Source of the DNA: Acidobacteriota bacterium
Lineage (GTDB): Bacteria; Acidobacteriota; Terriglobia; Bryobacterales; Bryobacteraceae
NCBI GenBank assembly: GCA_947470805.1
Contig: CANIVU010000038.1
Span: forward strand, 1 to 64,000
Direction: 5' to 3'
DNA length: 64,000 nt
Shown here piece after piece: positions 1-64,000 of the stretch (its first letter is position 1; each line of letters starts with the position of its first letter). The position numbers were made by a program, and so were the translations under genes. The notes beneath the pieces were generated by a model that was given only the letters and a program-made list of their open reading frames with translations, was not told the origin of the DNA and made no database searches.

Positions 1-291
1 CAAAAGAAGCACGACTACCTCTACTGGGAACTGCCCAAATACAACAAAGCCGACGGCACCTTCGCCGACGAAGTCCCCATGCAAGCCGTCCGCATGGGCA
101 ACTGGAAAGCGGTCCGCCCCAAGCCCGGCGCCCCCCTGGAACTCTACGACCTCTCAAAGGATATCGGCGAAAAGACCGACGTAGCCGCCAAGTTCCCCGC
201 CGTCCTGAAGAAGATGGAAGAGATCTGCAAAACCGCCCGCACCGCCCCCCGCGTCCAGAAGGACATCCCCAACCCCCACTGGCAAGGCTGA
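1..291 (+). CDS. Sulfatase, C-terminal fragment (5' end outside window)
   Basis: The reading frame is open from base 1 and ends at TGA 289-291, giving about 96 residues of a C-terminus. It reads HDYLYWEL, then MQAVRMGNWKAVR, then LELYDLSKDIGEKTDVA. This order (tyrosine/tryptophan strand, the 'R.GNWK.VR' strand, then 'ELYDL..D..E..D') is the conserved tail of formylglycine-dependent arylsulfatases. The catalytic half, with the CxPxR motif, lies before the window, so substrate cannot be judged. Such enzymes are usually exported and desulfate polysaccharides or glycoconjugates, which fits the other exported carbohydrate genes here. The family call is solid; specificity is unknown. Confidence 0.85.
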   Translation, partial: QKKHDYLYWELPKYNKADGTFADEVPMQAVRMGNWKAVRPKPGAPLELYDLSKDIGEKTDVAAKFPAVLKKMEEICKTARTAPRVQKDIPNPHWQG

Positions 292-335
292 AGTAGAGGG
301 GCGTAACAATAGCCGCACCGCGCGAAGGCCCTTCC

Positions 336-404
336 GGTGCCTGGCATCGGGCCTGTCCGACGCAACCTCCCAGACGGAAACTCTCTCCCCGTGTGCCAGG
401 CACC
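336..404. repeat. Inverted repeat, GGTGCCTGGCA / TGCCAGGCACC
   Basis: Arms at 336-346 and 394-404 are exact reverse complements of 11 bases, separated by 47 bases. Each arm is also nearly self-palindromic (GTGCC-N-GGCAC). The repeat fills most of the gap between the sulfatase stop and the next gene. It resembles REP-type intergenic palindromes and the AGGTGTCTGACACCT palindrome at 18991-19005. It has no T-run, so it is not a clear intrinsic terminator. Confidence 0.5.
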
Positions 405-503
405 CCGGGAATGGGAATTGGGAAGCAAGAAGCAACCAAACAAAACGGAACTATCCCCGCCACGTTCTCGTACCTACCCCACGAGAGGGGAGTCTCCACC
501 AAT

Positions 504-1763
504 ATGCTGCCCAACCGGACGCAGACCAACGCGTCGCCGCTCGTCAATGGCCTGTTCGCCGCCAGCGCCATGCTTGCCATCGTCTCCTGGTACACGACCT
601 TCGAAGGAATGTCGCTCTACCTCTCCAAATGGTTCGCCCTTCTGGCCTCCGTCGGCGTCCAATCCGCCCTCCTCTTCGTCGCTTGGCTCATCGGTTTCAG
701 CAAGGCCCGCCGCACCCAACTGATCGTCGTCTACGGCATTACCGCCCTCGTCTCCGTCGCCTTCTCCTACGTCAGCCTCTACCGCTGGTTCTCCGAACGC
801 GAACGCCCCGCCATCGTCCGCCGCCAACTCTACGACAAGCTCTCCGAAACGGCCGCCAAAGCCGACTCCACCCTCGCCTCGGCCTCCGCCGAAGCCCGCA
901 AACATACCCTGGCCCTCGAGGAAATGACGCAGGCCGAAAAGACCCACGGCCACATCTCCCGCGCTGTCGATAGCGACCCTTACCTCAACAAAATCCGTGA
1001 ATCAGTCGCCCGCGAAGCCCAGGGCGTCAGCGGCGCCTACAGCGAAGGCGCCGGCACCGGAGTCCGCTACACCGCCTTCGAACGCTACGCCCGGCTCGCC
1101 CGCGAATCGCAACAATCCATCGATACCGCCCGCGCCGCCATCACCTCCTGGCGCTCCGCCACCAAGCCCGATGAGCCCGCCGACAAACAGCTCCGTACTT
1201 TCCACACGGCCTTCGACGCCGTGCCCTGGAACGAGGTCAACGACGCCCTCCACTCCGGCCGCCCCGAAAAGCCCGAGATCCCCGCCCTCGCCGAGTTCGT
1301 CGACCAGACCTCCGGCGGCCAGGAAGACCTCCTCCTCGCATTCACCGAACTCATCGCCGCCCCCACTCCGCGCCACGCCTTCAGCTTTATCCTCGCGGCC
1401 TTCATCGACATCATCATTTTCCTGCTCGCCTACGCCTCCGGGCCTCACCTCGCCGGTTCCCCGGAACAGCGCATGACCGCCGCCGCCGCGTCGCTCGAAT
1501 CCCTCGACGGCCAGGTCTTCCTCCGCGACCTCCTCCGCAAGGTCTCCGCCGCTCCCGGCGCCCTCGCCCGCATCAACCGTACCGACCTCTCCTCCGGCGA
1601 ACAGCAGTTCCTCCTCATGCTCTCCGCCCGCGGCCAGGCCTCCCAGGTCGACGACCCCAGCGGCACCTACTGGCTCCTCGATGCCGCCACCCACGAGTCT
1701 CTGTTAGAATCATTAGCCGACCGTGGCCTCCCCCTCCGCGCCTCCCGTGCAGCGACCGCTTGA
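504..1763 (+). CDS. Membrane protein of unknown function with central coiled coil
   Basis: This is a 419-residue protein if started at ATG 504, which follows a GAGAGGGGAG ribosome-binding sequence at 484-493; an upstream in-frame ATG at 393 has no such site and would add a polar, non-conserved-looking extension. Three hydrophobic segments lie in the first ~110 residues (LFAASAMLAIVSW, WFALLASVGVQSALLFVAW, LIVVYGITALVSVAF). A charged, Ala/Glu-rich helical stretch of about 180 residues follows, then a fourth membrane segment (FILAAFIDIIIFLLAYA) and a ~90-residue tail. I do not recognise the family. The layout suggests an inner-membrane protein with a long helical loop. It runs in the same direction as the downstream Rrf2 gene but is separated by a probable operator. 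Confidence 0.7.
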   Translation: MLPNRTQTNASPLVNGLFAASAMLAIVSWYTTFEGMSLYLSKWFALLASVGVQSALLFVAWLIGFSKARRTQLIVVYGITALVSVAFSYVSLYRWFSERERPAIVRRQLYDKLSETAAKADSTLASASAEARKHTLALEEMTQAEKTHGHISRAVDSDPYLNKIRESVAREAQGVSGAYSEGAGTGVRYTAFERYARLARESQQSIDTARAAITSWRSATKPDEPADKQLRTFHTAFDAVPWNEVNDALHSGRPEKPEIPALAEFVDQTSGGQEDLLLAFTELIAAPTPRHAFSFILAAFIDIIIFLLAYASGPHLAGSPEQRMTAAAASLESLDGQVFLRDLLRKVSAAPGALARINRTDLSSGEQQFLLMLSARGQASQVDDPSGTYWLLDAATHESLLESLADRGLPLRASRAATA

Positions 1764-1780
1764 AATACGGTAATCTCGAT

Positions 1781-1801
1781 ATAGGAACTAGGGATTCCTA
1801 T
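1781..1801. promoter_or_regulatory. Probable Rrf2-type operator upstream of the regulator/cysK pair
   Basis: ATAGGAA (1781-1787) and TTCCTAT (1795-1801) form an exact 7-base inverted repeat with a 7-base spacer, ending 8 bases before the GTG start of the Rrf2 gene at 1810. Rrf2-family regulators bind AT-rich dyads of about this size near their own promoters, so autoregulation is a reasonable inference. A TTGAAA box at 1760-1765 overlaps the previous stop codon, but spacing to a -10 is unclear. Confidence 0.45.
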
Positions 1802-1809
1802 TTCAGACA

Positions 1810-2235
1810 GTGACGACTTCGGTAAAAGGGGAATACGCCCTGCATGCGCTCTTTGATCTGGCCACGCAGGATTCCAATGGTCCGGTGAAAATCGCCGACA
1901 TCGCGCGCCGCCAGAAAATTCCACAGAAGTTCCTGGAATTGATCCTGTCCGGCCTGAAACAAGGCGGTTTCGTCGAATCGCGCCGCGGCGCCGACGGAGG
2001 CTATCTGCTCGCCCGTCCCGCCGACGCGATCACCGTTGGCGAAGTCCTTCGCCATATCGAAGGATCTCGCAACTCCGGCGCCCGCTCCCGCAAACGCGTG
2101 GAAACACCGTTCTCGGATATGTGGACCCAAGTGGACAGCTCCGTCTCGGCGGTCATCGACCACACCACCTTCGCCGATCTCGCCCGCACCTGGAAGGATC
2201 GCCAAAGCAAGTACGTCCCGAACTGGGAAATCTGA
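1810..2235 (+). CDS. Rrf2 family transcriptional regulator (CymR-like)
   Basis: This 141-residue protein has the Rrf2 winged-helix layout: YALHALFDLA helix, the helix-turn-helix IADIARRQKIPQKFLELI, the wing SRRGADGGYLLARP, and the VGEVLRHIEG dimer helix. It starts with GTG. It contains no cysteine at all, so it cannot hold an Fe-S cluster as IscR, NsrR or RirA do. It sits 33 bases upstream of cysteine synthase in the same direction. In Bacillus, CymR is a cysteine-free Rrf2 protein that represses sulfur genes in complex with CysK, so a similar cysteine-sensing pair is a good hypothesis. The family is certain; the regulon is inferred. Confidence 0.88.
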   Translation: MTTSVKGEYALHALFDLATQDSNGPVKIADIARRQKIPQKFLELILSGLKQGGFVESRRGADGGYLLARPADAITVGEVLRHIEGSRNSGARSRKRVETPFSDMWTQVDSSVSAVIDHTTFADLARTWKDRQSKYVPNWEI

Positions 2236-2268
2236 TTCCCACCGGGCCCAGCACGATAGGAGAGGCAC

Positions 2269-3225
2269 ATGGTTTTTGAAGATAATTCGCTGAGCATCGG
2301 CCGCACGCCGCTCATCAAGTTGAATCGCGTCACCGACGGCGCTCCGGTCACGGTGTACGCCAAAATCGAAGGCCGCAACCCGGCTTACTCGGTGAAATGC
2401 CGCATTGGCGCGTCCATGGTCTGGGATGCCGAAAAACGCGGAATCCTCAAGCCCGGCAAGGAGCTGATCGAGCCCACCAGCGGCAACACCGGCATCGCAC
2501 TCGCCTTCGTCGCCGCCGCCCGTGGCTACCCCATCACCCTCACCATGCCGGAGACGATGTCGATCGAACGGCGCAAAGTCCTCAAAGCCTTTGGTGCCAA
2601 CCTCGTTCTCACCGAAGGCGCGCTCGGCATGAAGGGCGCCATCGCCCGCGCCGAACAGATCGCCGCCAGCGACCCTGAAAAATACGTCCTCCTCCAGCAG
2701 TTCAAGAATCCGGCCAACCCCGCCATTCACGAGGCCACCACCGGTCCGGAAATCTGGGACGACACCAACGGTAAGATCGACATTCTCGTCTGCGGCGTCG
2801 GCACCGGCGGCACCATCACCGGTATCTCCCGCTATCTGAAGGGGACCAAAGGCAAAGCCATCCTCTCGGTGGCTGTCGAACCCTCCGCCAGCCCGGTCAT
2901 CACGCAAACGATGAACGGCGAACCCCTCAAGCCCGGCCCCCATAAAATTCAGGGCATCGGCGCCGGCTTCGTCCCCGATACGCTCGACATCTCGGTCATC
3001 GACCAGGTCGAACAGGTTTCCAACGAGGAAGCCGTCGCCATGGCTCGCCGCCTGGCCGCCGAAGAGGGCATCCTCTGCGGGATCTCCTGCGGCGCCGCCG
3101 CCGCGGCCGCCCTGCGCGTGGCGAAAGACCCTGCCAACGCCGGCAAAACCATCGTCGTCATCCTGCCCGATTCCGGCGAACGGTACCTCACCAGCGTGCT
3201 CTACGAGGGCATGTTCAACGAATAG
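2269..3225 (+). CDS. cysK: Cysteine synthase A (O-acetylserine sulfhydrylase)
   Basis: The 318-residue protein makes L-cysteine from O-acetylserine and sulfide using PLP in the cytoplasm. Lys43 in YSVKCRIG is the Schiff-base lysine. The substrate loop TSGNTGIAL lies near residue 68, the PLP phosphate loop [10 protein letters not shown] near residue 177, and SCGAAAAAA and PDSGERY close the fold. Length matches the CysK family (about 310-320). An AGGAGAGG ribosome-binding site (2258-2265) precedes ATG 2269. The upstream Rrf2 gene probably shares its transcript, and a clear terminator follows. CysM or a cystathionine beta-synthase-like enzyme is a less likely alternative. Confidence 0.95.
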
Positions 3226-3247
3226 CCCGAAGACACAAGCCAGAAAT

Positions 3248-3277
3248 GAAAAGCACCGCCCGAGGGCGGTGCTTTTT
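3248..3277 (+). terminator. Intrinsic terminator after cysK
   Basis: A GC-rich stem (GCACCGCC / GGCGGTGC) flanked by A-run and T-run (GAAAAGC...GCTTTTTC) begins 22 bases after the cysK stop. The tetraloop is about CGAG. The A-run and T-run on both sides would also let it act on the other strand. Confidence 0.9.
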
Positions 3278-3280
3278 CGT

Positions 3281-3319
3281 AGGCGGGCGCGATTGGGTGT
3301 AGGGGTGTTGCGCCCGCCT
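3281..3319. repeat. Second hairpin after the cysK terminator
   Basis: AGGCGGGCGC (3281-3290) and GCGCCCGCCT (3310-3319) are exact 10-base complements with a 19-base loop. It follows directly on the intrinsic terminator and precedes the kelch gene. No T-run follows, so its role is open: backup hairpin, or leader structure of the kelch transcript. Confidence 0.5.
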
Positions 3320-3392
3320 GTCGTAACGGGGATTAAGTAAGAAGCGTCTCCCGAGGCTCGAAGGTTACGGCTCACAGAAAAAATATTCAATC

Positions 3393-4379
3393 ATGCGCAT
3401 CTATATTTTCATCGCTGCCTTCCTACCCCTCCTTCCCGCCCAGGAATGGGTCCGCGAAACGCCAGCCGCCCCTTGGCAAGCCCGCGATTCCCAAGGCGAA
3501 GCCGTCTTCCGGAACCAGCTCTGGATCCTCGGCGGATGGTTCAACTCCTTCGAGGCCCCTCCCCGCGATGTCTGGCGCTCGGCAAACGGTCGAGACTGGT
3601 CCCGCGTCACCGCCAGCGCACCCTGGCTCCACAGCGATCTACCCATGTCGCTCTCTTTCAAGCGCCGCCTATGGATGATGGGCGGCTGGTACAACGGCAG
3701 GCTCCCCGGCCACTCCGCCTCGAACGCCGTCTGGTCCACCCGCGACGGCGCCAATTGGAAACAGGAAACTGGACACGCCGGCTGGTCCCCGCGCCTGGCC
3801 GCCGCCACGGTCGAGTTCAAGGGACGGATGTGGATCCTCGGCGGTACCGAAGACTACTACTTCGGGGACCACGGCAGCCTCAAGAACGACGTCTGGTCGA
3901 GCGCCGATGGCCGCACCTGGCAACTGGCCACCGCCAACGCCGGCTGGGCACCCCGCGCCTATCACCAGGCCGTCGTCCACGATGGCAAAATCTGGGTCTT
4001 CGGCGGCGGGAACTATGTCCCTGAGTACCAGGCGTTTAACGACGTATGGTCCTCCCCGGACGGCGTGAATTGGACCGCCGTGACGCCATCCGCGCCCTGG
4101 TCACCGCGCCTCTGGTTCGGCGCGGCCGTCTATCGCGGACACATGTGGGTCCTCGGCGGCTGGTCCAAGGTCCCTGAACAAAACTGGGGCGATGTCTGGT
4201 ACTCGAAGAATGGCAAGGACTGGACCCGCCTGGAGGCCAAAACCACCTGGAAAGAGCGCCACGAGCTGTCGGTTTTCGTGCATAAGGACCGCCTTTGGGT
4301 GGCCGGAGGTCACGCCAAACCGCTCAGTAACGAGGTCTGGTCGCTCCACCTGCCGCCCGATTTTCCGGGGAAACACTGA
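3393..4379 (+). CDS. Exported kelch-repeat beta-propeller protein
   Basis: The 328-residue protein starts with a signal peptide (MRIYIFIAAFLPLLPAQ). Six repeats follow, each of the form 'R....A.V..G.LWILGG......DVW.S.DG..W..V....W'. The double-glycine strands read ILGGW, MMGGW, ILGGT, VFGGG, VLGGW and VAGGH, so a six-bladed propeller is expected. No catalytic residues of galactose oxidase are visible. It is probably a periplasmic or surface binding protein of unknown ligand. It stands alone between two same-strand genes. Confidence 0.8.
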   Translation: MRIYIFIAAFLPLLPAQEWVRETPAAPWQARDSQGEAVFRNQLWILGGWFNSFEAPPRDVWRSANGRDWSRVTASAPWLHSDLPMSLSFKRRLWMMGGWYNGRLPGHSASNAVWSTRDGANWKQETGHAGWSPRLAAATVEFKGRMWILGGTEDYYFGDHGSLKNDVWSSADGRTWQLATANAGWAPRAYHQAVVHDGKIWVFGGGNYVPEYQAFNDVWSSPDGVNWTAVTPSAPWSPRLWFGAAVYRGHMWVLGGWSKVPEQNWGDVWYSKNGKDWTRLEAKTTWKERHELSVFVHKDRLWVAGGHAKPLSNEVWSLHLPPDFPGKH

Positions 4380-4468
4380 CGCGAACAAAAAGCGAAGAAA
4401 CCTCTTGACTGCCTCCCAAATATCCCGCATACTGAGGGCGAATAAACAGCGAATTCGAGGCGCCCCAT

Positions 4469-5371
4469 ATGCTCAGGTCATCATCTTCTCCCTTCTCCCT
4501 GGCAGTTTCTGACGCACCGTTGGCTATCGGGCCCTCGGGTTGGCACTATCCGCATTGGGATGGCGTGATCTACCCCCGCCAGCGCCCGCGCGGCTTCCAC
4601 CCGCTGTCGTTTCTTTCCCAGAGCTTTGACGCGGTGGAGATCTCCTCCTCGTTCGAGACCGACATCCGCCCCGAACTCGCCCGCCTCTGGATGGGCAAGG
4701 TCGAATCGAACCCTCGCTTCCAGTTCACCGCCCGCCTCCACCGCCGCTTCACGCATGAGCGGACGCTGGACGCGGCCGCCGTCGATTCCTTCAACGTCGG
4801 CCTCCGGGAACTCAAGCGCGGCAAGCGCCTGGGCGCGGTGCTGATGCAGTTCCCCTGGTCCTTCCGCTTTACCAAGGAGAACCGGGACTACTTCATCGAA
4901 CTCCGCCGGGCCTTCCACGAGTTCCCTCTGGTGGCCGAGATGCGCCACGAAAGCTGGATGTCCTCGGAAGCCATGGGCACGCTGATCGACTACCGGGTGG
5001 GCTTCTGCAACCTGGACCAGCCGGAACATGTGCGCGCCATGCCGCCGACGGCGTTCCTCACCTCCCCGATCGCCTATTTCCGCCTGCACGGCCGGCAGCG
5101 CGCCTGGTGGTGGAATGAGTATCAGCAGTCTACGCGCCCGCAGACCGGCAGCCACCGCGGCTACGCCTACTCGCCGGCCGAACTGGCCCAGTGGAAGGAA
5201 CGGGTGGAGCAGGTCCGTGGCATCGCCGAGCGGTCCTTCTGCTTCTTCACCAACGATGGCGGCGGCCAGGCGGTGGTTAACGCCATGCAGTTCAACGGCA
5301 TGTTCGCCCGGCCCGCCAAGCGGAGCGCGGTTGCGGAAACAGAGCCCGTGCTCGAACTCGCGGTTGCCTAG
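4469..5371 (+). CDS. DUF72 family protein (YecE-like)
   Basis: The 300-residue protein has the DUF72 TIM-barrel signatures: IGPSGWHYPHWDGVIYP near the N-terminus, AVEISSSFE, FQFTARLHRRFTHE, GAVLMQFPWSF, LVAEMRHESW, and the C-terminal YFRLHGR and CFFTNDGGGQAVVNA. The barrel resembles divalent-metal TIM-barrel enzymes, but the reaction is not known. The ATG at 4469 leaves about 15 unconserved residues before the domain, so a slightly later start is possible. A tRNA gene follows on the other strand. Confidence 0.88.
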   Translation: MLRSSSSPFSLAVSDAPLAIGPSGWHYPHWDGVIYPRQRPRGFHPLSFLSQSFDAVEISSSFETDIRPELARLWMGKVESNPRFQFTARLHRRFTHERTLDAAAVDSFNVGLRELKRGKRLGAVLMQFPWSFRFTKENRDYFIELRRAFHEFPLVAEMRHESWMSSEAMGTLIDYRVGFCNLDQPEHVRAMPPTAFLTSPIAYFRLHGRQRAWWWNEYQQSTRPQTGSHRGYAYSPAELAQWKERVEQVRGIAERSFCFFTNDGGGQAVVNAMQFNGMFARPAKRSAVAETEPVLELAVA

Positions 5372-5385
5372 TTTCGCGAGTGAGA

Positions 5386-5460
5386 TGGTAGCGCCAAGGG
5401 GATTCGAACCCCTATTAGAGCCTTGAGAGGGCTCCGTCCTAACCCTTAGACGATGGCGCC
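5386..5460 (-). tRNA. tRNA-Glu (anticodon CTC)
   Basis: Read on the minus strand, the 75 bases fold as a complete cloverleaf. The acceptor is GGCGCCA / TGGCGCT with one G-U pair, the D stem GTCT/GGAC, the anticodon stem GAGCC/GGCTC around loop CTCTCAA (anticodon CTC, reading GAG), and the T arm AGGGG-TTCGAAT-CCCCT. The 3' CCA is encoded (TGG at 5386-5388). Confidence 0.97.
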
Positions 5461-5508
5461 ACGAACTTAACCCAATATATCACGCCGATCGGTTATACAA
5501 TCGGTTCG

Positions 5509-6639
5509 ATGCGTTCTTCACTCCTGCTCCTGACCTTTGTTTCCTTCAGCCTTGTCGCCGCGCCGCGGCCCGCCGATATCCCGTTCAAGAAGATCCAGCT
5601 CGACTTCGGAGCTAACGAAACCGCCGCTTTCGCCGACATCAACGGCGATGGCAAGCTCGATGTCGTGAACGGGGAAAACTGGTACGAGCACCCCAAGGCC
5701 AAAGGCGGCGAATGGAAGAAGCACCACTTCCGCGACCTCGGGTTCTTCAATAACTACATCGACTCGTTCAGCGACCTGCCGCTCGATGTTAACGGTGATG
5801 GGAAGATCGACATCGTCTCGTGCACTTGGTTCGCGAAGAAAATCAGCTGGTATGAGAATCCCGGTAAGCTCAACACCCCGTGGAAAGAGCACATCATCGA
5901 AGACCAGTGGAACGTCGAGTTCATGTTCCTGGTCGATATCAACAACGACGGGAAGGCTCAGGAACTGCTGCCGCAGTTCGGCGGCAAGGGCCCGACGGCC
6001 TGGTACGAGTTGAAGAATGGCGCCTTCGTGCGGCACATCGTCCACCCCGACAACTTCGGCCACGGCATCGGGGCCGGGGACTTGAACAAGGACGGGCGCG
6101 TGGATATCCTGACGCCGAAGGGCTGGTTGGAAGCGCCGGCCAATGTGAATGACACGCCGTGGAAGCTGCACTCCGATTGGACCGCCAAGAAGCACACCGG
6201 ATTCCTGAACGTCGTCGATATCGATGGTGATGGCTTGAACGACGTCTTCTACCCGCACGCGCACGATTTCGGCATCTTCTGGCTGAAGCAGGAAGCCGAC
6301 GGGAAGTTCACTGAGTTCAAGATCGATGACGCCTGGAGCCAGGCGCACGCGACGGCCTTCGTCGATATCAATGGCGACGGGCAGAAGGATTTCATCACCG
6401 GCAAGCGCTTCTGGGCCCATGAACATGAACCGGGCGCGAATGACGTCCTCGGCATTTACTGGTACGAGTACCGCAAGGTTGCCGGGAAGGTGGAGTGGAT
6501 TCGCCATATCATCGACTACGGCTCTTCGGCCGGCGCGGGGATGCAGATTGCGACCGCCGACATTGACGGCGACGGGGATCTCGATATCGCCGTGGGCGGC
6601 AAGTCGGGCGCGTTCCTTTTTGAAAACAAGACTAAATGA
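5509..6639 (+). CDS. Exported FG-GAP/VCBS repeat protein
   Basis: The 376-residue protein has a signal peptide (MRSSLLLLTFVSFSLVAA) and seven calcium-loop motifs of the D-x-[DN]-x-D-G type: DINGDGKLDVV, DVNGDGKIDIV, DINNDGKAQEL, DLNKDGRVDIL, DIDGDGLNDVF, DINGDGQKDFI and DIDGDGDLDIA. These mark integrin-like FG-GAP/VCBS propeller blades, about seven in all. It is expected outside the cytoplasm as a calcium-stabilised binding propeller; the ligand is unknown. Such proteins are abundant in Acidobacteriota and Planctomycetota. A hairpin (6638-6657) starts within its stop codon. Confidence 0.85.
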   Translation: MRSSLLLLTFVSFSLVAAPRPADIPFKKIQLDFGANETAAFADINGDGKLDVVNGENWYEHPKAKGGEWKKHHFRDLGFFNNYIDSFSDLPLDVNGDGKIDIVSCTWFAKKISWYENPGKLNTPWKEHIIEDQWNVEFMFLVDINNDGKAQELLPQFGGKGPTAWYELKNGAFVRHIVHPDNFGHGIGAGDLNKDGRVDILTPKGWLEAPANVNDTPWKLHSDWTAKKHTGFLNVVDIDGDGLNDVFYPHAHDFGIFWLKQEADGKFTEFKIDDAWSQAHATAFVDINGDGQKDFITGKRFWAHEHEPGANDVLGIYWYEYRKVAGKVEWIRHIIDYGSSAGAGMQIATADIDGDGDLDIAVGGKSGAFLFENKTK

Positions 6640-6657
6640 CCGGCTCATCGGCCGGTC
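6638..6657. terminator. Hairpin at the stop of the FG-GAP gene
   Basis: GACCGGC (6638-6644) and GCCGGTC (6651-6657) pair exactly around TCATCG, starting inside the TGA stop. There is no T-run, so it may be a weak terminator or 3'-end stabiliser. Confidence 0.4.
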
Positions 6658-6770
6658 CGCTGCAGTCCGCAGTTTCGATCGTAGTCGGGGCCGACGACGT
6701 CTCGACTAGACAGTACGGACGGTACGGGCCCGCTATCGGGTGTCCGCAAGTCAGGGGACTGGGCGGTCGC

Positions 6771-7023
6771 GGGCCTTGGCGAGGCGGCTCCGTTCTGCTG
6801 CGTCGACCGGCTGGCGGTACGGACGGTACGGCTCCATTGGCCAGGGCGAAGCGGCTCGAAGCCACGGACGGTGCGGGTTGGCTGTCGGATGTCCGCGGGC
6901 CTTGGCGTGGCGGCTCCGTTCTGCTGCGTCGACCGGCTGGCGGCACGGACGGTACGGCTCCATCGGCCAGGGCGAAGCGGCTCGAAGCCACGGACGGTGC
7001 GGGTTGGCGGGCTGGGTGTCCGC
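6771..7023. repeat. Tandem duplication of a ~126-bp unit in a 429-bp non-coding stretch
   Basis: Copy 1 (6771-6896) and copy 2 (6897 to about 7023) both start GGGCCTTGGCG and agree at nearly every base through GGTGCGGGTTGGC; only a few substitutions are seen, then an indel near the end. The unit contains the internal repeat TACGGACGGTACGG, and a related CAGTACGGACGGTACGGG lies just upstream at about 6712-6728. No plausible gene covers the block, although high GC leaves all frames open. The esterase start and ribosome-binding site lie right after it. Confidence 0.85.
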
Positions 7024-7068
7024 AGGCTGGGGCTGGGGTTACAGAATGTGCACTTTCGAGGTAATGAC

Positions 7069-7911
7069 ATGGCCACAGAGCTGACCGCTCCGCTGCATCC
7101 GGAAGTCGTCGCGATGCTCGAGACTCAACGGCTGGCGGGGGCGCGGCCACGGTCGGAGCTTACGGTCGAGGAGACTCGCGCGGCTATGCTCGCGGGGCGG
7201 AAGTGGCAACTGCCTGCGGTGGACTGCCCGGTTCGTGATGCGGTCGCGAATGGCGTCCCGGTCCGTCTCTATGGCCCGGAGAGCGCGCAGGCCTTGCTCT
7301 ACGCGCATGGCGGGCGGTTCTTCTCCGGGGACCTTGCTTCCCACGACTGGCCACTGCGGATGCTCGCCAATGCCTCGCGGCGACGGATCTGCGCTGTCGA
7401 CTACCGGTTGGCACCGGAACACCGGCACCCGGCGGCGATCGACGATGTCCTGGCTGCCGGACGGTGGATGGCGGGACAGGCTGACCAGCTGATTACTGGG
7501 GGCGATAGCGCTGGAGGCTATCTGGCCGCGTTGGCATCCTTGGCGCTGCGGCCGATGTGGCAAATGCTGATCTATCCGATGCTTGATCCGGGGTGCGGTA
7601 GCGCAAGCTATAAAGAGTTCTGGCAAGGTCCGTGGCCCAGCGGGGAGGATATGAAACGGGGCTGGGATCTTTATGGGGGCACGGCGGTCGACGCCGGAGC
7701 GGGTTCGTTTCCGCGCACCTTGCTGATCACGGCGGGCACTGATCCGCTTCGAGATGAGGCGCGGGATTTCGGGGCTGGGCTGCGAAAGAATGGCGTCCGT
7801 GTGGAGGCGCACCATTTCGCCGATATGCACCACGGGTTCTTTACGCAAACGACGCTCAGCCGGTCGCGGGAGTTGATTGCGCTGATCGCCGCGGAGCTGG
7901 CTCGATCTTAG
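7069..7911 (+). CDS. Alpha/beta hydrolase, hormone-sensitive-lipase type esterase
   Basis: The 280-residue protein carries the HSL-family oxyanion motif as HGGRFFSGD (residues 80-88, with Arg in place of the usual third Gly), the nucleophile elbow GGDSAGG (Ser147), Asp225 in GTDPLRDE, and His255 in DMHHGFF. YRLAPEH is also typical. No signal peptide is visible, so it should be cytoplasmic. ATG 7069 is chosen because GAGGT sits 7-8 bases upstream and residues before it come from the repeat block. The substrate is a short-chain ester or a lactone-like compound by family; N-formylkynurenine-type hydrolysis cannot be excluded. Confidence 0.88.
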   Translation: MATELTAPLHPEVVAMLETQRLAGARPRSELTVEETRAAMLAGRKWQLPAVDCPVRDAVANGVPVRLYGPESAQALLYAHGGRFFSGDLASHDWPLRMLANASRRRICAVDYRLAPEHRHPAAIDDVLAAGRWMAGQADQLITGGDSAGGYLAALASLALRPMWQMLIYPMLDPGCGSASYKEFWQGPWPSGEDMKRGWDLYGGTAVDAGAGSFPRTLLITAGTDPLRDEARDFGAGLRKNGVRVEAHHFADMHHGFFTQTTLSRSRELIALIAAELARS

Positions 7912-8034
7912 GCCTCCCCTTCGCAATAAAAATCGTCTACACTGCAGGTGTCGCTGCTGACTTGTCGCCCCAGTTGTCGCGATCCCCTTTTGGCCGCAGC
8001 CCCGATCACCGAATTTTCGATCACGGTGAATACG

Positions 8035-10074
8035 ATGAAACTGCAATTCGATGCAATGACATGCCAGGATTTGGCGCAAAGCAGCCGCCTGGAATGGTTG
8101 GAGGCCAATGGCCTTGGCGGCTTCGCCAGCGGCACGGTCAGCGGGATTCACACCCGCCGTTATCATGGGCTGCTTACCTCCGCGCTGCAGCCGCCGGTGG
8201 GCCGGGTGCTGCTGGTGGCCAAGTTTGAAGACACGCTGGTTGTCGACGGTCATCGGATTGAGCTTTCGGCGAATTTGTACGAAGGCGCGGTGCACCCGCA
8301 GGGGTACGAGTATCTGCGGGAATTCCGGCTGGACCCGTTCCCGACGTGGCGCTACGAGATCGGGGACGTGCGAGTGGAAAAGCGCATCTTCATGGTGCAC
8401 GGCCAGGACGCGACGATTGTCGAATACGAGGTCCACGGGCTTTGCAAAGACTGTCATCTGGAAGTCCGGCCGCTGGTGGCGTATCGCGATTATCACGCCA
8501 CGACGCATTCGAACGCGGCGCTGGACCCGCGGTTTGAATGGGAAGAAGACGGGATCGTTTCGGTGCAGCCGTACTCCTGCTTCCCGCGCGTGTTCTTTGC
8601 GGCGGACTTCCGGAGTTGCGAGCCGACAGGCTACTGGTACAACCGCTTTGAATATGCCGAGGAGAAGGCGCGAGGGCTGGACGCGCTGGAGGATTTGTTT
8701 CAGCCGTTCGTGCTGCACTTCGATTTGGCGCATTCGCCGAAGGCTATTGTGATCGTCTCGCGGGAGGCGATTCCGGCGCATGAGGCGACGGGGTTGCGGG
8801 AGAAGGAACGGCTGCGTCGGGCGGCGTTGCGACGGCAGGCTCCGGTGGCGACCTCGTTCGTGGAAGACCTGACGGAGGCGGCCGATCCCTTCATTGTCCG
8901 GCGGGGCAAGGGACACACGATTATCGCGGGATATCCGTGGTTCGGCGACTGGGGACGGGACACGATGATTGCGTTGCCGGGGCTGACGCTGGCGACGGGG
9001 CGGTTCGAGGTGGCGCGCGACATCCTGACCGTCTTCGCCGGGGCGCTGGACCAGGGCATGTTGCCCAACCGCTTTCCCGATGGCGGGGAGGCGCCGGAGT
9101 ACAACACCGTGGACGCGACGTTGTGGCTGTTTGAGGCGACGAGGGCGTATTTGCAGTATTCGAAAGATGAGGCGACGGTGCGGGACGTGCTGTATCCGCG
9201 ACTGGTGGAGGCGATGGACTGGCATCTGCGCGGCACCCGGTACGGGATCCGGGCGGAGGAGGACGGGTTGCTGCACGCTGGGGAGCCGGGGGTGCAGTTG
9301 ACGTGGATGGACGCCAAGATCGGCGACTGGGTGGTGACGCCGCGGATTGGCAAGCCGGTGGAGATTCAGGCGCTTTGGTACAACGCGATTTGCACGCTGT
9401 CGGAGCTGGCTGGGCGGTTCGGGGATTCGGAGCGGGCGGAGGAGTTGGCAGGGCTGGCGGCGCGGGCGAAGCGAGCCTTTATCGAACAATTTTGGGATGC
9501 CGGGCGCGGGTATTTGCTGGACAATACGGATGATGCGTCGATCCGGCCGAACCAGATTTTTGCGGTGAGTTTGCCGTACACGATGTTGGATGAAGCGCAG
9601 GCGCGGGCGGTGGTGGAGACGGTGGAGCGGCATCTGTTGACGCCGTTGGGACTGCGGAGTCTTTCGCCGGAGGATGCGGCGTATCGGGGGCATTATCAGG
9701 GCGGGGTATTTGAACGGGATTCGGCGTATCACCAGGGGTCGGTTTGGTTGTGGCTAATGGGTCCGTTTGTGTCGGCGTATGCGCGGGTGAACCCGGGGTC
9801 GGCGCGGATGGCGGAGTTGGTGAACGGGATGCGGCCGCACTTGCGGGAGGCGGGGGTGGGGCAGATGTCGGAGATCGCCGACGGGGATGCGCCGTTTACG
9901 CCGCGGGGTTGTTTTGCGCAGGCGTGGAGTGTGGCGGAGCTGTTGCGGGCGGCGGCGGAAAATTGCGGGAATAAACCGACGGCTCTCGCGGATGTCAGCA
10001 TCGATAGGAGTGCTGTTGATGCTGATACTGGCGATGGTGGTGGTCGAACTCTTTACGTCGCAGGGGTGCAGTAG
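8035..10074 (+). CDS. Glycogen debranching enzyme (bacterial amylo-alpha-1,6-glucosidase type)
   Basis: The protein is 679 residues from ATG 8035; a GTG at 7948 would add 29 residues before the conserved start 'SRLEWLEANGLGGFASGT'. The N-terminal half is the GDE beta-sandwich domain (RRYHGLL, VEKRIFMVHG). The C-terminal (alpha/alpha)6 barrel holds GYPWFGDWGRDTMIALPGL (about residues 300-318, with the catalytic-site Asp) and WMDAKIGDW near 424. It should hydrolyse alpha-1,6 branch points of glycogen in the cytoplasm. Its last 56 bases overlap the DUF1223 gene in another frame, so the final ~20 residues are probably not conserved. Confidence 0.9.
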   Translation: MKLQFDAMTCQDLAQSSRLEWLEANGLGGFASGTVSGIHTRRYHGLLTSALQPPVGRVLLVAKFEDTLVVDGHRIELSANLYEGAVHPQGYEYLREFRLDPFPTWRYEIGDVRVEKRIFMVHGQDATIVEYEVHGLCKDCHLEVRPLVAYRDYHATTHSNAALDPRFEWEEDGIVSVQPYSCFPRVFFAADFRSCEPTGYWYNRFEYAEEKARGLDALEDLFQPFVLHFDLAHSPKAIVIVSREAIPAHEATGLREKERLRRAALRRQAPVATSFVEDLTEAADPFIVRRGKGHTIIAGYPWFGDWGRDTMIALPGLTLATGRFEVARDILTVFAGALDQGMLPNRFPDGGEAPEYNTVDATLWLFEATRAYLQYSKDEATVRDVLYPRLVEAMDWHLRGTRYGIRAEEDGLLHAGEPGVQLTWMDAKIGDWVVTPRIGKPVEIQALWYNAICTLSELAGRFGDSERAEELAGLAARAKRAFIEQFWDAGRGYLLDNTDDASIRPNQIFAVSLPYTMLDEAQARAVVETVERHLLTPLGLRSLSPEDAAYRGHYQGGVFERDSAYHQGSVWLWLMGPFVSAYARVNPGSARMAELVNGMRPHLREAGVGQMSEIADGDAPFTPRGCFAQAWSVAELLRAAAENCGNKPTALADVSIDRSAVDADTGDGGGRTLYVAGVQ

Positions 10075-10723
10075 CTGCCCTCCGGCGGATGCGTTGCTGG
10101 CTGTGTTGGACAAGGATCCGAACGTCCTTGTCCTTAGCGAGCACGTCGATTATTGGAACCATTTGGGATGGCGGGATCCGTTTTCGTCGAGCGTGTACAG
10201 TGCGCGGCAGCAGCAGTATGCGCGCCGCTTCGCGCAGGACGGGCCGTATACGCCGCAGATGGTGGTGGATGGGCGGGTGCAATTTGTGGGTAGTGACGCG
10301 CGGCGGGCGCGGGCGGCGATTGCGGCGGCGGCGCGGGAGCCACGGGCGGTGGTGACGGTGCGTCGGGAGGGAGATGTGGTTTTTGCCGAGGCGCCGGCGT
10401 TGTTGGCGGGTTCGAAGGCTGAGTTGTGGGTGGCGATTTTGCGGCCGGAGGGTGAGGCGGAGGTGGCGCGTGGGGAGAATGCGGGGCGGAGGCTGCGGCA
10501 TGTGGGGATTGTGAAGTCACTGGTTAAGGGGGGGACGGTGACGCGGGATCGGGGGGCTTCGCATCGGGTTGTTGTCGAGGCGGGGGCGAGGGTGGTGGCG
10601 TTTTTGCAGGAGCCGGGGCAGGGGGCGATTTTGGGGGCTGGGCGGGAGGAGGGTTTAGTGGGGGACGGCGTTTTGCCGCTATCTTCCCGGTGGGGTTGGG
10701 TAGGGGGCGATCTGATTTTCTGA
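10019..10723 (+). CDS. DUF1223 thioredoxin-like protein
   Basis: From ATG 10019 the protein has 234 residues. VVVELFTSQGCSSCPPADALL holds the family CxxC, followed by HVDYWNHLGWRDPFSS, ARQQQYAR and YTPQMVVDGR, which together define DUF1223. The start is chosen because AGGAG (10006-10010) lies 8 bases upstream; an ATG at 9992 lacks one. The short hydrophobic N-terminus MLILAMVVVELF is part of the first strand, so export is doubtful. It overlaps the debranching enzyme by 56 bases, which suggests coupled expression. The function is unknown; a redox role is inferred from the CxxC thioredoxin-like fold. Its 3' end already lies in repeat-family DNA. Confidence 0.85.
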   Translation: MLILAMVVVELFTSQGCSSCPPADALLAVLDKDPNVLVLSEHVDYWNHLGWRDPFSSSVYSARQQQYARRFAQDGPYTPQMVVDGRVQFVGSDARRARAAIAAAAREPRAVVTVRREGDVVFAEAPALLAGSKAELWVAILRPEGEAEVARGENAGRRLRHVGIVKSLVKGGTVTRDRGASHRVVVEAGARVVAFLQEPGQGAILGAGREEGLVGDGVLPLSSRWGWVGGDLIF

Positions 10724-11160
10724 CCTTCTGCGAGTGGTAGCGCGTCTTGGGGCACACGGCTATTGTTTCGGACTTGGGTGGTTTTATTGGGGGGGTTGCC
10801 CGCCATGTCCCCGGTGGGGTTGGGTTTGGGCGGGGGTGGCGGGGGATCGTTTTCCTGACCTTCTGCGGGGGATGTCGCGTCTTGGGATACACGGCTATTG
10901 TTTCGGACTTGGGCGGTTTTATTGGGGGTTTTGCCCGCCATGTCCCCGGAGGGGTTGGGTTGGGCGGGGTGGTGGGTTTTATCCGGGCTTTTTGCCTTTG
11001 GGCCTTCTGCCTTCTGCGGGTTGCGTCGCGTCTGGGGGGACACCTCTGCCGTTGGGTTACGGGCCGAATTCTGTTCGGGGTTCTGCCCGCGATGTCCCCG
11101 GAGGGGTTGGGTTGGGCCGGGGGTGGCCGGGGAGCGGGGATCTGTTTTTCTGGCTCTTCT
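10686..11160. repeat. Degenerate tandem repeat array between DUF1223 and rpsA
   Basis: Units begin at CCCGG positions 10686, 10810, 10945 and 11097, giving spacings of 124, 135 and 152 bases and a partial fourth unit. Shared landmarks in each are CCCGGNGGGGTTGGGT, (TGACC)TTCTGCG, GTCGCGTCTTGGGG, ACACGGCTATTG TTTCGGACTTGGG (units 1 and 2), TTGCCCGCCATGTCCCCGG. Unit 3 has diverged most. The landmarks CGCGTCT-GGGG-ACACC and TGTCCCC match the dispersed hairpins at 16765, 36515 and 52134. No gene is supported in this 495-base gap, which begins within the last codons of DUF1223. Confidence 0.85.
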
Positions 11161-11168
11161 TGCAGACG

Positions 11169-11200
11169 AAAAAAGCGGACCCGGATGGGTCCGCTTTTTC
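11169..11200 (-). terminator. Intrinsic terminator for rpsA (bidirectional)
   Basis: AAAAAAGCGGACCC and GGGTCCGCTTTTT pair around GGAT. On the minus strand the stem is followed by a T-run, 19 bases past the rpsA stop; the + strand also has TTTTT, so it can stop transcription from the repeat array side too. Confidence 0.92.
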
Positions 11201-11218
11201 GGTTCGATTTGCTTTTGG

Positions 11219-12943
11219 TTAGCCGAGGAGTTCGACGACGATCTTCTTGTGCTCGGAATCCAGGGCCACGATCTTGCACGTCCGGAGAACGCCTGGCTTG
11301 ATGGTGGCGGCTTTCGGAGTGGGATCGCCACCCTTGCCTTCCTTCCAACGGCCCTTCAACATGGCGGCGAGCGAACCGAGATCGGCCGAACCGGCACCGG
11401 CGGCTTCCGCAGGTTTCGCTTCTTCCTTCTTCGGCTCTTCCAAACGGCATTCGGCCAGGACGCCTTCGGCTACTTCCAGTTTGAGGACGTTGCCTCGGAC
11501 ATCGGTGACCAGACCGCTGATGGTTTCACCCACCTTGTGTTCGGCGATGAAGTTGTCGACTCGCGTGGGCTGGAGTTGCTTCAGGCCCAGGCGGATGCGG
11601 CGGCGGTCCTTGTCGATGTCGAGGACGATGGCGCGGACAACTTCTCCTTCCTTGACGACGTCGCGGGGATGATCGATGCGCTTGTCGTTGGCCATGTCGC
11701 CGATGTGGACCATGCCGTCGATGCCGTCGCCGAGATCGACGAACGCACCGAAGGACTGGATCGACGTGACAGGGGCTTCGACGATGGTGCCGGTTTTGTA
11801 CTTCTCCATGGCTTCGACGAAAGGATCGCCGAGAGCGCTCTTGAGGCTGAGCTCAATGCGCTTGTCGCCGGGCTTGACGCCGAGGACAACCACTTCGACC
11901 TGGTCGCCGACCTTGAGCAGATCGGAGGGCTTGCGGACCTTCTTCGACCAGGACATCTGCGAGAGATGGACGAGGCCGTCGACGCCCGGGGAGAGTTCGA
12001 CGAAGGCGCCGAAATCGGTGAGGCGAGCCACTTTGCCGATGAGCTTCTGGCCAGGCTGGAACTGTTCGGCAGCGACGGTCCAGGGATCCGGCTGCATCTG
12101 CTTCAGGCCGAGGGACACCTTGCGGGTGTTGGCGTTGAGCTTGAGAATTTTGACTTCGAGTTCGTCGCCAATGTTGACGACGTCGGCGGGTTTGCCGACG
12201 CGATGCCAGCTCATGTCGGCGACGTGCAGGAGGCCGTCGACGCCATCGAGATCGAGGAATGCGCCGAAGTCGGTGACGCTGCGGACGCGCCCTTTGACGA
12301 CATCGCCTTCCTTGAGAGCAAGGAAGCGTTCTTCCTTCTTCTTGGCGGACTCTTCTTCGAGAACGACGCGGCGATCGACGACGATGTCTTCCTTCTCGAT
12401 ATCGATCGAGAGGATGCGGACTTCGACGTCCTGGCCGACGAGCTTCTGGAGTTCGAACGCATCGCGCGTGCCGGAGCGGGAGGCAGGCATGAAGGCGCGG
12501 CCGCCGATGTCGACGCGCACGCCGCCCTTCACCGTTTCGGTGACCTTACCGGCTACGTTGCGCTTCTCTTCAAAGGCGGAGAGCAGACCGCTCCAGTCCT
12601 TCGGCTTCTCCACCTTGAGGGGCGAGAGAATGGCCTGTCCTTCTTCGTTCCGGCCGGTGATGGTGACTTCCACCAAATCGCCGACAGCGATTTCGGACAT
12701 TTCAGGAGGAAGAGCGGACTTCGGCAGGACACCGTCTGCTTTGCCTTTGATATCGACGAAGATGGAGTCGTCCGTGATCGCGAGCACCTTGCCCTTAACG
12801 GGCCCGGACGCTTCGGAGGCCTTGGGGGCCGGAACGGAAGACTGCTCCTGTTCGAACTGGCGAAGGATATCGCCAAAGGAGGATTCGGTGGACTGGGAAG
12901 TCGACTCCTCGATGGGATCGTCGACGGGATTTGCTGGATTCAT
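11219..12943 (-). CDS. rpsA: 30S ribosomal protein S1
   Basis: The 574-residue protein starts at the ATG ending at 12943 (MNPANPVDD). After an acidic N-terminus (~45 residues) come six S1/OB repeats: GKVLAITDDSIFVDIKGKAD, GKVTETVKGGVRVDIGG, GRVRSVTDFGAFLDLDGVDG, GKVARLTDFGAFVELSPGVDG, APVTSIQSFGAFVDLGDGIDG and a degenerate SGLVTDVRGNVLKLEVAEG. A Glu/Lys/Ala-rich linker and a short basic tail end it. It binds mRNA and helps initiation at structured leaders. Length and the weak sixth repeat are normal for S1. It is divergent from the histidine kinase gene, with 48 bases between starts. Confidence 0.95.
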   Translation of the reverse strand: MNPANPVDDPIEESTSQSTESSFGDILRQFEQEQSSVPAPKASEASGPVKGKVLAITDDSIFVDIKGKADGVLPKSALPPEMSEIAVGDLVEVTITGRNEEGQAILSPLKVEKPKDWSGLLSAFEEKRNVAGKVTETVKGGVRVDIGGRAFMPASRSGTRDAFELQKLVGQDVEVRILSIDIEKEDIVVDRRVVLEEESAKKKEERFLALKEGDVVKGRVRSVTDFGAFLDLDGVDGLLHVADMSWHRVGKPADVVNIGDELEVKILKLNANTRKVSLGLKQMQPDPWTVAAEQFQPGQKLIGKVARLTDFGAFVELSPGVDGLVHLSQMSWSKKVRKPSDLLKVGDQVEVVVLGVKPGDKRIELSLKSALGDPFVEAMEKYKTGTIVEAPVTSIQSFGAFVDLGDGIDGMVHIGDMANDKRIDHPRDVVKEGEVVRAIVLDIDKDRRRIRLGLKQLQPTRVDNFIAEHKVGETISGLVTDVRGNVLKLEVAEGVLAECRLEEPKKEEAKPAEAAGAGSADLGSLAAMLKGRWKEGKGGDPTPKAATIKPGVLRTCKIVALDSEHKKIVVELLG

Positions 12944-12991
12944 GAGAACAATACGCGAGACTCCACCCATTGTGGCACAAAGACCGATAGC

Positions 12992-14194
12992 ATGGGCGGT
13001 ATGGGAATCGTGTGGCTTTTGGTGTTCGCCGCGATCGCAATTGCGGGTCCGGTGCAGGACCCGCCGAGCCTGACGCTGCTGGCGGCGCTGGGCGTTTTTC
13101 AGTTCATGGAACCGCGCATTCAGGCGTTCCAATCGGCCCGCGGGATGCAGGTGGCGGTGGGGATTAAGATCCTGCTTTGCTACCTGCTGATTGGCTACAC
13201 GGGGGCGTTGAACTCCTCCTACTATTTGATTCTGTTGCTGCCAGTGGTGGGGGCGGCGACGACGATGGGGGCGTGGGGCACGGTGGCGGTGACGACGCTG
13301 GCGATGCTGAGTTTCCTGAGCTTTTTGTTCTTTTTGCCTTGGGAGGATTTGAGCCGGTTCGTCTTTGATTGGAAAGAACTGTTTCTGCGTGCGGTGTTTT
13401 TGCCGGTGGTGGGGCTATCGACGTATCAACTGGCCGAGGCCAATCGTTTGGAGGCGCGGAAGAGCCAGGAGACGGCGAAGGAGTTGGCGCGGGCGAATGA
13501 GGAGTTGGTGAAGGCGGAGGCGGCGGTTCGACGGTCGGAGCGGTTGGCGGCGTTGGGCCAGTTGACGGCGGGGTTGGCGCACGAGTTGCGGAATCCGCTG
13601 GGGACGATTCGGGTGTCGGCGGAGATGTTAAAAAAAGTATCGGCGGACGATGGGGGGATTGGGCGGGAGATGACGGAGTACATCACGAGCGAGGTGGACC
13701 GGGCGAACTCGCTGGTGACGCGATTTTTGGAGTTTGCGCGGCCGCTACCGTTGAAGCCGGCGGTGACGGATGTGCATGAAGTGATCGACCGGGCGGTGAC
13801 GCAGTATGACCGTTCGGCGGACCGGCCGGATGTGAGTGTTTACAAGAATTATGATCCGGCGTTGCGGCCGGTATCGCTGGACGGGGAGTGGATGGAGCGG
13901 GTGTTTTATAACCTGTTGCGGAACGCGGCGGAGGCGAGCCCGGCGGGGAGTTCGATTACGGTGAAGACGCGGCCGGTGGAGGGGTTTGTTGAGATCGCCG
14001 TGATTGACAGGGGTTCGGGGATTACGGCGGAACATCGGGAGAGTATTTTCAATCCGTTCTTTACGACGAAGCCGAGCGGGGTGGGGCTGGGGTTGGCGAT
14101 TGTGTCGAAGATCATTGACGAACATGGCGGGCGGATCCTGGTGGAGAGCGAGCCGGGGCAGGGGTCGGTGTTCCGCGTGTTGCTGCCCGTGTAA
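12992..14194 (+). CDS. Membrane sensor histidine kinase (NtrB-type)
   Basis: About 400 residues from ATG 12992 (or 13001). The N-terminus has four to five hydrophobic segments (VWLLVFAAIAIAG, VAVGIKILLCYLLIGY, YYLILLLPVVGAATTMGAWG, LAMLSFLSFLFFLPW) and no periplasmic domain of note. A coiled coil leads to the H box GLAHELRNPLG (His197), then the N box FYNLLRNAAEA, the G1 box DRGSGI, F box IFNPFFTTK and G2 box GVGLGLAI. It autophosphorylates His197 and should pass the phosphate to the regulator 15 bases downstream. The signal sensed is unknown; the membrane part suggests an intramembrane or envelope cue. Confidence 0.92.
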   Translation: MGGMGIVWLLVFAAIAIAGPVQDPPSLTLLAALGVFQFMEPRIQAFQSARGMQVAVGIKILLCYLLIGYTGALNSSYYLILLLPVVGAATTMGAWGTVAVTTLAMLSFLSFLFFLPWEDLSRFVFDWKELFLRAVFLPVVGLSTYQLAEANRLEARKSQETAKELARANEELVKAEAAVRRSERLAALGQLTAGLAHELRNPLGTIRVSAEMLKKVSADDGGIGREMTEYITSEVDRANSLVTRFLEFARPLPLKPAVTDVHEVIDRAVTQYDRSADRPDVSVYKNYDPALRPVSLDGEWMERVFYNLLRNAAEASPAGSSITVKTRPVEGFVEIAVIDRGSGITAEHRESIFNPFFTTKPSGVGLGLAIVSKIIDEHGGRILVESEPGQGSVFRVLLPV

Positions 14195-14209
14195 TGGGAT
14201 CATGTAGAA

Positions 14210-15595
14210 ATGAGCCGACGAATCCTCGTGATTGAGGATGAAGAGAAATTACGCCGCGTGGTGCAGTTGCAGCTGCAGAGTTCGGGGTATGAGGTGGAGC
14301 TGGCCGCTACGGCGGAGGAGGGCGTTGTTGCCGCCGAGCGCGCCGATCTTGTGCTGACCGATTTGCGGCTGCCGGGGATGAGCGGGCTGGAATTTCTGGA
14401 GCGCACGCACGCGGTGCGGCCGGGGTTGCCGATCATCATGATGACCGCTTTCGGGTCCGTGGAGACGGCGGTGGAGGCGATGAAGAAGGGCGCGGCGGAC
14501 TTCCTGGTGAAGCCGTTTTCGCTGGACCATTTGGCGGCGGTGGTGGCGAAGGCGTTTGAGATGCTTTCGCTGCGCGAGGAGAACAAGCGGCTGAAGGAGG
14601 AGCTGGGCGGGCGGTATCAGCTCGATAATATTGTGGGCCGCAGCGGGGCGATGCAGGAAGTGTTCGGCATGGTGCTGCGGGCGGCGCCGACGCGGGCGAC
14701 GGTGCTGCTGGCGGGGGAGAGCGGCGTTGGCAAGGACATGATTGCGCGGGCGATTCATTACCATTCGCCGCGCAAGGATAAGCCGTTTGTGAAGATCAAC
14801 TGCACGGCGATTCCGGAAAACCTGATGGAGAGCGAGTTGTTTGGTTATGAGAAGGGCGCGTTTACGGGCGCCAACATGACCAAGCCGGGCAAGTTTGAGC
14901 TGGCCGATACGGGCACCGTTTTCCTGGACGAGATTGGCGATGTGCCGTTGCCGATTCAGGTGAAACTGCTGCGAATTTTGCAGGAGCGGGAGTTTGAGCG
15001 GCTGGGGTCGAACAAGACGCGGCATATCGATGTCCGCGTGGTGGCGGCGACGAATGTGGACCTGCGGCGGGCGTTGGAAGAGGGCACGTTCCGGGAGGAT
15101 TTGTACTACCGGTTGAATGTGCTGCCGATTAATATTCCGTCGCTGCGGGAGCGGCGGGAGGACATTCCGTATTTGGCGGATCACTTCATTCGGAAGCACG
15201 CGGCGGAGTTGGGGACGGCGGAGTTGGAGATCAGCGCGGATGCGGCGACGAAGCTGATGGCGTATCACTGGCCGGGGAATGTGCGGGAGTTGGAGAACGT
15301 GATTGAGCGGTCGCTGGTGTTGGCGACGGGGACTAGGTTGGAGGCGGCGGATATCCGGTTGGATTTGGCGCCGCGGTCGCGGAGCGCGGCGACGGCGGGG
15401 ACGAGTGTGGACGGGCTGTTTTTGCCGGAGGGGATGACGCTGGATCAGTACGAGGAGACGATCATTAAAGAGGCGATGCGGCGGGCGCAGGGGAACAAGA
15501 GCCAGGCGGCGCGGCTGTTGGGATTGACGCGGAATGCGTTGCGGTACCGGCTGGGACAGATGGGCATGGAGACGGGGCCGGATACGGACGTGTAG
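14210..15595 (+). CDS. Sigma-54-dependent response regulator (NtrC family)
   Basis: This 461-residue protein has all three NtrC parts. The receiver (1-120) carries the acidic pocket IEDEE, phospho-acceptor Asp51 in LTDLRLPG and Lys in LVKPF. The AAA+ domain has Walker A GESGVGKD, the sigma-54 contact loop GAFTGA (about 216-221) and Walker B VFLDEIGD. The C-terminal Fis-like helix-turn-helix reads QGNKSQAARLLGLTRNALRYRL. It activates sigma-54 promoters when phosphorylated, probably by the kinase just upstream. Targets are unknown; no -24/-12 promoter was identified by eye in the window. Confidence 0.95.
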   Translation: MSRRILVIEDEEKLRRVVQLQLQSSGYEVELAATAEEGVVAAERADLVLTDLRLPGMSGLEFLERTHAVRPGLPIIMMTAFGSVETAVEAMKKGAADFLVKPFSLDHLAAVVAKAFEMLSLREENKRLKEELGGRYQLDNIVGRSGAMQEVFGMVLRAAPTRATVLLAGESGVGKDMIARAIHYHSPRKDKPFVKINCTAIPENLMESELFGYEKGAFTGANMTKPGKFELADTGTVFLDEIGDVPLPIQVKLLRILQEREFERLGSNKTRHIDVRVVAATNVDLRRALEEGTFREDLYYRLNVLPINIPSLRERREDIPYLADHFIRKHAAELGTAELEISADAATKLMAYHWPGNVRELENVIERSLVLATGTRLEAADIRLDLAPRSRSAATAGTSVDGLFLPEGMTLDQYEETIIKEAMRRAQGNKSQAARLLGLTRNALRYRLGQMGMETGPDTDV

Positions 15596-15667
15596 TTGGG
15601 TTTGTTTTTGGAGCACGAAAAGCTCAACTGGCGCAACGTTTCGGCAAAGGCCTGCTATAACGGTCAG

Positions 15668-16741
15668 ATGATTGCCCGCATTTGTCTCGTTTGTATCGCA
15701 ATGCTATCGATGGCGGAAGGGCAACCGGCGGCCAGTACGCCGCCCGCCGCGAACCAGGCACCGCGGGCCGCGGCGAGTCCGGCGGCCGGCGCCGCCGACG
15801 GGCCAGGAGCGCCGCGGGACCACAACGCGGACCGGTTGATGAAAGCGTTAACGAACCAGAAGTGGTACCAGCAGCTCGGCGATATCGCGGTGGTGTCCGA
15901 GATTCGCTACACCAGCGCGCCGTTGCACAAACCGCAGAATCCAACCGCGCCGGGGGCAAAGAATCCGTTGATCATCCACGCGATGACCTTCGTGCCGAAG
16001 AAGATCGACAAAGCCCGGAAGCACCCGCTGATCGTCTTCGCCCATCAGGGCATTCATAGCGATTTCGGCGCCGACTATGAATTCAGCGCCGTACGGGAAC
16101 TCGTGGAGCAGGGTTACTCCGTTATCGGACCGGACTACCGCGGCAGCACCGGTTATGGACGCCGGCTTTACGACGCGATCGATTATGGTGGCCTGGAGGT
16201 GGAGGATGTATTCCAGGCGCGCCAATGGATGCTCGACAACTATGATTTTCTTGATCCGAAACGCGTTGGCATGATTGGCTGGAGCCACGGCGGCATGATC
16301 ACGCTCATGAACATCCTGCTGCATCCGGACGCGTATGCAGCGGCCTACGCGGGTGTTCCGGTGACCGATCTGGTGCTGCGCCTGGGCTACCACGATTCGG
16401 CGTACCAATCGATCTTCTCCGCGCCCCAACATATCGGAAAGCCGGTGCAGGGCGACATCCAGGAGTACTTGAAGCGATCTCCGATTACCCACGCAGAGAA
16501 GCTGAAGACGCCGCTGTTGATCCACGGCAACAGCAATGATGAGGACGTGAACATTATCGAAGTCCAGCGGTTTGTCGATGCACTAAAAGCAGCAGGCAAG
16601 AAGTTTGAATACAAGATCTTCGAGGACGCGCCGGGAGGGCACGAGTTTGGGCGGCTGGACACCAAACTGGCGAAGGAATCCCGCCGCGATGTCTACAAGT
16701 TTCTCGGCAAGATTCTCAATCCGGAGCGGCCGGTCCGGTAG
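15668..16741 (+). CDS. Exported S9-like alpha/beta hydrolase (prolyl oligopeptidase type)
   Basis: From ATG 15668 the protein has 357 residues with a signal peptide (MIARICLVCIAMLSMAEG) and a Pro/Ala-rich linker to about residue 50. The catalytic fold shows GWSHGG (Ser206), the acid in NSNDEDVN (Asp291 or 293) and His325 in APGGHEFG. YRGSTGYGRR is a typical S9 motif. There is no N-terminal propeller, so it is the hydrolase domain alone. It may be a periplasmic peptidase or esterase. The upstream in-frame start at 15596 would bury the signal peptide, so it was rejected. Confidence 0.85.
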   Translation: MIARICLVCIAMLSMAEGQPAASTPPAANQAPRAAASPAAGAADGPGAPRDHNADRLMKALTNQKWYQQLGDIAVVSEIRYTSAPLHKPQNPTAPGAKNPLIIHAMTFVPKKIDKARKHPLIVFAHQGIHSDFGADYEFSAVRELVEQGYSVIGPDYRGSTGYGRRLYDAIDYGGLEVEDVFQARQWMLDNYDFLDPKRVGMIGWSHGGMITLMNILLHPDAYAAAYAGVPVTDLVLRLGYHDSAYQSIFSAPQHIGKPVQGDIQEYLKRSPITHAEKLKTPLLIHGNSNDEDVNIIEVQRFVDALKAAGKKFEYKIFEDAPGGHEFGRLDTKLAKESRRDVYKFLGKILNPERPVR

Positions 16742-16764
16742 TGATCCGGGGGTGGCGCGGTTGG

Positions 16765-16798
16765 GGGGACACCCGGCCTTCGGCCTGCGGGTGTCCCC
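16765..16798. repeat. Dispersed hairpin element, copy 1
   Basis: GGGGACACCCG (16765-16775) and CGGGTGTCCCC (16788-16798) pair exactly, with an inner GGCC-TTCG-GGCC-like tip. It fills the 80-base junction between the convergent hydrolase and 670-residue genes. The same arms recur at 36515-36562 and 52134-52167. No T-run follows, so it is not a canonical intrinsic terminator, though it could be a bidirectional one. Confidence 0.85.
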
Positions 16799-16821
16799 GG
16801 ATTGTTGCTGGGCGCCTTTCG

Positions 16822-18834
16822 CTAGCGGGTCCAGGTGACCTCCACTTGGGGGCGGGCGGGCGATGAGGCCGTTAGCAGCAGCGGGCCGAGGGCGCGGGCG
16901 GCATCGGGTCCGTAGACGCTCGAGAGCTTGCGGTGGAAGGCGCTGGTGACGCCGCTGAGCAGATAGCTCAGGTTGCGGAGCGCGTCGACCGGGCCGAGGC
17001 CCTTGGTGGTGCAGCGGGTGAGGTGGGCGGTGAGGCGGTCGATGAACTGGGCTTCGGCGCAGAGCAACGACTGGAAGACGGCGGCGCCGACGGGCCGGGA
17101 GACGGCGCGGCGGACGTCGTCGACATCGGCGTCGATGTGGGTGGCGGCGAGGCGGGTTTCGAGCGCGGCGCGGGTGCGCGGGTTCCAGACCATGGCCTGG
17201 CGCATTTCGGCGTTGGGCCAGTTCCAGTAGGTGGAGTCCGGGCGGTTGAGTTCGACGCCTTTTTCCGTGAGGAGGGCGGCGGTGCTGACGGGCAGCGAGG
17301 CCCAGACGAGCAGAGGCGCGGCGGCCTGGACACCGAGATCATCCATGTCGACGGCGGCGGGCAGGAGGGTGCGCCAGGCGGACTGCATGCGGCGAGAGAT
17401 GTCGCCGGGGTCCTGGGGCTCCAGCCAGTGGGCGATGGAGGCGGGCGGCATGGTCATCACCATGCGGCAGACGCGACCACGGGGGTCGGCCGGTGGGGCG
17501 TCGTAGAGGCGGAGGAGCGGGTCGAGCGACGTGGGCCGGTTGGTGGTGAGCACCATTTCGAAGCGCGCGTTGAGGGTGGCCGGGTCGTGCACGATCATCT
17601 CGCCGCCGAGGTGTTGGGCGAAGGCTCCTTCGATGGAGAGGAGGCTGGCGGCGGCGCGGGTGTGGCGCTCGGCGTCGGCTTTGGCGTAGCCGCGGACGAT
17701 GCGGCCGGAGATGTCGTCCAAGGCCTGGAGGGCGGTCGAGAGGCGCTCGCGTTCGGCGACCTGGCCGTTGACGAAGGGCAGGCGCCATTCGAAGGTGTGG
17801 CGACTGGTGGCGGTGTCATTGACGGCGCAGTTGTGGAGCGTCACGCCGGGGACGGGGCCGGCGAGGAGCGGCGTGAGATCGCCGGTGAGGGTGTTTTCAA
17901 AGACGGGCCAGAGGGCCGGGTTGGCGGCGAAGTCGAAGGTCGCGTCGAGCAAGGCCGTGGCGGATTTTTGCTTGTCGAACTGGACGGCGAGCGAGGCTTC
18001 GAGGCGACGCTCGAGGGTGCGCACGGCGGCGAATTCCAGGCGCGCGGTGAGTTCGTCGACCTGGGTGAGGCCGGTGGCGGTGGCGCCTTCGACGGCGGAT
18101 TTTAGAGCCGCGAGGAGGGGGTCGGCCGGGTTGCGCCACTGCTCGCCCTGGATGGCGGCGGGGAGGGCGAGCCAGGTGTTGAGGAAGTCCTGGATCTGGG
18201 CGATGGGCGCCGGGAGGCGGGACAGGACGTTCGCGGCTCCGCGGCCGAGTTGGTCGAGCAACTGGGTGCGATGCCGGCCGGCGAGGGCGGCCAGGGCGTG
18301 CTGGGTGGCCTGGTCGAGCCCGGCGCCGGCAGTGGCTTTGACGCGGATGGAGCGGGCCGAGGCGCGGGCGGCGCTGAGGCGGACTCGCAGCACGGGCGCG
18401 GCGGTGGCGCGGGTGATGGCCCACCAGCAATCGCTGTTGGCCTGCCACTGGGCGGCGGTCTGGATGCCGAGGTCGAGATCGAGGCCGATGTCGCCGGTGA
18501 TGGCGGTTTTGAGCGGCGCGGCGAGGCTGGTCCAGAGGGCGCTGACTTCGGCGGTGGCGGAGGCCTGGATGTTGACGCGGCGCTCGAAGAGGGCGGTCAT
18601 GCCGGGGAGCCAGTCGGTGACGGCGTCGAAACGGGGCACATAGCCGTTCGGGATTTCGGTATTGACGGGCAGGGCGGTCCAGGCGTCCTGTTGGCCGGGA
18701 GGGAGGGCGTTGTCGGTGAGGGCCCAGACGTGGTGGTCCTCGGAGGCGGTTAGCTGGAGGGAAGCCGGCAGGGCGAGGCCTGTGGCGATTTGGGCCAGAG
18801 GGCCCACGGTTTTGGCGGCGAAGCGGTATGACAT
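16822..18834 (-). CDS. Large protein of unknown function (670 residues)
   Basis: I do not recognise this protein. It starts at the ATG ending at 18834 (MSYRFAAKTVGPLAQ) and shows no signal peptide, no clear membrane helix, no Walker or metal motif, and few cysteines. It is rich in Ala, Leu, Arg and Thr, with many Trp (about 20) spaced along the chain. Predicted character is mixed, with strand-rich stretches (HTFEWRLPFVNGQ, ARFEMVLTTNRPTSLD) between helical ones. Codon use is like its neighbours. It stands as a single transcription unit, with a candidate promoter at 18874-18901 and a hairpin element downstream. Confidence 0.75.
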   Translation of the reverse strand: MSYRFAAKTVGPLAQIATGLALPASLQLTASEDHHVWALTDNALPPGQQDAWTALPVNTEIPNGYVPRFDAVTDWLPGMTALFERRVNIQASATAEVSALWTSLAAPLKTAITGDIGLDLDLGIQTAAQWQANSDCWWAITRATAAPVLRVRLSAARASARSIRVKATAGAGLDQATQHALAALAGRHRTQLLDQLGRGAANVLSRLPAPIAQIQDFLNTWLALPAAIQGEQWRNPADPLLAALKSAVEGATATGLTQVDELTARLEFAAVRTLERRLEASLAVQFDKQKSATALLDATFDFAANPALWPVFENTLTGDLTPLLAGPVPGVTLHNCAVNDTATSRHTFEWRLPFVNGQVAERERLSTALQALDDISGRIVRGYAKADAERHTRAAASLLSIEGAFAQHLGGEMIVHDPATLNARFEMVLTTNRPTSLDPLLRLYDAPPADPRGRVCRMVMTMPPASIAHWLEPQDPGDISRRMQSAWRTLLPAAVDMDDLGVQAAAPLLVWASLPVSTAALLTEKGVELNRPDSTYWNWPNAEMRQAMVWNPRTRAALETRLAATHIDADVDDVRRAVSRPVGAAVFQSLLCAEAQFIDRLTAHLTRCTTKGLGPVDALRNLSYLLSGVTSAFHRKLSSVYGPDAARALGPLLLTASSPARPQVEVTWTR

Positions 18835-18873
18835 AAGAGTTCACTCACGATTTGAGGGTGGCAGGCGTGTCCC

Positions 18874-18901
18874 CTATAACCGATTTGAGAATCTCTGTAA
18901 G
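18874..18901 (-). promoter_or_regulatory. Candidate promoter of the 670-residue gene
   Basis: On the minus strand a TTACAG box (18896-18901) is followed after 16 bases by TATAGG (18874-18879), about 40 bases upstream of the start codon. The match to sigma-70 boxes is fair only. A direct repeat CGATTTGAG (18849-18857 and 18882-18890) overlaps it. Confidence 0.35.
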
Positions 18902-18990
18902 TTGTTGCAGTAAAGAGAGAAATAAATATCACTTCCCTTGTGACTGACTTTTCCACAGGGTGTCGGCGGGACGTTTTACGGAAAAAAATG

Positions 18991-19005
18991 AGGTGTCTGA
19001 CACCT
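18991..19005. repeat. Perfect 15-base palindrome AGGTGTCTGACACCT
   Basis: AGGTGTC and GACACCT pair around a single T, 73 bases before the Ada-oxygenase start and 156 bases from the divergent 670-residue gene. It may be an operator for the alkylation-repair pair or a single member of a REP-like family (compare 336-404). Confidence 0.5.
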
Positions 19006-19077
19006 GAATATTGCTTTTGTTTGCGGGGGCGCAAGAAGCGGAGGGCGGAGGGGGCGGGGGGTTGGTAGGCTTTGGGA

Positions 19078-19872
19078 ATGGATGGTTTGTTTGGCGTTCG
19101 GACTACGGGGATATATTGCGTTACGGGGTGCCCGTCGCGGGCGGCTCGGGCGGAGAATGTGGTTCCCTTTTCGTCGGCGGAGGAGGCGGAGGGGGCGGGG
19201 TTTCGGGCCTGTAAGCGGTGCTTGCCGCAGACTGGTTGCGTCGATTCGCAGGGGTTTGCCGTTTGGCCCGGGGTGCTTTCGGCGGCGCAGTGTGCGGGGC
19301 TGGTGGCGAATTATGGGGACAGTGATTTGTTCCGGTCCCGGGTGGTGATGAGCCGGCACAACTTCGGGCGGGGGGAGTATCAGTACTTTGCTTATCCGCT
19401 GCCGAAGCTGTTGGCGGGGTTGCGGGACCGGTGGTATGCGCGGCTGGCTCCGATTGCTTCGCGGTGGACCGGGCGGGCGTTTCCGGCTACCCATGCGGAG
19501 TACTTGGCGGAGTGCCATGCGGCGGGGCAGTCGCGGCCGACGCCGCTGCTGTTGCAGTATGGGGCGGGCGATTATAACTGCTTGCACCAGGATCTATATG
19601 GGCCGCTGGTGTTTCCGTTGCAGGTGGCGGTGCTGCTCTCCGATGGGTTTACGGGCGGGGAGTTTGTGTTGACGGAACAGCGGCCGCGGATGCAGTCCCG
19701 GGCTATTGTGGTTCCGTTGCGGAAGGGGGACGCGGTGGTGTTTCCGGTGCACACGCGGCCGGTGGCGGGAACGCGGGGGACGTACAAGGTGAACATGCGG
19801 CATGGGGTGAGCCAGATCCGTTCCGGGAGCCGTCATACACTGGGGGTGATCTTCCATGACGCGGCTGTTTGA
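19078..19872 (+). CDS. Ada zinc-binding domain fused to a 2OG-Fe(II) oxygenase
   Basis: This 264-residue protein has two parts. Residues 1-54 match the N-terminal domain of Ada: DGLFGVRTTGIYC, EEAEGAGFRACKRC, with all four zinc cysteines (Cys14, 18, 45, 48); Cys14 aligns with the methyl-accepting Cys of Ada. Residues 60-264 are a 2OG-Fe(II) dioxygenase, with HQD (His170, Asp172), distal His225 and Arg233, plus QVAVLLSDGFTGGEF. The stop overlaps the alkB start by 17 bases, so the two are coupled. A role in alkylated-DNA repair or its sensing is inferred. ATG 19078 is used; the N-terminal Asp-Gly is where Ada domains begin. The Ada methyltransferase and AraC domains are absent. Confidence 0.88.
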   Translation: MDGLFGVRTTGIYCVTGCPSRAARAENVVPFSSAEEAEGAGFRACKRCLPQTGCVDSQGFAVWPGVLSAAQCAGLVANYGDSDLFRSRVVMSRHNFGRGEYQYFAYPLPKLLAGLRDRWYARLAPIASRWTGRAFPATHAEYLAECHAAGQSRPTPLLLQYGAGDYNCLHQDLYGPLVFPLQVAVLLSDGFTGGEFVLTEQRPRMQSRAIVVPLRKGDAVVFPVHTRPVAGTRGTYKVNMRHGVSQIRSGSRHTLGVIFHDAAV

Positions 19873-20482
19873 AGACTCCGAGATTCCGCTGGCACCGGGC
19901 GCGGTGGTGCTGCGTGAGTTTGCGCGGGGGGAGGAGTTGTTGCCGTTGATTGAGGGGATTGCGGCGGCGGCGCCGTTCCGGCATCTGGTGACGCCGGGCG
20001 GGCATACGATGTCTGTCGCGATGACCAACTGCGGGCGGCTTGGCTGGACGTCGGACCGGAAGGGGTACCGGTATTCGCCTTTGGATCCGGAGACGGGTTT
20101 GGCGTGGCCGGCGATGCCGGAGGCGTTCACGCGGCTGGCGCGGGAGGCGGCGGAGCGAGCGGGATTTCCGGGGTTTGCGCCGGAGGCGTGTCTGATTAAC
20201 CGGTACGCGATTGGGGCCAAATTGACGCTGCACCAGGACCGGGACGAGAACAATTACGCCCATCCGATCGTTTCGGTTTCGCTGGGGGTTCCGGCGGTGT
20301 TTCAGTTTGGCGGGACGAAACGAACCGATGCGCTGAAGCGGGTGACGCTGTATCACGGCGACGTGGTTGTGTGGGGCGGCGAGGCGCGGTTGGCTTACCA
20401 CGGGATTCTGCCGCTGAAGGAGGCTACGCATCCGCTGACGGGGGCGTGCCGGTTGAACCTTACTTTCCGGAAGGCGGGTTGA
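19856..20482 (+). CDS. alkB: AlkB, DNA oxidative demethylase
   Basis: The 208-residue protein is an AlkB dioxygenase that removes methyl groups from 1-methyladenine and 3-methylcytosine in DNA using Fe(II) and 2-oxoglutarate. It has HQDRDE (His126, Asp128), distal His182 in LAYHGI, and the arginines Arg199 and Arg205 in CRLNLTFR. The substrate lid MTNCGRLGWTSDRKGYRYS is as in E. coli AlkB, and length is standard (E. coli 216). It overlaps the Ada-oxygenase fusion upstream by 17 bases and runs 23 bases into the convergent secreted-protein gene. Confidence 0.95.
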   Translation: MTRLFEDSEIPLAPGAVVLREFARGEELLPLIEGIAAAAPFRHLVTPGGHTMSVAMTNCGRLGWTSDRKGYRYSPLDPETGLAWPAMPEAFTRLAREAAERAGFPGFAPEACLINRYAIGAKLTLHQDRDENNYAHPIVSVSLGVPAVFQFGGTKRTDALKRVTLYHGDVVVWGGEARLAYHGILPLKEATHPLTGACRLNLTFRKAG

Positions 20483-21404
20483 GCGCGGCGCGGTGCTTGC
20501 GGGTGGCGCGTTCGATTTTGGCGGGATCGGTATCGGGGAGATAGGCGGCGCGCATGACGAAGGTGTAGATCTTGCCGGGTTCGTAGTTGGGGACGGCGAA
20601 TTGAAAATCCCAGGCCGGGTTCCCTGCCCCGCCGCCTGAGGGCGACTGGGTGAGACGCACCTGATCGGTCGCGCGGAACATCTGGACGTAGGCCATTCCG
20701 TGGCTGACGCCGTAGTACCACGGCTCGGTGAAGCGGTGATTGGAGAGGCTGTGAACGAGGGTTAAGGGGAACGGCTCGTCGTGGGGGAACTGGCGGGTGT
20801 CGTTGACGCCAGGGTGGGTGGAAAGGGTTCCGTGGGCTGGGGTGACGCCACGGGTCCAGCCGTCTTTGGTGCGGAGGAAGATGTCGAGCGATTCGGGCTG
20901 GTGGATGTAGCTGGCCCAGAAGAGGCCGATGTAGCCGTTGCGGAAGGTGCGTTCGCGGGCGCGGACTTCAATGGTCAACTGGAGGACGCCATCTGGGAGG
21001 AGTTCGTAGCGCTGGCAGCTTTCGAGCTGGTGGAGGTAGGTGGGAGACTGGCAGAGTTCGGCGGCGTGGCGGTTGATGAGGCGCAGTTCCATGGGATGGT
21101 TGCGGGGTTCGAACTGGGCTTTGCGGTCGGGCGGGATGGTGCCGTCGAGGATGTGTTCGAAGTTGAGGCCGGCGATGCCGGGGACGAAGAGGTTTTCGCG
21201 GCGGCGTTTGTGGGTGAGTTTGGCGACGCCGCTGTAGCCGGCTTTGTGGTTGGGGAGGATGGCGTCATTTACGGCTTCATTGGTGACAATGACGGCTTCA
21301 ATATCTCCGCGGGTGAGGATGACGTAGGGCTTGGCGGGGCGCGTGAAGGCGAGCTCCGGCTGGGAGAGCGTTGTGGCGAGGAGGAGCGGAATGACAAGCG
21401 TCAT
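20460..21404 (-). CDS. Exported protein of unknown function
   Basis: From the ATG ending at 21404 this is a 314-residue protein with a short signal peptide (MTLVIPLLLATTLSQ). The upstream in-frame extension lies in the non-coding gap and was rejected. The body is strand-rich (YVILTRGDIEAVIVTNEAVND, LQLTIEVRARERTF, EPWYYGVSHGMAYVQMF), reminiscent of sugar-mutarotase-like sandwich folds, but I do not recognise a family. Its stop codon lies inside alkB (23-base convergent overlap). Confidence 0.7.
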   Translation of the reverse strand: MTLVIPLLLATTLSQPELAFTRPAKPYVILTRGDIEAVIVTNEAVNDAILPNHKAGYSGVAKLTHKRRRENLFVPGIAGLNFEHILDGTIPPDRKAQFEPRNHPMELRLINRHAAELCQSPTYLHQLESCQRYELLPDGVLQLTIEVRARERTFRNGYIGLFWASYIHQPESLDIFLRTKDGWTRGVTPAHGTLSTHPGVNDTRQFPHDEPFPLTLVHSLSNHRFTEPWYYGVSHGMAYVQMFRATDQVRLTQSPSGGGAGNPAWDFQFAVPNYEPGKIYTFVMRAAYLPDTDPAKIERATRKHRAALNPPSGK

Positions 21405-21739
21405 GGGACGATTATCTGTCAAAATCTTCGGGCGAATTCTATTGACGCGATGGCCAAAGCGCCAGTACACTGCTATCACTGGCGGCGAACGTCTCCTCCG
21501 CTGGTGAAACGGCATAGTGCCGATTTCGTTGACGCCTTCCCTGTCGGCGTCCCTGGGTGGTACGAGCAGACGATATTTGATTTTCCGGCCGCCGCCTTTC
21601 AAGCCGGCCGAAACGATACCTATGGCCGCCCCGTGAGGCGCTTTCCCCAACGCCATCGGCCAGGGTCCGGGGGCCAAAGTGTGCGAGCGCTTTGGCCTCC
21701 GATTGGGTTCTCGCGGAGGGCGTGATATACCTGTTTGCT
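21405..21739. promoter_or_regulatory. Divergent intergenic region with hairpin and candidate promoter
   Basis: This 335-base gap separates two divergent genes. GGCCAAAG (21672-21679) and CTTTGGCC (21690-21697) form an exact 8-base hairpin. TTGGGT (21703-21708) and TATACC (21726-21731) are 17 bases apart and would start transcription about one base before ATG 21740, so a nearly leaderless mRNA is possible. No other structure is evident. Confidence 0.35.
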
Positions 21740-22765
21740 ATGACACGCCGATCCTTGATGACTCTGGCCGCTGGCGCGGCCGCTTTTTCGCAGCAGGCTC
21801 CGGTTTCGCCAGTGCCTTCGCAACGGGATTGGACGGGCGTGGTTCCGGTGCAGTATCCGGACCCGGATGTGATTGCGCTGGACCCGCGGTTCCGGAAGTA
21901 CATGATCGGCAACACGGCGATGAAGAAGCTCTATACGGGCACGCAGTGGGCGGAGGGGCCGGCGTGGAATGGCGTGGGCAAGTATCTGGTTTGGAGCGAT
22001 ATTCCGAACAATGTGCAGTTGCGGTTTATTGACGATGACAAGCGGGTGACGGTGTTCCGGAATCCGGCGGGGTATTCGAATGGCAACACGTTTGACTACG
22101 AGGGGCGGCAGTTGTCCTGCGAGCATGGCGGGCGGCGGGTGGTGCGGTATGAAATGTCCGGGGCGGTGACGGTGATCGCCGATTCGTTTGAGGGGAAGAA
22201 GTTGAATTCGCCGAATGACATTGTGGTGCATCCGGATGGGTCGGTTTGGTTTACGGATCCGCCGTATGGGATTGGCGGGGATTACGAGGGGTACAAGGCG
22301 CCGAAGGAATTGAAAGAGGCCGTGTACCGGGTGGACGGGAAGACGGGGCAGATTACGAAGTTGACCGATGAGGTGAGCGCGCCGAACGGGATCTGTTTTT
22401 CGCCGGATTACAAGAAGCTCTACATCGCCGATACCGGGGCGCAGGGGCGGGATATGAAGGTATGGGACATTGACGGGGCGAAGGTTCGGAACGGGAAACG
22501 GCTAGTGCAGATGAAGGTGCCGGGGACGGAGACGATCAGCGGAGCCGATGGGATCCGGTGCGATGTGGATGGGAATATCTGGTGCGGGGCGCGGCCGGGA
22601 GTGCTGGTGCTGTCGCCGGCGGGGGAACAGATTGGGATGATCCGTTTGCCGGAGAATTGCGCGAATGTCTGTTTTGGCGGGCCGCGGCGGAACCGGTTGT
22701 TTATGACGGCGAGCCAGTCGCTCTACGTGGTCGCGGTGGGAACGACTGGCGCGCATATTTGCTGA
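21740..22765 (+). CDS. SMP-30/gluconolactonase family protein, exported
   Basis: From ATG 21740 the protein has 341 residues. It starts with a Tat-like leader (TRRSLMTLAAGAAAFS). The six-bladed SMP-30 propeller shows WAEGPAWNGVGKYLVWSDI (with the metal-binding Glu), GNTFDYEGRQLSCEHGGRRV, LNSPNDIVVHPDGSVWFTDPPYG, VSAPNGICFSPDYKKLYIADT and GADGIRCDVDGNIWCG. This family hydrolyses sugar lactones with a divalent metal. Its stop (TGA) abuts the stop of the convergent cytochrome gene with no gap. Confidence 0.9.
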   Translation: MTRRSLMTLAAGAAAFSQQAPVSPVPSQRDWTGVVPVQYPDPDVIALDPRFRKYMIGNTAMKKLYTGTQWAEGPAWNGVGKYLVWSDIPNNVQLRFIDDDKRVTVFRNPAGYSNGNTFDYEGRQLSCEHGGRRVVRYEMSGAVTVIADSFEGKKLNSPNDIVVHPDGSVWFTDPPYGIGGDYEGYKAPKELKEAVYRVDGKTGQITKLTDEVSAPNGICFSPDYKKLYIADTGAQGRDMKVWDIDGAKVRNGKRLVQMKVPGTETISGADGIRCDVDGNIWCGARPGVLVLSPAGEQIGMIRLPENCANVCFGGPRRNRLFMTASQSLYVVAVGTTGAHIC

Positions 22766-24004
22766 TCAGTCGGCGGCTTTTTTCGGAACGGGGGCTTCGG
22801 TTACGAAAGAGCCGAAGCCGATCATCATCTCTTCCCAGCTTTGATCGCCCCAGCGGACTTCGGACTTCGGGTCGGGGTTGAACTTGTTGTTGGCCGAGTT
22901 GTCGAAGTGCGCAATGCATTCGATGACGGTGCCTTTGGGGAGCATCTTGGGTTCGGCGAGGACGTAGGTATGTTGCCAGTTGAAGTCGTATTTGGGGACG
23001 TTCAGCAGCACTTCTGTTTCGCCGGTGGGGTACTTGGCGACGTACTGGAAATCCTTGCCGCGCAGGTGCATGTGCGGGGTTAGCTGCACGAGTTTGACGT
23101 CGCGATTGAAGGTCCACTTCGAGCGCACTTCGTGGGCGGGCGCACCGGGCGGGATGACAAATTTTCCTTCGCCGGCGCTGAAGCCGCCGATCATTTCGGC
23201 GGGCGGTTCCTTGGCGAAAACGATCCCGACTTTGGTGAGATCCGTGGCGGGTTTGCCGTTGGTGGTGTAGTGCATCTCGAGCACGATTTCCGAGCCGGCT
23301 TTGACGCGGAGGGCGCGACCTTCCTTGCCGGGCAACTGCGGGACGCCGGGGGCGTAGCCGGCGAGGGAACCGCGGGGGCCGGCGTCGGACTTGGCGACCT
23401 TGACCACGGGTTCGCCGATGGGCGCGCCTTTCAGCCAGGTGCTGCCGGGTTCGCGGAGGTAGGCGATGACGTGATGGACAACGGCGCGATTGCCGGGGCG
23501 GACTTCGGCGGCGCGGACCCAGCGGTCCTCGGTGAAGTTCAGCGGCAAAATGAAGCGGGTATATTCCAAGGTTCCGGTGGCGGGAATTTCATAGGCCTTG
23601 GGCATGGCGACGACCATGTCCGGTTCACCGATGTTCCAGCCTTCGACGAAGCGGCGCGGGGCGGGGGCGTGTTTGGGGTCGCCGGCGGGGGCTTTGGCGT
23701 CGGCCCAGGCGAGGAGGGTGGATTTTTCGGCGGCGGTGAGAGTGGGGTCGTTGGCGAATTTGCCGTGCTTGGGATCGGCGCTCCACGGGGGCATCTGGCC
23801 GGTCGCTACCGCTTGGCGGATGGCGGCGGCGAGGGGGCGGGTTTGCTCGTAGGTCAACAGCGACATGGGCGCGGCTTCGCCCGGCCGGTGACAGCCCTGG
23901 CAGCGGTTCTGCAGGATGGGGAGAACGTCTTTGTAGAACGTGGGTTTCGCCGGAGCGGCGCTGAGGAGAGTGGAGGCGAGGATCAGGGCTGCGAGTAGGC
24001 GCAT
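22766..24004 (-). CDS. Exported cytochrome c fused to PHM-like copper monooxygenase
   Basis: From the ATG ending at 24004 the protein has 412 residues. A signal peptide (MRLLAALILASTLLSAA) is followed by a cytochrome c-like domain with CQGCH (Cys35, Cys38, His39) and Met71 in QMPPW as likely sixth ligand. Residues ~120-410 match the copper type II, ascorbate-dependent monooxygenase fold. All expected copper ligands can be placed: His177, His178 and His245 (copper A), and His311, His313 in HMH with Met393/394 (copper B). A periplasmic heme-to-copper electron path is inferred. The substrate is unknown. The gene lies 53 bases downstream of TonB receptor 1 on the same strand. Confidence 0.85.
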   Translation of the reverse strand: MRLLAALILASTLLSAAPAKPTFYKDVLPILQNRCQGCHRPGEAAPMSLLTYEQTRPLAAAIRQAVATGQMPPWSADPKHGKFANDPTLTAAEKSTLLAWADAKAPAGDPKHAPAPRRFVEGWNIGEPDMVVAMPKAYEIPATGTLEYTRFILPLNFTEDRWVRAAEVRPGNRAVVHHVIAYLREPGSTWLKGAPIGEPVVKVAKSDAGPRGSLAGYAPGVPQLPGKEGRALRVKAGSEIVLEMHYTTNGKPATDLTKVGIVFAKEPPAEMIGGFSAGEGKFVIPPGAPAHEVRSKWTFNRDVKLVQLTPHMHLRGKDFQYVAKYPTGETEVLLNVPKYDFNWQHTYVLAEPKMLPKGTVIECIAHFDNSANNKFNPDPKSEVRWGDQSWEEMMIGFGSFVTEAPVPKKAAD

Positions 24005-24057
24005 TCCGCAATGATAGGGGACGGCGGCGAACTTTGCCACCGTCCCCCCGGGGTTGG

Positions 24058-27000
24058 TTAGAAAATAAACTTCACCAGGAAACGGCCGGCGAAGCCAGGG
24101 TTGAAGATATCGGCCTGGCCGAACTGCGGGGCGAGGGAGAGGGCCCGGCCGTCGGTGGTGGCCGCGAGGAGCGCGTTGGGATCGTAGCCCTTCAGCAGGT
24201 CGACCTTGGAGAGATCGATAGCGGCGGAGGGGCGGCGTTCGCGATTAATGGACGAGTAGATACTGCGGGCCGTCTTCTGGTTGAAGAGGTTCTGCATGTT
24301 GAACTCGAAGCGGATGCGCTTGCCTTCGCCCATTTTCACTTCGTGGGCGATCATGAGATCCGTTTGGTTGTAGACGGGCGTGCGGCCGAGGTCGCCGCGG
24401 CCGAAGGCGAAGACGCCGACATTGTTCTGGGTTTGGAAGTTCGTCGTGAGCGGCGTGCCGGAGCCGGCGTAGAAGAAGCCACCGAGCTCGGTGCCGGACT
24501 TGAAGTTATAGCTGCCGAAGAGCTTGGCGACGTGGGGCCGGTCTGTCCCGAGGCGGCCTTCAACGACGTTGCCCTTGGCGTCGAAGAGGATTTCGTCCAG
24601 ATCCCAGGAGCGGTTGGCGTTGCCACCCTGGCGGGCGATGGAGCCGGCCGATTGCTGGGAGGTGGCCGAGGTGCGGTTGGTGGTGGGGCTGGAGATTTCG
24701 TCGGAGTTCGCCAGGCCGGCGTAGTTGCCGTAGAGGCGGCTGTAGACGTAGCTGGCCTGACCGAACCAGCGATTGCTGAAGCGGCGGGAGACGGAGAGTT
24801 CCATGCCGTCGTAGACGCGCTTGGGCTTGGGCATGGGGAAGGGCTTGGTGGCGGTGGAGGGAATCATGATCGTCGAGATTCCTTCGCCGGGATTGCCGTA
24901 GATGTACTTTTCGTCGCCGTTGACGAGGGTGCCGAGATCCTCAATGGTGCGGCGGAGCGAGTTGTGGACGTAGCGGACGGCGAGGACGGTCTGGGGTTGC
25001 AGAGCGTATTCGAAGCCGAGGCTGGTGTTGGACTGGCTCATGGGTTTGAGGTCGGGGTCGACGCCGTTGAAATCGACGAGGCGGCGATCGCGGTAGGAGT
25101 TGGCGACAGCCGGGTTCCAGAGGTCGCGGCCGGGCATGTTGGCGCCGGAGAGGCTGAAGACGTCGGTGGTGTCGAGCGAGCGGTACTTGACGGTGTAGAA
25201 GTCGCCGCCAAAGGAGCCGCGGGCGAGTTCATATTTCGTCCAGTCGTAGAAGAGGCCCCAGGAGCCGTAAACCTTCATGCGGCCATCGCCGAACACGTCG
25301 TAGCTGCCGCCGAGGCGGGGCGCCATCTTCTTTTCGAAGGGGAATTCGAAGGCGTATTCTTTGACGGATCTGCGGAAAGACGGGATCTTTTCGTTTTCGG
25401 TGCGGAGGCCGAGGGAGAGGCTCAACTTTTTGGAGATGCGCCACTGGTCCTGGATGTAGAGATGGGTGATGCCGGCGCCGACGGAGCCGCGGGTGCCGAT
25501 GTCATCGACTTCGTAGTAGCCGTAGGTGCCGCGATCGGTGACGCCGGTGGCGTTGGAGCGGAAGGCGCGGTCCCAATAGACCCACACGAAGCCGCCGCCG
25601 GGGTAGCCGACGTCGACGGAGTTGACGTTGCGCTGGTGGCCGGCGCCGATTTTGAGATTATGCTGGCCGAGGAAGTTGGTGAAGATGGAGTAGTCGGCAC
25701 GGAGGTAGGTGCGGCCGACGGCGTCCTTGAACGTGTTCTGGACGCGGGGGGTGTTGGCGAAGTTGATGCCCTGGCGGAGATTGGCCGGGATATCGAAGGG
25801 GAGGTTGGTGGCGGAGGTCTGGTAGGTGACCGAGGAGAAGGCCGGGACGCCGTTGGTGCGGAAGTTATCAAAGAAATAGCCGCCGCGGAGGGAGAGCAGG
25901 GACGTGTTGGAGAGCTGGATGTTGACGTCGCCGCTATAGGAGGCCTGCGGGTTGGAGAAGCCGCGGGTTTTGTTGGACTGGTTGGAGGCGCGGTTGGCGA
26001 CGGCGGTGTTGGCCTTGCCGTCGTAGCCGGGCAGGGTGCCTTCGCTATAGAAGGGCGAATAGAGCCAGGAGAGGTTGGTGCGGATCTTGCTGGTGACGTC
26101 GTAGGAGAGCTTGTTGAACGCGTTCATGTAGAGGCGTTTTCGGCTGATGGTGTCGGGCTCGGTGCCGTTGTTGAAGAGGTAATCGTTGGCGGAGCGCTGG
26201 AACTGGGGGGAGAAGGCGGTGAAGAAGAAGAGTTTGTTCTTGATGAGATAGCCGCCGAGGGAGCCGCCGAGCTCGTGGGTGTCGTTTTTGTTCTTTTTGT
26301 CCTGGGCGTAGTAGGTGGTTTTGTCGTCGACGGGATCGAGGACGAGGCGCTTCACGGGGGCGGCGCCGAGCTTGTTGCCGAAGAGGAAATAGTGGGCTTC
26401 GCCGTGGAACTGGTTGCCGCCGGACTTGGTGACGGCGTTGACGACGCCACCCAAGGCGCCGCCGTATTCGGCTTCGATGCCGTTGGTTTTAACCTGGACT
26501 TCCTGGATGTGTTCGAAGGCCGCGTTCTGGCGGGACTTGCCATTGACGAGGGAGGTATTGGAGAGGCCGTCGACCATGAAGTTGTTTTCGGCACCGCTGG
26601 TGCCGTTGACCTGGAAGCCGCCTTCGACGTCGCCGGAGTTGGTGAAGGGGGCGAGGAGGATGACGGATTGGAAGGAGCGGCCTTTGGGGACGCGATCGAT
26701 TTCGGCGGCGGTGAGGTTCTGGGCGACAGTGGTGCCGGTGAAGTCGATAACGGGCGGGGCTTCACTGACGGTGACCGACTGTTCGACGGCGCCGATGGTG
26801 AGCGAATTGTTGATGGCGATGGTGCGGCCGACGGGGACGGCGACCTCGGTGATCGTGGTGGTTTGGAAGCCTTTGGCTTCGAGCTTGACGGTGTAACGGC
26901 CGGGCTTGAGTTCGCGGGCGTACCAGACGCCGGCGCTGTCGGAGCGGGCGGCGGTGGACTGGTTGGAGTCCTTGTTGGTGACGGTGACGGCGACGCCGGG

Positions 27001-27117
27001 GAGCACTGCGCCAGAGGCGTCGGTGGTGGTTCCGGTGAGAGTTCCCGTGATTTCCTGTGCGGTGGCAAGCGCTGCGGCTAGTGCCAGCAGCGCGACTGCT
27101 TTTGGGAGTCCTGACAT
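24058..27117 (-). CDS. TonB-dependent receptor, Oar-like (receptor 1)
   Basis: The 1,019-residue protein has a signal peptide (MSGLPKAVALLALAAALATA), then a carboxypeptidase-regulatory-like domain (~22-110: TGTTTDASGAVLPGVAVTVTN). The plug domain follows (~115-235: GFQVNGTSGAENNFMVDGLS, GGVVNAVTKSGGNQFHGEAHY) and then a large outer-membrane barrel ending in phenylalanine (FLVKFIF). These Oar-like receptors are greatly expanded in Acidobacteriota and are thought to import glycans or peptides. No SusD partner is present. It is probably transcribed with the cytochrome/PHM gene downstream. Confidence 0.93.
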   Translation of the reverse strand: MSGLPKAVALLALAAALATAQEITGTLTGTTTDASGAVLPGVAVTVTNKDSNQSTAARSDSAGVWYARELKPGRYTVKLEAKGFQTTTITEVAVPVGRTIAINNSLTIGAVEQSVTVSEAPPVIDFTGTTVAQNLTAAEIDRVPKGRSFQSVILLAPFTNSGDVEGGFQVNGTSGAENNFMVDGLSNTSLVNGKSRQNAAFEHIQEVQVKTNGIEAEYGGALGGVVNAVTKSGGNQFHGEAHYFLFGNKLGAAPVKRLVLDPVDDKTTYYAQDKKNKNDTHELGGSLGGYLIKNKLFFFTAFSPQFQRSANDYLFNNGTEPDTISRKRLYMNAFNKLSYDVTSKIRTNLSWLYSPFYSEGTLPGYDGKANTAVANRASNQSNKTRGFSNPQASYSGDVNIQLSNTSLLSLRGGYFFDNFRTNGVPAFSSVTYQTSATNLPFDIPANLRQGINFANTPRVQNTFKDAVGRTYLRADYSIFTNFLGQHNLKIGAGHQRNVNSVDVGYPGGGFVWVYWDRAFRSNATGVTDRGTYGYYEVDDIGTRGSVGAGITHLYIQDQWRISKKLSLSLGLRTENEKIPSFRRSVKEYAFEFPFEKKMAPRLGGSYDVFGDGRMKVYGSWGLFYDWTKYELARGSFGGDFYTVKYRSLDTTDVFSLSGANMPGRDLWNPAVANSYRDRRLVDFNGVDPDLKPMSQSNTSLGFEYALQPQTVLAVRYVHNSLRRTIEDLGTLVNGDEKYIYGNPGEGISTIMIPSTATKPFPMPKPKRVYDGMELSVSRRFSNRWFGQASYVYSRLYGNYAGLANSDEISSPTTNRTSATSQQSAGSIARQGGNANRSWDLDEILFDAKGNVVEGRLGTDRPHVAKLFGSYNFKSGTELGGFFYAGSGTPLTTNFQTQNNVGVFAFGRGDLGRTPVYNQTDLMIAHEVKMGEGKRIRFEFNMQNLFNQKTARSIYSSINRERRPSAAIDLSKVDLLKGYDPNALLAATTDGRALSLAPQFGQADIFNPGFAGRFLVKFIF

Positions 27118-27274
27118 TGGTTCTTGTTTTCCTTTTTTCGTTCATGGACCCTTTCCCCAATCAAGAGGTATCGACCGGCGCCAGAGACAACCATGGCAAC
27201 CGGAAGGAGTGTCAGAACGAGCAGGAAAACATCTTTCCCAATGTCAGTCAGCTCGGAGACTGTGTGTTTTTACT

Positions 27275-27286
27275 GTGACCCTATCC
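27275..27286 (-). promoter_or_regulatory. Upstream motif shared by both TonB receptors, copy 1
   Basis: GGATAGGGTCAC on the minus strand, 158 bases upstream of receptor 1. The equivalent place before receptor 2 (30619-30630) has GGAAAGGGTCAC, an 11 of 12 match at 148 bases. It may be a promoter element or regulator site common to these receptors. The rest of the 300-base gap shows no gene. Confidence 0.4.
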
Positions 27287-27350
27287 ACCACGCCTGGGAG
27301 GGTGTGGCGGACGCCTTTTTTGACTGTAACAAGAAACGGCAGGGGTGAAA

Positions 27351-27384
27351 AACAGAAACGGCCCCGTGAGGGGCCGTTTCTGTT
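27351..27384 (-). terminator. Terminator downstream of TonB receptor 2
   Basis: AACAGAAACGGCCCC and GGGGCCGTTTCTGTT pair exactly over 15 bases around GTGA. It is 33 bases past the receptor 2 stop, between it and the leader of receptor 1, so the receptors are separate transcripts. Confidence 0.88.
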
Positions 27385-27417
27385 TGTTACGAACTGCGCG
27401 GGTACGTTGGATCTGGT

Positions 27418-30400
27418 TTAGAAGACCAAGCGGACGCCGAGACGAACCTCGCGGGGGCTCTGGTAGCTGATCGGCCGATTGAAGATCGGGTTGTAAAAGA
27501 TACCGGGAGTCGGATTCGAGGGGTTGACGAGTTTATTAATGTCGTAACCGGAGAAGAAGGTCTTCAGCGGCAACGTCGATTCCGTCAAAGCGCCGGAGCG
27601 GTTGATGGCGTTGTTGATGTTGGTCACCGAGGCGGTGTTGAACAGGTTGATCACATTGATTTCCGGAGTGATGGAAACGCGCTCGCCCACTTTGTAGGTG
27701 TGGCGGGCGGTGATGTCGGTCTGGATGTAGGCGGGCGAACGGCCGAGATCGCCGCGGCCACCGGGGAACGTCGGCGCCGACAGGTAGATGACCTGCGTCG
27801 TAAACGGCGTGCCGGAGAGCATGGACTGATTGAGGCCGATGTTCGTGGTTCCGAACTTGCCCCACTTGAGGTCATGGCTGGCGAAGAACGTAAAGGCGTT
27901 CGGACGATCCGTCGCGAGACGGCCAACCGAGTTCGAGCCCTTCGAATCGAAGTAGTAGTAGGGCAGATCGAATGCGCGGGAAACACCCGGATCGGAGCGG
28001 CCGTTTTCGTCGGAGTTGGCGGTGCCGGAGTAGTTACCGTACAAGCGGCTATAGGTGTAGCTGGCCAACATGTAGGTGTTCTTCATGACCTGACCCTGAA
28101 CGCGGAATTCCAGGCCATCGTAATCGCGAATTGCCGGGGGAACCAGGAACTCGCCATTGGGCGCCTTGCCGGCGTAGACCGACTTGGGGTCACGCGTCTG
28201 TCCGAAACCGGGGTTGCCGATGAGGTAGACTTCGCTGCCATCGGTGTCGAGAACGCCGATGTCTTCGATGACCTTCAAGAGGCGCTTGCGGCTGTAACGG
28301 ATCGTGCCGGTGATGCGGTTGTTGAAGGCATGATCGAGACGGACGGTGACTTCGCGCTGGGTATAGGGCTTGATGTCGGGATCGACACCTTCGATTTCGC
28401 CAGCGGCGTTGATCGGGATGGAGCGGTTGTTGAAGCTGGTGATGAGAGCTCCCGCCGCGCCCGGGGTGCCACGGCCGAGGCTGAGAACGTTGGGGTTGTC
28501 CAACTTGTAGACATGGCTCCACCAGTAATCGCCACCGAAGCTGCCGCGGGCCAGTTCGTACTTCATGACGTCGTAGTAGAGGCCGAAGGAGCCGGAGAGC
28601 TTCCACTTGCCGTCACCCTTGATGTCCCAGGCACCACCGAGGCGCGGAGCCACTTTGCTGAACCAGTCAAAGGAGACCGGGTTGGCAATCTTCTTGCCGT
28701 TGAATTCCGGGGTGTAGGGCGGGAGGAATTCGTTCTCCAACCGGACACCGAGGTTCAGGGTGACGCGCTTGTTGACGCGCCAGCTGTCGGTGACATAGAG
28801 GCCCTGGTTGCGGCCGGTGACGCCGTTGTTCAAACGGACGCCGTCCTGCCAGATGTAGTAGCCGAGAGCGCCGCGCTGATTGTTGATCGGACCGCGGCTG
28901 AAGGCCTCACCCCAGTAGACCTGGAAGCGGCCGTTGGTGAAGTCGGACTGAACCTGGTTGCCCAAGCGGTTGAGCAGGTAGCCGAACTTCAGGGTGTGCG
29001 AACCGGCGATGTAGGAGAAGTCCAAGTAGACGTTGTGACGGTTGGTCACATCGTACTGGGTGCCCAGGGTGCTGCTGACGTTGGTGAAGCCAGCGCCACC
29101 GGGGGTGGGAACGCCAGCCGGAGCTGCCGTCTGATAGGAGATGAACGGCAGACCGGACAAGCCGTAGTTGAAGAGCTTGTCATTCTGGTAGCGGTAGCCG
29201 TAACGGGCGCTGACCAGGAACCGCGGTGTGAAGGTGTAGGTGGCCGAGGCGCTGTACTGCTGAGACGGCTGGAAGCCGCCCTGGACAGTAAGGTTGTTCG
29301 TCGGAGCGGCCAAGCGGATGTCCTGGCTGGGCAGGTTGCCGCCTTGCACTTTCACGGGGCTCCAGATCCAGGAGGTGTTGACCTGGAGTTTGGACAGGGG
29401 GTTGTAATCGACACGAACGAGCCCGAAGTGCTGGGTTGTCTTCTGGTTGAAAGACCGGGTCCCGGAGGCATAGTCAATGATGCGATCCCGGTTGGTGAAC
29501 TGGGGCATGTAGCCGAGGTTAAAGAACAAGCGGTTCTTCACAATCGGTCCGCCGAGGGTAAAGCCCGGATAGCGATTGCTGTATTCGTCTTCTTTCGGAG
29601 CGAAGAAGTCAGGCAGATTCGCGTTCGAAGGAAGGAGCTTCCAGAAGCCGCGCGGACGGGGGTTCAGATCGCTGTTCGTAAACTGATACAGCACCTGTCC
29701 GTGCCACTGGTCGGTTCCGGCCTTGGTGGCGACGTTGACAACGCCGCCGGTGGCACCGCCGGTGTCGGAATCCATACCAGCGCTCTTCACCTGCACATCG
29801 GAGATGAATTCGAAGGGGATAGCGCTGTTGGTGCGGAGGGTACCGCGGCGAACGTCGGAGACGTCGACCCCGTCGATGATGAAGCTGTTCTCCGAACCGG
29901 ACGCACCATCCACCTGAATACCAGTGGTGCGGCTATCGTTGCCCGCGCCGGTGGTGCTGGAGGCTTTCGGTTCGATGCGAACGCCGGGAGCCATGGTCAG
30001 AATCGACTCAAAGCTGCGGCTACGCGGAATGTTGTTAAAGACTTCAGAAGTGATGTTGATCGCGGTACGGCTGGAGGTGGGATCGATAGAGACCGAGCTA
30101 TCGGAAACTTCGATGACTTCAGCAACGGCGCTGATCTTGAGAGAGGGGTTCAGAGTAATTTGCGAACCGAGCTGGACAGAGATGTTGTAGAGCTTGGTGG
30201 TGGCAAAGCCGGTTTTGGCGATGGTGATCACATAGGTACCGATGGGCAGGCGCTGCATAGCGTAGCGACCTTGCGCATCGGATTCCAGTTCAACTGGCCG
30301 GGGCAGGTTGGGGGCGGCGGCGGAAATCTTCGCACCGGGGACGACGGCGCCCGCCTGGTCGAGAATCGTGCCTTGAATGGCGCCATAGTTTTCCTGGGCG

Positions 30401-30471
30401 AGGGCGATACCGACGGTCGTCAGCGAAGCCAGGAGGAGAGTGGCGAGTTTGGATTGCAGGGAAAGCTTCAT
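27418..30471 (-). CDS. TonB-dependent receptor, Oar-like (receptor 2)
   Basis: From the ATG ending at 30471 the protein has 1,017 residues; AAGGGGGCG is the ribosome-binding site just upstream. It has a signal peptide (LATLLLASLTTVGIALA), a carboxypeptidase-regulatory-like domain (~30-115: GTILDQAGAVVPGAKI), a plug (VDGASGSENSFIIDGVDVSD, TGGVVNVATKAGTDQWHG) and a beta barrel ending EVRLGVRLVF. It is a paralogue of receptor 1 with the same domain order. The ligand is unknown. Upstream lies a 405-base gap with a copy of the shared GGAWAGGGTCAC motif. Confidence 0.93.
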   Translation of the reverse strand: MKLSLQSKLATLLLASLTTVGIALAQENYGAIQGTILDQAGAVVPGAKISAAAPNLPRPVELESDAQGRYAMQRLPIGTYVITIAKTGFATTKLYNISVQLGSQITLNPSLKISAVAEVIEVSDSSVSIDPTSSRTAINITSEVFNNIPRSRSFESILTMAPGVRIEPKASSTTGAGNDSRTTGIQVDGASGSENSFIIDGVDVSDVRRGTLRTNSAIPFEFISDVQVKSAGMDSDTGGATGGVVNVATKAGTDQWHGQVLYQFTNSDLNPRPRGFWKLLPSNANLPDFFAPKEDEYSNRYPGFTLGGPIVKNRLFFNLGYMPQFTNRDRIIDYASGTRSFNQKTTQHFGLVRVDYNPLSKLQVNTSWIWSPVKVQGGNLPSQDIRLAAPTNNLTVQGGFQPSQQYSASATYTFTPRFLVSARYGYRYQNDKLFNYGLSGLPFISYQTAAPAGVPTPGGAGFTNVSSTLGTQYDVTNRHNVYLDFSYIAGSHTLKFGYLLNRLGNQVQSDFTNGRFQVYWGEAFSRGPINNQRGALGYYIWQDGVRLNNGVTGRNQGLYVTDSWRVNKRVTLNLGVRLENEFLPPYTPEFNGKKIANPVSFDWFSKVAPRLGGAWDIKGDGKWKLSGSFGLYYDVMKYELARGSFGGDYWWSHVYKLDNPNVLSLGRGTPGAAGALITSFNNRSIPINAAGEIEGVDPDIKPYTQREVTVRLDHAFNNRITGTIRYSRKRLLKVIEDIGVLDTDGSEVYLIGNPGFGQTRDPKSVYAGKAPNGEFLVPPAIRDYDGLEFRVQGQVMKNTYMLASYTYSRLYGNYSGTANSDENGRSDPGVSRAFDLPYYYFDSKGSNSVGRLATDRPNAFTFFASHDLKWGKFGTTNIGLNQSMLSGTPFTTQVIYLSAPTFPGGRGDLGRSPAYIQTDITARHTYKVGERVSITPEINVINLFNTASVTNINNAINRSGALTESTLPLKTFFSGYDINKLVNPSNPTPGIFYNPIFNRPISYQSPREVRLGVRLVF

Positions 30472-30618
30472 TTCGCCCCCTTGTTTGTTTGCTTGAGACC
30501 GGAAGTTTCCATTGCGGTAACGGTTGTGATGCAACCTGCCAGCAAGGAGGACCCGGGGAGAGTTCGCGCGGCAAAGCCCGCGAACCGGCCGCTAGAGCGG
30601 CGGAGGTTCGAATCCATA

Positions 30619-30630
30619 GTGACCCTTTCC
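30619..30630 (-). promoter_or_regulatory. Upstream motif shared by both TonB receptors, copy 2
   Basis: GGAAAGGGTCAC on the minus strand, 148 bases before receptor 2. See copy 1 at 27275-27286. The surrounding gap (30472-30876) also holds a hairpin CTGCCTTC / GAAGGCAG at 30662-30684 but no gene. Confidence 0.4.
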
Positions 30631-30827
30631 CTTATGACTAAAGTATTGACTTTGTACCCAGCTGCCTTCCTGGTGAGAAGGCAGTAATGCGAGACTGCCG
30701 AGTAGCTCTTTGGCGCCCGGTCAGTGAGTGGTATCGGATCGACACAATTCGAACAGCGTCATCCGACTGAAACCACTGGATGCTCTGAGACTACCACGAA
30801 TGGGAGGTGCTTGCGAGTCCCAAACGC

Positions 30828-30859
30828 AAGAAACCGGACCAAATGGTCCGGTTTCTTTT
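30828..30859 (-). terminator. Terminator downstream of the PilZ gene
   Basis: AAGAAACCGGACC and GGTCCGGTTTCTT pair exactly around AAAT, 18 bases past the PilZ stop. The T-run is better on the + strand (TTTCTTTT), but the gene it follows is on the minus strand. Confidence 0.82.
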
Positions 30860-30876
30860 GGGATCGTGAAGGGGGG

Positions 30877-31227
30877 CTAGTTGGGCAACTTGCTGGAGGT
30901 ACGGAACTCGTACTGCTGGATTTCGATGGCGGCCTGGCCCCCTTCGAAACGGATGACAAGGCCCCGGGCGACCAGCTTGAGGGGCGTCGTGTTATTCAGT
31001 TGGGCCGGCCAACTGATGGCCAGTTCCAGGCGGCGACCGGGAATCAGCATATGTTCGCTGGTAAAAAGAATCCCGTTGCTGCTCATGTTTACGGTGTGGC
31101 CGATGCCGGCCTCGTCGGTGCTCTTTTTGCTGAGCACCTTGTATCGTACTTCGCGTTCAATTGGAAAACGATCCGCGCCGCGTCTATCTCTGCTGTTTTG
31201 TGTGTTGTTCTGCGTGTCCATATGCAA
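30877..31227 (-). CDS. PilZ domain protein
   Basis: The 116-residue protein is a single PilZ domain, a receptor for cyclic di-GMP. The two binding motifs are present: RxxxR as R16-GAD-R20 near the N-terminus, and the [D/N]xSxxG motif as NMSSNG. YKVLSKKSTDEAGIGHT links them. No other domain is fused, so it should act by contacting a partner protein. It is a monocistronic unit; no cyclase or phosphodiesterase is in the window. Confidence 0.85.
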   Translation of the reverse strand: MHMDTQNNTQNSRDRRGADRFPIEREVRYKVLSKKSTDEAGIGHTVNMSSNGILFTSEHMLIPGRRLELAISWPAQLNNTTPLKLVARGLVIRFEGGQAAIEIQQYEFRTSSKLPN

Positions 31228-31495
31228 TGGGAACCCTCAAACGTCTCGCTCCGTGTCTCCGGAGTTTGTTGCAGCGTCCCCTTGGGTCAACCTGTCGGGC
31301 CAACGTGGTGACTGCTCTCATCTAGATTGCAATTGTGTGAGTGCAGCAACAATAGAACAGGCGGTTCATTCGCCGGTAGTACTAAGGCCCAAACGATCCG
31401 GTACGGACCGCAAGTACTCAGGTGAGTCTCACGCAAACGGGGGGATTACGTAGCCCCTCATCGTACACGGCGTAGAGCGTGGCATACTGACCCGT

Positions 31496-31915
31496 ATGAG
31501 ACTGCTACTAACGATGTTGCTCCTCCTTTCTGCTTCCGCGTTTGCGGAGAAAAAGCCGATCTATCCGCCGGGGCAGAAGCCGGGCGGGAATTTTTCGCCG
31601 GCGATCCTGTCCGATGGAACCTTGTACGTCTCTGGCCAGGTGGGCCGCGACAAGGACGGGAACTACCCGGAGAAGTTCGAAGACGAAGTGAAGTATGCGC
31701 TCGACGCGATTGCCGACACGATGAAGGCGGCCGGGTTCACGTTCAAGGACGCGGTGGCGGTGCAGGTGTATTTGACCGATATGGAGTTGTTCGCGCGGAT
31801 GAACACGGTTTACACGAGCGTGATTCCGGAACCGCGGCCGGCGCGGACGACGGTGGGCGTTTCGAAGCTGGTGGGCAAGGCGCGGATCGAAATTACTGTT
31901 ACTGCCCGGAAGTAG
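31496..31915 (+). CDS. RidA family protein with signal peptide
   Basis: The 139-residue protein has a signal peptide (MRLLLTMLLLLSASAFA) followed by a full RidA/YjgF domain: LYVSGQVGRDKDG, ALDAIADTMKAAGFTFKDAVAVQVYLTDM, PARTTVGVSKLVGKARIEIT. The substrate-binding Arg is in the PARTTVGV strand. Classic RidA hydrolyses reactive enamine/imine intermediates in the cytoplasm; this one should be exported, so its role may differ. It overlaps the convergent rarA gene by 17 bases. Confidence 0.87.
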   Translation: MRLLLTMLLLLSASAFAEKKPIYPPGQKPGGNFSPAILSDGTLYVSGQVGRDKDGNYPEKFEDEVKYALDAIADTMKAAGFTFKDAVAVQVYLTDMELFARMNTVYTSVIPEPRPARTTVGVSKLVGKARIEITVTARK

Positions 31916-33215
31916 TTTTTTTGTAGAACTCTTTTTTAGCGTCGCGGATCGCCGTTAGTTTTTCGGCGATTCGCGGCTCCACGCCGCGGTCGGTGGGTTG
32001 GTAGAACTCCGTGCCGGCGAGGCCTTCGGGGAGGCACTCCATGCCGGTGATAGCGCCGCCGTAGTCGTGGGCGTGGCGGTAACCTTCGCCGTAGCCCCAC
32101 TGCTTCATGTGTTTGGTGGCGGCGTTGCGCAGGTGCATGGGGACGGGTTCGGCAGCGTGGGACTGGGTGGCGTCGCGGGCTACTTTGAGGGCTTTGTAGG
32201 CGGCGTCGGACTTGGGGGCGAGGCTCAGGTAGAGCGCGCATTGGGCAAGGGCTTGATCGCCTTCGGGGATGCCGAGGAAGTGCACGGTCTGCATGCAGGC
32301 GATGGCCTGTTCGACGGCACGGGGGTCGGCCATGCCGATGTCTTCGACGGCCATGCGGACGAGGCGGCGGACGATGTACATGCGGTCTTCGCCGGCCTCG
32401 ATCATGCGGGCGAGCCAGTAGAGGGCGCCGTCGGCGTCGGAGGCGCGGACCGATTTATGGAGCGCGGAGATGATGTTGTAGTGCTCTTCGCCGCCTTTGT
32501 CGTAGAGGAGCGACTTGCGGGTGATGATTTCGCCGAGGGTTTCCTGGGTGATGGCGCCGTTGTCGGCCGAGGATGCGGCCAGTTCGAGGAGGTTGTAGGC
32601 GCTGCGGGCGTCGCCGTTGGCGAAGATGGCGAGTTGTTCGAGGTGGGCGGGGTCGCAAGTGGCTTCCAGTTCCTCCAGGCCTTTGGTGAGGAGGGCGACG
32701 AGGTCCTTTGTTTCCAGGGCCTTGAGGGCGTACACGCGGGAGCGGGAGAGGAGAGCGGAGTTGACTTCGAAGGACGGATTTTCGGTCGTCGCGCCGATGA
32801 GGATAACGTCGCCTTTTTCGACGTAGGGGAGGAAGGCGTCCTGCTGCGCTTTGTTGAAGCGGTGGATTTCGTCGACGAATAGTACTGTTCGGCGGCCCAT
32901 GCGGCGGGTCTGTTCGGCGCGGGCCATGACCTCCTTTATCTCCTTCATGCCGGCGAGGACGGCGGAGAAGGGGACAAATTCGGCTTTGGTGGTTTGGGCG
33001 ATGATGGTGGCGAGCGACGTTTTGCCGACGCCGGGCGGGCCCCAGAGGATGAGACTGGAGAGGTGATCGCTTTCAATGGCGCGGCGGAGCGGTTTCCCTT
33101 TGCCGAGGATGTGTTCCTGGCCGATGAAATCATCGAGCGATTTCGGGCGGAGCCGTTCGGCGAGGGGGCGCTTGTGCGGGGTTTCGGGGGTGTCTGGGGA
33201 GTCGAACAGGCTCAT
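31899..33215 (-). CDS. rarA: Replication-associated recombination protein RarA (MgsA)
   Basis: The 438-residue AAA+ ATPase has an N-terminal segment RPKSLDDFIGQEHILG, Walker A LILWGPPGVGKTS, Walker B TVLFVDEIHRFNKAQQD and sensor TTENPSFEVNSALLSRSRV. The C-terminal tetramerisation region includes ALYWLARMIEAGEDRMYIVRRL. It acts at stalled replication forks and binds SSB. The stop overlaps the RidA gene, and its start overlaps the upstream methyltransferase gene by 4 bases (ATGA), so these two are an operon. Confidence 0.95.
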   Translation of the reverse strand: MSLFDSPDTPETPHKRPLAERLRPKSLDDFIGQEHILGKGKPLRRAIESDHLSSLILWGPPGVGKTSLATIIAQTTKAEFVPFSAVLAGMKEIKEVMARAEQTRRMGRRTVLFVDEIHRFNKAQQDAFLPYVEKGDVILIGATTENPSFEVNSALLSRSRVYALKALETKDLVALLTKGLEELEATCDPAHLEQLAIFANGDARSAYNLLELAASSADNGAITQETLGEIITRKSLLYDKGGEEHYNIISALHKSVRASDADGALYWLARMIEAGEDRMYIVRRLVRMAVEDIGMADPRAVEQAIACMQTVHFLGIPEGDQALAQCALYLSLAPKSDAAYKALKVARDATQSHAAEPVPMHLRNAATKHMKQWGYGEGYRHAHDYGGAITGMECLPEGLAGTEFYQPTDRGVEPRIAEKLTAIRDAKKEFYKKTTSGQ

Positions 33216-33958
33216 GAGCGTTGACGGCGGGCCTCATAGAGAAGGATACCCGCAGCGAGGGCGGCGTTGAGGGATTCGACGTTTTCGGTTGGGATGCGGA
33301 CGGGGGTGGCGTGGCGTTCGTGGTCGGCGGGGACGCCGCGGCCTTCGTTGCCGATGAGGATGGCGGCTGGTTTGTTGAGCGGGACTTCGTCGATACGTTT
33401 TTCGGCGCGGGGGTGGGCGGAGTAGAGGGGGAGATTTCTGGTTTCGACTTCGGCGAGGAAGGTGTCCCAATCGGCGAGGGCGAATGGGAGGCGGAGGAGG
33501 GAGCCGGCGGAGGCGCGGAGGGCTTTGGGGTTCCAGGGGTTGGCGGACCCTTTGAGGAAGACGACGCCCGAGGCGCCGAAGGCTTCGGCGGAACGGACAA
33601 TGGCGCCAGCGTTGCCGGGGTCCTGAATGCCGTCGAGAGCGATTGCGAGGGTGGGGCCTTCGAAGATGCGGGGGAGGGGTTGTTCGTTCAGCGTGAGGAG
33701 GGTGATGAGGCCCTGGCTGTTTTCGACGGAGGAGATTTGGGCGAGGGTGGCTTCGTCGATGAGGTGGCAGAGGACGGATTCGTCGAGCTGTGCGGCGGCG
33801 CGTTCGGTGGCGAGGATGGCACCGATGGGGGTGCGGGAACGGAGGGCTTCGTTGTACAGATGGAAGCCTTCGGCGACGGCGAAACCGTCGTCGGTACGGG
33901 CGCCGCGCTGGGCGGCTTTGCGGATGCTTTTGAGAAGCGGATGGTGAACGCCGAGCAT
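33212..33958 (-). CDS. TrmH/SpoU family RNA 2'-O-methyltransferase
   Basis: The 248-residue protein has an N-terminal RNA substrate-binding domain (to ~95) and a SPOUT knot with the three family motifs: DPGNAGAIVRSAEAFG (motif 1), AAILIGNEGRGVP (motif 2) and VRIPTENVESLNAALAAGI (motif 3). It should 2'-O-methylate rRNA or tRNA using SAM; the exact site is not predictable. It is coupled to rarA downstream. Confidence 0.92.
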   Translation of the reverse strand: MLGVHHPLLKSIRKAAQRGARTDDGFAVAEGFHLYNEALRSRTPIGAILATERAAAQLDESVLCHLIDEATLAQISSVENSQGLITLLTLNEQPLPRIFEGPTLAIALDGIQDPGNAGAIVRSAEAFGASGVVFLKGSANPWNPKALRASAGSLLRLPFALADWDTFLAEVETRNLPLYSAHPRAEKRIDEVPLNKPAAILIGNEGRGVPADHERHATPVRIPTENVESLNAALAAGILLYEARRQRS

Positions 33959-34582
33959 TCTTATAGACTGTTAAGCATAGCGCGGCGCAGGCACAGTATC
34001 GGATTTCTACGCGGGTTGATCGCGATGGGCGGGGTTTGTCTGGTGATCTGGCTGGGGTGGGTGACGGTGCAGATTCGGGCGCAATCGACGGTGGATGAGG
34101 CGCAGGCGGCGGATGTGATTGTGGTCATGGGCGCGGCGGAGTACCGGGGGAAGCCGTCGCCGGTGCTGAAGGCGCGGTTGGACCATGGGCTGGGGCTGTA
34201 TAACCGGAAGCTGGCGCCGTTGATTGTGACAACGGGCGGGGCGGGGGGCGACCCGGTGTTTACGGAGGGGACGGTGGGGCGGAATTATTTGATCGGGAAG
34301 GGAGTTCCGAGCGAGTCCATTATTTTGGAGGACGAGGGGGAGACGACGGTTCATTCGACGGTGGCGGTGGCGGAGATTATGTCGCGGATGGGGCTGGGGA
34401 GCTGCATTCTGGTGAGCGACGGGTATCATATTTTCCGGGCGAAGAAGATGTTGGAGTCGCGGGGGTTGCGGGTGTATGGGTCGCCGAGAGCGATCAAGGC
34501 GGAGGCGGCGTGGCGGGATTGGTGGCTGTACGCGCGGCAGGCGGTGGGGTATGGGTTGTGGCGGGTTGGGGTGCCGATTTAG
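33941..34582 (+). CDS. DUF218/YdcF-ElyC family membrane protein
   Basis: The 213-residue protein has one N-terminal membrane anchor (GLIAMGGVCLVIWLGWVTVQI) and a DUF218 domain: VIVVMGAAEYRGKPSPVLKARL, APLIVTTGGAGGDP, EGETTVHSTVAVAEIM, CILVSDGYHIFRAKKML. ElyC of E. coli, in this family, affects envelope lipid carrier metabolism; that role is not proven here. The start is uncertain: ATG 33941 overlaps the divergent methyltransferase start by 18 bases, and TTG 34016 or ATG 34025 would cut off the basic anchor flank. Confidence 0.8.
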   Translation: MVNAEHSYRLLSIARRRHSIGFLRGLIAMGGVCLVIWLGWVTVQIRAQSTVDEAQAADVIVVMGAAEYRGKPSPVLKARLDHGLGLYNRKLAPLIVTTGGAGGDPVFTEGTVGRNYLIGKGVPSESIILEDEGETTVHSTVAVAEIMSRMGLGSCILVSDGYHIFRAKKMLESRGLRVYGSPRAIKAEAAWRDWWLYARQAVGYGLWRVGVPI

Positions 34583-34593
34583 GACTGGCTCGC

Positions 34594-35391
34594 TCAGAGG
34601 CGGAAGAGGGCGCGGAGGCGTTTGGTTTGGACACGGGAGACGGGGACTTCGGTGCCCCTTTTGTCGTCCATGCGGAGTTGGAAGCTGGACTTGAACCAGG
34701 GAATGACTTCGCGGATGCGGTTGATGTTCACGAGCCAGGAGCGGTGGACGCGCCAGAACTGTTCGGGGTCGAGGCTGGATTGGAGTTCCTCGATGGTTTT
34801 GTAGGTTGATTCGCCTTCGAGGGTGGGGGTGACGACGGTGATGAGGCCGTCGTCGATGGTGGCGTAGATGATTTCGTTGGCGTCGACGATCCAGTTGCGG
34901 TTGTCGCGGCGGACGAGGACTTTGGTTTTGTAGCCGCCGGGGGGGCGGGGGAGGTCGGGCTCGGTGGCGTCGAGGCGGGCGGGGCGGGAGGAGATGGCGC
35001 GGCGGGCACGGTCGAGCGTGGCGGCGAGGCGCTCCTTTTCGACGGGCTTGAGGAGATAGTCAAACGCCTCGACCTGGAAGGCTTCGACGGCGTAATTGTC
35101 GAAGGCCGTGGCGAGGATGAAATAGGGAAGTGGGGTCTCTTTTTCGCGCAGGCGGCGGATGACGCCGAGGCCATCGAGACCGGGCATCTGGACGTCGAGG
35201 AAGACAAGGTCGGGCTCAATATCTTCGATGAGATCGATCGCTTCGAGGCCGTTGGCGGCGGTGGCTGCGACTTCGACTTCCGGGAAATCCTTGAGCAGAT
35301 AGGCCAGTTCGTCGCGGGCGAGAGCTTCGTCGTCGACGATGAGAGCCGTCAGTATTTGCGTTGAGGCTGCCGCATTGCCGCGATTCGACAT
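34594..35391 (-). CDS. LytTR-type response regulator (AlgR/LytR family)
   Basis: The 265-residue protein has a receiver domain (13-130) with acidic VDDE, phospho-acceptor Asp66 in LVFLDVQMPG and Lys in YLLKPVEK. A Pro-rich linker leads to a C-terminal LytTR DNA-binding domain (~160-265: EIIYATIDDGLITVVT, FWRVHRSWLVNINRI, SFQLRMDDKRGTEVPVSR). No cognate histidine kinase is adjacent. It converges with the DUF218 gene across an 11-base gap. Confidence 0.93.
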   Translation of the reverse strand: MSNRGNAAASTQILTALIVDDEALARDELAYLLKDFPEVEVAATAANGLEAIDLIEDIEPDLVFLDVQMPGLDGLGVIRRLREKETPLPYFILATAFDNYAVEAFQVEAFDYLLKPVEKERLAATLDRARRAISSRPARLDATEPDLPRPPGGYKTKVLVRRDNRNWIVDANEIIYATIDDGLITVVTPTLEGESTYKTIEELQSSLDPEQFWRVHRSWLVNINRIREVIPWFKSSFQLRMDDKRGTEVPVSRVQTKRLRALFRL

Positions 35392-35457
35392 CCGAATGTT
35401 AGTATATCAAGTAGTCGTTTCAGGGCGGGCCTAGCGCTTCCGCTGGAGTTATTTACA

Positions 35458-36477
35458 TTGGGTCCGCGAAGAAAAGTACTGGTGATTGGCGGCACGCTTT
35501 TCATCGGCCGGAACCTTGTTTCCCGGTTGGTGAAGGACGGGCACGAGGTCACAATTCTCCACCGTAAACCGGGTCACGACCTGGGAGCGAAGGTGCGTGA
35601 ATTGGTGGCGGACCGGAACGACGCGGCGGGGTTTGCGAAGGCAATCGCAGGTAAAGGGTTCGACGTCGTTTTCGATAACGTCTATGACTGGGAACGCGGG
35701 ACGACGGCGGCGCAGGTGGACGCGACGGCGCGGGCGTGCGGCGATAAATTGCACCGGTATGTGTTCATCTCCAGCGTGGCGGCATATGGCGGCGGGCTGA
35801 ACCACTACGAGGGCGATGGGTTGGTGGCTGACGACCATCCCGACTTATATGCCCGTAACAAGGCGATGAGTGAGCGGGTGTTGTTCAGGCTGCACCAGCG
35901 GTATGGGTTTCCAGCGGTGACGCTGCGGCCTCCGTTCGTCTATGGACCGGGGAATCCATACTATCGGGAACAGTTTTTCTGGGACAGGCTTCGAGATGGC
36001 AAGCCGTGGATCCTGCCGGGCGACGGGCGACGGTTGATGCAGTTCGCCTATGTGCACGACGTGGTGGCGGCGTGCACGGCGGCGATGGAGGAGCATGGCG
36101 CGGTGGGCCATGCGTTCAATGTGGCCAACGCAAGGTCGACGACGCAGGCCGATCTGCTGGCGGCGCTGGCGGAGGCCGCGGGGAAACCGGCGGCGAAGAC
36201 GGCACAGATTATCCGGATGCCGCGCGAGTTGATATTCCGGATGGGCGGGCACCCGATGGGGCCGAAGTTGTATTTCGGCCTGTACTATGACCTGCCGCCA
36301 ATTACGATGATGATTGCGAAGGCGCAGCGGATCTTGAAGTTCAAGCCGACCGATTTCGCGGTGGGGTTGAAGGAATCGCACAAGTGGTGGAAGGCGTCGG
36401 GGCAGCGCGTCGGGCCTGACTACTCGTTTGAAGAGCAGTTGTGGGCGCGGGCGCGGATGGGCGAGTCCGGGACGTAG
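35458..36477 (+). CDS. NAD-dependent epimerase/dehydratase (atypical SDR)
   Basis: The 339-residue protein opens with the nucleotide-binding loop VIGGTLFIGRNLV; GGTxFIG is an atypical-SDR (CSP41-like) form. The catalytic YARNK (YxxxK) follows FISSVAAYG, and FVYGPGNPY and FAYVHDVVAA complete the fold. It probably acts on a nucleotide sugar or related compound. The start is TTG 35458, supported by GGAG (35445-35448) at good spacing. A dispersed hairpin lies after the stop. Confidence 0.87.
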   Translation: MGPRRKVLVIGGTLFIGRNLVSRLVKDGHEVTILHRKPGHDLGAKVRELVADRNDAAGFAKAIAGKGFDVVFDNVYDWERGTTAAQVDATARACGDKLHRYVFISSVAAYGGGLNHYEGDGLVADDHPDLYARNKAMSERVLFRLHQRYGFPAVTLRPPFVYGPGNPYYREQFFWDRLRDGKPWILPGDGRRLMQFAYVHDVVAACTAAMEEHGAVGHAFNVANARSTTQADLLAALAEAAGKPAAKTAQIIRMPRELIFRMGGHPMGPKLYFGLYYDLPPITMMIAKAQRILKFKPTDFAVGLKESHKWWKASGQRVGPDYSFEEQLWARARMGESGT

Positions 36478-36514
36478 GATTGGTTGTGGGTGGTGGCGGG
36501 CGAGTGTGGCGTCT

Positions 36515-36562
36515 GGGGACACCCGGCCTGCGCGCTGCGCGCTTCGGCCCGCGGGTGTCCCC
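36515..36562. repeat. Dispersed hairpin element, copy 2
   Basis: GGGGACACCCG (36515-36525) and CGGGTGTCCCC (36552-36562) pair exactly around a 26-base GC-rich loop. Flanks resemble copy 3: GCGGGCGAGT then GGCGTCTGGGGAC upstream, and CCGTGGG downstream. It sits in the 153-base junction between the convergent epimerase and polyprenyl synthase genes; nothing else is seen in that gap. Confidence 0.85.
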
Positions 36563-36630
36563 GTGGGAGTCGTCGCTGCGGGTGGGGCTGGGACGGGGAT
36601 TCGCTGTGTGAGCGGATCGGTCGAGGCGGG

Positions 36631-37632
36631 TTAATGGTCGCGGGCGGTGACCAGTTCGGTGACGCTGAATAGAGCGCGCTGGTAGGGCGATTCAGGGAAA
36701 TCGCTGATCAGCGTGCGGGCGCGTTCGGTGAAGTGCTGGGCGCGCTCCATAGCGCGTTCGATGCCCTTGTACTTTTTCAGGATGCCGGTGATCTCGTCGA
36801 AGGTGACGCTCTTGTAGTCCTGTTCACGGAGAACGGTGGCGACCTTTTCGCGTTCGATAGGCGTTGCGTCCTGCAGGGCGTAGACGAGGGGAAGGGTGAC
36901 CTTCCCTTCCCGGAGGTCGTTGCCGACGGGTTTGCCGAGGATCTTTTCGCGGGAGGTGAAATCGAGCACATCGTCGACGAGCTGGAAGGCGATGCCCAGA
37001 TTCCAGGCGAATTCGCCGAGGCGGGCTTCATCGGCTTCGCTGGCGCCGCCGGTCATGGCGCCGAGGCGGGCGCAGATGCTGAAGAGGCTGGCGGTTTTGC
37101 GGTCCACCAGTTCCATGTAGTCCGTTTCGCTGATGTTGATGCGGCCGAGGCGTTCGAGTTGGAGCAGTTCGCCTTCGACCATGAGCTGGGTAAGGCCGAT
37201 CAGCAGATCGAGAATGCGGAAGTTGCGGGCGCGCACGGCCACCTGGAAGGCCTGCATGTAGAGCCAATCCCCTGAAAGCACAGAGGTTTGGTTACCCCAG
37301 AGCGCATTAGTGGAGGGCTTACCGCGGCGGGTTTCGGCGGCGTCGATGACGTCGTCGTGGACCAGGGTGGCGGTGTGGATCATCTCGACGACGGCGGCCA
37401 TGGCGATGGCGGTGTCAGTGAGGGGGGCGAAGAGCTGCGTGGACAGCAACACCAGGGTGGGCCGGAGGCGTTTGCCGCCGCTGGCCTGGATATGTTTATT
37501 GATTGCCGAAATCGCTTCAACTGAAGCGACCGACTCCAGGCGCATGACCTCTTCTACCCGGCGCATATCCTTGTCAACGAGGTTAAGGATCTCGCGGGCC
37601 GTTAAGGCTTGACCAATACGGCTCATTCCCAT
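36631..37632 (-). CDS. Polyprenyl diphosphate synthase (IspB/HepT type)
   Basis: The 333-residue all-helical enzyme has both aspartate-rich motifs of trans-prenyl synthases: DDVID in TLVHDDVIDAAETRRG and DDVLD in IAFQLVDDVLDF. GGKRLRPTL and GDWLYMQAF are also typical. It elongates IPP onto allylic diphosphates to make the long isoprenoid tail of respiratory quinones, in the cytoplasm. The start may be ATG 37632 or the next Met two codons on. It follows tatD, metG and larC on the same strand. Confidence 0.92.
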   Translation of the reverse strand: MGMSRIGQALTAREILNLVDKDMRRVEEVMRLESVASVEAISAINKHIQASGGKRLRPTLVLLSTQLFAPLTDTAIAMAAVVEMIHTATLVHDDVIDAAETRRGKPSTNALWGNQTSVLSGDWLYMQAFQVAVRARNFRILDLLIGLTQLMVEGELLQLERLGRINISETDYMELVDRKTASLFSICARLGAMTGGASEADEARLGEFAWNLGIAFQLVDDVLDFTSREKILGKPVGNDLREGKVTLPLVYALQDATPIEREKVATVLREQDYKSVTFDEITGILKKYKGIERAMERAQHFTERARTLISDFPESPYQRALFSVTELVTARDH

Positions 37633-37671
37633 GAAAAATCCCAGTGTATCGCAGTCAGCAAGTCTTTCTAC

Positions 37672-38457
37672 CTACTCAGATGCCGTGGCGGGGAAAAGAC
37701 GTGTGAAATTCTCACTGGTGCGGCGAGCCAGTTCGGCGGGCGTGAGGCCGAGGTGGGCGGCCAGCATCTCCCCGGTGTGGACAACGTAGGCCGGTTCGTT
37801 CCGCTTGCCCCGGAAGGGGACGGGGGCGAGATAGGGGCAATCGGTTTCGACCAGCATGCGGTCGAGCGGGGTGATTTTGGCGGCTTCGCGGACTTCGGGG
37901 GCCTTCGGGTAGGTGACGACGCCGGAAAAACTGATGGTGAAACCCAGGGCGAGCGACCGTTCGGCTTCGGCCGGGCCGCCGGTGAAACAGTGCATGACGC
38001 CGGGGAGGCCGGAGGGGGCCCAGTGCTTTTCGATGAGGGCAAACGTATCGTCCCAGGCTTCGCGGGTGTGGATGAGGATGGGTTTGCGGGTTTCGACCGC
38101 GATTTCCATCTGTTCGATGAAGACGCGCTGCTGGACGTCGCGAGGGGAGAAGTCGTAGTGGTAGTCCAAACCGATTTCGCCGAGGGCGACGACGCGGGGG
38201 TGAGCCATGCGGTCGCGGAGGGTGGGGGCGCAGTCGGGCGTCCACTTGGCCGCGTCGTGCGGGTGGACGCCGGCGCTGGCCCAGAGGAAGGGGTATTTTT
38301 CGGCGAGGCGGATGGCGACGTCGAGATCGGGGGGGCCATCGCCGGTGCCGATGCCGAGCATTTTGGTGACGCCGGCGGCGAGGGCGCGGGCGATCACCGC
38401 TTCGCGATCTTCATCGAAGCGGTGACCGTCGAGGTGACAGTGGGAATCGATCCACAT
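37672..38457 (-). CDS. TatD family metal-dependent hydrolase (DNase)
   Basis: The 261-residue TIM-barrel protein has the TatD metal sites: DSHCHLD at the N-terminus, GVHPHDA, ALGEIGLDYHYD, LIHTREAWDD, HCFTGG and MLVETDCPYLAP. TatD proteins are Mg-dependent 3'-5' exonucleases with roles in DNA repair. The start codon overlaps the metG stop (TAATG), so it is translationally coupled to metG; a tatD gene after metG is a common bacterial arrangement. Confidence 0.95.
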   Translation of the reverse strand: MWIDSHCHLDGHRFDEDREAVIARALAAGVTKMLGIGTGDGPPDLDVAIRLAEKYPFLWASAGVHPHDAAKWTPDCAPTLRDRMAHPRVVALGEIGLDYHYDFSPRDVQQRVFIEQMEIAVETRKPILIHTREAWDDTFALIEKHWAPSGLPGVMHCFTGGPAEAERSLALGFTISFSGVVTYPKAPEVREAAKITPLDRMLVETDCPYLAPVPFRGKRNEPAYVVHTGEMLAAHLGLTPAELARRTSENFTRLFPATASE

Positions 38458-40400
38458 TACTTGAGCCGCGCGCCGATGGGGACGTGCTCCAGGAAGCCGG
38501 CGAGGACGGGTTTGCCGCCTTCGAGGGAGGCGGCGACGATCATGCCGCGGCTTTCCAGGCCCCGGAGCTTGCGGGGGGCGAGGTTGGCCACGATGACGAC
38601 TTTGCGGCCGACCAGCGTTTCGGGAGCGTAGGCGAGGGCGATGCCGGCGACGATGGTGCGCGGTTCGGGTTCGCCGATGTCGACTTTGAGATGGAGGAGC
38701 TTGTCGGCGCCTTTGACGCGTTCGGCGAACTTCACTTCGCCGACGCGGAGATCGACTTTCACGAAATCGTCGATGGTGATTTCGGGGGCGAGCGGGATGG
38801 CGGTGCCTTCGTCGACGGCGGACTTCGGCTCTTCGGCGGTTTTGCCGAGGATGACGGCCTGGCGGGCGGCTTCCTGCTGTTCGAGGTCGTTCAATTTATC
38901 GATGGTCACTTTCATGTCCAGGCGGGGGAAGACCGGTTCGACCGGCGGGATGGAGCGGGTTTCGGCCGTGGGCGCGTCTTCGAGCTGGCCGAGGAGTTCG
39001 GATTCGACCGGGGTGGTGAAGCCCAATAGTTTCCAGATGCGGGCGCAGGAATCGGGCAGGACGGGGGCGGCGAGGACGGTGACGACGCGGAGGGCGTCGT
39101 AGACGTTGGACAGGACGGCGTCGAGCTGATCGGCGGCGGCGGGGTCCTTGGCTAGTTTCCAGGGCGCCTGTTCAACGATGTACTTGTCGGCGGCGCTGAT
39201 GAGGCCCCAGATGCTTTCGAGGGCTTTGGAGAAGTCGAGCTTTTCGTAGCCTTCGATGGCGGCGGAGATGGTGTTGGAGATGGGGAGGGTCTGCGCGCCG
39301 CTGGCGGTTTTGACGGTGCCGCCACGGTACTGGTGGATCATGCTCAGCGTGCGGCTGGCGAGGTTGCCGAGGCCGTTAGCGAGATCGGCATTGTAGCGGG
39401 TGACGAGGGCGTCGTAGGCGAAGTTGCCGTCGGAGCCGAAGACGATTTCGCGGAGGAGGTAGTAGCGGAGGGCGTCGGCGCCCATGGCTTGGCGAATCGG
39501 TTCGGGGCGGACGATGTTGCCGCGGGATTTCGACATTTTGTTGTTGTCGAAGAGCAGCCAGCCGTGGGCGAAGATTTTCTTGGGCAGCGGCCAATCGGCG
39601 GCCCAGAGGAAGGCGGGCCAATAGATGGCGTGGAAGCGGACGATTTCCTTGCCGATCATGTGGAGGTCGGCCGGCCAGAGTTCGGTGCCGGAGACGGCGG
39701 ACATGTAGGTGGTAAGCGCGTCGAACCAGACGTAGAAGACGTGGTCCGGCTCATCGGGTACGGGGATGCCCCATTTGATGGTCGTCCGGCTGATGGAGAG
39801 GTCCTTCAGGCCGCCTTCTTGTTTGAGGAACGCGAGGACTTCGTTGCGGCGGGTTTCGGGCTGGAGGAAGTCCGGATTTTCTTCGTGGAAGGCGATGAGC
39901 TTATCGGTGAAAGCGGAGAGTTTGAAGAAGCAGTTTTCTTCCGTGACGAGTTCGAGGGGCTGGCCGGTTTCGGGATCGACGTCGCCTTCTTTGGCGTCCT
40001 GGACAAAGGCTTCCTGGACCACCGAGTAGTAGCCGGTGTAGGAGCTTTTGTAGATGTAGCCGTTGGCCTTGCAGCGGTTGTAGAGTTCCTGGACCTTTTC
40101 GGCGTGGCTCGAGGAGGTGGTGCGCTGGAAGAAATCGATGCCGAACTGGAAGTTTTCCCAGGTTTGTTTGAACTCGGCGGCGATGGCGTCAGTGAAATCC
40201 TGCGGCGATTTGCCGGCTTTCTTGGCGCTGCGCTCGATCTTCTGGCCGTGTTCGTCGGTGCCGGTGGTGAGGCGGGCGTCGAAGCCCTGCATGCGCTTGT
40301 AGCGTTTGTAGACGTCGCTGGCGATGGTCGTATAGGTATGGCCAATGTGCGGGGCAGCATTGACGTAGTAAATCGGCGTGGTGATGTAGAACTTTTCCAT
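38457..40400 (-). CDS. metG: Methionyl-tRNA synthetase
   Basis: The 647-residue class I synthetase has the HIGH motif (PHIGHTY, residues 17-23) and KMSKS (NNKMSKSRGN, near 290). An anticodon-binding helical domain follows, then a C-terminal tRNA-binding EMAP-like domain (~545-647: VDLRVGEVKFAERVKGADKL, NLAPRKLRGLESRGM) that also mediates dimerisation. The zinc knuckle cysteines of some MetGs are not evident, which suggests the MetS-like subgroup. It is flanked by larC and tatD with 6-base and 3-base spacing or overlap. Confidence 0.96.
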   Translation of the reverse strand: MEKFYITTPIYYVNAAPHIGHTYTTIASDVYKRYKRMQGFDARLTTGTDEHGQKIERSAKKAGKSPQDFTDAIAAEFKQTWENFQFGIDFFQRTTSSSHAEKVQELYNRCKANGYIYKSSYTGYYSVVQEAFVQDAKEGDVDPETGQPLELVTEENCFFKLSAFTDKLIAFHEENPDFLQPETRRNEVLAFLKQEGGLKDLSISRTTIKWGIPVPDEPDHVFYVWFDALTTYMSAVSGTELWPADLHMIGKEIVRFHAIYWPAFLWAADWPLPKKIFAHGWLLFDNNKMSKSRGNIVRPEPIRQAMGADALRYYLLREIVFGSDGNFAYDALVTRYNADLANGLGNLASRTLSMIHQYRGGTVKTASGAQTLPISNTISAAIEGYEKLDFSKALESIWGLISAADKYIVEQAPWKLAKDPAAADQLDAVLSNVYDALRVVTVLAAPVLPDSCARIWKLLGFTTPVESELLGQLEDAPTAETRSIPPVEPVFPRLDMKVTIDKLNDLEQQEAARQAVILGKTAEEPKSAVDEGTAIPLAPEITIDDFVKVDLRVGEVKFAERVKGADKLLHLKVDIGEPEPRTIVAGIALAYAPETLVGRKVVIVANLAPRKLRGLESRGMIVAASLEGGKPVLAGFLEHVPIGARLK

Positions 40401-40406
40401 GGTGGC

Positions 40407-41561
40407 CTAGAACTCTTTCAGATACGCGAACTGGGCGGCGGCGAGCACCGTTTTCAAGGGGACGTTTTGGGCGGCGGCGAGGGCGCGGCAGTCGTCGTAT
40501 TCGGGACTGGCGCCCAGCGGGGTTACCTTCATTTTGACGCTGCCGTAGGGGGTTTCAACCGTAATTTCACTACGGGACTGAACGCGGCGTTCGGCGGTGT
40601 AGATGCGCAGGCCGAGGGTCGTCGTCTCTTCGAGGATGATTTTCGCCAGCGGTTCCTGATCCTGCGGGCGGGCGATGACGGAGAGCAGCGAGCCGGGGCG
40701 ATTCTTTTTCATCAGCAGGGGCTGGATGGTGACGTCGAGCGCGCCGGCGGCGAAGAGGCGGTCCATGGCGTAGCCGAGGATTTGCGGGGTGGAGTCGTCG
40801 ATATTGGCTTCGAGAACGCTGACGGTGGTGGATTCGACAGCGCCGGTGCGGGTGCCGATAACGGCGCGCAGGACGTTGGCCTGCATGGGGAAATCTTTCG
40901 AGCCGGCGCCGTAGCCGGTGGCGGAAATCGACATGGCGGGCATGGCGCCGAAGTCACTGGCGAGCGCGGCGACGATGGCGGCGCCGGTGGGCGTGGTGAG
41001 TTCCATGGCCGGGCCTTGCGAGTAGATGGGCTTGTTCAGCAGCAGTTCGGCGGTGGCGGGGGCGGGCACGGGGAGGGTGCCGTGTTCGGTTTCGACGGTG
41101 CCGCTGCCGACGTTGACGGGGGAGCAGACGATGTCATCGATGCCGAGGAGTTCGAGGGCGTAGCAGGCGCCGACGATGTCGGAAATGGAATCGACAGCGC
41201 CGACTTCGTGGAAGTGGACACGTTCAAGGGGCTGCGCGTGCATCTTGGCTTCGGCGAGGCCGAGGGCGTGGAAGACGGCTTCGGCGCGCTCCTTCGTCTT
41301 GTCGCTCAATCGGGTGGCGTTTTCGATGATTTTGAAGATGTGAGGCAGGTGGCGGTGGGCCTTCTGCTCGGGGAAATCGACGTGGAACTTGGTGGCGGCG
41401 ATGCCGCGCCGCTTGGTTTTTTCGTAGGAATAGGTGGCGCCGAGGTTGAGGGAGTTGAGTCCGTCGAGGAGGGTGGGGCCGTCGGCACCGGCGTCGATCA
41501 ACGCGCCGACAGTCATATCGCCACTAATGCCGGAGAACGCGTTGAAATAACAGGTTTTCAT
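40407..41561 (-). CDS. larC: LarC nickel-pincer cofactor (UPF0272) protein
   Basis: The 384-residue protein begins with the family hallmark FNAFSGISGDMTVGALIDAG, and has VHFHEVGAVDSISDIVG, PVNVGSGTVETEHGTLPVPAPATAELL, and ELTTPTGAAIVAAL. LarC inserts nickel into the pincer cofactor of lactate racemase-type enzymes. It is one continuous frame here. LarB, LarE and LarA are not in the window, so its partners must be elsewhere or it has another job. It leads a metG-tatD operon and is divergent from the fucosidase gene, with 28 bases between starts. Confidence 0.92.
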   Translation of the reverse strand: MKTCYFNAFSGISGDMTVGALIDAGADGPTLLDGLNSLNLGATYSYEKTKRRGIAATKFHVDFPEQKAHRHLPHIFKIIENATRLSDKTKERAEAVFHALGLAEAKMHAQPLERVHFHEVGAVDSISDIVGACYALELLGIDDIVCSPVNVGSGTVETEHGTLPVPAPATAELLLNKPIYSQGPAMELTTPTGAAIVAALASDFGAMPAMSISATGYGAGSKDFPMQANVLRAVIGTRTGAVESTTVSVLEANIDDSTPQILGYAMDRLFAAGALDVTIQPLLMKKNRPGSLLSVIARPQDQEPLAKIILEETTTLGLRIYTAERRVQSRSEITVETPYGSVKMKVTPLGASPEYDDCRALAAAQNVPLKTVLAAAQFAYLKEF

Positions 41562-41589
41562 GGGGATAAACTGGAACCACTATTATCCC

Positions 41590-43224
41590 ATGCGACTCCT
41601 CACCGCACTCGCCACATTTTCGATCGCGCTTTCGGCGCAGACGAACAACGCGCCCACGATGGCCGGGAACGGCAACAAGCCGGAACGGATGGAGTGGTTC
41701 CGCGATATTGGATTCGGACTGTTTATTCACTGGAGCGTGGACAGCCAGTTGGGATCGGTGATCAGCCACTCGCTGCCTGGAGCGTCGAAGGATTATCGGG
41801 ACCGGTACTTCAGCGAACTGCCGAAGACGTTCAATCCGCGGAAGTACAACCCGACGGATTGGGCGGCGCTGGCGAAGCTGGCCGGGATTAAATATGTCGT
41901 CTTTACGACGAAGCACCACAACGGGTTCACGATGTATCCATCGAAGACGACGGAGTTCGGGCTGCAGTCGACGCCGTTTAAGCGGGACATCAACGGGGAG
42001 TTGGTGGCGGCGTTCCGGGAACAGGGGATCGCGCCGGGGTACTACTTTTCGCCCGATGACTTTTTGCATCTGCATAAGTTGAATCGGAAGATTCAGCGGA
42101 ACATTCCGGAGGTGGCGCCGGCGGCGGTGCCGGGGCTGATGGACCTCGACAAGGCGCAGTTACGGGAGCTGTTGGGGAATTATGGGCCGATCGATGTGAT
42201 CTTTTTCGACGGGCCGGCGGAGGGGCTGCGCGAGTTGGCGTGGGAGATGCAGCCGAATATTGTGGTGACGCGCGGGGCGATTGCGACGCCGGAGCAGTAT
42301 GTGCCGGGGTCGCGGATTGAGGGACCGTGGGAGAGTTGCATCACGATGGGGACGCAGTGGCAGTACAAGCCGACGAACGATGTGTATAAGAGCGGGACGG
42401 AGTTGATCGGGCTGTTGATTGAGACGCGGGCGAAGGGCGGGAATTTGTTGTTGAACGTGGGGCCGAAGCCGGACGGGGAGTTGCCGATTGAGCAGGAGGA
42501 GCGACTGCGGGAGATTGCGTTGTGGATGTTTGTGAACCAGGAGATGGTGTACGGGGTGCGGCCGTGGATTGTGCCGAGCGAGAAGAACGGGAATGAGACG
42601 TATTGGTTCACGAAGAAGAAGGACGCCGATGTGGTTTATGTGGCGGTGCGGCCGAATGAGCGGTGGAAGTATGGGGAGTGGAAAGATATTTTGCTGCGGA
42701 GTGTGAAGTTGGCGCCGGGCGGGAAGGTGGAGGTGTTGGGGCAGAACGATGAGGTGTTGGAGTATCAGCCGAAGGTGGTGCCGAAGACGACGTGGACGCA
42801 GGGGGCCGATGGGCTCCACGTGCGGGCGATGCGGGCGCAGCGGCTGTATAACGACCGGAAGTGGCCGAACCCGGTGGTGCTGAAGATTACGGGGGCGCAG
42901 GCGGCGTTTGCGGCGCCGGAGGTTTCCGAGGCCAAGTGGCGGTGGGATGCGGTGAAGAAGGTGGCGGTGCTGGAGGCGGAGTTGAAGAATATGAGCAACC
43001 AGGGGGCGCTGGAAGTGGGGTTTGAGTACCGGTCGGTAAAGGGGTTGGACTTGACGGAGCGGGCGGGGAATTTTACGCGGACGGTTTTAGTTCGGCGGAC
43101 GGGGACGGGGCGGTTTACGGCGGAGGTTCCTTGGAAGCCAGGCGATGTGATGGAGTTCCGGGCGGTGGTGCGGCACCCGCTGCTCGAAGCGTTCAGCATT
43201 GAGCAGCGGGCGGATGTGAAGTAG
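41590..43224 (+). CDS. Alpha-L-fucosidase, GH29, exported
   Basis: From ATG 41590 the protein has 544 residues with a signal peptide (MRLLTALATFSIALSA). GH29 signatures are RMEWFRDIGFGLFIHWS, KYVVFTTKHHNGFTMYPSK, and GPIDVIFFDG, where the Asp is the expected nucleophile. A C-terminal beta-sandwich (~ from 340) follows. It should release alpha-L-fucose from glycans outside the cytoplasm. The stop TAG is followed directly by the stop of the convergent gene. An upstream in-frame start (41560) would mask the signal peptide. Confidence 0.93.
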   Translation: MRLLTALATFSIALSAQTNNAPTMAGNGNKPERMEWFRDIGFGLFIHWSVDSQLGSVISHSLPGASKDYRDRYFSELPKTFNPRKYNPTDWAALAKLAGIKYVVFTTKHHNGFTMYPSKTTEFGLQSTPFKRDINGELVAAFREQGIAPGYYFSPDDFLHLHKLNRKIQRNIPEVAPAAVPGLMDLDKAQLRELLGNYGPIDVIFFDGPAEGLRELAWEMQPNIVVTRGAIATPEQYVPGSRIEGPWESCITMGTQWQYKPTNDVYKSGTELIGLLIETRAKGGNLLLNVGPKPDGELPIEQEERLREIALWMFVNQEMVYGVRPWIVPSEKNGNETYWFTKKKDADVVYVAVRPNERWKYGEWKDILLRSVKLAPGGKVEVLGQNDEVLEYQPKVVPKTTWTQGADGLHVRAMRAQRLYNDRKWPNPVVLKITGAQAAFAAPEVSEAKWRWDAVKKVAVLEAELKNMSNQGALEVGFEYRSVKGLDLTERAGNFTRTVLVRRTGTGRFTAEVPWKPGDVMEFRAVVRHPLLEAFSIEQRADVK

Positions 43225-43968
43225 TTACTGGAGGGGAGACAGGCGGGCGAGACCGAGCAGGGAGTTGTCGGTGCGGAGAGCGAACCACTCTTTCTTCGCC
43301 GAGACGAGGAAGACGTAGCTGGTGGTTTGGAGGACCACGCCGCCGTCTTCATCGGCGGCGGAGGGGGTGGCGATTTTCAGGCCGCCGAAGCCGGCGCCGT
43401 CGGCGATGTAACTGCCTATGACCGTTTTGGTTTCGCTGAGGCTGTCGCGTTTGACGACGAGTGTGCCGGCGAGAGAGCCATCGGCCTTGAGCGCGAGGAT
43501 GCCGATTTCGGCGATCTTCTGGCCGGAGGTGCTGGCGCCTTCATCGGAGAGGACGAAGGAACCGGTGAAGGCGGTGTCGGCCGAGGCTGGGGTGAGTTCG
43601 GCGAGGGCGGCGGTGGCGGTGTCGCGACGGATGGCGAGGAAGCCGGTGGACTTGGCGCTGAGGAATTCGTAGACGGCGCTGACGGCGGGGGCGGTGCCGT
43701 CTTCGGTGACCACCTGGGTGTTGAGGGTGAGGGTGCCGCTGCCATCGGCGGCGATCGTGTAGTTCCCGGTGACGGGGATGGACTGGGTGATGCCGGAAGC
43801 CTGCACGTATTCGGTGCCGGAGACGGTGCCGGAGGCGTCGAGAGTGAGCAGGCCGAGGCTGGAGGAGGTGGGGCCTTCTTCGGCGAGGATGAAACGGCCG
43901 GTGAGGACGGGGCTCTGGGCCCAGATGGCGGACGCGAACACGGCGAGGCACACGAAATTGCGAATCAT
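43225..43968 (-). CDS. Exported beta-rich protein of unknown function
   Basis: The 247-residue protein starts at the ATG ending at 43968, just after an AGGAG ribosome-binding site. A signal peptide (MIRNFVCLAVFASAIWA) precedes two internally similar halves of about 110 residues. Each reads 'TGRFILAEEG...LGLLTLDASGTVSGT' or 'TGSFVLSDEGASTSG...IGILALKADGSLAGT'. Each half ends in a 'F.AIR' / 'WFALR' strand, pointing to a duplicated beta-sandwich or barrel. I do not recognise a family. It lies 109 bases downstream of purK. Confidence 0.72.
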   Translation of the reverse strand: MIRNFVCLAVFASAIWAQSPVLTGRFILAEEGPTSSSLGLLTLDASGTVSGTEYVQASGITQSIPVTGNYTIAADGSGTLTLNTQVVTEDGTAPAVSAVYEFLSAKSTGFLAIRRDTATAALAELTPASADTAFTGSFVLSDEGASTSGQKIAEIGILALKADGSLAGTLVVKRDSLSETKTVIGSYIADGAGFGGLKIATPSAADEDGGVVLQTTSYVFLVSAKKEWFALRTDNSLLGLARLSPLQ

Positions 43969-44077
43969 AGTTATTCTCCTGAAGGTGTTTTCGATGCCTG
44001 GCCAGGCGCACCTAGTCAAAGGCGAAACAGGAGAGTAAGTTGTTCGCTAGACAGTCAAGTTTTGTTAAGTTGGTAAG

Positions 44078-45217
44078 TTACGGGAGTAACAGGTTACGGG
44101 CGGCGATGGCGGTGGCCACTGCATCGTCAGCAGTTTCGCCGAGGGCGGTGAGGTGGCCCATCTTGCGGCCGGGGCGGGCGGACATCTTGCCGTATAAATG
44201 AAGCTTTAGATTGGGCAAGGTGAGGGCCGCGGCCCAGTTGGGTTCGCCGTGGTCCCAGAGGTCGCCCATGAGATTGGACATGGCGGCGGGGCGGAGTAGT
44301 TCGGTGGAGCCGAGGGGGAGGCCGCAGGCGGCGCGGAGTTGTTGTTCGAACTGGGATGTTACACAGGCATCGAACGTAAAGTGACCGGAGTTATGCGGAC
44401 GGGGGGCGAGTTCGTTGATGAGTAACTTACCGCTGGTGGTGACGAAGAACTCGACGCAGAGGACGCCGACGACATCGAGCTTTTCGAGAACGGCGCGGCC
44501 GATCTCGATGGCTTCGGCGGCGAGTTCGGGGGAGACGCGGCCGGGGGCGCGGGTTATGTCGAGAATGTGGTTCTTGTGGTCGTTTTCGACGACGCCGTAG
44601 TGGACGAAGGAGCCATCGACGCCGCGAACGGCGACGACGGAGACCTCCTTTTCAAACTCGATCCAGGATTCGAGGACGCACTCCTGGCCGTTCATGCGGC
44701 GCCAGGCTTCTTCGGCGGCGGAGAGGGCGTGGATTTTGATCTGCCCTTTGCCGTCGTAGCCGAAGCCGGCGGTTTTGAGAATGGCCTTGGGGCCGATTTC
44801 GGCGAGGCCGCGGGTAAGGTCTTCGAGAGAACGAACCGGGCGGAAGGGGGCGAGGGGGAAGCCGTTGGAGGCGAGGAAGTTCTTTTCGCGGAGCCGGTTC
44901 TGGGTAGTGTGGAGGACTTCGCCGCGAGGGCGGACCTGGGAGCACTCGGCGGCGGCGGCGGCGGTTTCGGCGGGAACGTTTTCGAACTCGAAGGTGACGA
45001 CGCGGACTTGGCGGGCGAAGCGGCGGACGGCGTCGAGATCTTCGTAAGGTGCGACGATTTCGAGATCGGCGACCTGGCCGGTGGGCGTGTCGGTATCGGG
45101 CGAAAACGTGTGGACGCGGTAGCCCATGCGCCGGGCTGCGATGGCGAACATGCGTCCGAGCTGACCGCTTCCAAGGACGCCTACGGTGGCACCGGGAAGG
45201 ATGACGCGGGGGGTCAT
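44078..45217 (-). CDS. purK: N5-carboxyaminoimidazole ribonucleotide synthase
   Basis: The 379-residue ATP-grasp enzyme carboxylates AIR with bicarbonate and ATP in purine synthesis. It has GSGQLGRM near the N-terminus, [28 protein letters not shown] and [14 protein letters not shown]. The true start is the ATG ending at 45217, which overlaps purE by 4 bases (ATGA-type coupling); the longer open frame upstream is a shadow of purE. Confidence 0.95.
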
Positions 45218-45711
45218 GGCAGGGACTGTCCGCGGACCATGTCGTTCAACTCGCGACGGTAGGCGTGGAGCTTTTCGCGGAGTTCGGGGCGGGTGTTGGA
45301 GAGAATGGCGACGGCGAGGAGCGCGGCGTTGGTGGCGCCAGCCTTGCCAATTGCCATGGTGCCGACAGGGATGCCGCCGGGCATCTGGACGATGGAGAGG
45401 AGCGAATCCATCCCCTTGAGCGCGTGGCTTTCGACCGGCACTCCGAGGACGGGCACGGCGGTTTGGGCGGCGGCCATCCCGGGGAGATGGGCGGCGCCGC
45501 CGGCACCGGCGATGATGACTTGCAGACCGCGGCCTTCGGCCGCGGCGGCGTATTCGGCGAGCAGTTCCGGCGTGCGGTGGGCCGAAACGACCTGGCACTC
45601 ATGGGGAACGTCAAAGCGGTTCAACATCTCATGGGCGTGCTGCATGGTTTCCCAATCGGACTTGCTGCCCATAATGATGCCGACGAGAGGTTTTTCCACT
45701 GGTATCGTCAA
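45214..45711 (-). CDS. purE: N5-carboxyaminoimidazole ribonucleotide mutase
   Basis: The 165-residue class I PurE converts N5-CAIR to CAIR. It has [20 protein letters not shown] and [14 protein letters not shown], the substrate-binding loops of the octameric enzyme. Its product follows purK chemistry, and the two genes overlap by 4 bases. A DUF669-like gene lies 47 bases upstream on the same strand and may be part of the transcript. Confidence 0.96.
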
Positions 45712-45758
45712 AGTCCTAACTTTCTACGATAGTGTGCGCGGCGTCCCCCGGCAAGTTT

Positions 45759-46223
45759 TTAGAACGGAAGATCGTCGTCGGCGACGCCGTCGGCCTGGGA
45801 TTGCGCGGAGAGGGAACGGTTGAAATAGATGTTCGAATCTTCGCCTTTGGTGACCTTGACGACGTCGAGCTGGACGCCATCGAGTTCGTGAATGCGGGAT
45901 TTGAGGTCTTCGAAGCGGGCCAACTGCATGCCGCAGACTTCCAGTTCCTTGCGGACGAAGCGGATGGTGTTTTCGGTGATGGCCGAATGCTTGCGAATAA
46001 TGCGATCGCGGAAGGTGGCGCCGGTGATGCGGAGCACGTAGCGGATCATGGGGTTGCCGCTGCGCTGGGACTTGGTGAGGGTAGCCTCGGCGACGACGAC
46101 TTCGTAGCGGCCGTCGGGGACGGTGTGAAGCACGGGAGCGGCGTCCGACGGGGCTTCGGTTTTATAGAGAGTGTTGAAACGGGAGAGATCGATTTCGTCT
46201 TCGAAAGAGAAGGAAGTGTTCAT
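45759..46223 (-). CDS. DUF669-like protein with SSB-type acidic tail
   Basis: The 154-residue protein has a DUF669-like core (YEVVVAEATLTKSQRSGNPMIRYVLRI, AITENTIRFVRKELEVCGMQL). DUF669 is best known from phages, next to recombination or replication genes. The C-terminus ends in DDDLPF, nearly the same as the DDDVPF tail of the SSB encoded 1.5 kb away, which recruits repair proteins. A ssDNA-binding or SSB-like role is inferred. No other phage gene is near. An AGGAG ribosome-binding site precedes the start. Confidence 0.7.
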   Translation of the reverse strand: MNTSFSFEDEIDLSRFNTLYKTEAPSDAAPVLHTVPDGRYEVVVAEATLTKSQRSGNPMIRYVLRITGATFRDRIIRKHSAITENTIRFVRKELEVCGMQLARFEDLKSRIHELDGVQLDVVKVTKGEDSNIYFNRSLSAQSQADGVADDDLPF

Positions 46224-46357
46224 TGCGGGTGACTCCTGCCCAGGAAGAATGCAAGCGGCGTGCCAGGAACCGCGACATGGGGAATCAATGAGTTAGGCGG
46301 ATCGTGTGCCGGAGTGGGGCACCAACATGGGACCGGATGGCCTACACTTCTCTTGAA

Positions 46358-47734
46358 ATGGGACGGATACTGTGGCTGGCACTGGTGATGCCGTTGGCGG
46401 GGGCGGACATGGACTATTTTCCGCAGGTCCGGACGATTGTGAAGGAGGCGGAGGTTGCGGCGTTGCAGGTGCGCGATGTTGCGCGGCAGCGGCAATTGCT
46501 GGGACAGGGGGCGAAGACGCTGGCGCAGGCGGGGTATTTGACGGAAGCCGAGCGGCTGGCGAACTTGTCGCACGAACGGGATGCGCACCGGATAGTGGGG
46601 ATCGCGCGGGCTTTCTATGGAGACTACGAGGGCGGGTTGCGGGTATTGGAATCGCTGGGGGAGGCGCCGTTGGAACGGGCGCAGACTATGGAGTGGCTGG
46701 CGACAATTCTGTGGCGGGTGGGGGACAAGAAGAACGCCGGCGATGCACTGGGGCGAGGGGAGGCGGTGGCCAAGGCCGTGGCGGCGGGACCGAAGAAGAC
46801 AACGCTGATGCGGTCACTCCAATTGCAGAGGGACGCTTTGCAGGATGATCCGCCGATCCCGCTACACCGCGTGCCCCGGCCCGCGCGCACCTATCAGCCC
46901 AAGCCGGAGGAGCCGTTCCCGGTGGCGCGGGACCTGTTTCGGGATGCGAACGCCGGGGCGAGAGAGGCTCGACTGAAGGCGGATGCGGCGTTTCTGGATG
47001 GGATTTATCCGCTGTTGAGCGAGGGTAAGAATCTGGCCGCGATGCAGGCGGCGGAGAAGGCGGGATCGGCATGGCAGCGGGCGTGGGGGTTCGCGGCGGT
47101 GGCGCAGATGACGGCGTTGGCACGGAACTGGGAGTATGCGGTGCCGGCGGGGATGGCAATTCCGCGGGACAAGGGGACGCTGAGCCTGGCGCGGGCGGGG
47201 GTGCTGCGGTTTGTGGGAATTGCGTTGACGAAGGCGAAGGAGATGGATCGAGCGCGGGGCTTGTTTCAGGAGGCCGCGGCGAGCGCCAATGACGGGGGGA
47301 AAGGGCAGGCGTTCGAGAAAGTCACTCTGCTGGTCGCCATCGCGGTGGCGCAGCACCGGGCGGGTTTCGTGGAGGACGCCAAGGCGAGTTTCGACCTGGG
47401 CTTAACAGCGGCGAAGGCGATGCCGCAGAATGTGGCGCGGCGGAAGGGGTTGCCATCCAATTACAAGGAGTTTCGGGAGGGGGGCTTGGGGGCGGTGTTC
47501 AGCGGCCAGCTGGATGTCTTGGACACGGCTGGGGCGCGCGCGACGGCGGAGACGTGGTTCCGGCTAGAGACGCCTTTTGACGGGGAGATGATTGTGTGGG
47601 ATTGGATCCGGGCGGAACAGGTGGAGGAGGCGTTACGGTTTGCTAGAGGGATACGGGACCGGGATTTGGCGGCACAGTTGCTGAACCGTGCCGCCGAGGT
47701 TGTGTTGCGGGAAGCGGTGAACGCTTCGTGGTGA
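46358..47734 (+). CDS. Exported helical-repeat (TPR-like) protein
   Basis: From ATG 46358 the protein has 458 residues with a signal peptide (MGRILWLALVMPLAGA). Helical pairs rich in Ala, Gly, Leu and Arg run along the rest, with TPR-like spacing (GYLTEAERLANLSHERDAHR, FYGDYEGGLRVLESLGEAPL, EMDRARGLFQEAAASANDGG, AGFVEDAKASFDLGLTAAK). It is likely a periplasmic scaffold of unknown partner. Its stop is 4 bases from the convergent ssb stop. Confidence 0.72.
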   Translation: MGRILWLALVMPLAGADMDYFPQVRTIVKEAEVAALQVRDVARQRQLLGQGAKTLAQAGYLTEAERLANLSHERDAHRIVGIARAFYGDYEGGLRVLESLGEAPLERAQTMEWLATILWRVGDKKNAGDALGRGEAVAKAVAAGPKKTTLMRSLQLQRDALQDDPPIPLHRVPRPARTYQPKPEEPFPVARDLFRDANAGAREARLKADAAFLDGIYPLLSEGKNLAAMQAAEKAGSAWQRAWGFAAVAQMTALARNWEYAVPAGMAIPRDKGTLSLARAGVLRFVGIALTKAKEMDRARGLFQEAAASANDGGKGQAFEKVTLLVAIAVAQHRAGFVEDAKASFDLGLTAAKAMPQNVARRKGLPSNYKEFREGGLGAVFSGQLDVLDTAGARATAETWFRLETPFDGEMIVWDWIRAEQVEEALRFARGIRDRDLAAQLLNRAAEVVLREAVNASW

Positions 47735-47738
47735 GGTT

Positions 47739-48242
47739 CTAGAACGGGACGTCGTCGTCGTTGATGCCGGCGTCGAACGGGGAGCCGCCGGAGGGGGACG
47801 ATGCCGCGCCGCCGCCCATTCCGGACGGGCGGGGGGCCGCCGAACGGGGCTGGGAAACCATGCGGGGTTCCTGGCTGTAGCCGCCTTCGGCACCGCCGCC
47901 GCCTTCGCCACGACCGCCTAGGAGGATGACATCATCGGCCACCACTTCGGTCGAGTACTTCTTCTGTCCGTCTTTGTCCTCGTAGCTACGGGTCTGCAGG
48001 CGGCCTTCGACGTAGACCTGTTTGCCCTTGGTCAAGTAGGGCGCGAAGTTCTCGGCGCGCCACTGGGAGACGTTGGTCCACTCGGTCTCTTCTTTCCACT
48101 CACCGGACTGCTGATCCTTCCAACGGCGGCTGGTCGCCACCGAAAAGCGGGTTACGCTCACCCCGGAAGGTGTAAACTTTGTTTCCGCATCTTTGCCCAG
48201 ATGCCCGACCAGAATCACTTTATTAACGCTACGAGATGCCAT
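47739..48242 (-). CDS. ssb: Single-stranded DNA-binding protein
   Basis: The 167-residue protein has an OB fold (1-112: [58 protein letters not shown]), a Gly/Ser/Pro-rich linker, and the conserved acidic tip NDDDVPF. It coats ssDNA in replication and repair; the tip docks RecQ, RecO, RarA and others. rarA is also in this window. Length is typical of SSB. Confidence 0.97.
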
Positions 48243-48419
48243 ACATCCTGCACTCTAGCACATGGCCCCGGGGTTGACTGGTACTCCCGGCGAAGTCCTA
48301 CTTGAAAATTCGGTTAAACTCCCATTCCATCCCGGCAGTTTGTAGTGGATAATACAGCTTATCCGTGGGCTATCGAAAAGCCCGCAGGATACCGATTCTC
48401 ATAATGAGGGCAGTGCAGC
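48243..48419. other. Divergent leader region of ssb and the exported protein
   Basis: A 177-base gap. GGGCT and AGCCC form a short hairpin at 48367-48383, 37 bases before the GTG start at 48420, and GAGGG (48406-48410) is a fair ribosome-binding site. No confident promoter boxes were identified. Confidence 0.3.
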
Positions 48420-49652
48420 GTGGGCAAATCCCAAGTGCTTGTCAAAATCGGCGCCCGAATCTCCCACCTCTGCGGGATGATGACGGTTGTGTGCGGAGTG
48501 GCCTCCGCGCAATTGATCATGACCGGCAATGGCGGCGTGGTACGGCTGTTTGGCACTGACCAGGCGATTCTGGAAACGCCGGAGCCGCGCAAGGACCTTC
48601 CCTGTAGCGTGACGCCGACGAAGACGGCGCAGGTAGGGTTCGACCTGAAATTCCATGGCGGATATGAAGTTACCGTTCCTATGAAGGAACTGTCCGGCCA
48701 GGAGAATCTGCTGACGATCATTTTCCGGGTGACACCGGCGGTGGGCGATGCCACCTACTTCATCCAGCGCATCCGTGTTCCGGAGATCGCCGATGACGCC
48801 AAGGGCGAAGCGGCGTTTTTCGGTTCGTTCGATGTCGGCGAGGGCAAGTATAAGGTGGACTGGCTGATGCGTGACCGGGCGGAACGGGTTTGTTCGAACT
48901 ACTGGGACGTGGACGCGCAATTGTCAGACAAAGATTACCAGATGGCGCTGTCGATTACCGCCGCCAGCGTCCGGCAGACCGAAACCGAATATTTCCGGCA
49001 GGAACCGCCGGTGGAGCGGGACGCCGATCCGACAACTGTAAAAATTCTCTTAAACTACGCCCCGCAGAACCCGCGCAGTTCGGTGATGCGGCCGGTGGAT
49101 ACGTCGGCGCTGGTGTCGATTTTGCGGAATATCTCGCGGGACCCGCGGGTGTCGCGGTTCTCCCTGGTGGCTTTCTGCATGCAGGAGCAAAAGATCCTCT
49201 ACCGGCAGGAGAATGCGGAGAAAATCGACTTCCCTGCCCTGGGCGAGGCGCTTGGCAAGATCCAATTGGGCCGGGTGGACCTGGCACGGCTGGCGGATAA
49301 GAAATCCGATGTCCGATTCCTTACTGAATTGATTCGAAATGAGTTAGGAACTTCTGAGCGGCCGGATGCTTTCATTTTCGCCGGACCGAAAGTGATGCTG
49401 GAACACAACATTGAGACCGAGGCTTTGAAGGAGATCGGGAGCCTGGACGCTCCGGTCTTCTATATGAATTACAACCTGTTCCCGCAAGTCACCCCGTGGC
49501 GGGATACAATCGGAAACGCCGTGAAATACTTCAAGGGGTTGGAGTATACGATATCGCGCCCCCGCGATCTTTGGTCAGCGACCACGGAAGTCGTCAACCG
49601 GATACAAAAATCCCGTTCGGCACGAATTACCCAAAACGCAAAGTCCAATTGA
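48420..49652 (+). CDS. Exported protein of unknown function (VWA-like fold possible)
   Basis: The 410-residue protein starts at GTG 48420, supported by GAGGG at 48406-48410; this gives a full signal peptide (basic MGKSQVLVKIGARI then LCGMMTVVCGVASA). The N-terminal half is strand-rich (QVGFDLKFHGGYEVTVPMKEL). The C-terminal half (~195-390) alternates strands and helices (VKILLNYAP, VSRFSLVAFCMQEQKILY, PDAFIFAGP), like a von Willebrand factor A fold, but the DxSxS metal site is missing. Similar secreted proteins are common in Acidobacteriota. Function unknown. Confidence 0.68.
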   Translation: MGKSQVLVKIGARISHLCGMMTVVCGVASAQLIMTGNGGVVRLFGTDQAILETPEPRKDLPCSVTPTKTAQVGFDLKFHGGYEVTVPMKELSGQENLLTIIFRVTPAVGDATYFIQRIRVPEIADDAKGEAAFFGSFDVGEGKYKVDWLMRDRAERVCSNYWDVDAQLSDKDYQMALSITAASVRQTETEYFRQEPPVERDADPTTVKILLNYAPQNPRSSVMRPVDTSALVSILRNISRDPRVSRFSLVAFCMQEQKILYRQENAEKIDFPALGEALGKIQLGRVDLARLADKKSDVRFLTELIRNELGTSERPDAFIFAGPKVMLEHNIETEALKEIGSLDAPVFYMNYNLFPQVTPWRDTIGNAVKYFKGLEYTISRPRDLWSATTEVVNRIQKSRSARITQNAKSN

Positions 49653-49686
49653 TGCGTCCCACTGGTATAGGAACTCGCTGATCTTT

Positions 49687-50229
49687 ATGACACTCCCTGC
49701 TTCGCTTCTGCTCGCGTTCGTCACTCTCCCTGTGCTGGCCCAACCGGTTGGGCAGCGGATGGCGCCCTACGTACCGTCGCCCCAGGAGATTATCGACCGG
49801 ATGTTGGAAGTGGCCCACGCCCGGCAGGGGGATATGGTCATCGATCTGGGTTGTGGCGACGGGCGGATCCTGATCACCGCGGTGCAGAAGTTCCAGACGA
49901 AGGCGATCGGTATCGAAATCGACCCGAAGATCGCCGGGCAGGCGAGCGATACGATTGTCCGGCTGGGACTGCAGAACAAGGCACGTGTGGTGCGGGCGGA
50001 CGTGTTCGACGCCGATCTATCGCAGGCCGATGTGGTGACGATGTACCTAACGACGAGTTTCAACGAGAAACTGCGGCCGAAGTTTGAGAAGTCGTTGCGG
50101 CCCGGGACCCGGGTGGTTTCCCATGACTACGGCATTCGCGGCTGGAATCCCGTGGAAGTGGAAGAGGTGTTCGTGCATGGCCGCCGGCACCGCATTTTCC
50201 TCTATGTGGTTGAGGGGAAGAAGAACTAA
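49687..50229 (+). CDS. SAM-dependent methyltransferase with N-terminal signal or anchor
   Basis: The 180-residue protein is a class I methyltransferase: motif I VIDLGCGDGRILITA, the acidic IEIDP, and ADVVTMYLTTSFNEKLRPKFEKSL. The fold resembles small protein-lysine methyltransferases of the FAM173 type. It begins with a hydrophobic leader MTLPASLLLAFVTLPVLAQ that looks cleavable. SAM is not expected in the periplasm, so it may instead be a membrane anchor facing the cytoplasm. It lies 34 bases before the ATG of the PfkB kinase. Confidence 0.85.
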   Translation: MTLPASLLLAFVTLPVLAQPVGQRMAPYVPSPQEIIDRMLEVAHARQGDMVIDLGCGDGRILITAVQKFQTKAIGIEIDPKIAGQASDTIVRLGLQNKARVVRADVFDADLSQADVVTMYLTTSFNEKLRPKFEKSLRPGTRVVSHDYGIRGWNPVEVEEVFVHGRRHRIFLYVVEGKKN

Positions 50230-50262
50230 CGAAGCCCGGGCTGTGATACGGTAGTCCTTCGG

Positions 50263-51207
50263 ATGCCTGATTTTGATGTAGTTGGGGTGGGCCTGAACGC
50301 CACCGATACTTTGATCCTTGTTCCGCGGTTCCCCGCGTACGCCGGCAAGGAGCCATTCGTCGACGAGATGTACAGTCCTGGAGGCCAGGTGGCAAGCGCC
50401 ATGGTGGCCTGCGCCAAGCTGGGTTTGCGCACGAAGTACATCGGTACAGTAGGCGATGATGAGCGTGGCCGGATTCAGATTGAAAGCCTGCAGGGCACAG
50501 GGATCAACCTTGACCACGTGCAGATCCGGCAGGGTTGTGCCAACCAGTCGGCTTACATCGTGATCGATCAATCGACCGGAGAGCGGACCGTTTTCTGGCG
50601 GCGGTCGGACTGCCTGCGTCTGGACCCGAGCGAAATTACGCCGGAGATGATCACGAACGCCCGCCTGCTGCATATTGACGGCCACGACACGGCGGCCGTG
50701 GGCCGCGCGGCGGCGATTGCGCGTCACCACAACATTCCGGTGACGGTCGACGTAGACACGGTCTACCACGGTTTCGACAAGGTTCTGCAGAACGTCGATT
50801 ACCTGATCACCAGTTCCGAATTCCCGGTCCGCTGGACTGGCGAGGGCGACCCGTTCCGCGCGCTTATTATGATCCAGGAAGAATACGGCATGAAAGTGGC
50901 CGCGATGACGCTGGGATCGTTCGGTTCGATTGCTCGCATGGACGGCAAGTTCTGCTATTCACCGGCGTTCGTGGTGAATTGTGTGGACACGACCGGCGCG
51001 GGCGACGTCTTCCACGGCGCCTACTGCTACGGCGTATTGGAAGGCCTAAGCCTGCGCGACACGCTCGACCTCTCTAACGCCATGGCGGCGCTGAACTGCA
51101 CAGCCATCGGCGCGCGGGGCGGCATTGCCGATCTTGCCGCCGCGAAGGCGCTGATGGCCCGCGCGGAACGCCGCACCAACCGCGACTTCGAACAGCGCGC
51201 GCTATGA
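50263..51207 (+). CDS. PfkB family carbohydrate kinase
   Basis: The 314-residue kinase has the PfkB N-terminal motif GGQVASAMVACAKLGLRTKYIGTVGDDERG and the C-terminal DTTGAGDVFHGAYCYG, with the catalytic Asp in GAGD. It phosphorylates a sugar, nucleoside or ribose-like substrate with ATP; specificity is not readable. It overlaps the rhomboid gene by 4 bases and is in a run with the methyltransferase, rhomboid and glutaredoxin genes. Confidence 0.93.
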   Translation: MPDFDVVGVGLNATDTLILVPRFPAYAGKEPFVDEMYSPGGQVASAMVACAKLGLRTKYIGTVGDDERGRIQIESLQGTGINLDHVQIRQGCANQSAYIVIDQSTGERTVFWRRSDCLRLDPSEITPEMITNARLLHIDGHDTAAVGRAAAIARHHNIPVTVDVDTVYHGFDKVLQNVDYLITSSEFPVRWTGEGDPFRALIMIQEEYGMKVAAMTLGSFGSIARMDGKFCYSPAFVVNCVDTTGAGDVFHGAYCYGVLEGLSLRDTLDLSNAMAALNCTAIGARGGIADLAAAKALMARAERRTNRDFEQRAL

Positions 51208-51872
51208 TCCCGCTCCGCGACACGCAGCCGAGCTACACCTTCCCCTTCGTGACGGTGGCGATCATCGTGCTGAATGTCGCGGCGTTTTTGTACGAGTTCT
51301 CGATGGACCCGTATGAGCTGAACTTTTTCATCGCTCACTACGGCGTGATTCCGACGCGGTTCCAGTGGATGGACGTCTTAACGAGCATCTTCCTGCACGG
51401 CGGGTGGATGCACCTGATCGGCAACATGTGGTTCCTGTGGATCTACGGCGACAACGTGGAGGACATATTGGGCCACTCGCAGTATCTCCTGTTCTACCTG
51501 CTGTGCGGCCTAGCGGCAACGATGGTCCACGTGGCTTTCAATGCCGACTCCCGCGTGCCGACGATCGGGGCGAGCGGGGCGATCGCGGGCGTCATGGGCG
51601 CTTATGTCGTCAAATTCCCTCATTCCCGTATCACGACGTTGGTGCCGATCACGATCTTCCTGACCACCGTGGACATCCCCGCCTATTTCATCCTGCTGTA
51701 CTGGTTTGTGATCCAGTTTTTCAGCGGTGTGGGCTCCGTGGGGCACTCGCACCTCTCGCAGGGAGGTGTGGCATGGTTCGCGCACATTGGCGGCTTCCTG
51801 GCCGGCGTGGCGCTGATTCTGGTGATGCGTACGGAGAAGCGCTGGAGCCACGGCCCCGGCTCGCGATGGTAA
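51204..51872 (+). CDS. Rhomboid family intramembrane serine protease
   Basis: The 222-residue protein has six to seven hydrophobic segments. The rhomboid active site is complete: GASGAIAG (Ser124) and WFAHIGGF (His194) form the dyad, and HGGWMHLIGNMWFLWIYG is the family loop/helix 2 region. It cleaves membrane proteins within the bilayer; the substrate is unknown. It overlaps the kinase upstream by 4 bases and the glutaredoxin-like gene downstream by 7. Confidence 0.95.
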   Translation: MIPLRDTQPSYTFPFVTVAIIVLNVAAFLYEFSMDPYELNFFIAHYGVIPTRFQWMDVLTSIFLHGGWMHLIGNMWFLWIYGDNVEDILGHSQYLLFYLLCGLAATMVHVAFNADSRVPTIGASGAIAGVMGAYVVKFPHSRITTLVPITIFLTTVDIPAYFILLYWFVIQFFSGVGSVGHSHLSQGGVAWFAHIGGFLAGVALILVMRTEKRWSHGPGSRW

Positions 51873-52099
51873 CGGTGGAGTTCTTTACGCGGAAGGGCTG
51901 CCACCTGTGCGAGGCGGCCGAGGAAGTCCTGCGCGCCGAACAGCGGCGCACGCCGTTTACGCTGGCAGTGTTCGACATCGACGCCGACCCGGAGTTGCGG
52001 GACCTGTACAACCTGCTGGTGCCGGTGACGGTGCTGCCGAATGGCGATGAGTTGCACTACCGGGTGGAACCGGCGCGGTTGCGGGCGGCTCTGGGCTAA
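51866..52099 (+). CDS. Glutaredoxin-like thiol-redox protein
   Basis: The 77-residue protein is a small thioredoxin-fold domain: VTVEFFTRKGCHLCEAAEEVL with CxxC as CHLC, then FDIDADPELRDLYNLLVPVTVLPNGDEL, where the cis-Pro of the fold is in the VPVTV segment. It matches the DUF836/GlrX-like group. It starts inside the rhomboid gene (7-base overlap), so translation should be coupled. A dispersed hairpin follows 35 bases after its stop. Confidence 0.88.
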   Translation: MVTVEFFTRKGCHLCEAAEEVLRAEQRRTPFTLAVFDIDADPELRDLYNLLVPVTVLPNGDELHYRVEPARLRAALG

Positions 52100-52133
52100 T
52101 ACGACGGCGTAGTTGCGGGCGAGTTAGGCGTTT

Positions 52134-52167
52134 GGGGACACCCGGCCTGCGGCCCGCGGGTGTCCCC
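52134..52167. repeat. Dispersed hairpin element, copy 3
   Basis: GGGGACACCCG (52134-52144) and CGGGTGTCCCC (52157-52167) pair exactly around GCCTGCGGCCCG. The upstream flank GCGGGCGAGT (52115-52124) and downstream CCGTGGGG match copy 2. It lies between the convergent glutaredoxin and porin genes, in an 85-base gap. Confidence 0.87.
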
Positions 52168-52184
52168 GTGGGGTAGACGCTGGC

Positions 52185-53369
52185 CTAAATCGTCAGCGTG
52201 TGGTGGATGTAGAAGAAGATCGGCCGGTGGTTCGGTGACGTGGCGCGGAAGAACGCCCCGGTGGCGAAGGCGCCGAAGCCACCGCCCATGGTCATGAACT
52301 TGCGGTAGTTCCAATTGACGTAGCCATCGAACTCCTGGCCCGCCCAGCGGCCGGCGGTGCCCTTCGTGTCGCGGACGACGAGCCGGTTCTGGGTGTTGAA
52401 CACACCGACGCGGGGATCGACCACCCAGTTGGCGTTGTACATGAAATTGACCGCGAGAGACTTAATGGGCCGCCAGGTGCCGAAGGCGCGGACGTTGTCC
52501 AGGTTGCGCCAGGCGAAGAGGTCTTCGTGGCCCAACTTGTCGTGGATGGCGGGGTACATCTGGTCGAAGCCGGAGGAGGCGAATTTGTATTCGACAGAGA
52601 AGTCAACCGGGCCGAACTTGCGGGCCAGGGCGGCAGCGACGGCGCCTTCGGTGCTAACGAGCGCGCCGCGGGTGACGCGTTCGACCACCGGTTCGATTGT
52701 CAGTTTGACCTTCTTGCCAAGCGGGGCCATCAGGCGGCCGCCGGTGATGACGCTTTCAAGCGTACCCGGCTGCTCGTGGCGTAGAACGTAGAGCTCCGAC
52801 CATTTGCCGAACGTGTTGTAGGTGCCGTAGAGGTGTTCGCGGAGGATGGGTTTGTTGAAACGGTTGATGGAGATCGTGGTGGGCGACACGAAGAGGAATT
52901 CGAAAACATTCTTCTTCGTCTTCCACTGCGCGCGGGCCATGTCGTAGGTGCGCGTAAGATTGGCCCACTGCGGGGAGCCGATGAAGCGGGTGTCGCCGTA
53001 GCTCAGCGTAGAGCGGCCGGCGCGGAAAGCGAAGCCGGTCTTGCGTTTCTCGAAGAGCGCGAAATAGGCCTCATACAGGTCCGTGCCGTCGCGGAGGGAG
53101 TTGGGCGCATTCGGACCGTAGAGCGGCGCGCGGGTGTCCTGACCAATGACGCGAACTTCGACGTCGGCATTCGGCTTGTAGGAAAAGCCGAGACGGTGGC
53201 GGAGGAGGGCGACGTCGTAATCGCGCGCGGTGCCGAAGGCGACGTTGTCGCGATCTTCATAGCGAATGCGCGACTCGCCGAGGAGCGTCAGCCGGCCGTC
53301 GAAAAAAATGTTGGGCTCTCCGCCGGGCAGGGCCGCGGCGAAGAGCGTCAACAGGAGGAGGGGTCGCAC
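52185..53369 (-). CDS. Alginate-export-type outer-membrane porin
   Basis: The 394-residue protein has a signal peptide (MRPLLLLTLFAAALPGG) and the beta-barrel layout of the alginate_exp family: GESRIRYEDRDN, LLRHRLGFSYKP, RVIGQDTR, LYEAYFALFEKRKTGFAFRAGRSTLSYGDTRFIG, and a C-terminal strand FFYIHHTLTI. It should be an outer-membrane channel for an acidic sugar or similar ligand. It follows the MFS transporter by 3 bases, so the two make an uptake route. Confidence 0.82.
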   Translation of the reverse strand: MRPLLLLTLFAAALPGGEPNIFFDGRLTLLGESRIRYEDRDNVAFGTARDYDVALLRHRLGFSYKPNADVEVRVIGQDTRAPLYGPNAPNSLRDGTDLYEAYFALFEKRKTGFAFRAGRSTLSYGDTRFIGSPQWANLTRTYDMARAQWKTKKNVFEFLFVSPTTISINRFNKPILREHLYGTYNTFGKWSELYVLRHEQPGTLESVITGGRLMAPLGKKVKLTIEPVVERVTRGALVSTEGAVAAALARKFGPVDFSVEYKFASSGFDQMYPAIHDKLGHEDLFAWRNLDNVRAFGTWRPIKSLAVNFMYNANWVVDPRVGVFNTQNRLVVRDTKGTAGRWAGQEFDGYVNWNYRKFMTMGGGFGAFATGAFFRATSPNHRPIFFYIHHTLTI

Positions 53370-53372
53370 GGG

Positions 53373-54629
53373 TTAGTCCTGCTTCAGCGGTGTGACCGGA
53401 TCGATAAACGGCCACACGAAGGCGCCGCAGAGGTAGACCGCGGCCATGACGGTCAGAACCTGATTCCAATCGTTGTTGGTGTAGAGAAGGATGTAGGGAG
53501 CGATGAGCGGCGCGGCGAGGCCGGCGAAGTTGCCCATCATGTTCATGGAGCCGGAGAGGGTGCCGGCGAACTTGCCGCCGACGTCCATGCAGGCGCCCCA
53601 GGCGTTGGGCATCACCAGATCGTTGCAGAAGCTGGCCATCCCCATCGCGAGCATGGCGGCGAGCGGCGTCCCCATCTGGGTAGAGGTATACATGAGCATG
53701 GCCGCGCCGGTGAAGCCAATCGTCGACATGATGCGGCGGGCCTTGCCGGTGCTATTGATCCGCGCCGCCAGACGGGGCGAGACGAAGCCGGAGAAGAGCG
53801 CGCCGATACCGCCGAAGAAGAGCGGGAAGATCGACAGATTCGAGGCCTCCTTGCCCGACAGGTGCCAGTGCTCCTGCAGGTAGGTGGGCAGCCAGGTGAT
53901 GTAGAAATACCAGGGGTAGGAGAGCAGGAAGTACTGCAGCCACAGACCCCACACGCTGCCGCGGCCAAGCAGTTTGGCCCACGGCACGTCGCCATGGCTT
54001 TCGGCCTTCTGCGCGGAGGCCTGGATGATGGCCAGTTCGCTTTTGTTCACCGAGGGGTGCTCGGCGGGATTGTCCCGGTACCACTTGTAGAAGAAGACGG
54101 CCCAAATCACGCCGATGGCGCCGAAGACGGCGAAGGCGCTGCGCCAGTCCATGAGGGCGAACACCGCGATGACGAGCGGACCAGTGAAGGCGCCGCCCCA
54201 GCGGGCCGCGAGCCAGGTGATGCCTTGTGCGCGGACCTGTTCGTCTTTCGGGAGCCAGGTGGTGTAAGTCTTGGTGAGGTTCGGGAAGCAACCTGCTTCG
54301 CCGGCGCCGAACAGGAAGCGGGTGATCCACATGGACCAGAAGCTGAACATCCAGCCGGTGGCGACCGTGAAGACGCTCCACCAGATGACGATACGCATCA
54401 GCACTTTGCGAGCGCCCATCCAGTCGCCCATCCAGCCGCCGGGAATTTCAAAGGCGGCGTAGGCCAGACCGAAGGCGCCGAAGATGTAGCCCATTTCGGT
54501 CTTGCTGAAGTTGAGGTCTTTGGAGATGAACGGCGCGGCCGTGGACATGGCAACGCGGTCGATGTAGGAAAGAATCGCTAGAGTAACAGCGAAGACTATG
54601 ACGAGATGACGTGACTTGGTCGGCTGCAT
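53373..54629 (-). CDS. MFS transporter, anion:cation symporter type
   Basis: The 418-residue protein has about 12 membrane segments. SYIDRVAMSTAAPFI and GYIFGAFGLAYAAFEIPGGWMGDWMGARKVL are typical of the ACS family (hexuronate, galactonate, glucarate and related acids). It carries solutes across the inner membrane with protons. It sits between cutA (12-base gap) and a porin (3-base gap), and no matching uronate catabolic gene is in the window. Confidence 0.9.
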   Translation of the reverse strand: MQPTKSRHLVIVFAVTLAILSYIDRVAMSTAAPFISKDLNFSKTEMGYIFGAFGLAYAAFEIPGGWMGDWMGARKVLMRIVIWWSVFTVATGWMFSFWSMWITRFLFGAGEAGCFPNLTKTYTTWLPKDEQVRAQGITWLAARWGGAFTGPLVIAVFALMDWRSAFAVFGAIGVIWAVFFYKWYRDNPAEHPSVNKSELAIIQASAQKAESHGDVPWAKLLGRGSVWGLWLQYFLLSYPWYFYITWLPTYLQEHWHLSGKEASNLSIFPLFFGGIGALFSGFVSPRLAARINSTGKARRIMSTIGFTGAAMLMYTSTQMGTPLAAMLAMGMASFCNDLVMPNAWGACMDVGGKFAGTLSGSMNMMGNFAGLAAPLIAPYILLYTNNDWNQVLTVMAAVYLCGAFVWPFIDPVTPLKQD

Positions 54630-54641
54630 GGCTCGACTCCC

Positions 54642-54974
54642 TTATGAATTCCCCGGCGGGTCTAACTCTCGGTCTAACCACTCCAGATACGCCGGCAGAC
54701 CATCGACCACCGGGATCGCGATCGCTTCCGGAACTTCGTAACTGTGCATGTTCGCCAGGCGCTCCTGCAACCGGCCCAGCAGATCCCGGCGGCTCTTCAC
54801 CACCAGCATCACTTCGTCACTTTCCTGCAGGCTTCCCTGCCACTGATAGATGCTCACAACGCCATCCACCACGTTCACGCAAGCAGCCAATCGCTCCTCC
54901 ACGAGGCTCCTGGCAATGCGTTTCGCCTCCTCGCGCGAGGGGCATGTGGAGAGCACAATAACTTTATCTGTCAT
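54642..54974 (-). CDS. cutA: CutA divalent-cation tolerance protein
   Basis: The 110-residue protein has the CutA fold: VIVLSTCPSREEAKRIARSLVEERLAACVNVV, SIYQWQGSLQESDEVMLVVKS and HSYEVPEAIAIPVVDG. CutA forms PII-like trimers linked to copper tolerance, though the direct role is debated. The start is the ATG ending at 54974, and longer frames are shadows. It opens the cutA-MFS-porin run. Confidence 0.94.
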   Translation of the reverse strand: MTDKVIVLSTCPSREEAKRIARSLVEERLAACVNVVDGVVSIYQWQGSLQESDEVMLVVKSRRDLLGRLQERLANMHSYEVPEAIAIPVVDGLPAYLEWLDRELDPPGNS

Positions 54975-55025
54975 GAGGACTTTGATTTTGGAGCAAAAGC
55001 AGATTATAAACAAAGGTGAGGCAAA

Positions 55026-55367
55026 GTGTTGGTGCACGAAGAGAAAAAGGTAAATTGGAAACGACTGATGGCGATTGCGGCCACCGGCGCGTTGTCCGTT
55101 TACACCATCGTCACGCTGCAGGGGCCGCACGGAATCGGCGCGCTCCGCACCAAACTGGCGAAGATCCAGGAGCTGCACGAACAGCAAAGCAACCTGTCGA
55201 AGGAGCTGGCGGAGAAGAAGAAGCGCGTGGAATCGTTGGAACGCGGCCAGAACATCGACATGGAAATGCGCCGCTTTGGACGGACTCTTCCGGACGAAGT
55301 GGAATACAAGGTGACCGAACCTAAGGTTGAGGCGCCCGCCGAAGACGCCGACCACGGCAAGAACTAG
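55026..55367 (+). CDS. FtsB/DivIC-like membrane coiled-coil protein
   Basis: The 113-residue protein has one membrane segment (LMAIAATGALSVYTIVTL) then a coiled coil (LRTKLAKIQELHEQQSNLSKELAEKKKRVESLERG) and a short tail. This is the bitopic layout of FtsB/DivIC division proteins. The start is GTG 55026, behind AGGTGAGG (55013-55020). It converges with the lipoprotein gene with a shared CTAG at the stops. Confidence 0.72.
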   Translation: MLVHEEKKVNWKRLMAIAATGALSVYTIVTLQGPHGIGALRTKLAKIQELHEQQSNLSKELAEKKKRVESLERGQNIDMEMRRFGRTLPDEVEYKVTEPKVEAPAEDADHGKN

Positions 55368-55969
55368 TTCACGGGAACCCAGTCGGCGCCGCGCGGGCGT
55401 TCGGCGCGGACGGCGACTCCGGCTGGGATCCATTCGCAGTACTCGTTGCGGCTAACGCGGCACTCGGTTGCCGGAGCGGCTTGCACGCGTTGGGTCAACG
55501 CGGCCAGGCGCGGGGAATCGACGGCGGCCAGCACGGCCATGTTGTGATCGGCGTCGCTGACCTTCAGCATGTAGAGCAGGCGGACGTGGCGCAGCCGGGC
55601 GGGTTGGCGCAGGCGCGGCGCGAAGGATTTGGCGGGGTGGGTGAGTTGGCCGTTGCGGTTCAGCGTCACTTCGGTGAGCGCGATTTGCACACCGCCCTTT
55701 TTGTGTGCGCCGACGCCGTAGATCGCCGTCTCGTAGCCTTGAAATTCATCGCCGGCGCGAAGCGTGATCGTGTTGCCCTCTTCCTGCTGCTCGGTGGCCT
55801 TCAGCAGAAATCCGCCGGATTTGAGCACCGGCGTGATGACGCGCACACGCCACCCGGCTTCCAGCTCCGCAAAGGCGGGCCCGCGCATCACCGGCGCGGG
55901 CGGCAGCGGGGCGGGGTGGCGTTTCGCGCACCCCGCCAGCAACACCGCCGCTACCAACAGCCATCTCAT
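55364..55969 (-). CDS. Lipoprotein of unknown function
   Basis: From the ATG ending at 55969 the protein has 201 residues. MRWLLVAAVLLAGCAK is a lipoprotein signal with lipobox LLAGC. The rest is strand-rich (WRVRVITPVLKSGGFLLKATE, GVQIALTEVTLNRNG) and ends in CRVSRNEYCEWIPAGVAVRA, with two cysteines that may form a disulfide. No family was recognised. It overlaps the upstream phosphohexomutase by 4 bases and is the last gene of a coupled four-gene run. Confidence 0.75.
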   Translation of the reverse strand: MRWLLVAAVLLAGCAKRHPAPLPPAPVMRGPAFAELEAGWRVRVITPVLKSGGFLLKATEQQEEGNTITLRAGDEFQGYETAIYGVGAHKKGGVQIALTEVTLNRNGQLTHPAKSFAPRLRQPARLRHVRLLYMLKVSDADHNMAVLAAVDSPRLAALTQRVQAAPATECRVSRNEYCEWIPAGVAVRAERPRGADWVPVN

Positions 55970-57324
55970 GCGGTCAGCAGGCCCCAGGAGGTGGCGTAGA
56001 GCTTCTCGGCGGCCTCTTCCGTCTTCGCTTCCACGAAGACGCGCAGAATCGGCTCTGTGTTCGAAGCGCGGACGTGCACCCAACGGTCCGGCCACAGCAA
56101 CTTCAGCCCGTCGCTCCGGTCCGCTTCCGCTTCCGGAAAGCCTTCCTCCAGCGCCTGCATCAATCCGCCCAAACGGCCGTGCGCGAACGCCACCTTGCCC
56201 GATTTGCGGACATACTGCGGCAGCGCGGCCACGAGTTCAGAAACGGTCTTGCCACTCTCGGCCATCAGGTCCAGCAGGAAGGCCATCGCTGTGAACGAGT
56301 CCCGGCAGAGTTGCACCGCCGGGAAGATCACGCCGCCGGCAGAGCCTTCGCCGCCAATCGCCGCCTTCACGGCCTGCATGGTTTCAACGACGTTCGCCTC
56401 GCCCACCGGCGTGCGGTAGACTTTGCGGCCGAAGGCGAGCGCGATGTCGTCAATGGCCGAAGAGGTCGTCAGATTCACCACCACCGGGCCGGGCACCACG
56501 GCCAGTGCGCGTTGCACGGCCAGCGCGAGCACATCGTCGTTATCGAGCACGCGGCCGTTCTCATCGACGATGGCCAGGCGGTCCGCATCCGGATCCTGCG
56601 CGAAGCCGACTTCGGCGCCGGTCTTCAACACCAGCGCGGCCAACTCGCCCAGCGTGTCCGGACGCGGCTCGGCGATGCGCGGGAAGACCTTCGTCGGGTC
56701 AATAGCGATGGCATCCAAACGGCAGTTGAGCGAGTCCACCAGGAAGCCCGGCGTCATCACCGAACCCGCGCCATTGACGGCATCGAGCGCCACGCGGAAG
56801 TGGCGGCGGCGAATGCGCTCCACGTCCACTTTGGCCAGGACACGGTCGATATGAATCGCCTTCGCCAGGCCCGGGTCCGTGGTCACATAGCCGATTTCGG
56901 CGTTCGTCGCCTGCGTGAAATCGGACTGGTGATAGAGGTCGATCAGTTCGTTGCGCTCGTATTGATTGAAAAACTGCCCTTCTTTATTGAACAGCTTCAG
57001 CGCGTTGTACTCCGGCGGATTGTGAGACGCGGTGAGCCCGATGCCGCCGCGCGCGCGGATGTGCTCGACGTAGATTTGAATCGTCGGCGTGGGCAGAATG
57101 CCGACGTCGACGACGTCGCACCCGGCCGCCAGCAAGCCGCAATTGACGGCGTGTTGGAGCATCGGCCCGCTCAACCGTGTATCGCGGCCCACCACCACGC
57201 GGCCGCGGCCCACGTAGGTGCCAAACGCCTGCGCGAAGTGCAACGTCAGCGACGGAGTGAGGAACTCCGGAACCACGCCGCGCACGCCCGATACGCCGAT
57301 CTTCAGCAGATGTTCGCGGGGCAT
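55966..57324 (-). CDS. Phosphoglucosamine/phosphomannomutase family protein (paralogue 1)
   Basis: The 452-residue protein is a four-domain alpha-D-phosphohexomutase. Phosphoserine loop: LTASHNPPEYNALKLF (Ser100). Metal loop: DPDADRLA. Sugar loop: GEGSAGGVIFP. Phosphate loop: RASNTEPILRVFVEA. It interconverts 1- and 6-phosphosugars (GlcN, Glc or Man). Its closest match may be GlmM or the archaeal-type PMM/PGM. It overlaps paralogue 2 by 1 base and the lipoprotein by 4. Which of the two makes GlcN-1-P cannot be told. Confidence 0.88.
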   Translation of the reverse strand: MPREHLLKIGVSGVRGVVPEFLTPSLTLHFAQAFGTYVGRGRVVVGRDTRLSGPMLQHAVNCGLLAAGCDVVDVGILPTPTIQIYVEHIRARGGIGLTASHNPPEYNALKLFNKEGQFFNQYERNELIDLYHQSDFTQATNAEIGYVTTDPGLAKAIHIDRVLAKVDVERIRRRHFRVALDAVNGAGSVMTPGFLVDSLNCRLDAIAIDPTKVFPRIAEPRPDTLGELAALVLKTGAEVGFAQDPDADRLAIVDENGRVLDNDDVLALAVQRALAVVPGPVVVNLTTSSAIDDIALAFGRKVYRTPVGEANVVETMQAVKAAIGGEGSAGGVIFPAVQLCRDSFTAMAFLLDLMAESGKTVSELVAALPQYVRKSGKVAFAHGRLGGLMQALEEGFPEAEADRSDGLKLLWPDRWVHVRASNTEPILRVFVEAKTEEAAEKLYATSWGLLTA

Positions 57325-58691
57325 TAGCTGTAGCTCCTTGCTTTGTCCATGAGGGTTTCAAACAGCTCCTGCGGAGGCGTGCCGCGCTGTTCGCAGATGA
57401 CGCGGATGATCGGCTCGGTGTGGCTGACGCGGACGTGGAACCAGCGGTCCGGCCAGGTGACGCGCAGCCCGTCGGTGCGGTCGATGCGGCCGTCGGGATA
57501 GGACGCCAGCAGGTCGAGCAGCAGTTCCGGCACGCGAGGGGATTCGAGCCGCACCTCGCCCTTCAGGATCGAATACTTCGGATATTCGGCCAGCAATTGG
57601 CCCAGCGTGCGGCCGCGCTCTTTCATCATCGTCAGCACGGCGAACATGCTGGCGATGCCGTCGTAGATGAACCGGAACTGCGGCATCATCACCGCGCCGG
57701 TGCCTTCGCCGGCCACGGCAATCTGCTCCGGACGATAGGCGGCCAAAGCGTCCATCGCCGCCTGGCGCCCCACCGGGACGCGCAGCACGCGCCCGCCATG
57801 GCGCGCGGCCACGTCGTCGATAAGCGCGGAGCTGGAGAGGTTCGTGATCACAATCTTCCCCGGCCCGCGCGACAACTGATGGTCGGCCAGCAACGGCAGC
57901 ATCATCTCTTCGGAGACACCGTGGCCCTGCTCGTCGGCCATCGCCACGCGGTCGGAATCGACGTCGAACAGGAACCCGGCGTGCGCGCCCAGCGGTTGCA
58001 TAAGCGGACCCAATTGCAACTCCACCATGCGCGCCGAGGTGCTCGGCTCATGGGCGAACTGCACGCCCTCCACACGCTCGTTGATCAGCACCAGATCCAG
58101 GCCGTAGCGCTCGATCACCCGTCGCAAAATCAGCGCGGAGGTGCCGTTGCAACAGTCGACAACAACGCGAAAACCGCACAGGCTCGGCAGGTCAAACACC
58201 GCCGCCAGATCGTCGATATAGCGATCCAACGCGCCCGCGTCGAACCGCTGGCCGCCCAGCTCATCCCACCCCACAAACCGGAACTTGCGCAGGTGATAGA
58301 TATCCAGCAACTCCCCGGCCTCGGCCGTGGACAGATACGTGCCACGCGGGCCCAGGAAGCGCAGCGCGTTCCAGTCGGCCGTGTTGTGACTGGCACTAAT
58401 CGCGATGCCTCCCGAGGCATCCAACCGCTGCAGCGCGTGCTGCACCACGGGCGTCGACACAACACCCAGATCGATCACCTCATGCCCGCAGGCCATCAGC
58501 GCCGACACCACGCCCTCCCACGCCATGCGTCCGCTGGCACGGGGATCGCGACCCACAACGACAGGCCGCCCCGGCTCAATGAACGTTCCAAACGCCGCCG
58601 CGAAATCCAGGATATGACCGGCCGTCAATCCCCTTCCCACGATGCCACGCAGGCCAACGTGCGAGATACGAAGTCCGCTGTCACCCCTCAT
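57324..58691 (-). CDS. Phosphohexomutase family protein (paralogue 2)
   Basis: The 455-residue protein is a full-length paralogue of the next gene. Its phosphoserine loop ISASHNTADWNALRF (Ser101) has Thr where Pro is usual. The metal loop is DVDSDRVA, the sugar loop GEGTGAVMMP, and the phosphate loop VSHTEPIIRVICEQ, with His in place of Asn of the usual RxSxTEP-type loop. The changes suggest another substrate than paralogue 1. It overlaps the CBM9-like gene by 4 bases and paralogue 1 by 1. Confidence 0.85.
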   Translation of the reverse strand: MRGDSGLRISHVGLRGIVGRGLTAGHILDFAAAFGTFIEPGRPVVVGRDPRASGRMAWEGVVSALMACGHEVIDLGVVSTPVVQHALQRLDASGGIAISASHNTADWNALRFLGPRGTYLSTAEAGELLDIYHLRKFRFVGWDELGGQRFDAGALDRYIDDLAAVFDLPSLCGFRVVVDCCNGTSALILRRVIERYGLDLVLINERVEGVQFAHEPSTSARMVELQLGPLMQPLGAHAGFLFDVDSDRVAMADEQGHGVSEEMMLPLLADHQLSRGPGKIVITNLSSSALIDDVAARHGGRVLRVPVGRQAAMDALAAYRPEQIAVAGEGTGAVMMPQFRFIYDGIASMFAVLTMMKERGRTLGQLLAEYPKYSILKGEVRLESPRVPELLLDLLASYPDGRIDRTDGLRVTWPDRWFHVRVSHTEPIIRVICEQRGTPPQELFETLMDKARSYS

Positions 58692-59383
58692 TTCGCGACC
58701 AGCCGCAACCGCCCGAACGCCTCCGGCACGTGATAATTGCGCGCACCCGTCGGTTGCCAGGCCAGCATGTGATAGCCGTTCGGCTTCTTGCCCTGAATGC
58801 GATAAAAATTAACCCGCATCTCACTCCCCGTTTTCGCGACAGCGCCGTTGATGCTGTCCATCGGAATCTGGAACTCGCCGTACCAGATCTTCTTTTCCTT
58901 GTCGATCCGCGCCTTCACCTTGTAGCCGGAGTTCCACAGCATGCCGCCCTGCGGCAGCGGGTTCTTGCGGTCGATGTCGAGATCGACCCACTCGCCCTGC
59001 GGCGAAATCTGGAACTCGCGATAGTGCCAGATTTTGTCCATCTCCGCGCCCACAAACACCTCGGCCACGTCCCATTCCCATAGCCGCCAGGTGTCCTTGG
59101 TCGTGTCCGGATCCGGCTTCAAATTCAGCTCTTCGTAGTGGTTCACGAACAGGATGTACAGATTCTTGTCGGTCCAAATGGAACGGATCTCCGTGCGATT
59201 CCCGGCCACCGGATCGGCCAGCGGGCCCTGTTCCACTACCGTCGGCGCCATAGCCTTCCAATGCCGAGCCTGCGGATCGGCCGTCAGCGCGACGTCCTTC
59301 TTGGCGTGATGGCTTTCCACAACGCCCTTTCCGTCCGCCCACAACGGGGCCATGCACAGTAAAATCCACGCAAGCTTCTTCAT
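58688..59383 (-). CDS. Exported CBM9/DOMON-like carbohydrate-binding protein
   Basis: The 231-residue protein has a signal peptide (MKKLAWILLCMAPLWA) and one CBM9-like beta-sandwich: TEIRSIWTDKNLYILFVNHYEELN, DVAEVFVGAEMDKIWHYREFQISPQGEW, YGEFQIPMDSI and MRVNFYRIQ. The domain binds sugars or heme-like ligands in other proteins. It opens a four-gene operon with two phosphohexomutases and a lipoprotein, an unusual mix of exported and cytoplasmic products. Confidence 0.8.
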   Translation of the reverse strand: MKKLAWILLCMAPLWADGKGVVESHHAKKDVALTADPQARHWKAMAPTVVEQGPLADPVAGNRTEIRSIWTDKNLYILFVNHYEELNLKPDPDTTKDTWRLWEWDVAEVFVGAEMDKIWHYREFQISPQGEWVDLDIDRKNPLPQGGMLWNSGYKVKARIDKEKKIWYGEFQIPMDSINGAVAKTGSEMRVNFYRIQGKKPNGYHMLAWQPTGARNYHVPEAFGRLRLVAK

Positions 59384-59413
59384 TTCTCTGACACTATCAG
59401 GTTAAATGACGTT

Positions 59414-60265
59414 ATGCCTATCCTGCGGCCAATGGCCCTGTTCTCCCTGGCCACTCTGATCGTCGCCGCGCAACCCGCCGCCCGCACCGTCACCCTGCCC
59501 AACGGCGTCACCGTCCACGAAAACGTGGCCTATGACAAGTATCCGGACACGGTCATGGATATCTTCCGTCCCGCCGGCGCGGGCCCGTTCCCGGCCGTTA
59601 TCATCATCCACGGCGGTGGCTGGACGTCTGGCAACAAGGCCGGCATGCTGGGCAACTGGGTGGCGCGTTACCTGGAAAAGAAGTTCGTCGTCGCCAATGT
59701 CGAATACCGCCTGGCGGCCGCGGCCAAGGCCCCGGCCGCCGTCGAAGACGCACTCACCGCCGCAAACTTTTTCATCGATAACGCCGCCAAATACGCGGCC
59801 GACCCTAACCGCATCGTCGTCACCGGCGGCAGCGCCGGCGGACATCTGGCGTTGATGGTGGGCATGACGCCGGCCAGCGCCAAACTCGGCAAGCCGGTCA
59901 AGGTGCGCGCCATCGTCAACTTCTACGGCATCACCGATGTCGACGCCCAACTCCACGGCGCCAACCGCCGCGAGTACGCCACCACCTGGGTCCCCGAAGG
60001 GGCGGACCGCACCGCGCTCGCCCATCGTCTTTCGCCGATGACCTACGTCCGCAAGGATCTCCCGCCCGTGCTGACCATCCATGGCGATGCCGACGCTACC
60101 GTACCGCACGAACACGGCGTCAACCTCACCAAAGCCCTGAAAAAGGCGGGCGCGGTGACCGAGATGATCACCGTCCCGCAAGGCCCCCACGGCTTCCCGC
60201 CCGCCACACAGGAAGAGCTGTGCCCCAAGATCTTCGCCTTCCTGAAGAAACACGGAGTCATGTAG
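59414..60265 (+). CDS. Exported alpha/beta hydrolase (BD-FAE-like esterase)
   Basis: The 283-residue protein has a hydrophobic leader (ALFSLATLIVAAQ) and then an HSL/BD-FAE-type esterase: HGGGWTSGN (oxyanion), GGSAGG (Ser140), HGDADATVP (acid), and His259 in QGPHGF. These enzymes cut acetyl or feruloyl groups from plant polysaccharides or other short esters. Its stop overlaps the next gene start by 1 base (TAGTG), so the two are translated together. Confidence 0.87.
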   Translation: MPILRPMALFSLATLIVAAQPAARTVTLPNGVTVHENVAYDKYPDTVMDIFRPAGAGPFPAVIIIHGGGWTSGNKAGMLGNWVARYLEKKFVVANVEYRLAAAAKAPAAVEDALTAANFFIDNAAKYAADPNRIVVTGGSAGGHLALMVGMTPASAKLGKPVKVRAIVNFYGITDVDAQLHGANRREYATTWVPEGADRTALAHRLSPMTYVRKDLPPVLTIHGDADATVPHEHGVNLTKALKKAGAVTEMITVPQGPHGFPPATQEELCPKIFAFLKKHGVM

Positions 60266-61314
60266 TGCATCTGCTATTCGTGCGCCTGCTATTGCTCACC
60301 GCTCTCGTCCTCCACGCCCAGCCGTTGAAACTGGCCGAGGAAAAGGTCTACGGCCGCGAAGCCTGGATCATGACCAACGGCCTCATCCGTGTGGCGCTGC
60401 TAAAAGGCGGCGGCCACATCGCCGAAGTCCGCCAAACCACCGGCGACCCCAAACGCGACATCAACCCCATGCGCGTGCCGCACTACCCGACCATCGACCC
60501 GCAGAACTACAATCCCGCCAAACACGGAGCCGTCTATGGCACCGATCCCCACGCCCGTCTCTCCTCCGGCTACCTCGGCCACCTGCTCTGCTTCCCGTTC
60601 TATGGCCCCGTCTCGTCACCGGAAGAAGCGAAGCGCGGCCTTGGCAATCACGGCGAAGCCCCGGTCGTCGAATGGCGCAAGATCAAGTCTGAAATCACCG
60701 CCGAAGCCGCGGTCTTCGAATACGGCGCCGACCTCCCGCAAACCCAATACCGCGTCTGGCGCCGCGTCACGCTCCCGGCCGGCAAGCGCCATGTGAACGT
60801 CGAAGAATGGGTGGAGAATCTCACCGATCTCGACCGTCCCATGCAGTGGATGCAGCACGCCACCTTCGGCCCGCCCTTCGTCGAACCCGGCCGCTCGCGT
60901 CTGCGGATCTCCGCCAAGGACCCCGCCCTGCGCGACCGGATGATGCCCGAAGAACACGGCACCGGCAGCTACACCCCCATCCGTCTGGACCCCACCCGCG
61001 CCCAGCAGTTCTTCGTCCTCTCCCACCCGGAGTTCAAGGTGCAAATCGGCTACATCTTCCCCACCACGCAGAACCCGTGGGTCGGCGACTGGATGGAAAA
61101 TCAGCGCAACCAGACGCTGCCGTGGAGCGGCCAGGTCATCGCTCGCGGCATCGAGTTCGGCAACAGCCCGTATGCGGAAGGCCTGCGCAAGGCCATCGAC
61201 CGCGGCACGCTCGACGGGGCGCCCGCTTATGGCTGGATCCACGCCCGCGAAACGCTGAAGAACGAGTTCCGCATCTTCCTCGCCGAACCCGGCGCCGCCG
61301 AACCGGCGCGCTAA
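60265..61314 (+). CDS. Exported mutarotase-like protein of unknown function
   Basis: From GTG 60265 the protein has 349 residues. MHLLFVRLLLLTALVLHA is a signal peptide, cleaved before QPLK. The body is beta-rich: AWIMTNGLIRVALLKGGGHIAEVRQ, RVWRRVTLPAGKRHVNVEEWVENLTD, QWMQHATFGPPFVEPG and EPG near the end. This is like galactose-mutarotase or DUF4380-type sugar-binding sandwiches, but no active-site set is certain. It is coupled to the esterase and converges with the anti-sigma gene (4-base overlap). Confidence 0.7.
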   Translation: MHLLFVRLLLLTALVLHAQPLKLAEEKVYGREAWIMTNGLIRVALLKGGGHIAEVRQTTGDPKRDINPMRVPHYPTIDPQNYNPAKHGAVYGTDPHARLSSGYLGHLLCFPFYGPVSSPEEAKRGLGNHGEAPVVEWRKIKSEITAEAAVFEYGADLPQTQYRVWRRVTLPAGKRHVNVEEWVENLTDLDRPMQWMQHATFGPPFVEPGRSRLRISAKDPALRDRMMPEEHGTGSYTPIRLDPTRAQQFFVLSHPEFKVQIGYIFPTTQNPWVGDWMENQRNQTLPWSGQVIARGIEFGNSPYAEGLRKAIDRGTLDGAPAYGWIHARETLKNEFRIFLAEPGAAEPAR

Positions 61315-62102
61315 CCGATCGAGTTCAACAGCGCCGTCACCGGCCCGGCTACGGTAGCCGCCAGTTGCTGATTGGCCTCCGTCCCCATCTCGGAAACGAC
61401 AAAAACCAGAAACGCATCCGCTTCAAATCCGGCGATCTGAAAACGCGGCACGTCTTCGTGGAAGACCGGCGCGCCGCCAGCCACACGGCGCAGCGGGCTG
61501 TTGGCAAACGTCTCCCCGTCCTGCTTGCGCGCGATGACCAAGGAGACAAGACCGTCATTGGCATCCCGCATCACCAGGTGGACGAATGAGCGGCCGCGCG
61601 CCTTGCATTCATGCCCGGAGACGACGCGATAGTTCGACGGAATGTGAGTCAAAAGCGGACGAAATGCCGCCGGCAACGCCTGCTCCGTTCCGTGTTTCGG
61701 CCATTTCCGGAAGGCCGCGCAGTGGATGTGATCGGAAAGCCCGACGCGCATAATGCGGCTCACGCCCCCGGGCAGCACGTCGAGGTAGGCATTCTCGCTC
61801 ATTCGATTCTGCGCCCACGGCACGGCCCAATAGCTGCCGACAGCCATCAACAGGGCAGCGGCGGCGGCGTAGGGTTGCCAGCGCGCGCGAAACCCAGGCG
61901 GCGCCATCGCCACCCGTACCCGCGATTCCATCCGCGCGTCCACTGGCGTCGAACGAACCGCATGGCGCAGACCCACTCGCACCCGTTCCCGCAGTTCCGC
62001 CTCCGCCCGGCACGCCGCGCACCCGGCCAGATGCGTATGCAGCCAATCAGGTTCGGCCAGCGTGTCCATCGCCACTAGCGCCCGTTCGCAATCCGGATTC
62101 AT
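61311..62102 (-). CDS. Zinc-finger anti-sigma factor
   Basis: The 263-residue protein has a ZAS zinc motif HLAGCAAC (His24, Cys28, Cys31, in the HxxxCxxC arrangement), then a single membrane segment (PYAAAAALLMAVGSYWAVPWA, ~77-97), and a periplasmic domain of about 165 residues. It should hold the ECF sigma factor encoded just upstream at the inner membrane and release it on an envelope signal. It overlaps the sigma gene by 4 bases. Confidence 0.88.
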   Translation of the reverse strand: MNPDCERALVAMDTLAEPDWLHTHLAGCAACRAEAELRERVRVGLRHAVRSTPVDARMESRVRVAMAPPGFRARWQPYAAAAALLMAVGSYWAVPWAQNRMSENAYLDVLPGGVSRIMRVGLSDHIHCAAFRKWPKHGTEQALPAAFRPLLTHIPSNYRVVSGHECKARGRSFVHLVMRDANDGLVSLVIARKQDGETFANSPLRRVAGGAPVFHEDVPRFQIAGFEADAFLVFVVSEMGTEANQQLAATVAGPVTALLNSIG

Positions 62103-62701
62103 CGCCCGCTCTCCTTCCCGCCCAAGGCGTCACGCAGCAATCGGCGCCCACGGCTCACACGGGACATCACCGTCCCAATCGGCACTTGTAGAATTTCGGC
62201 AGCCTCCCGGTAAGCAAATTCTTCCACATCCACCAGCAACAGGACCGCCCGAAAGTCGGACGGAATCTGTTCCAGCGCCGCCAGCAGGTCTTCATCGGTT
62301 AACTGTTCCGGAATCGGTGGCGTATAGGCGGCGGTCGACTCCGTATAGTCATCCATCGGCTGCATCACCGAGAACCGGAACCACTTCCGCCGGTAGTGCT
62401 GCACGCAGTGGAAAAGGATTTTGTACAACCATGCCCGGCAGTTGGTGCCTGTCTCGAAGCGGCCAAACGATTTCCAGGCCTGCAGAAAAACGTCCTGAAC
62501 CACGTCCTCCGCCCGGCCCCGGTCGCCCATCATGCGGGACGCCGTCCGCACCAGGTCGTTCAAGTGCGGCAACGCTTCGCGCTCAAAGCGCTGTTCGGCG
62601 CTCGGCGCCGCCGGGACAGCGGGCATTGGCGAGGTTGGTTCGGTCCGATTCATCCAGCGTTCCGCGGTTTCACTCACGGTCATTGCACCATGAATAACCA
62701 C
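62099..62701 (-). CDS. ECF-family RNA polymerase sigma factor
   Basis: The 200-residue protein has sigma-2 (HLNDLVRTASRMMGDRGRAEDVVQDVFLQAWKSF, with the -10-binding RAWLYKILFHCVQHYRR) and sigma-4 (FRAVLLLVDVEEFAYREAAEILQVPIGTVMSRVSRGRRLL). Sigma-3 is absent, as in ECF group factors. It is paired with the zinc-finger anti-sigma gene by a 4-base overlap. The regulon is unknown; such pairs often answer oxidative or envelope stress. Confidence 0.93.
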   Translation of the reverse strand: MVIHGAMTVSETAERWMNRTEPTSPMPAVPAAPSAEQRFEREALPHLNDLVRTASRMMGDRGRAEDVVQDVFLQAWKSFGRFETGTNCRAWLYKILFHCVQHYRRKWFRFSVMQPMDDYTESTAAYTPPIPEQLTDEDLLAALEQIPSDFRAVLLLVDVEEFAYREAAEILQVPIGTVMSRVSRGRRLLRDALGGKESGR

Positions 62702-62761
62702 TCAGCGGCCCGGCTTATTCCTCGCCGCCAAAATAAATCGTGTCACACACGATTTCACGGC

Positions 62762-63532
62762 TCAAAAGATCCTTCCGGCCCGACGACGCCGTTCCACCTC
62801 CCGGACGAAATGCCGGAAACCGAAAGACGTCACCGCACCGATGGCCAATAGCGCGATAGTGGCGGGCATCGCCTCATCCGCAGTCAGCGGGTGCAATCGC
62901 AATTCCTGACCGAACCGGACCAAGGCGCTAATCGCGTTCATCGCCATAAAGCCCCGAAATGACACCTGCACAAGGAGGCCGTGCGGCGGCGAGACCCAGA
63001 GAGACAGCGACCGCCTCCAGTAGACAGCTATCCAGCCAAACAACCCCGCCGCAACGGGCAGGATCCCCAGAAAAACGGCCCGCTGAAACGGCTCATCACG
63101 CCGTCGAGCCTCCCGCTCCCGTTCCTCCATATCCTTCTCCGTCATCAGAGAGGCCCGATCCACTTCGATGCGCACCGGAGCCATCCCCACCCGCGAAACC
63201 CGGATCTTCTGTCCGTTCCGCACCGGCATCCGATCGCCGGCGCAAACCTCTTGCCCTTGGACCGTAAAGCAGGCGCTACCTCCGCGCCTCCCATAGCCGC
63301 TAACAACGCCCTCCAAGACGCCGGCCGCCCCCTGCGGCAGCAGCAAACCGAACATCACAAGCGCACCGATCAACGCTGGCACGCCGGCCACAAACTGAAC
63401 GATGCCCCAGTCCCGTCCACGCAGCAGCCACAAAGCAGCCATCCCAGCCGAGAACAATCCCGCGCCCCACGCCGCCGACGCCCATCGCGCTACCGGCGCC
63501 GCCTCCTCGAACACGGTCACATACGCAGGCAT
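62762..63532 (-). CDS. Membrane protein of unknown function
   Basis: The 256-residue protein has about five hydrophobic segments. Near residue 85 a soluble loop (SACFTVQGQEVCAGDRMPVRNGQKIRV) carries two cysteines that could form a disulfide. A charged stretch EEREREARRRDE lies between the second and third segments. The last segment ends in RRRRAGRIF. I do not recognise a family. It is a single minus-strand gene, 60 bases downstream of the sigma gene start. Confidence 0.65.
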   Translation of the reverse strand: MPAYVTVFEEAAPVARWASAAWGAGLFSAGMAALWLLRGRDWGIVQFVAGVPALIGALVMFGLLLPQGAAGVLEGVVSGYGRRGGSACFTVQGQEVCAGDRMPVRNGQKIRVSRVGMAPVRIEVDRASLMTEKDMEEREREARRRDEPFQRAVFLGILPVAAGLFGWIAVYWRRSLSLWVSPPHGLLVQVSFRGFMAMNAISALVRFGQELRLHPLTADEAMPATIALLAIGAVTSFGFRHFVREVERRRRAGRIF

Positions 63533-63608
63533 CCCCTACCTGAATAGCACGGCAAGCCCCCAAACTAACCCGTCCCCCCGGTGGGATACTAAAAGCAGGA
63601 GATTTAAT

Positions 63609-63872
63609 ATGGCACAAGAAAATGGCGACAAAGTAGTATGGTTCCTGGCTGGCGCGGCAATCGGCGCGGCCATTGCTCTGCTCTACGCTCCCGCGAGCGG
63701 CGAAGAGACCCGGGCCAAGCTGCTCGACAAAGCCAATGAAGGCAAAGAAGTCCTCGGCGAACACGGTCGCGAACTGATGGACCGCGGGCGTGAACTTTAT
63801 AGCAAGGGCAAGAGCATGGCGGACGAAGCCGCCGACATGTTCGAACGCGGCCGCAAACTCGTCGAAGGCTAG
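63609..63872 (+). CDS. YtxH domain protein
   Basis: The 87-residue protein has an N-terminal membrane segment (VVWFLAGAAIGAAIALLYAP) and the YtxH motif ALLYAPASGEETRAKLLDKA, then an amphipathic Lys/Glu/Arg-rich helix. AGGAG (63597-63601) precedes ATG 63609. YtxH-like proteins appear in general stress settings; the exact role is unknown. It is 3 bases from the next gene. Confidence 0.88.
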   Translation: MAQENGDKVVWFLAGAAIGAAIALLYAPASGEETRAKLLDKANEGKEVLGEHGRELMDRGRELYSKGKSMADEAADMFERGRKLVEG

Positions 63873-63875
63873 ACC

Positions 63876-64000
63876 ATGAGCGCACCGACGCTTCCGGTGT
63901 ACGCCAACGAAACCTACACCGATTTCACCGTGCCTGCCAACCGGCAGCGCCAACTGGAAGCAATCGCCGCCATCCGCGGCGATCTCGGGCGCCAATACGA
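63876..64000 (+). CDS. 1-pyrroline-5-carboxylate dehydrogenase-like, N-terminal fragment
   Basis: The frame is open from ATG 63876 to the window end, giving 41 residues. NETYTDFTVPANRQRQLEAIA is close to the N-terminal 'NE..TDFS.PENR..' of PruA-type glutamate-semialdehyde dehydrogenases. The catalytic domain lies outside the window. It would oxidise glutamate semialdehyde from proline breakdown. The call rests on a short stretch only. It follows the YtxH gene by 3 bases. Confidence 0.55.
   Translation, partial: MSAPTLPVYANETYTDFTVPANRQRQLEAIAAIRGDLGRQY

Follow-up and report, generated by a model that had tools for sequence, protein, structure and literature searches.

A strand-locked, REP-like family of hairpins at gene 3' ends in an acidobacterial genome

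What kind of element places the same short hairpin at three separate junctions of convergent genes within one stretch of acidobacterial DNA? The stretch analysed here (the window, 64,000 nucleotides) is from contig 38 of an 8.7-Mb genome, G000. It contains three hairpins whose 11-base arms are identical and whose loops measure 12, 26 and 12 bases, where none was expected from 100 dinucleotide shuffles. Each occupies a gap of 80-153 bp into which two genes run with their stop codons facing, and no T-run lies 3' of any of the three stems (Table 1). These features, and the flanks common to copies 2 and 3, had been noted in a preliminary description and were confirmed; copy 1 has the hairpin with a degenerate foot, as do several other copies. 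The predicted RNA folds of the window copies are strong (-33, -42.1 and -29.9 kcal/mol). A search of the window against Rfam 15 returned nothing at gathering score except a tRNA at 5389-5460. Membership among the intrinsic terminators was rejected on the missing U-tract 3' of the stems, although use at transcript ends was kept as a possibility. The window also holds perfect stems of the ordinary bidirectional-terminator type, A-rich on the 5' side and T-rich on the 3' side, at 3249-3276, 11170-11199, 27350-27385 and 30828-30857.

Table 1. Features of the window. Outer limits of copies 1, 2 and 3 are inferred from the family profile; gaps are from our own gene caller.
Feature	Position	Strand	Remarks
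Copy 1, REP-like element	16745..16820	+	hairpin core 16765-16798; degenerate foot; 57.4 bits
Copy 1 gap	16742-16821		80 bp, convergent genes
Gene left of copy 1, ending there	15596..16741	+	ORFs
Gene right of copy 1, ending there	16822..18834	-	ORFs
Copy 2, long-loop form	36495..36584	+	hairpin core 36515-36562; foot GGCGTCT, tail GTGGG; 68.4 bits
Copy 2 gap	36478-36630		153 bp, convergent genes
Gene left of copy 2, ending there	35458..36477	+	ORFs
Gene right of copy 2, ending there	36631..37632	-	ORFs
Copy 3, short form	52114..52189	+	hairpin core 52134-52167; foot GGCGTTT, tail GTGGG; 76.9 bits
Copy 3 gap	52100-52184		85 bp, convergent genes
ORF left of copy 3, ending there	51365..52099	+	gene caller start shorter, 51866
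Gene right of copy 3, ending there	52185..53369	-	ORFs
Sister hairpin	11036..11099	+	outer 7-bp stem GGGGACA/TGTCCCC shared, core different; gap between 10723 and 11219
Empty site in G000	22765..22766		stop codons of two convergent genes abut here; G014 has 60 bp extra with a copy; G003 empty

The hairpin family: structure, conservation and distribution

Aligned copies read TGCGGGCGnGTnTGGCGTCT - GGGGACACCC GGCC TKC GGCC YGC GGGTGTCCCC - GTGGGTTGTTTGCTGCGTGGG. An outer stem of 10 bp (GGGGACACCC/GGGTGTCCCC) encloses an inner stem of 4 bp that carries a 3-nt bulge on its 3' side only, and the long forms are copies in which the inner hairpin is extended. Beside the stem stands an unpaired foot, GGCGTCT (conservation is 85-97% at positions -6 to -3 and about 73% at -2 and -1), and the G-rich tail reads GTGGG. 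Across the strong copies conservation is clear over about 19 bases on the upstream side and 8 on the downstream side, and weaker to about +22; the element measures about 75-90 bp. The hairpin itself was correctly described before, but the extent of the element was understated: its foot and tail are conserved as well, and the presumed loop contains the second, bulged stem. Copies are single or in tandem, head to tail, and no inverted pairs of the REPIN/BIME kind were seen among them. Sister cores also occur, in which the outer 7 bp, GGGGACA/TGTCCCC, are shared and foot and tail are similar. At L160:1993-2273 and L057:5051-5122 the foot and tail modules are tandemly expanded beside a copy, and G003:C43:5952-6434 holds an array of five head-to-tail hairpins with a related core.

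Pairing is maintained in the stem. Among 50 aligned matches 97.5% of stem cells were paired, in an alignment fitted to the model, which favours pairing. Changes on both sides of a stem pair were found in 22 cells, compared with 3.1 in shuffles and 0-2 in slid controls. We then compared 24 orthologous pairs, representing 21 distinct G000 copies (loci L149 and L160 and the second tandem copies of L118 and L171 were excluded). Arms differed at 6/480 positions and loops at 28/446 (Fisher p = 3.7e-5), so that arms changed about 5-fold more slowly, while distant flanks differed at 665/3166 positions. The relatives' copies were located by exact arms, which makes changes on the relatives' side invisible, yet the loop rate exceeds even a doubled arm rate. 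One compensatory pair (L062 vs L169) accounts for two of the six changes in the arms, and the others leave a mismatch; single uncompensated arm changes are kept in three G000 copies (L082, L063 and L084). Covariation and the slower change of the arms support the earlier proposal of selection on the stem.

To count copies, a covariance model was built from 16 of them and applied at E<=1e-4. G000 gave at least 44 matches (150 of 9133 first-look candidates were scored), or about 5 copies per Mb; the exact-arm pattern, which is palindromic, gave 29 or 30 hits per strand. Within the genus, 3 of 19 genomes had exact-arm copies (29 or 30, 28 and 11 hits). By the model, 39 matches were found in G014 (Candidatus Sulfopaludibacter, CAMATG01), 14 in G017 (Acidobacteria MAG, CANIFK01) and 3 weak ones in G003, and none at E<=1e-4 in the remaining 15 of the 19. 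A sample of the family, which drew only four members of the genus, had exact-arm copies in 1 of 121 genomes. Scanning one genome per species yielded 58 stretches, 36 of them in G014 and G017; the other 22 were in unrelated taxa, and their flanks agreed with foot and tail at 3-7 of 13 positions, a score as low as that of a few true copies.

Most of the copies located in the relatives are at orthologous sites (window copies 2 and 3 correspond to L122 and L151 in G014), in species that are about 90-94% identical, and recent activity is therefore low. One clean polarised gain was found, and only one: a 60-bp segment with the hairpin is present in G014 and absent from both G000 and the more distant G003 (window 22765/22766), and no target duplication was evident there. 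At L131, the second empty-site test, G000 matched one side only and gave no clean empty site; at L160 the copy-bearing stretch of G014 stands opposite a different, shorter stretch in G000, again not a clean empty site. Whole genes near a copy in G014 or G017 are absent at that place in G000 (L162:1191-3000, L166:1288-2508 and L143:3377-4604). Large presence/absence segments near some copies were considered as parts of the element and rejected, the segments being genes.

Position and orientation of the copies

Placement was assessed separately for strong copies (50 bits or more, n = 39) and weaker ones (n = 11), with genes called by our own codon-bias script. Thirty-four of the 39 strong copies are in called gaps; four lie at contig ends without a flanking call and one inside a weakly scored ORF. 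The 34 gaps comprise 16 convergent, 18 tandem and 0 divergent. Among the weaker copies 7 are in tandem, 2 in convergent and 1 in divergent gaps, and one shares a gap; the divergent exception is a weak sister copy, L088. Background gaps of at least 60 bp in the same stretches (n = 248) were convergent in 31 cases, tandem in 134 and divergent in 83. Against this background, an imperfect one in that an insertion lengthens its own gap, convergent gaps were in excess (16/34 vs 31/248, p = 7.8e-6) and divergent gaps in deficit (p = 3.7e-6). Once weighted by the available gene 3' ends the convergent excess was small (p = 0.03-0.04), and within tandem gaps the copies leaned only weakly toward the upstream stop (12/18, 2 ties, p = 0.077). 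The earlier claim that every copy lies between convergent genes is true of the three window copies and fails genome-wide, where only 16 of 34 classified gaps are of this kind. As a marker of convergent junctions the hairpin is over-represented there but not restricted to them; with 18 of 34 gaps tandem, a strict marker was rejected. Placement is at gene 3' ends, not at convergent junctions alone.

Orientation followed an unexpected rule, which the earlier description had not noticed. Read from foot to tail, the element lay on the locally G-rich strand in 35 of 35 testable strong copies, by regional skew and also by skew at 4-fold sites; four of the 39 were dropped at contig ends. Intergenic skew alone agreed in 34/35, the exception being window copy 3. 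Orientation bore no relation to the direction of genes (16/35), and gene direction was rejected as the source of the strand lock. To exclude an artefact of G-rich flanks, the asymmetric core was scored alone, omitting copies with less than 1 kb of flank. The outcome was the same: 31/31 in G000 and 39/39 in G014 and G017, the latter largely orthologous and not independent. The artefact was rejected on this result and because the bulge of the core is a difference in length, which lies beyond a bias in base substitution. Sister cores lay along the G-rich strand in 14/14 cases, and in G003, oriented by foot and tail, 4/4 loci did so. Orientation was scored against GC skew throughout, and the G-rich strand is taken for the leading strand by the general rule.

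A second, unrelated palindrome family, AAATCGTGT-GTG-ACACGATTT, is present in the window (62735-62755) and at L069, L071, L082 and L113. It is also one-way with respect to skew (7/7 at 5 loci, window 62739 included), with a weaker call of orientation, which depends on the three central bases and on no more than one base of the arms.

Known mobile palindromes and possible mechanisms

The family has the general features of REP sequences: a short palindrome, repeated, mostly intergenic, with a conserved unpaired foot. The earlier suggestion of a REP-like element is supported by the number of copies and their place at intergenic 3' ends, by the foot and the imperfect hairpin, and by a patchy distribution with one polarised gain. 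The GTAG and CGTC super-families of REPs (Di Nocera 2013, PMC3733652) also consist of short palindromes between genes, with a foot left unpaired at one end; their copies number from tens to thousands, and most lie where the neighbouring genes converge or run in the same direction. In the CGTC families stems of 8-9 bp start with A-T, loops are of 4-5 bases and the tail is CCA, whereas the stem here has 10 GC-rich bp and a bulged inner stem; in both super-families head-to-head pairs predominate, whereas here copies are single or head to tail, on one strand. The phyla listed for CGTC families in PMC3733652 do not include Acidobacteria. Assignment to the GTAG super-family was rejected as the GTAG foot is absent, and so was the CGTC super-family: CGTC is present, separated from the stem by a single base, but the stem, the loop and the tail are of another form. 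REPINs or BIMEs (Bertels and Rainey 2011, PMC3116915) are similarly non-autonomous units built on REPs, and REP arrays in P. fluorescens SBW25 are reported to point forward in one chromosome half and in reverse in the other (PMC3116915), in likeness to the strand lock; REPINs are inverted REP pairs (PMC3116915), which were not seen here. Orientation to one strand and the absence of inverted pairs set the family apart from the known kinds of REP.

There is a likeness in sequence to the repeats reported around TIRYT genes, with the consensus GGGG[AT][CG]A[CG] and several of them acidobacterial (PMC3733652; PMC6006769); one sharply defined TIRYT group is acidobacterial (PMC6006769; PMC3733652). 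The arm GGGGACAC fits this consensus of TIRtrons/TIRYT (Di Nocera 2013; Quentin 2018, subclass 2.1, PMC6006769). TIRYT repeats flank the TIRYT gene, whereas the examined genomes yielded no TIRYT gene with the GGGGACACCC hairpin at its flanks. IS200/IS605 elements encode their own transposase, which the present element does not. Y1 transposases use the lagging-strand template (PMC6006769), and the strand-specific hairpin recognition of IS200/IS605 combined with this template (PMC6006769) would yield the strand lock that we observed.

A REP-associated transposase had been proposed, and RAYT-like genes are indeed present. G000 has eight Y1_Tnp matches, three of which are RAYT-like and score 67-71 bits, below the NCBIfam cut-off of 80, while one IS200 is above its cut-off. 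No examined gene was flanked by the hairpin: among 51 Y1 loci in 12 genomes, with flanks of up to 1.5 kb, many of them short, none had the GGGGACACCC hairpin. One listing of 45 matches contributed 30 loci that were read, and its remaining 15 are outside the 51. The RAYT-like gene at C16:94368 has about 63 bp upstream a hairpin with a different core, GGGGACAACCACCCTTGTCCCC (L021:1377-1398; GGGGACA..TGTCCCC); it is the only one of the 51 loci with a GGGGACA..TGTCCCC hairpin nearby, and shares the outer 7 bp alone. In G017, a gene that shares its Y motif (L175) is accompanied by GGGGACA and TGTCCCC as single sites, and the scan found no such hairpin. All four genomes with hairpins carry Y1 genes, as do several hairpin-free ones, and 5 of 13 further genomes of the genus, all without the hairpin, had no Y1 match.

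We consider it probable that the hairpins are a REP-like, non-autonomous mobile palindromic element, moved by a Y1 (HUH) transposase through the lagging-strand template and retained at gene 3' ends. A mobile family of the REP kind appears to be real, and the Y1 mechanism is plausible but unproven; the family itself, its structure, covariation, placement and strand lock and the one polarised gain were observed, whereas the transposase, the single-strand route and any use to the host are what we infer. The active strand would comprise the foot GGCGTCT, the stem GGGGACACCC/GGGTGTCCCC, the bulged inner stem and the tail GTGGG. A transposase of the RAYT/TIRYT kind would fold and cut this strand while the replication fork leaves it single-stranded as part of the lagging-strand template, and the cut strand would be joined into new sites of the same single-strand context. 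Insertion by this route would place every copy on the G-rich strand. Insertions that survive would mostly be those just behind genes, in convergent or tandem gaps and not in promoter-bearing divergent ones. The stem stays paired after insertion, and a secondary use at transcript ends or hairpin-directed repair is probable.

Part of this evidence would also be expected if the hairpin were selected by the host at transcript ends, as a bidirectional terminator without a U-tract or a 3'-end stabiliser that spread by usefulness. Position at 3' ends, avoidance of divergent gaps, strong folds, covariation and slow change of the stem in orthologous copies, and the sharing of most located copies between species about 90-94% identical are all in line with it. 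Avoidance of divergent gaps is, however, also expected if insertions into promoters are purged. The strand lock is left unexplained, since palindromic arms work either way and gene direction is unrelated. Moreover, 15 of the 19 congeneric genomes lack the family, and the window has separate A-stem-T hairpins of the usual terminator form (3249, 11170, 27350 and 30828), while no T-run accompanies these hairpins. We regard this reading as rather unlikely.

Strand-polar signals such as Chi and KOPS are known on bacterial chromosomes. If the hairpin were a chromosome-organising signal of this sort, recognised by a translocase or an enzyme of recombination and under selection for its orientation, complete orientation bias and stem conservation would follow. 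With only about 5 copies per Mb, and none in 15 of the 19 congeneric genomes, we find this very improbable, and the strand lock of the unrelated AAATCGTGT/ACACGATTT family points to a general insertion rule. That the family is inert debris of an old expansion, its stems paired by hairpin-templated correction during replication and not by selection, has in its favour the compensatory change at L062 vs L169, the many orthologous copies and the scant sign of recent movement, but is hardly credible given the copy that G014 gained once it had separated from G000, and the uncompensated arm changes in L082, L063 and L084. Templated correction as such is compatible with the Y1-moved element for the later life of its copies.

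GC-skew domains around the hairpins

The skew against which the hairpins are oriented is itself unusual. On C1, C2, part of C3 and the window, GC skew is about 0.2-0.35 with either sign, and skew at 4-fold sites is often 0.5-0.85. Genes on the + and - strands nearly always agree in its sign, which reverses at intervals of a few tens of kb; the window starts negative, turns positive at about 5 kb and returns to negative at about 55 kb. Loci with sign-switching skew include L186-L205 and L220-L238, and both signs occurred within 9 of 20 control stretches of 20 kb. Control stretches were not free of copies, with 7 GGGGACA..TGTCCCC pairs in 800 kb (one double-counted via overlap). Similar domains are present in G003, over 380 kb of one contig, in G004 and G012, and weakly in G007; in G116, of another genus, the sign changes within 100 kb of a 4.7-Mb contig. 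The hairpins were rejected as the cause of the domains, as G004, G007 (weakly), G012 and G116 switch sign without them.

Polarity at one locus was identical in 12/12 orthologs read (19 genomes were matched and 12 had loci). Across orthologous blocks the sign of skew was kept in 11/15, with a rank correlation of 0.42 (p = 0.11), and the four exceptions were mostly near zero on one side. Across four stretches of G000, six upward changes of sign took 2.25-6.25 kb each and six downward ones 3.25-19 kb (p = 0.09), and in G003 both looked gradual; an origin-like form of the domains is suggestive only. Upward change points were mostly within genes, and no shared feature was noticed among them.

The usual strand asymmetry is given as 2.5% in the SkewDB abstract, and strand bias is said to be lacking in Solibacter usitatus (PMC3174227). 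The asymmetry found here is about ten times the usual 2.5% and is split into many domains. Our literature search, which largely lay outside subscription papers, found no earlier report of such skew domains. The N-shaped domains (4-fold skew to about 0.85, equal on both gene strands), the 12/12 polarity and the switch in G116 prompt a tentative and, in our judgement, doubtful reading, in which replication in this acidobacterial family starts from many fixed zones, forks reverse direction at intervals of a few tens of kb, and the strand-locked hairpins preserve an independent, fossil record of which way the forks ran. Many replication start zones on a bacterial chromosome would, if true, be very surprising. 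The skew domains are a stranger discovery than the hairpin family and deserve a study of their own.

If the strand lock does reflect single-strand insertion, the hairpins would be small, datable markers of fork direction, and REP-like elements would exist that do without inverted pairing and follow the lagging-strand template.
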